Under the pieces are notes generated by a model, which was given only the letters and a program-made list of their open reading frames with translations, searched no databases and was not told where the DNA came from. Both the position numbers and the translations under genes were made by a program. A stretch of DNA of 15,262 bases from Clostridia bacterium (GTDB lineage: Bacteria; Bacillota; Clostridia; Oscillospirales; Acutalibacteraceae), in contig JAFSBS010000138.1 in assembly GCA_017437165.1 (NCBI GenBank), forward strand, positions 1 to 15,262, read 5' to 3'. This document shows positions 1 through 15,262 of the stretch, in pieces. The number at the start of each line of letters is the position of its first letter. Position 1 is the first letter of the stretch.

Positions 1-1548
1 ACATATTTACCTGCATTTGAATATGCAGTTAAAAAAGCGGGCGTTGCAGGTGTTATGGGTGCATATAACCGTACAAATGGTGAACCTTGCTGTGCAAGTA
101 AAACATTGATGCAGGATATTTTAAGAAAAGACTGGCAATTTAAAGGCTACTATGTTTCTGACTGCGGTGCTATCCGTGATATATGGGAATTCCATAAATT
201 TGCAGATAGTATGAAAGATGCCGCTGCGGTTTCACTTAAAACCGGTTGTAACTTAAACTGTGGCGAATCTTACAAATATTTGATTGACGCTTACGAAGAT
301 GATTTAATAACTGATGAAGATATTACCGAAGCGGCAGAATATCTTTACACAATCCGTGCGGCTTTAGGTGAATTTGAAGATGTGAGACCATATAGTGATA
401 TTGGTTACGACAGACTCGATTCAGACGAAAACAAAACGCTCAACTTAAAAGCATCAGAAGAAACAATGGTGCTTTTAAAGAATGAAAATAACTTCTTACC
501 ACTAAATAAAAATGATTTCAAAAAGGTTGCAGTTGTTGGCCCTAACTCAATGTCACAGTTAGCACTTGAGGGTAACTACTTTGGTCACGCATCAGAATAT
601 GTAACATTGGCTGACGGTATCCGCAGAGAGTTTACAGACTCTAAAATCTTTGTTGCAGACGGTTCACACCTTTGCAGTGAAGTCAAGAGTTCATGGGATG
701 GTTTTGAGTACCTTTACAGTGAAGGTATGGCAGCGGCATCTGAATCTGACCTTACAGTTTTATGTGTTGGTCTTGACAGAACTATTGAGGGTGAAGACAC
801 AAACCATTCAAATGAATTCTCAAGTTGTGGTGATAAAAATACACTTTACTTACCTGCAACACAAATGAAATTAGCAGAAGCAATCTGTGATGTTACAGAT
901 AATTTAATAGTTGTTATTACTTGTGGTAGTGCTATTGATTTAGGCGAAAAGGTAAGAAAACACGCTAAAGCAATTATTCACGCTTGGTACCCCGGTGCAT
1001 TGGGTGGTAAAGCGGTTGCTAATATTATTACCGGTAAAGCAGTACCTTGTGGTAAAACACCGCTTACTTTCTATTACCAGACAAAAGAAATTCCATCTAT
1101 GGAAGACTACAGTATGGACAACAGAACTTACCGTTTCTATAAGGATGAACCTTTATATCCATTCGGTTTCGGTCTTTCATACACAAATTATGAATATAAC
1201 GATTTTAAAATTCTTTCAGAAGATGATGAACTTATAAAAGTTTCTGTAAATGTTAAAAATACAGGTGACTTTGACGGTAAAGAAAAAGTTCAGGTTTACG
1301 CACAATTTACAGATTCAAGAACTTCTACACCAACTTATCAGCTTTGTGGTATTGAAGCTATTAACCTTAAAAAAGGCGAGAGCAAAGAAGTTGAAGTTGA
1401 ACTTGACAAATACTTCATTAAAGCCGTTTTAGAAGATGGCACAAGAGTAGAGCCGGACGGCAAAATTACTCTCTTTGTCGGCGGACATCAGCCGGATGAG
1501 GTTAGTAATAAGCTTACCGGGTATGAGTGCCTTAGTGCTGCGCTTTAA
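1..1548 (+). CDS. Glycoside hydrolase family 3 enzyme, beta-xylosidase/beta-glucosidase-like (5' end missing)
   Basis: The reading frame is open from the first base, so only the C-terminal 515 residues are present; family members of this layout are usually about 700 residues or more. It hydrolyses terminal beta-linked sugars from plant-derived oligosaccharides. The VSDCGAI motif (Asp codon 160-162) is the GH3 catalytic nucleophile site; the SDC form rather than SDW resembles the beta-xylosidase branch. After it come the GH3 C-terminal alpha/beta sandwich, with the GLDRTIEGED stretch (codons from about 769) holding a likely acid/base Glu at 787-789 or 793-795, and a terminal fibronectin-III-like domain (about 1150-1500, GFGLSYTNYEY then VNVKNTGDFDGKEKVQVY). 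No signal peptide can be judged because the N-terminus is outside the window. The family is sure; xylosidase versus glucosidase is inferred. Confidence 0.93.
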   Translation, partial: TYLPAFEYAVKKAGVAGVMGAYNRTNGEPCCASKTLMQDILRKDWQFKGYYVSDCGAIRDIWEFHKFADSMKDAAAVSLKTGCNLNCGESYKYLIDAYEDDLITDEDITEAAEYLYTIRAALGEFEDVRPYSDIGYDRLDSDENKTLNLKASEETMVLLKNENNFLPLNKNDFKKVAVVGPNSMSQLALEGNYFGHASEYVTLADGIRREFTDSKIFVADGSHLCSEVKSSWDGFEYLYSEGMAAASESDLTVLCVGLDRTIEGEDTNHSNEFSSCGDKNTLYLPATQMKLAEAICDVTDNLIVVITCGSAIDLGEKVRKHAKAIIHAWYPGALGGKAVANIITGKAVPCGKTPLTFYYQTKEIPSMEDYSMDNRTYRFYKDEPLYPFGFGLSYTNYEYNDFKILSEDDELIKVSVNVKNTGDFDGKEKVQVYAQFTDSRTSTPTYQLCGIEAINLKKGESKEVEVELDKYFIKAVLEDGTRVEPDGKITLFVGGHQPDEVSNKLTGYECLSAAL

Positions 1549-1550
1549 CT

Positions 1551-1595
1551 AATTCGGAATGCGTAATTCGGAATTGAAGGAAACGCTACGCGTTT
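1551..1595. repeat. Short direct repeat plus small hairpin downstream of the GH3 gene
   Basis: AATTCGGAAT occurs twice, at 1551-1560 and 1565-1574, followed by a perfect 6-base hairpin AAACGC-TAC-GCGTTT at 1581-1595. There is no T-run directly after it, so it is not a convincing terminator. It looks like intergenic repeat debris similar in style to the other dispersed repeats of this window. Confidence 0.5.
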
Positions 1596-1669
1596 GATTG
1601 TAAATATTTTTGAATAATAACTAAATTCTTTCATTTTTTAGTTTATTTATTGCTTTTAATGAGTTGTAA

Positions 1670-1819
1670 CGGGCGACCAAAGGTCAGCCCCTACGATGAA
1701 GTGAGTGAATTTATGCTTCTAATCAAGAAATTTAAAGTGAAAATGCACTGTAAATGGAACGAAAAATTAACTCCCACTATGGTAGGGGCAGACCTGTGGT
1801 CGCCCGCAGTAGTGGGAGT
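1670..1819. repeat. Two inverted copies of a small palindromic repeat (GGGCGACC family)
   Basis: The segment 1670-1694 and the reverse complement of 1782-1806 match at 23 of 25 positions. Each copy is itself a hairpin: GGGC-GACC, loop AAA, GGTC-a-GCCC in the first; GGGC-a-GACC, loop TGT, GGTC-GCCC in the second, each with a single bulged A. The second copy is enclosed by perfect 10-base arms, ACTCCCACTA (1770-1779) and TAGTGGGAGT (1810-1819). This is a REP- or MITE-like unit with no coding potential I would accept. Related GACCTGCGGTCG sequence recurs at 6132-6156. Confidence 0.7.
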
Positions 1820-1902
1820 AAATTTCTTTTATAATAAACCAATCGATTGCAACGCGTAAACTGATTGCGAAGCCCTGCTTCCTGATAACTCAACAAAAAC
1901 TA

Positions 1903-1931
1903 TTGCTAAATTGGAAAATATGTGGTAAACT
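1903..1931 (+). promoter_or_regulatory. Promoter for the structured leader and lipoprotein gene
   Basis: TTGCTA (1903-1908), a 17-base spacer and TAAACT (1926-1931), preceded by TGG as an extended -10. Each box matches the sigma-A consensus at 4 of 6. The predicted start near 1938 coincides with the 5' arm of the long inverted repeat, so the transcript would begin with the outer stem. No other good promoter is seen between here and the lipoprotein start. Confidence 0.5.
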
Positions 1932-1936
1932 AAAGT

Positions 1937-2046
1937 TGCGACACAAACTTAATAATTTTTTCCTACATAGGTGTGTATTTTTGTTTTGGTAAAAATACAG
2001 GCTCTTTTTTCGCATACCTTTGTAGGAAGTGAAAGTTTGTGTCGCA
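1937..2046 (+). ncRNA. Long folded leader RNA (unidentified class), candidate cis-regulatory element
   Basis: Perfect 14-base outer stem: 1937-1950 (TGCGACACAAACTT) with 2033-2046. Inside it, TCCTACA (1961-1967) pairs with TGTAGGA (2021-2027); after a T/T mismatch AGGTGTG (1969-1975) pairs with CATACCT (2013-2019, one G-T); and an apical hairpin GTATTTTT (1975-1982) pairs with AAAAATAC (1991-1998), sharing one base with the stem below. A promoter lies just upstream and a terminator then a gene just downstream. I do not recognise a known riboswitch or sRNA class. It could be a MITE, a small RNA gene or an attenuator for the lipoprotein gene. Confidence 0.5.
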
Positions 2047-2070
2047 GCAAATCGGGGCTATGTATTTTTC

Positions 2071-2107
2071 GTGTGTGTAGCTTCGGTTGCACACACTTTT
2101 TTATTTT
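2071..2107 (+). terminator. Intrinsic terminator with UUCG tetraloop, upstream of the lipoprotein gene
   Basis: An 11-pair stem joins 2071-2081 (GTGTGTGTAGC) to 2086-2096 with two wobble pairs, capped by the very stable C(UUCG)G tetraloop and followed by a T-rich run from 2097. It ends three bases before the ribosome binding site of the next gene. That placement is typical of leader attenuation, although it could equally end a separate small RNA. Confidence 0.75.
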
Positions 2108-2122
2108 ATGGAGGAAAAACAA

Positions 2123-2788
2123 ATGAAAAAAACATTATCACTTATTTTGGCGATTACATTGTGCTTTACTCTCTGTGCTTGCAGTAGCAATGATACGGAG
2201 GAGGAAACTACTTCAACAGAAACCAATACAGAAGTTGTCACCAAATACTCACTTGGTGAAACTGTTTCTACCAATTTAGCAGAATTCACATTAGAAAACA
2301 GTTCACTTACTTACTATGTAAGCAATAATAGTACAAATTATGTTGAACCTACAGACACTCCCAATACTCTTTTTGCCGCAAGTGTTGGACACTGCTATGT
2401 TTCTGTAACATTCACTATTACCAACAAAGACCGCGGCGGAAGCATTAGTTTTGCGAGTTTTGCTAGCGAATGGGATCCTAAATGGTCAGTATCATATAAC
2501 GGAGTTGATTACCCGGTAAAAGGATATAGTCTCAATGACAATGCCGGTACCGATTATATCAATCTTGGTTTCTCTGCTATCGTAGAAAAGGGAACTGGTA
2601 ATACAATCAGAAAACACACTAGCCAGAACTATCTCCTTTCAGCTGGTGAAACTATTACTATTCGTACTTTTGGTATCATTGATGTTGACCCACAAAACTT
2701 AACTGATGGCTTTGAATTCACAGTTGGAGTGCCAAACTCTAATAATGAGTATGAATACTTCACTTATGTTGTACCGGCACGATCTTAA
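2123..2788 (+). CDS. Predicted lipoprotein, DUF4352-like Ig-fold (221 aa)
   Basis: The start is set at ATG 2123 because GGAGG (2110-2114) lies 8 bases upstream and the protein then opens with a textbook lipoprotein signal: MKK, a hydrophobic stretch, and lipobox LCAC with the lipidated Cys at residue 20. An in-frame ATG at 2087 would overlap the terminator hairpin. A Ser/Thr/Glu-rich linker (about 21-45) tethers a soluble domain of about 170 residues rich in beta strands (YSLGETVSTNLAEFTLENSS..., VTFTITNKDRGGSISF). This opening resembles extracellular DUF4352-type domains of Firmicutes lipoproteins. It should sit on the outer face of the membrane; the ligand is unknown. Expression appears to depend on passing the terminator upstream. 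The lipoprotein call is firm, the domain call moderate. Confidence 0.85.
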   Translation: MKKTLSLILAITLCFTLCACSSNDTEEETTSTETNTEVVTKYSLGETVSTNLAEFTLENSSLTYYVSNNSTNYVEPTDTPNTLFAASVGHCYVSVTFTITNKDRGGSISFASFASEWDPKWSVSYNGVDYPVKGYSLNDNAGTDYINLGFSAIVEKGTGNTIRKHTSQNYLLSAGETITIRTFGIIDVDPQNLTDGFEFTVGVPNSNNEYEYFTYVVPARS

Positions 2789-2918
2789 TTAACTACAACA
2801 ATCACACCTATTATTTCTGTAACTGACTAAATTAAAAACTTAAAGAACTTCTTGAGATGGGTAAGGCGAAGTTGAAAAGAAGAAAAAAGAGCTTTTGGGT
2901 TTATAATTACATAAAAAG

Positions 2919-3012
2919 ACTCTATCATTAAAGTTGAAGTAATAATCAACTTTAATGATAGAGTAATTTAATTTTTATAATACCAGCAACTTGCATACTT
3001 GCACACTAGTAA
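2919..3012. repeat. Hairpin plus ACTTGCN-heptad repeat, copy 1 (between convergent genes)
   Basis: Perfect 19-base arms at 2919-2937 and 2946-2964 with an 8-base loop, A-rich before and T-rich after, followed by heptad-like ACTTGCA units (2989-3004, degenerating to ACTAGTA). It lies between the convergent lipoprotein and serine dehydratase genes and could act as a two-way terminator. The same layout recurs at 6735-6830 and 8081-8180. Confidence 0.75.
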
Positions 3013-3035
3013 CTAAATAGAAGGCAAACTTAGTT

Positions 3036-3067
3036 GCAAAAAGCTATCAATCGTGATAGTTTTTTGC
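3036..3067 (-). terminator. Terminator hairpin overlapping the serine dehydratase stop codon
   Basis: Arms 3036-3049 and 3054-3067 pair over 14 positions with one G-T wobble, loop ATCG. Read on the minus strand the core is CTATCA-CGAT-TGATAG followed by C and a T-run, so the last codons and the TGA stop (3047-3049) lie in the hairpin. On the plus strand it also reads as hairpin plus T-run. It is A/T-rich apart from the closing pairs, so strength is uncertain. Confidence 0.6.
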
Positions 3068-4252
3068 GAGTCCTCCCTCACTAGTTTCTCTATATTTACT
3101 GAACAAATCTCTGCCTGTTTCATACATTGTTTTTACAACAACGTCAAATGAGATTTTACGTGTGTGAGTTAAGAAGTTTGCAAGGTTTAACGCGTTGATT
3201 GCACGCATAGCGGCAACTGCATTTCTTTCAATACAAGGAATCTGAACAAGACCGCAAATAGGGTCACAGGTAAGACCTAAATGATGTTCCATAGCAACCT
3301 CTGCGGCGTACTCAATCTGGTCTAAATTCATATAGAACATTTCTGCAAGTGCGGCGGATGCCATTGAACACGCAGAACCGATTTCCGCCTGACAACCACA
3401 TTCTGCACCACTTATAGAAGCGTTTGTTTTAATTATGTTACCAATAAGTCCTGCAGTTGCAAGAGCATTACAAATTGCGAGGTCTGAAAATCCGCGTTTT
3501 TTCTGCATATAATATAATACAGCGGGTAAAACACCACTTGCACCACAAGTAGGTGCAGTAACTATTGTTCCGCCACCTGCGTTTTCTTCGCTTACTGCAA
3601 AAGCGCAAGAACAAACAAGTCGGCTTTCTCTAGTTTCAGGACTTTCGTCAATGTGTCTTTGATTGTAAAGAATTTTTGCTTTTCTCTGAACATCAAGCCC
3701 ACCGGGTAAAACACCCTCTGTACTGAGTCCTCGTTCAATTGCCTGTTTCATTGTTTCCCATACAACTGAAAGATACAAGAAAATTTCGTCACCCTCAACT
3801 TCTCTTACATATTCAGAAAGTCTCATATTCTTTTTATCGCAATATGCTTTAATTTCTGCGAATGTGTTAAGTGGATAAACATCCTGAACTGCAACAGATG
3901 GTTGTCCTTCAATTTGAATTTTACCGCCACCGACACTGTAAACACGCCAGAAATCAAGTGATTTACCACTCTCGTCAAATGCTTCAAGTGTCATAGTATT
4001 AGGGTGGTAGAGTTTACTCTCGTCACCATCACCGAAAATTACTTCAATATTTTTATTTTTGAAAGTATCAATAATAATCTTGTCGGTCATATGACCTTTA
4101 CCGGTTTTTGAAAGTGAGCCGTAAAGTGTAACTAAATATTTTGATGCTTTCGGGTTTTTTTCCAAAAATAATTTAGAAGCGTGTTCAGGTCCCATTGTGT
4201 GTGAACTTGATGGGCCTTTACCGATTCTGTATATTTCTTTTAATGATTCCAT
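3047..4252 (-). CDS. sdaA: L-serine dehydratase, single-chain iron-sulfur type (401 aa)
   Basis: Deaminates L-serine to pyruvate and ammonia with an oxygen-sensitive [4Fe-4S] cluster in the cytoplasm. The N-terminal beta domain (about 1-150) carries GPSSSHTMGP at residues 13-22; the alpha domain (about 155-395) carries TAPTCGASGVLPAV (232-245), GAECGCQAEIGSACSM (282-297) and GLTCDPICGLVQIPCIERN (326-344). Cys287, Cys329 and Cys340 have the spacing of the three cluster ligands in the family. At 401 residues it is shorter than the roughly 450-residue enterobacterial enzymes and ends GGLAKNYHD, without the C-terminal Cys tail of the studied type. ATG is preceded by GGTGAT on the minus strand, with a strong promoter at 4302-4330. 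Monocistronic, divergent from the metallo-beta-lactamase gene. Confidence 0.95.
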   Translation of the reverse strand: MESLKEIYRIGKGPSSSHTMGPEHASKLFLEKNPKASKYLVTLYGSLSKTGKGHMTDKIIIDTFKNKNIEVIFGDGDESKLYHPNTMTLEAFDESGKSLDFWRVYSVGGGKIQIEGQPSVAVQDVYPLNTFAEIKAYCDKKNMRLSEYVREVEGDEIFLYLSVVWETMKQAIERGLSTEGVLPGGLDVQRKAKILYNQRHIDESPETRESRLVCSCAFAVSEENAGGGTIVTAPTCGASGVLPAVLYYMQKKRGFSDLAICNALATAGLIGNIIKTNASISGAECGCQAEIGSACSMASAALAEMFYMNLDQIEYAAEVAMEHHLGLTCDPICGLVQIPCIERNAVAAMRAINALNLANFLTHTRKISFDVVVKTMYETGRDLFSKYRETSEGGLAKNYHD

Positions 4253-4301
4253 TATTTATCACCAGATTTTGAAAAATTCTTTTAAATTCATATCAAATAT
4301 T

Positions 4302-4330
4302 ATTATACCAAACTAAAAGTTGTATTTCAA
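4302..4330 (-). promoter_or_regulatory. Promoter of the serine dehydratase gene
   Basis: On the minus strand: TTGAAA (4325-4330), 17-base spacer, TATAAT (4302-4307) with a TGG extended -10. The start would fall near 4295, giving a leader of about 43 bases. No clear operator is visible. Confidence 0.8.
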
Positions 4331-4398
4331 TGCATAAATATTTTTAGGGTAATGCTAACAATAAATTTTGAATAAAGAATTAAATTTTAGGTATTTTG

Positions 4399-4427
4399 TT
4401 GAAAAAAATTCGACGTTGTGTTAAAAT
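4399..4427 (+). promoter_or_regulatory. Promoter of the beta-CASP hydrolase gene
   Basis: TTGAAA (4399-4404), 17-base spacer, TAAAAT (4422-4427). The predicted start is near 4434, close to the ribosome binding site AAGGAG (4444-4449). It is divergent from and about 70 bases away from the serine dehydratase promoter. Confidence 0.75.
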
Positions 4428-4459
4428 GAACGTAGAAAATAGTAAGGAGTTGATTTTCT

Positions 4460-6091
4460 ATGACAATAACTTTCTTTGGTGCTGCCCATGAAGTTACAGG
4501 TAGCTGTACTTTAATTAAGGCGAATGGTAAAAATATCATAGTTGATTATGGTATGGAGCAGGGTAAAGATATTTTTGAAAATCAGGAATTATCCGTTCCC
4601 GCTATTGATATTGACTATGTTTTACTTACTCACGCTCACATTGACCACTCGGGGTTAATACCTCTGCTTTATGCACACGGTTTCAATGGCAGAGTTTATG
4701 CTACTGAATCAACAACACGACTTTGTGAAATAATGCTTCGTGACTCTGCTCACATTCAGGAATTTGAAGCAGAGTGGCGTAACAGAAAAGCGAAGCGTTC
4801 AGGTGCAGAAAAATATGAACCTCTTTACACGATTGATGATGCAGTGGGTTCTATGAAACTTTTCAGACCTTGCCCTTATAATACTGTTGTTACGGTAGAT
4901 AAAGGTTTAGAAATACGCTTTACAGATGCAGGTCATCTTTTAGGTTCTGCAAGTATTGAAGTGTGGGTTACTGAAGATAAAGACACCGAAAAGTTAGTGT
5001 TCTCGGGTGATATCGGAAATCTCGAACAACCACTCTTAAGAGACCCTACTTATTTAACCGACGCTGACTATGTAATTATGGAGTCAACTTACGGTAACCG
5101 TAGTCACGGTGACAGACCTAATTATATAGGTGACTTGGTTAATGTTATTCAGCGTACATTTGACCGTGGCGGTAACCTTGTTATCCCTTCGTTTGCAGTC
5201 GGCAGAACCCAGGAACTTCTCTACTTTATAAGAGAAATTAAAGAGCAGAATTTAATTAAAGGTTATAATAATTTCAGAGTGTATGTCGATAGTCCTCTTG
5301 CTGTTGAAGCAACAAACATTTTCTCTGACAGAAGTTCGAGACAATGTTTTGACGAAGAAACTTTAGCACTTTTAGATTCGGGTATTAACCCCATAAGTTT
5401 CCCGGGACTTGAGCTTTCAATTACAACAGATGATTCTAAGGCAATTAACTTTGATAAATCGCCAAAAGTTATAATTTCTGCAAGTGGTATGTGTGAAGCC
5501 GGTCGTATCCGTCACCATTTAAAATACAATTTATGGAGAGAAGATTCAACAATTCTTTTTGTTGGTTATCAGGCAGAGGGGACTTTAGGTCGTACACTCG
5601 TAAATGGTGCAGATACAGTTACACTATTTGGCGAAGAAATTCAGGTGAATGCAGAAATTGCAGTGCTTGATGCAATAAGTGGTCACGCCGATAACGAAGG
5701 ACTTATGAAGTGGATTGGTTCATTCGAGCAACCACCTAAAAAAGTGTTCGTTATTCACGGTAACGAAGAAGCGTGTGAAACACTTACTGCAAGAATAAAT
5801 GAAGAATTACACTTCTCTGCAACTGCACCATTCAGTGGTGATTGTTGGGATATTGTTACAGGCGTATGCCTTGTCAAGAATGATGGTGTAAGAGTTAAAC
5901 CAAAAGTTCCACAATCAGAATATGGTTCCGGCAGACTTCAGGGTAAACGAATAACTCCTGCATTCAAACGTCTTATGACTGCTGTACAACAACTCGAAAG
6001 AGTTGCCGAAAATAATGTAGAAGGTGCAAACAAAGACCTTGCTAAATTCACAGACCAGATTCTCGAACTTTGCAGAAAGTGGAACAGGTAA
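4460..6091 (+). CDS. Metallo-beta-lactamase/beta-CASP/RMMBL protein, CPSF73-like RNase (543 aa)
   Basis: A likely zinc-dependent cytoplasmic ribonuclease of the YSH1/CPSF73-like group (COG1236 type), acting on RNA phosphodiesters. Metal motifs are complete: THAHIDH (57-63), DAGHLLGSAS (157-165, His159), FSGDIGN (181-187, Asp184). The beta-CASP region follows: VIMESTYGNR (205-214), IPSFAVGRTQELL (242-254), VYVDSPLA (274-281), SASGMCEAGRIRHHL (340-354) and the RMMBL motif SGHADNEGL (407-415, His409). The last 100 residues are basic and of unknown role. It lacks the typical RNase J layout, so CPSF-like is preferred. ATG is 10 bases after AAGGAG. It stands alone with its own promoter. The fold is certain; nuclease activity and substrate are inferred. 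Confidence 0.93.
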   Translation: MTITFFGAAHEVTGSCTLIKANGKNIIVDYGMEQGKDIFENQELSVPAIDIDYVLLTHAHIDHSGLIPLLYAHGFNGRVYATESTTRLCEIMLRDSAHIQEFEAEWRNRKAKRSGAEKYEPLYTIDDAVGSMKLFRPCPYNTVVTVDKGLEIRFTDAGHLLGSASIEVWVTEDKDTEKLVFSGDIGNLEQPLLRDPTYLTDADYVIMESTYGNRSHGDRPNYIGDLVNVIQRTFDRGGNLVIPSFAVGRTQELLYFIREIKEQNLIKGYNNFRVYVDSPLAVEATNIFSDRSSRQCFDEETLALLDSGINPISFPGLELSITTDDSKAINFDKSPKVIISASGMCEAGRIRHHLKYNLWREDSTILFVGYQAEGTLGRTLVNGADTVTLFGEEIQVNAEIAVLDAISGHADNEGLMKWIGSFEQPPKKVFVIHGNEEACETLTARINEELHFSATAPFSGDCWDIVTGVCLVKNDGVRVKPKVPQSEYGSGRLQGKRITPAFKRLMTAVQQLERVAENNVEGANKDLAKFTDQILELCRKWNR

Positions 6092-6131
6092 CTTGCTACG
6101 CAAGAATGAAGAATTAAAAATGAAGAATTTC

Positions 6132-6156
6132 GGGACCTGCGGTCGGCTATTATAAT
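6132..6156 (+). repeat. GGGACCTGCG repeat, copy 1
   Basis: 25 bases matching 6705-6729 at 22 of 25 positions. Its core GACC-TGC-GGTC is a hairpin and resembles the palindromic core at 1791-1801. It is preceded by AT-rich GAAGAATT-type sequence also common to the second copy. Confidence 0.6.
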
Positions 6157-6160
6157 AGTT

Positions 6161-6244
6161 GTCTGTTGTCAGTCGTCAGGTGTTAGTGGTTGGTCATTAG
6201 TGATAAAAAACTACACTCCATCATAAATGAAAGAATATAGTTTT
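6161..6244. repeat. Degenerate 7-base periodic repeat and decayed inverted hairpin copy
   Basis: From 6161 to about 6206 the sequence reads as imperfect heptads (GTTGTCA, GTCGTCA, GGTGTTA, GTGGTTG, GTCATTA). Then AAAACTA (6207-6213) and TAGTTTT (6238-6244) enclose a segment whose reverse complement (TCATTTATGATGGAGTGTAGT) resembles one arm of the hairpin repeats at 6735 and 8081. This looks like an old, inverted, partly decayed member. No gene is seen between 6092 and 6317. Confidence 0.45.
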
Positions 6245-6317
6245 ATTCTTATTAAATTATAATCAAGGCGAAGCCTTCCGAAATTTTTAATTATAAAAAT
6301 GAAAGGTGGTAATTAAA

Positions 6318-6662
6318 ATGCCATATATCAATTTAAAAACAACAGTAAATGTAACAGAGGAAAAAGCGGGAATCTTAAAGGCAAAATTCGGTAAAGCAAT
6401 TGAAAGTTTCCCGGGGAAGACTGAAGCCTGGCTTATGGTCGGTATCGAAGATAATCAGAAACTTTGGTTTAAAGGTGACAACAGCGAAGACAGTGCAATT
6501 GTTGATGTTGACCTTTTAGGTGGAGTATCAAAAGATGGTGCTCTTAAAATGACTTGTACTGTTTGTGATATTTTAGAAGATGTGTTAGGAATTTCTCCAA
6601 GCAGAGTATATGTTAAATATATGGGTTATGCTGATTGGGGTTGGAATAATACGAATTTTTAA
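6318..6662 (+). CDS. MIF-like tautomerase (114 aa)
   Basis: A member of the macrophage migration inhibitory factor branch of the tautomerase superfamily, small cytoplasmic trimers that enolise keto acids such as phenylpyruvate using an N-terminal proline. The start is ATG 6318 because it follows AAAGGTGG (6302-6309) by 8 bases and places the catalytic Pro directly after Met (MPYIN). A GTG at 6306 is in frame but would bury the proline and overlap the ribosome binding site. Lys34 sits where the MIF active-site lysine is expected, and the C-terminus ISPSRVYVKYMGYADWGWNN closely follows human MIF. The CXXC oxidoreductase motif of vertebrate MIF is absent (SEDS in its place). The native substrate is unknown. 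A possible -10 TATAAT at 6258-6263 has no good -35. Confidence 0.92.
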   Translation: MPYINLKTTVNVTEEKAGILKAKFGKAIESFPGKTEAWLMVGIEDNQKLWFKGDNSEDSAIVDVDLLGGVSKDGALKMTCTVCDILEDVLGISPSRVYVKYMGYADWGWNNTNF

Positions 6663-6704
6663 ATTTAAAAATTCGTTAGTTAATAGTGAATAAAGAATAA
6701 TTGT

Positions 6705-6729
6705 GGGACCTGCGCTCGGCAATTGTAAT
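6705..6729 (+). repeat. GGGACCTGCG repeat, copy 2
   Basis: 25 bases, 22 identical to 6132-6156. It lies between the tautomerase stop and the hairpin-heptad repeat, so the two repeat types sit next to each other, as they do less neatly near 6132-6244. Confidence 0.6.
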
Positions 6730-6734
6730 TAAAA

Positions 6735-6830
6735 ACATCCTGTCATTTAAGTTGAAAAAACTGTAAATGACAGGATGTAGTTGTTTTTATTACTTTTACT
6801 TGCAACTTGCTACTTGCACACTTGAAACTT
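6735..6830. repeat. Hairpin plus ACTTGCN-heptad repeat, copy 2
   Basis: Perfect 15-base arms at 6735-6749 and 6764-6778 (core CATCCTGTCATTTA) with a 14-base loop, preceded by AAAAA and followed by AGTTGTTTTTATT, then heptads ACTTGCA, ACTTGCT, ACTTGCA (6798-6818) and CACTTGAAACTT. The hairpin plus T-run could terminate transcription of the tautomerase gene. Closely similar to 8081-8180. Confidence 0.75.
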
Positions 6831-6831
6831 G

Positions 6832-6866
6832 TTATTGTTGACTCTGCAACAATAATATTATATACT
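6832..6866 (+). promoter_or_regulatory. Promoter with overlapping palindromic operator, upstream of the TPR gene
   Basis: TTGACT (6838-6843), 17-base spacer and TATACT (6861-6866) form a strong sigma-A promoter. A perfect inverted repeat, TTATTGTTG (6832-6840), 6-base gap, CAACAATAA (6847-6855), covers the -35 box and much of the spacer, where a dimeric repressor would block polymerase. I cannot match it to a known regulator box. The start would be near 6873. Confidence 0.7.
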
Positions 6867-6889
6867 TACATAAAACAGGAGGGAGTTAT

Positions 6890-8074
6890 ATGAGTATAAG
6901 AGTTTTGATTATGAGAGTTTTAGCGGTTTTTTGTATTTTAGGGGCTGTAGGTTTACTGGTTTACGAATACATAGATACCGGCTCAATTGATTTGTCGGGT
7001 AATAAGCCTATAAAACTTGTAAGTATAGTATTTTCCGGAATAGTGTTATTTTACAAATCTTTTACGGTTCTTGATGTTGTCAAACAAAACAATTCAATTA
7101 TTGAAAAAGAGTTTTATAGTCTTACAAATGGTGTTTTTAAAGATGAAGATAAAAAAGCAAAAGTTATTTTTAAAAAGGGGTTTGTAAAATACTCGTTCGA
7201 TAAAAATGATAAAGCAGTAAAATTATTTAATAATGCTTTGAAATATACTGAAAATTACAAGGCACGAGCAGTTATTACTGCGATGATAGGCAAAATTGCA
7301 TTTGAGAAATATAATTACCCTGCTGCTGAAGATATGTTGAAAAAAGCATTGTCAATTGACAGAAGTTGCAGTAAGGCGTGGAGTTTTTATCTTGACTTAT
7401 CTATTGCACAAAAAGATTTCAAAAAAGCAGAAGCTATCGGTGAAGAAGCAATGATGTACTGCAAAGACGATGTTTTTATTTTTTCAAAGGTCGGAACAGG
7501 TTATATATTGTCAGGCAAATATGAAAAAGCACTTAAAGTGTTCAAAGATGCGAAACGAATTGAGCCTGATAATCCGGTTCACCATTCTAATTTAGCAGTA
7601 GCTTATGCGGGTATAGGTAACGAAAAAGAAGCTATGATTGCTCTTGAAGATGCAAAAATTTTAAATTATGATGACCCCGAATCAACGTTGGAAATGATGC
7701 AGAGTTTATTAAAAAAAGCAGAGTTAAGAAAAGTAAAATATACAGGAAAGTTTGAGTTGTCACTTGATGGTTGCGAAAATATAAGCGATTGCACAGTCGA
7801 AGATGTAACGGAAAGTTTAAGGGGACTCTGGGACGGTGAATATGAATTTGTTATATTAACACCACCAGAAGAAATTGGGGACGTTTTATTTATACAAGTA
7901 ACAACTGATAGTGATAATAAAGCGATAGTTCAAATGAGTGTCGGTTCTAATGGTAGTGGCGTACTTTATGAAAAATATTGTTCTTTTGAAGAAGCAGAAA
8001 CTATTTTCATTAACTTTATAAAAGATAGAAGAACACCGAATACAATCACATTTAAACAAGTAGAATTTCTTTAA
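6890..8074 (+). CDS. Membrane-anchored tetratricopeptide-repeat protein (394 aa)
   Basis: Two N-terminal membrane segments (about residues 7-26 and 42-60) are followed by a soluble part with roughly five TPR-like helix pairs (about 91-122, 125-158, 162-192, 196-227, 230-262; for example GKYEKALKVFKDAKRIEPDNP, NPVHHSNLAVAYAGIGNEKEA). A distinct C-terminal domain of about 110 residues (285-394) is not recognised. With an even number of membrane passes and lysine-rich TPRs, the soluble part probably faces the cytoplasm as a protein-interaction platform. Start: GGAGGG (6879-6884) precedes ATG 6890. It is transcribed alone from the palindrome-bearing promoter. Partner and process are unknown. Confidence 0.85.
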   Translation: MSIRVLIMRVLAVFCILGAVGLLVYEYIDTGSIDLSGNKPIKLVSIVFSGIVLFYKSFTVLDVVKQNNSIIEKEFYSLTNGVFKDEDKKAKVIFKKGFVKYSFDKNDKAVKLFNNALKYTENYKARAVITAMIGKIAFEKYNYPAAEDMLKKALSIDRSCSKAWSFYLDLSIAQKDFKKAEAIGEEAMMYCKDDVFIFSKVGTGYILSGKYEKALKVFKDAKRIEPDNPVHHSNLAVAYAGIGNEKEAMIALEDAKILNYDDPESTLEMMQSLLKKAELRKVKYTGKFELSLDGCENISDCTVEDVTESLRGLWDGEYEFVILTPPEEIGDVLFIQVTTDSDNKAIVQMSVGSNGSGVLYEKYCSFEEAETIFINFIKDRRTPNTITFKQVEFL

Positions 8075-8080
8075 ATAAGA

Positions 8081-8180
8081 ATATCCTATCATTTATAGTT
8101 AGTGTAAAAACCGACTTTAAATGATAGGATATAGTTGTTTTTATTTTACTTGCAACTTGCTACTTGCACACTTGCAACTT
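8081..8180. repeat. Hairpin plus ACTTGCN-heptad repeat, copy 3 (between convergent genes)
   Basis: Perfect 15-base arms at 8081-8095 and 8118-8132 (core ATATCCTATCATTTA), 22-base loop, then AGTTGTTTTTATTTT and four near-perfect heptads ACTTGCA/ACTTGCT (8148-8176). The last unit runs into the GtrA stop codon at 8179-8181. The hairpin is placed to terminate both the TPR gene and, in reverse, the GtrA gene. Confidence 0.75.
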
Positions 8181-8712
8181 ATTTTTCCTCTTTCTTCTTA
8201 TGGAAAAGAATTTTATCAACCGGGAAGTAAAGGAAGAATTGAAGAGCAGAGCAAATCATTGTAGCAATATTTTTTGCCATTGTTTCATTGCACCATTCAA
8301 AACCAATGAAAACTTCTTTTAATGTTGGGTTGAGCCAAGCAGAGAAGAGGATAAGTGCAATTGTGAATACTATGTAGATAGGGAGTGCAACTGCAACATT
8401 AGCACCTGAATTGAAAGTTTTTTCTTTGTTTACGAAGAAAGCAACAATCTGTGCAATGATGTTAGCTACATTGCTGACAATAAAGTAACCTAAACCACCA
8501 ACTGCTACAGGATAAACAAATACCCACCAACTGAATGGTTCTTTGTAAAGTTCCTGAATTGCAGGGATAAGTTGAAGTGTGTTGAGGAGTACGAATTGAA
8601 CAATCATTGCAAGAAGACTTACAACAATGAATTTAACAAACTGCCATACTGTAACAAGGAATGAACCTTTGCTTTCAGCAGCTTTGTCAATGTCTTTTAA
8701 ATTTTTAGCCAT
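8179..8712 (-). CDS. GtrA-family membrane protein (177 aa)
   Basis: A small integral membrane protein with four predicted helices (about 25-45, 66-93, 108-126, 146-166), charged termini (KKKEEK at the C-end) and the GtrA-type FFVNKEKTF motif at 92-100. GtrA proteins are thought to help flip or present lipid-linked sugars for cell-envelope polysaccharide modification; no glycosyltransferase partner is in the window, so the substrate cannot be told. The start follows AAAGGCGG on the minus strand (complement of 8721-8728) by 8 bases and there is a perfect TTGACA promoter at 8752-8780. Family fairly certain, role inferred. Confidence 0.85.
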   Translation of the reverse strand: MAKNLKDIDKAAESKGSFLVTVWQFVKFIVVSLLAMIVQFVLLNTLQLIPAIQELYKEPFSWWVFVYPVAVGGLGYFIVSNVANIIAQIVAFFVNKEKTFNSGANVAVALPIYIVFTIALILFSAWLNPTLKEVFIGFEWCNETMAKNIATMICSALQFFLYFPVDKILFHKKKEEK

Positions 8713-8751
8713 TTTAATAACCGCCTTTATCCAATATTTTTTAACTCATAA

Positions 8752-8780
8752 ATTTTATCATATAATGAAAAGAGTGTCAA
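8752..8780 (-). promoter_or_regulatory. Promoter of the GtrA-family gene
   Basis: On the minus strand: TTGACA (8775-8780), 17-base spacer, TAAAAT (8752-8757). It fires away from the T-box promoter at 8874-8902, about 90 bases distant. Confidence 0.8.
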
Positions 8781-8873
8781 CAAAAGTTATGTGTATATCT
8801 GTTATTTTGTAACAATCAATAAATATTGAACATAAAATTTATTGAAAAAGTTAAGAAAATTTTCAAAAAAGTG

Positions 8874-8902
8874 TTGACAAGAAAAAATAAAAGTGCTATT
8901 GT
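8874..8902 (+). promoter_or_regulatory. Promoter of the first T-box/acyl-CoA synthetase unit
   Basis: TTGACA (8874-8879), 17-base spacer ending in TGC (extended -10), TATTGT (8897-8902). Transcription would start near 8909, just upstream of the T-box Stem I. Confidence 0.75.
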
Positions 8903-8909
8903 AACTACA

Positions 8910-9189
8910 TTAAATGAATATCACAAATAAAAGCGATGACGAAGACGGTTGAAAATGACTGTTTCCAGAGAGTCGGCGGTTGCTGTGAGCCGATAACATA
9001 ATTTTCCTTGAACCTATCACTTCTGAGCTGAAGGGCTGAAAGTAACAGTAAGTTTCTTCCGAAAGAACTGCAGCGTTAGTGCAGAGGGGTTGTTTGACCT
9101 TAAAGGTGGCAATATTTTATTATTGCAATTTGAGTGGTACCGCGGAAAAGTTTTCCGTCTCAAAGTTTTTACTTTGAGACGGTTTTTTT
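8910..9189 (+). promoter_or_regulatory. T-box leader, predicted isoleucine-specific (specifier AUC)
   Basis: A tRNA-sensing leader: uncharged tRNA binds Stem I by its anticodon and the T-box by its CCA end, which favours antitermination. The T-box core AATTTGAGTGGTACCGCGG lies at 9127-9145. In Stem I, AGC (8932-8934) pairs with GCT (9027-9029); a K-turn (GATGA against TGA) follows; GAAG (8941-8944) pairs with CTTC (9020-9023); and GGTT (8947-8950) pairs with AACC (9011-9014). This leaves TATCA (9015-9019) as the specifier loop. The AGAGA bulge (8967-8971) and GCTGTGA distal loop are present. The codon followed by the usual purine is ATC (9016-9018), isoleucine. TAT or TCA in other registers are less likely. 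T-box identity is certain, the specifier fairly so. Confidence 0.9.
9155..9189 (+). terminator. T-box-regulated terminator, first synthetase
   Basis: Perfect 12-base stem CCGTCTCAAAGT (9155-9166) with 9171-9182, TTTT loop, then seven T. It begins ten bases after the T-box core, as expected for the switchable terminator. Confidence 0.92.
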
Positions 9190-9237
9190 ATTTGTGTGTT
9201 TCTTTTAAAAATTTTAATTTCGAGAGGAATGATTGTA

Positions 9238-11508
9238 ATGGCAGACAGTAAAGTAACAAAAAAGTTAGCAGAGGTTGCTGAACGAATTGAGGAGTTACGC
9301 GCAATTTACGGTTTTTCAGAAGAAGAAATGGCACAAAAAGCAGAAGTAACATTAGAGGATTATGTATCTTTTGTTAAAGGTGAGGATGATTTACCTTTCT
9401 CATTCGTTCATAAATGTGCTCTTGCATTCGGTGTTGAAATGACAGACCTTTTAGAAGGTCAGAGCGCAAAACTTTCTTCTTACACAGTAACCCGCCGTGG
9501 GAATGGTAAAGTTACTGCAAATGAAGACGGTAAATTGATTCAGAATTTAGCACCTCGTTTCAAACAAAAACTTGCTAATCCATACTGGGTAAATTACCAG
9601 TATTCAAGCGAACTTCAATCAAAAGAAATTGAAGTAAGCACACACGCTGGTCACGAATTTGACCTCGTTATAAAAGGTTCTTTAAAAGTTCGTGTTGGTG
9701 ATAATTACGAGATTTTAAGAGAAGGCGACAGTATTTATTATAAAAGTTCAATTCCTCACGGTATGATTGCAGTTGATGGTGAAGACTGTACATTCCTTGC
9801 TATGGTTATGAATGATGAAGAAGAAACTGCAGAATTCGTTTCTGAAAATCAGGATAAAACCAAACAGATTGAAAGACCACTCGTAAGTGATAAGTTTGTA
9901 AAAACTTTCCTTAATGAAGATGGTGTTTGTGACAAAATTGAATTTTATAATGAAGATAAATTCAACTTCGCTTTTGATATAGTTGATGAAATCGGTAGAA
10001 AATCACCCGATAAACTTGCTATGCTTCATATCTCTGATGATATGACAGAAAGAAGATTTACTTTCAAGGATATGAAAGAAATGTCTTCACAAGCAGCTAA
10101 CTACTTTAAATCTTTAGGTATAAAAAAAGGCGACAGAGTTCTTTTGGTGCTTAAAAGGAACTATCAGTTCTGGGTTGCTATTTTAGCTCTTCACAAATTA
10201 GGTGCAGTTGCAATTCCTGCAACTAATCAACTTGTTGTTCACGATTATGAATATCGCTTCCAGGCTGCGGGTGTTACTGCAATTGTTGCTACTGCAGACG
10301 GAAAAGTTACAGAAACAGTTGACGAAGCACAAAAGACCTGCCCTGATTTAAAAGTTAAAATTGTTGCAAATGGTGCTAAAGACGGTTGGCATAATTTTGA
10401 CGAGGAGTTCCCACTCTTCTCACGCAGATTTGTACGCGATGAAGAAACTGCTTGCGGTAATGACCCGCTTATAATGTTCTTTACATCAGGTACAACCGGT
10501 TACCCTAAAATTGCGGTTCATAGTCATAAATATCCACTTGGTCACTATATTACTGCAAAACATTGGCATAATGTTTATCGTGATGGTATTCACTTCACAA
10601 TTTCCGAAACAGGCTGGGGTAAAGCGCTCTGGGGTAAACTTTATGGTCAATGGCTCTGTGAGGGTGCAGTGTTCACTTACGACTTCGAGCGTTTTGATGC
10701 GGCAAAAATTCTCCCGATGTTCGCAAAGTATAATATAACAACATTCTGCGCACCACCTACAATGTACAGAATGTTAATAAAACAAGATATTTCACAATAT
10801 GATTTATCTTCAATAAAACACGCTACAACTGCGGGTGAAGCACTTAATCCGGAAGTGTTTAAGCAATTTAAAAAGGCAACAGGTCTTAAAATTTACGAAG
10901 GTTTCGGTCAGACTGAGACAACTCTTTCTATTGCAAATCTTGATGGTTCCAAAATCAAAATCGGTGCTATGGGTAAACCATCACCACTTTATGATATCGA
11001 TTTGGTTGACCCTGACGGCAAACCGGTGCCGGATGGTGAAACAGGCGAGATTGTTGTTCATACAGAAAATGGCGCGCCTTGTGGTCTTTTCTTGGGTTAC
11101 TACAACGACGAAGAAAGAACAAAAGAAGTATGGCACGATGGTCTTTATCACACAGGTGATACCGCTTGGAGAGATGAAGATGGTTACCTCTGGTATGTCG
11201 GTCGTGTTGATGATGTTATCAAATCATCAGGTTACAGAATAGGACCATTTGAAATTGAAAATGTTATTATGGAACTTCCGTATGTTCTTGAGTGTGGTGT
11301 TTCTGCTGCTCCTGACGAAGTTCGTGGTCAGGTTGTTAAAGCAAGTATTGTTTTAACAAAAGGTACAGAAGGTACAGAAGAACTCAAAAAGGAAATTCAG
11401 GATTACGTTAAAAAGAATACAGCACCTTATAAATATCCGAGAATTGTTGTATTCCGTGACGAATTACCAAAGACAATCAGCGGTAAAATCATAAGAAATA
11501 AACTTTAA
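9238..11508 (+). CDS. XRE-HTH/cupin/AMP-forming acyl-CoA synthetase fusion, under Ile T-box (756 aa)
   Basis: Three modules in one chain: XRE-type helix-turn-helix (about 11-73), cupin (about 131-191, THAGHEFDLVIKG and GDSIYYKSSIPHGM) and a full ANL ligase (about 240-756). Ligase motifs: FFTSGTTGYPK (414-424, phosphate loop), EGFGQTE (554-560), YHTGD (637-641), GRVDDVIKSSGYRIGPFEIE hinge (655-674) and catalytic Lys750 in KTISGKIIR. It converts a carboxylic acid, ATP and CoA to acyl-CoA, AMP and PPi. The TISETGWGKALWGKLYGQW segment resembles ACSM-type medium/branched-chain synthetases. The Ile T-box suggests 2-methylbutyrate as substrate (inference). Start at ATG 9238, 10 bases after GAGAGG; earlier in-frame starts at 9196 and 9229 lack usable spacing. 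The HTH suggests DNA binding with the cupin as sensor. Paralog of the next gene. Confidence 0.92.
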   Translation: MADSKVTKKLAEVAERIEELRAIYGFSEEEMAQKAEVTLEDYVSFVKGEDDLPFSFVHKCALAFGVEMTDLLEGQSAKLSSYTVTRRGNGKVTANEDGKLIQNLAPRFKQKLANPYWVNYQYSSELQSKEIEVSTHAGHEFDLVIKGSLKVRVGDNYEILREGDSIYYKSSIPHGMIAVDGEDCTFLAMVMNDEEETAEFVSENQDKTKQIERPLVSDKFVKTFLNEDGVCDKIEFYNEDKFNFAFDIVDEIGRKSPDKLAMLHISDDMTERRFTFKDMKEMSSQAANYFKSLGIKKGDRVLLVLKRNYQFWVAILALHKLGAVAIPATNQLVVHDYEYRFQAAGVTAIVATADGKVTETVDEAQKTCPDLKVKIVANGAKDGWHNFDEEFPLFSRRFVRDEETACGNDPLIMFFTSGTTGYPKIAVHSHKYPLGHYITAKHWHNVYRDGIHFTISETGWGKALWGKLYGQWLCEGAVFTYDFERFDAAKILPMFAKYNITTFCAPPTMYRMLIKQDISQYDLSSIKHATTAGEALNPEVFKQFKKATGLKIYEGFGQTETTLSIANLDGSKIKIGAMGKPSPLYDIDLVDPDGKPVPDGETGEIVVHTENGAPCGLFLGYYNDEERTKEVWHDGLYHTGDTAWRDEDGYLWYVGRVDDVIKSSGYRIGPFEIENVIMELPYVLECGVSAAPDEVRGQVVKASIVLTKGTEGTEELKKEIQDYVKKNTAPYKYPRIVVFRDELPKTISGKIIRNKL

Positions 11509-11570
11509 TTCTTTATTGCAATATTTACAAATTTTAACAACTGAATTTATAAAAAATTCCAATTATTTTC

Positions 11571-11599
11571 TTGACAAATTATAAGAGATGTGGTATGGT
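11571..11599 (+). promoter_or_regulatory. Promoter of the second T-box/synthetase/VOR unit
   Basis: TTGACA (11571-11576), 17-base spacer ending in TGG (extended -10), TATGGT (11594-11599); start near 11606. No terminator is evident between the first synthetase stop and this promoter, so read-through from the upstream unit is possible. Confidence 0.75.
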
Positions 11600-11605
11600 A
11601 TTATA

Positions 11606-11887
11606 CGTTCAAAGGCATTGAAGAAAAGGGGTTATAAATTCTTCCCTTGCAGAGAAGTGACGGGTGGTGCAAGTCACAGGTGAAAGTTTATAACTTGTAG
11701 TTTCTGAGCCGGGAGAAAGAAAAGCAGATGCTTAGTAGAATCTCTCCGTGATTGCTGCGTAAATGCATAGGAGTTGATAGACTCCAAGAGTGGCAGGTTT
11801 TCTGCAATTTGAGTGGTACCGCGGGTATTATAAATTGTTTATAACGCTCGTCTCAAAGATCATATCTTTGGGGCGGGTTATTTTTTT
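11606..11887 (+). promoter_or_regulatory. T-box leader, predicted valine-specific (specifier GUA)
   Basis: The T-box core AATTTGAGTGGTACCGCGG at 11806-11824 is identical to the first leader. Stem I: GGC (11614-11616) with GCC (11708-11710), K-turn ATTGA against TGA (11705-11707), GAAA (11623-11626) with TTTC (11701-11704), and an upper stem GTTATAAA (11631-11638) with TTTATAAC (11687-11694). The specifier loop 3' side reads TTGTAG (11695-11700); aligned on the first leader the codon followed by a purine is GTA (11697-11699), valine. The AGAGA bulge (11651-11655 region) and a GGTG-type distal loop are present. T-box certain, specifier fairly confident. Confidence 0.9.
11847..11887 (+). terminator. 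T-box-regulated terminator, second synthetase
   Basis: A 14-pair stem joins 11847-11860 (CTCGTCTCAAAGAT side) to 11864-11877 with a few G-T pairs, CAT loop, then TTATTTTTTT. It is related in sequence to the first terminator (GTCTCAAAG core), supporting duplication of the whole leader-gene unit. Confidence 0.88.
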
Positions 11888-11929
11888 AAAAGTAACCCCG
11901 CTCTGAAAGAATAATCGGAGGAACTAAAA

Positions 11930-14236
11930 ATGGAACAAATTACAGCACTTGATTTTAAAATCAAGGAAATGGCTGCAAGAATCAGAGAACTCAGAGAAAT
12001 TCAAAATCTCACAACTGCACAAATGGCTGAAAAAACAGGTGTTAGTGAAGCGGAGTACATTGAGTGCGAAAATGGTAATAAAGACTTAAACTTTGCTTTT
12101 ATTTATCGTTGTGCGCAAACTCTTAATGTTGACGTAACAAGCCTTATTGAGGGTCACACACCAAAACTCGTAAACTACGTTTATACAAAATCAGGTAAAG
12201 GGCAGAGAATCGAAAAAGCACATGGTATGACTTACTATAACCTTGCTTCTGCTTTTAAAAACAGAATTGCTGAACCTCTTTTTGTGCGTAGTACATACAG
12301 TGAAGAAAAACAGAATAAAGAAATTGAAGTTACTACTCACGCAGGTCAGGAACTTGATATTGTAATTGAGGGTAAATTAAAGGTTCAGGTTGGCGAACAC
12401 TACGAAATTCTTGAAGCTGGTGACAGTATTTATTACGACAGTTCAACACCTCACGGTATGATAGCTGTTGATGGTAAAGACTGTACTTTCTACGCTATTG
12501 TCCTTAACCCTACAGGCGAACCTATTCCTGAACTTGAATATGCAAAAGCAAAGGCAAAAGCAAAAGCGCTTGACAGTAAAAAGACAATAGAAAATGATAC
12601 AAAAGACCGTATATATCATAAATATATTGATATTGAAAAGAATGAAAACGGTACTCCTACAAAAATTTCTTTCAAGAATACTGATAAATTCAACTTTGCA
12701 TTTGATTTAGTTGATGATTTAGCTGATAAAGAACCAACTAAACTTGCAATGCTTCATATTGATAAAAATAAAGTTGAGAGAAGATTTACTTTTAAAGATA
12801 TTAAAAAGGCGTCTTCACAAGCGGCAAACTATTTTGCTTCTTTAGGTATTAAAAAAGGCGACAGAGTTATGCTCGTGTTAAAACGTCATTATCAATTCTG
12901 GTTTGCAATGATAGGACTTAACAAATTAGGCGCAATTGCAATTCCTGCACCTAACCAGTTACAAGAACACGACTTTGAGTACAGATTCCAGTCAGCCGGT
13001 ATCAAAGCGATTGTATGTACAGGCGATGGAGATACTGCTCATCAGGTAGATTTAGCAGCACAAACTTCACCGTCATTAGAAATTAAAATTATGGTTAATG
13101 GTGAGAGAGACGGCTGGAGAAATTATGACGAAGAAAGCGCTCGTTTCAGTTCTCATTTTGAAAGAACGGAAGAGTCACCTTGCGGTGATGATTTAATGCT
13201 TATGTTCTTTACATCAGGAACATCAGGTTATCCGAAAACCGCAATGCACAGTCATAAATATCCTTTAGGTCATTTCCATACTGCAAAGTTCTGGCACAAT
13301 GTTGACCCTGACGGTCTTCACTTTACAATTTCAGATACCGGTTGGGCAAAATCTATGTGGGGTAAACTTTACGGACAATGGCTTTGTGAAGCACCTACAT
13401 TTGTTTATGACTTTGACAGATTTGATGCAGCGGACATTTTACCAATGTTTGCAAAATATAAAATCACAACATTCTGTGCGCCACCTACAATGCTTCGTAT
13501 GATGGTAAAACAGGATATTTCAAAATACGATTTCTCATCAGTTCAGCACATGACAACTGCCGGTGAAGCACTTAACCCTGAAGTTTATCGTCAGTTTGAA
13601 ACAGCAACAGGTCTTCAGATTTTAGAAGGTTTCGGTCAGACAGAAAGCACAATGATTATAGGTAATATGACAGGTGCTTCTCACAAAATAGGTTCAATGG
13701 GTAAACCTGCACCGATTTACGATGTTAAACTTGTTGACGCAGATGGTAACGAAGTTAATGTTGGTGAAAATGGTGAAATTGTTATCAATGTTAAAAATGG
13801 TGCGCCCTGTGGTCTTTTCAAAGGTTATTACAAAGATGAGGAGAAGACAAAAGAAGTATGGCACGATGGTTTCTATCACACAGGTGATGTTGCTTGGCGT
13901 GATGAAGACGGTTTCTATTGGTATGTTGGTCGTGTTGATGATGTTATCAAATCATCAGGTTACAGAATAGGACCATTTGAAATTGAAAGCGTTATTATGG
14001 AACTTCCTTACGTTTTAGAGTGTGGTGTTTCTGCTGCTCCTGACGAGGTTCGTGGTCAGGTTGTTAAGGCAAGTATTGTTCTTCTTCCCGGTACTGAAGG
14101 AACAGAAGAATTAAAGAAAGAAATTCAGCAGTATGTTAAAGAAAAAACTGCACCTTATAAATATCCACGAATCGTTGTATTCCGTGATGAATTACCAAAA
14201 ACAACAAGTGGTAAGATTATAAGAAACAAACTTTGA
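11930..14236 (+). CDS. XRE-HTH/cupin/AMP-forming acyl-CoA synthetase fusion, under Val T-box (768 aa)
   Basis: Paralog of the preceding synthetase with the same order: HTH (about 12-74), cupin (about 132-192, THAGQELDIVIEG, GDSIYYDSSTPHGM) and ANL ligase (about 250-768). Ligase motifs: FFTSGTSGYPK (426-436), EGFGQTE (566-572), YHTGD (649-653), hinge GRVDDVIKSSGYRIG (667-681), catalytic Lys762. Between cupin and ligase is an AKAKAKAKA linker (205-213) absent from the paralog. The pocket stretch TISDTGWAKSMWGKLYGQWLCEAPTFVYDF differs at several positions from the paralog, suggesting a different acyl group. The Val T-box and the downstream oxidoreductase point to isobutyrate (inference). GGAGGA (11917-11922) precedes ATG by 7 bases. 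The stop is directly followed by the P-loop gene, so they form an operon. Confidence 0.92.
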   Translation: MEQITALDFKIKEMAARIRELREIQNLTTAQMAEKTGVSEAEYIECENGNKDLNFAFIYRCAQTLNVDVTSLIEGHTPKLVNYVYTKSGKGQRIEKAHGMTYYNLASAFKNRIAEPLFVRSTYSEEKQNKEIEVTTHAGQELDIVIEGKLKVQVGEHYEILEAGDSIYYDSSTPHGMIAVDGKDCTFYAIVLNPTGEPIPELEYAKAKAKAKALDSKKTIENDTKDRIYHKYIDIEKNENGTPTKISFKNTDKFNFAFDLVDDLADKEPTKLAMLHIDKNKVERRFTFKDIKKASSQAANYFASLGIKKGDRVMLVLKRHYQFWFAMIGLNKLGAIAIPAPNQLQEHDFEYRFQSAGIKAIVCTGDGDTAHQVDLAAQTSPSLEIKIMVNGERDGWRNYDEESARFSSHFERTEESPCGDDLMLMFFTSGTSGYPKTAMHSHKYPLGHFHTAKFWHNVDPDGLHFTISDTGWAKSMWGKLYGQWLCEAPTFVYDFDRFDAADILPMFAKYKITTFCAPPTMLRMMVKQDISKYDFSSVQHMTTAGEALNPEVYRQFETATGLQILEGFGQTESTMIIGNMTGASHKIGSMGKPAPIYDVKLVDADGNEVNVGENGEIVINVKNGAPCGLFKGYYKDEEKTKEVWHDGFYHTGDVAWRDEDGFYWYVGRVDDVIKSSGYRIGPFEIESVIMELPYVLECGVSAAPDEVRGQVVKASIVLLPGTEGTEELKKEIQQYVKEKTAPYKYPRIVVFRDELPKTTSGKIIRNKL

Positions 14237-14246
14237 GGTGTTCAAT

Positions 14247-14909
14247 TTGGAAAATAAAAGAGTTACTCTTTTTGCAGGGCACTATGGTAGCGGTAAAACA
14301 AATATCGCAGTAAATTATGCCTTGCACCTTAAAGAAAAATATGAAAAAGTAGTTATTACTGACCTTGATATTGTTAATCCGTATTTCAGAACTGCCGACA
14401 GTTTAGATGAATTAACAAAGGCAGGAATAAAACTCATTTCTTCTGAATTTGCTAATTCAAATGTCGATTTACCGGCGCTCCCACAAGATGTTTACTCAAT
14501 TCTTGATGACAGAAGTGCAGTAGCGATACTTGATATTGGTGGCGATGACCGTGGTGCTTACGCACTCGGCAGATATGAAGCTGCAATAAGGGAAGAAAAT
14601 AATTACGAAATGTTGTTTGTTTTTAATATGTACAGACCTTTAACACCGGATGCTTCTAGTGCGTTTGAAGTTATGAAAGAAATTGAAACTGCGGGTAAAA
14701 TTAAATTTACCGCTATTGTAAATAATTCTAATTTAGGTGTTCTCACTACTAAAGATGATGTTATTGCTTCAGTTAAGAGTGCAGATGAGTTGTCTCATCT
14801 TTCAGGTTTACCAATAAAAATGACAACGGTAAGTGAAAATTTAGTAAATTCTTTCAATGGTGAAATAGATAACATTTTCCCATTGAAATTACAAAAAAAG
14901 ATAGTATAA
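14247..14909 (+). CDS. P-loop ATPase, ParA/MinD/CobQ-like (220 aa)
   Basis: Nucleotide-binding protein with Walker A GHYGSGKT (about residues 11-18), then VVITDLDIVNPYFRTAD (about 37-53) and a Walker B-like AILDIGGDD. The Lys of the deviant ParA/MinD Walker A (KGGxGK) is missing; it reads AGHYGSGKT. The start is set at TTG 14247 because GAGGTG (14235-14240), overlapping the upstream TGA, is 6 bases before it; an in-frame GTG at 14238 is inside that ribosome binding site and has none of its own. It lies between an acyl-CoA synthetase and the oxidoreductase genes in one operon, so a role in maturation, cluster delivery or activation of the ferredoxin-dependent enzyme is possible, but not shown. 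Cytoplasmic. Confidence 0.85.
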   Translation: MENKRVTLFAGHYGSGKTNIAVNYALHLKEKYEKVVITDLDIVNPYFRTADSLDELTKAGIKLISSEFANSNVDLPALPQDVYSILDDRSAVAILDIGGDDRGAYALGRYEAAIREENNYEMLFVFNMYRPLTPDASSAFEVMKEIETAGKIKFTAIVNNSNLGVLTTKDDVIASVKSADELSHLSGLPIKMTTVSENLVNSFNGEIDNIFPLKLQKKIV

Positions 14910-14951
14910 TATATCTGTTGATATTTATGTATGATTATTGGAGGTAAGATT

Positions 14952-15158
14952 ATGGCAAAAGTTACTTTCGCGGACAACGTTTGCAAAGGCTGTGGTCTTT
15001 GTGTAGGTGCTTGTCCTAAAAAAATCGTAGCACTTGATACTTCAAGACTTAACGCAAAGGGACATCACCCTGCACACGTTACAGATGAAAGCTTATGTAT
15101 TGGCTGTGCATTCTGTGCAACTATGTGCCCTGATTGTGTAATTACAGTAGAAAGATAA
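14952..15158 (+). CDS. 2x[4Fe-4S] ferredoxin subunit of 2-oxoacid:ferredoxin oxidoreductase (68 aa)
   Basis: Two classic cluster motifs, CKGCGLCVGACP (Cys11, 14, 17, 21) and CIGCAFCATMCP (Cys49, 52, 55, 59), in a 68-residue protein: the delta/ferredoxin-type subunit that passes electrons between the thiamine-diphosphate centre and external ferredoxin. GGAGGT (14940-14945) lies 6 bases before ATG 14952; an in-frame ATG at 14931 precedes that site and is rejected. It is followed 12 bases later by the alpha subunit gene, with its own AGGTGG. The two-cluster fold is certain and the oxidoreductase role follows from position. Confidence 0.93.
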   Translation: MAKVTFADNVCKGCGLCVGACPKKIVALDTSRLNAKGHHPAHVTDESLCIGCAFCATMCPDCVITVER

Positions 15159-15170
15159 GAGGTGGAAAAA

Positions 15171-15262
15171 ATGGGTGAAAAAGTTTTAATGAAAGGTAAC
15201 GAAGCTATTGCAGAAGCTGCAATAAGAGCAGGTTGTTTACATTACTTCGGTTATCCTATTAC
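15171..15262 (+). CDS. vorB: 2-oxoacid:ferredoxin oxidoreductase alpha subunit, VorB-like (5' end only)
   Basis: ATG 15171 follows AGGTGG (15160-15165) and opens MGEKVLMKGNEAIAEAAIRAG, then HYFGYPIT at the window edge. The KGNEAIAEAAIRAG...YFGYPIT start is typical of the alpha subunit (PorA/VorB/KorA family) of thiamine-diphosphate 2-oxoacid:ferredoxin oxidoreductases; the GYPIT segment is the start of the pyrimidine-binding domain. The enzyme interconverts a 2-oxoacid and its acyl-CoA plus CO2 using ferredoxin. Choice of VOR over KOR or POR rests on the N-terminal wording and on the Ile/Val T-boxes upstream (inference). The rest of the gene and the beta and gamma subunits should follow outside the window. 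Confidence 0.85.
   Translation, partial: MGEKVLMKGNEAIAEAAIRAGCLHYFGYPI

Follow-up and report, generated by a model that had tools for sequence, protein, structure and literature searches.

Organization of the locus

The window, meaning the whole stretch of DNA that was analyzed (15,262 nucleotides), belongs to a Clostridia draft genome that is 81% complete (G000); its congener G057 is 97% complete. In the second part of the window, two T-box leaders each precede an acyl-CoA synthetase gene, and the second synthetase is followed by the beginning of a 2-oxoacid oxidoreductase operon:

8927..9190, + strand: T-box leader 1 (Ile), from stem I through the terminator; RF00230 match over 8927-9165, terminator hairpin and T run
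9016..9018, + strand: Ile specifier codon AUC of leader 1, from the covariance-model alignment, register checked against T-boxes of the same genome
9238..11508, + strand: ACS1, HTH-cupin-acyl-CoA synthetase (predicted substrate 2-methylbutyrate); PF00501, PF13193, and PF07883 over cut-off, PF12844 below; 3etc
11609..11886, + strand: T-box leader 2 (Val), from stem I through the terminator; RF00230 match below gathering over 11609-11858, terminator
11697..11699, + strand: Val specifier codon GUA of leader 2, position conserved, with synonymous GUA/GUC/GUG variation among relatives
11930..14236, + strand: ACS2, HTH-cupin-acyl-CoA synthetase (predicted substrate isobutyrate); HTH_19, Cupin_2, AMP-binding, and AMP-binding_C over cut-off; 3etc
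14238..14909, + strand: P-loop ATPase, found ahead of VorABC in relatives; ParA-type and other P-loop matches below cut-off, conserved in the operon
14952..15158, + strand: 2x[4Fe-4S] ferredoxin-like (delta) oxidoreductase subunit; Fer4 families, with sub-cut-off matches to OGOR_delta and PorD-like models
15171..15262, + strand: start of a vorB-type 2-oxoacid oxidoreductase alpha subunit, truncated where the window stops; NF005507

The ORF tool placed the start of ACS1 at a GTG at 9196; the ATG at 9238, picked by eye from its ribosome-binding site, is likelier.

T-box leaders and specifier codons

Leader 1 is a member of the Rfam T-box family RF00230 (114 bits against a gathering threshold of 93). 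Leader 2 stays below that threshold at 82.3 bits, yet with an E value of 1.6e-18 in a 371-base search, and the homologous Val-side leader exceeds it in 8 of 20 relatives' loci. Both leaders contain AGAGA, the GUGGUACCGCG antiterminator, and a terminator hairpin with a T run, and so possess the antiterminator bulge and terminator expected of a T-box.

The register in which the specifiers were read gave the cognate codon in five of the seven other leaders of the same genome (pheS UUC, thrS ACC, ileS AUC, alaS GCU, trpB UGG); of the remaining two, one was Leu and one failed. Since the read position was set solely from the ten bases 3' of the codon, and given these cognate reads together with the synonymous variation of the Val codons, we rejected a chance alignment of the specifiers. 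The leaders are therefore predicted, from the specifier register, to bind uncharged tRNA-Ile and tRNA-Val, respectively. The first-pass annotation had already read AUC and GUA here, and the covariance-model alignment, the register control, and the relatives all agree with it.

Two acyl-CoA synthetases matched to the specifiers

Both genes behind the T-boxes encode AMP-binding acyl-CoA synthetases with AMP-binding and AMP-binding_C domains, and the closest solved structure for each is 3etc, the Methanosarcina enzyme MacsMa that the first pass had alluded to (ACS1, E 4e-190; ACS2, E 4.8e-184), which bears out the paralogous pair described in the first pass. An N-terminal HTH and cupin part, absent from that description, is present on both proteins (the ACS1 HTH match lies below the Pfam cut-off), and the 3etc matches start C-terminal of it, at query residues 245 and 251. 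MacsMa is characterized by a Gly that replaces the pocket Trp of Acs and by Trp259, whose roles are described in excerpts of PMC10455477. Their equivalents, G569 and W455 (the Trp of the KxW motif), are invariant in a 13-sequence alignment and align to 3etc, on whose chain Trp259 was located by eye. The closest NCBIfam model for both proteins, MbcS (NF047394), scores 446 and 442 bits, below its equivalog cut-off of 850. The substrates are predicted to be 2-methylbutyrate for ACS1 and isobutyrate for ACS2.

Among 177 proteins left after removing those with identical last 400 residues, the ACS1 and ACS2 paralogues form separate clades that follow the specifier codons. The leaders of the Ile clade carry AUC in 61 of 68 rows, the other 7 being unread, and those of the Val clade carry GUN in 85 of 97 (76 GUA, 8 GUC, 1 GUG; 12 unread). 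The 12 outgroup rows, L081 and L091 included, gave 10 AUC and 2 unread leaders. Nineteen deduplicated rows had no accepted specifier: 4 lacked upstream sequence, 14 had room but no motif, and 1 gave a low-scoring GTG. For L074, AUC was assigned by hand (the automatic read was TCA); the low-scoring Val read of L158 was excluded from the accepted specifiers; and L054 was labeled ACS2 by BLAST but was placed and counted in the Ile clade.

The same split is seen at one residue of the GW-x-K motif by the acyl pocket, which is Gly in 67/68 Ile-clade and Ala in 97/97 Val-clade proteins, at position 473 in ACS2, and aligns with the Val of GWVT in the acetyl-CoA synthetase 9g79. This single-residue difference offers a testable basis for substrate choice, and the T-box specifiers serve as markers from which the substrates of two otherwise ambiguous acyl-CoA synthetases can be predicted.

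Eleven rows shorter than 650 residues from the estimated start, some through a misplaced start, were left out (L049, L067, L078, L088, L089, L090, L092, L100, L102, L111, L168). Three of them, L088, L089, and L092, are distant ACS2-labeled rows (50-55% identity) with AUC leaders and hence stand in no clade.

The downstream oxidoreductase and aminotransferase

The first-pass annotation had called the oxidoreductase VorB-type. The 30-residue stub at the window edge does not carry this call by itself (42.8 bits against the NF005507 cut-off of 399), but its full-length orthologue in G057 does, at 544 bits. There, the alpha subunit exceeds the cut-off of this subfamily model only, and beta and gamma pass no model. 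Specificity of VorABC for branched 2-oxoacids, which sequence alone cannot give, is predicted from its genomic context.

In G057 the operon reads T-box, ACS1, T-box, ACS2, ATPase, ferredoxin, VorABC, IlvE; comparing gene order across relatives, as the first pass had proposed, added ilvE to the operon. In the genome of the window, ilvE is found at the beginning of contig C250; over its first 214 bases, this contig matches the G057 vorG-ilvE junction at 97.7%. Both proteins exceed the equivalog cut-off (250) of the branched-chain aminotransferase model TIGR01123, with 426 bits in G000:C250 and 428 bits in G057:C25, as do proteins in 23 of 25 Val-enzyme carriers (carriers from among the matches listed). 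Downstream sequence extends for at least 6 kb in 63 Val-clade loci; VorABC is present in 45 of these, accompanied by IlvE in 40, and does not adjoin in the other 18. Full-length VOR alpha subunits form a group of 71-100% identity (32 genomes) separate from one of 59-66%, and eight loci sampled from the second group had no ACS or IlvE nearby. In G056, the VOR is unlinked and carries its own AUC T-box.

Classical ilv and leu genes in carriers

The check for missing ilv genes that the first pass had put forward gave the predicted outcome: IlvC and IlvD had no match in G000 or G057, and IlvB had none over cut-off in either (G057 has a 23-bit match only). The comparison was extended to 25 genomes of the family that encode the Val enzyme, hand-picked among the matches listed, 23 with a full-length enzyme at ≥66% identity and two with a partial one (G064, G065). 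IlvC was found in 3 of these 25 versus 82 of 125 other genomes (Fisher p 7.7e-7) and, at ≥90% completeness, in 3 of 19 versus 69 of 95 (p 5.2e-6), p values that overstate independence because the genomes are related drafts. IlvB, IlvD, LeuB, and LeuC exceeded their cut-offs in only the same 3 of the 25 carriers listed, which retain the whole ilv/leu set alongside the Val enzyme. In the other 22 carriers among the matches listed, neither IlvC nor over-cut-off IlvB or IlvD was found; sub-cut-off relatives of IlvB occur in 10 (≤330 bits) and of IlvD in 3. The LeuC and LeuB absences are weaker, since the models pass in only 7 and 9, respectively, of 14 control genomes.

A proposed route to isoleucine and valine

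Leaders, specifiers, gene order, the match between paralogue and specifier, and the failure to detect IlvC, or IlvB and IlvD over cut-off, in 22 of the 25 carriers are observed. On this basis, the locus very probably encodes a tRNA-controlled reductive carboxylation that makes Ile from 2-methylbutyrate and Val from isobutyrate, its substrates, tRNA binding, and direction of flux being predictions. The two acids would be imported from the surroundings as precursors, and uncharged tRNA-Ile or tRNA-Val would bind the matching leader and let transcription proceed. ACS1, behind the Ile leader, may then convert 2-methylbutyrate, and ACS2, behind the Val leader, isobutyrate, to the CoA thioesters. 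A common ferredoxin-dependent VorABC, working reductively, would turn these into 3-methyl-2-oxopentanoate and 2-oxoisovalerate, which the operon's IlvE would transaminate to Ile and Val. The salvage of branched acids suggested in the first pass is thus supported by the specifier register, the operon ilvE, and the ilv absence, with substrates and direction staying at the level of prediction.

Three other explanations were weighed and rejected. First, ACS1 and ACS2 may supply branched acyl-CoA primers for membrane branched-chain fatty acids, as MbcS does, the VOR and T-boxes being secondary. MbcS is their nearest NCBIfam model and, according to excerpts of PMC10026030, selectively activates 2-methylbutyrate and isobutyrate; however, the 850-bit cut-off is not reached, the predicted Ile- and Val-tRNA control and the VorABC/IlvE linkage favor amino acids, and 22 of 25 carriers (among the matches listed) yielded no IlvC and no over-cut-off IlvB or IlvD. 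We consider lipid-primer supply improbable as the main role, and part of the acyl-CoA could go to lipids alongside amino acids. Second, the oxidoreductase may act on 2-oxoglutarate or on 2-oxoacids in general and simply adjoin T-box synthetases of another role: its beta subunit is nearest to 2-oxoglutarate enzymes (PDB, NCBIfam), and most genomes with a match have one VorB-type alpha (E ≤1e-60). This is less credible still, because IlvE is the last gene of the G057 operon; the unlinked G056 VOR also has its own Ile T-box, and operon-linked VORs are distinct from the 59-66% orthologues. Least credible is an oxidative use, with the VOR producing acyl-CoA by degradation of branched 2-oxoacids and the synthetases working in reverse. 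VOR-type enzymes are indeed reversible and oxidative in peptide fermenters, but T-boxes respond to a lack of amino acids, a cue that does not fit catabolism; pyrophosphate hydrolysis pulls AMP-forming synthetases forward; and 22 of the 25 carriers among the matches listed yielded no de novo ilv genes.

Possible leucine and phenylalanine branches

The Ile/Val route may have counterparts. A Leu T-box precedes a LeuA homologue without catalytic motifs and another synthetase; across 37 rows, not deduplicated, the automatic read of its specifier gave 17 CTC, 3 CTG, 6 misreads, and 11 leaderless or truncated rows, and CTC is visible in three of the misread rows (L044, L047, L062). The LeuA homologue, which has kept its leucine-binding domain and lost its catalytic motifs, is possibly a leucine sensor. 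A Phe T-box stands before a phenylacetate-CoA-ligase-like gene adjoining iorAB, a hint that phenylalanine may be handled in a similar way. Whether Ile, Val, and Leu T-boxes with their own synthetases (for 2-methylbutyrate, isobutyrate, and isovalerate), one VOR, and IlvE have replaced ilv/leu in gut Clostridia is, in our judgment, evenly balanced; if so, bacteria with this triad would depend on acids excreted by others for all three amino acids.

The host group is largely uncultured and gut-associated, and in most sampled relatives that carry the locus the usual pathway appears to be absent. Since ilv/leu genes are missing in most sampled carriers, a dependence on other microbes' acids is predicted, a point of relevance to the feeding of isoacids to ruminants and to the design of media for gut Clostridia that are still uncultured.

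Comparison with known systems

The literature searched joined T-boxes neither to an acyl-CoA synthetase nor to isobutyrate, and an earlier mention is possible; the portions of main text searched in two T-box surveys (PMC2494555, PMC3766115) hold no acyl-CoA term. The literature found named no bacterial genes or control for amino acid synthesis from branched volatile fatty acids. The chemistry is thus old, and it is the matched T-box/synthetase genetics that the literature searched did not contain.

Compared with Ile and Val T-box riboswitches, stem I, specifier, antiterminator, and terminator are likewise present here, but the target is an acyl-CoA synthetase rather than the usual tRNA synthetase, classical ilv gene, or transporter (PMC3766115, in part). 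MbcS of Staphylococcus aureus activates the two substrates predicted here (PMC10026030, in part); however, it serves lipid synthesis, and the window proteins reach about half its equivalog cut-off. MacsMa of Methanosarcina acetivorans, which prefers 2-methylbutyrate according to excerpts of PMC10455477, shares the catalytic domain, the Gly that replaces the Acs Trp, and the KxW Trp. It differs in that the ACS1 and ACS2 matches begin only after the HTH-cupin part and in carrying, like ACS1, a Gly at the position that is Ala in ACS2.

The role of branched volatile fatty acids as growth factors and amino acid precursors in the rumen is long established. Isobutyrate is a valine precursor and 2-methylbutyrate an isoleucine precursor in the rumen (excerpts of PMC7356843, citing Allison and Peel 1971 and Robinson and Allison), and rumen methanogens make Ile from 2-methylbutyrate and Leu from isovalerate (PMC10658910, in part). 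The predicted chemistry here, from acid to acyl-CoA, 2-oxoacid, and amino acid, is the same as in those accounts of rumen reductive carboxylation, whereas a matched synthetase pair, T-box control, and the absence of both ilv and leu genes set apart these Clostridia, which are known from MAGs.

T-box leaders and the two synthetases

In the window, two T-box leaders are each followed by a terminator and then by one of two paralogous acyl-CoA synthetases, ACS1 (the Ile enzyme) behind leader 1 and ACS2 (the Val enzyme) behind leader 2. The features concerned are as follows:

8927-9165: T-box 1 (114 bits)
9238-9850: HTH and cupin N-terminal part of ACS1
11609-11858: T-box 2 (82.3 bits, E 1.6e-18, under the gathering score)
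11930-12550: HTH and cupin N-terminal part of ACS2
Downstream of ACS2: P-loop ATPase, ferredoxin-like subunit and, cut off after 30 codons, a VorB-type alpha subunit

The specifier region is CCU-AUC-A-CUUCUGAGC in leader 1 and CUU-GUA-G-UUUCUGAGC in leader 2, as the first-pass annotation had read these codons, with the register set solely from the ten bases 3' of the codon. Tried on all seven further T-boxes found in the source genome (81% complete), the same rule returned cognate codons at five (pheS UUC, thrS ACC, ileS AUC, alaS GCU, and trpB UGG, the names being our own reading of the translations) and CUC at a sixth, 5' of a LeuA-like gene. The rule failed at the seventh, L005, where the Rfam alignment gives GAA-UUC-A.

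Both synthetases carry HTH and cupin regions N-terminal to the AMP-binding synthetase domain, the HTH of ACS1 scoring under the Pfam cut-off. At six sampled family loci (L093-L098), HTH and cupin form a separate match beside the synthetase. Judging by its domains, the HTH-cupin-synthetase is perhaps also a DNA-binding enzyme.

Elsewhere in the window, positions 4460-6091 encode a metallo-beta-lactamase/beta-CASP RNase-type protein; its best NCBIfam model, type VII CRISPR Cas14, scores 405 against a cut-off of 800, and the protein is not a member. Positions 6306-6662 encode a member of the bacterial MIF family (27.7 bits against a cut-off of 22).

Specifiers follow the synthetase clades

Relatives were surveyed in 40 stretches of family genomes, 20 more, and 80 loci from named records (41 with a herbivore host in the title), yielding 110 ACS2-labelled and 85 ACS1-labelled rows. 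The ACS2-labelled rows carried GTA (81), GTC (8), GTG (1, plus one low-scoring), or ATC (6), with no leader found in 10 and 3 truncated; the ACS1-labelled rows carried ATC (75) or TCA (1), with no leader found in 8 and 1 truncated.

Duplicates and short frames were removed, three distant AUC rows (L088, L089, L092) among the latter, and the remaining 177 proteins were placed in a quick maximum-likelihood tree. It separated 68 rows as an Ile clade (SH-aLRT 99) from 97 as a Val clade (SH-aLRT 100). Every accepted specifier was AUC in the Ile clade (61 of 68; 7 unread) and GUN in the Val clade (76 GUA, 8 GUC, and 1 GUG of 97; 12 unread), and the 12 outgroup rows gave 10 AUC and 2 unread. Among the 19 unread clade rows, 4 have fewer than 250 bases upstream, 1 is the low-scoring GTG, and in 14 the motif was not found despite enough upstream sequence.

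Thirteen positions differ between the clades with more than 85% constancy in each, two of them in the catalytic domain. At the GW-x-K motif position, Gly occurs in 67/68 Ile-clade rows and 12/12 outgroups, and Ala in 97/97 Val-clade rows; split-type relatives have Met at 6 of 7 loci, the seventh (L096) having Gly and an AUC T-box. HMMER aligns this position to Val in the GWVT motif of acetyl-CoA synthetase 9g79, a residue that we take to line the acetate pocket (Val310 in the Salmonella enzyme). Gly is also found there in 3etc, the Methanosarcina acetivorans enzyme, which prefers 2-methylbutyrate according to PMC10455477. Gly would suit a bulkier acid and Ala a smaller one, a reading that is consistent with the pattern rather than proof, because one of the papers cited there describes, by its title, an alternate acyl pocket in the 3etc enzyme.

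Operon layout and the oxidoreductase

In G057, a 97% complete genome of the same genus, the order is Tbox-ACS1-Tbox-ACS2-ATPase-Fd-VorA-VorB-VorG-IlvE, where VorA, VorB, and VorG are our own labels for alpha, beta, and gamma; curated cut-offs are passed by alpha and IlvE but by neither beta nor gamma. This operon agrees with the window at 96% over 7.3 kb from window base 8001 on. In the source genome, ilvE lies at the beginning of contig C250, and the initial 214 bases of that contig correspond to the vorG-ilvE junction. Among the Val-clade loci whose downstream sequence runs to 6 kb or more, 45/63 have VorABC and 40/63 VorABC plus IlvE; with at least 3.2 kb upstream, the Ile enzyme is there in 53/79. 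In G056, the VOR operon is unlinked (L199, contig C6) and has its own Ile (AUC) T-box.

The alpha subunit (E cut 1e-60) was present in 87 of 150 genomes, its full-length matches forming three identity groups: 71-100% (32 genomes), 59-66%, and, more distant, 43-50%. Partial matches sort unclearly (G029, 67%; G145, 68% and 83%; G111, 56%). The 25 carriers (genomes encoding the Val enzyme, hand-picked among the matches listed) have the 71-100% kind in 22 cases; the source genome has only the stub, and the search of the 25 found none in G037 and G064. At eight loci sampled from the 59-66% group, ATPase and VorABC are present and no ACS or IlvE was found; at L191, one of the eight, an unread T-box motif lies 3 kb downstream. 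The pattern fits a VOR that would be dedicated to the operon, short of proving its substrate.

Missing branched-chain genes

Of 150 family genomes, 85 have IlvC and 91 have IlvD, the latter over cut-off in 84; both occur in 14/14 controls, and neither was found in the source genome or G057. IlvC occurs in 3/25 carriers (G148, G133, G056) vs 82/125 others (Fisher p 7.7e-7), and in 3/19 vs 69/95 at 90% completeness or more (p 5.2e-6), values weakened by relatedness of the genomes and draft gaps. IlvD passes its cut-off in 3/25 carriers vs 81/125 others, with sub-cut-off dehydratases in three further carriers (G004, G010, G065). IlvB, LeuC, and LeuB pass among carriers only in G148, G133, and G056; IlvB passes in 14/14 controls and has sub-cut-off matches in 10 other carriers (up to 330 bits, G087), and the LeuC and LeuB models pass in 7 and 9 of 14 controls, so other types of these two can be missed. 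The LeuC model gave a single match each in 20 of the other 22 carriers, 19 of them in frames of 644-768 residues that we interpret as aconitase; the source genome's match is a fragment. The pattern shared by the five genes is a stronger point than the p values.

Possible leucine and phenylalanine counterparts

A third T-box was read in 37 rows, of which 20 carry CUC or CUG, 6 are misreads, and 11 are truncated or lack a leader. It precedes a LeuA homologue (HMGL-like and LeuA_dimer domains) and, in relatives, a TIM-barrel/AMP-ligase fusion. In the source genome it is placed as follows:

C245 (L204:1319-3081): Leu T-box and LeuA homologue

Among 38 homologue rows (not deduplicated), none has HxHND or, at the N-terminal place, RDGxQ (L044 has one elsewhere); both motifs occur in the ilv/leu cluster frames of G148, G133, and G056 (LeuA by eye). 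The fusion is present in 22/25 carriers, counted irrespective of its position relative to a Leu T-box. The simplest reading, more speculative than the Ile/Val part, would be isovalerate activation for leucine, and the motif-less homologue is possibly a leucine sensor. PMC7356843 and PMC10658910 report isovalerate as a leucine precursor in rumen microbes and methanogens.

Another source-genome locus, C223 (L209:2679-7601), holds AMP-ligase, IorA-like, and IorB-like genes followed by a Phe T-box (specifier UUC, 107 bits) ahead of a phenylacetate-CoA-ligase-like gene (all gene names by eye), a possible phenylacetate-to-phenylalanine analogue. The T-box motif occurs at 2 of 20 ior loci examined (L209-L228), C223 and one in G010 (L227), with none within the 14 kb seen at the ior locus of G057.

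Comparison with known systems

T-boxes switch on under amino-acid shortage, and synthesis is therefore favoured over catabolism. The leaders, the specifiers, the gene order, the clade match, and the failure to find the ilv/leu genes are read directly from sequence; tRNA binding, the substrates, and the reductive direction are inferred. MetaCyc has an entry for Ile from 2-methylbutanoate. A literature search, with key T-box surveys outside its reach, found no paper linking T-boxes with acyl-CoA synthetases or isobutyrate. The conversions of isobutyrate to valine and 2-methylbutyrate to isoleucine are old results, as stated in PMC7356843 (citing Allison and Peel 1971, Robinson and Allison). The conserved system is real, adding to known chemistry a matched riboswitch control that was not found described in the literature searched.
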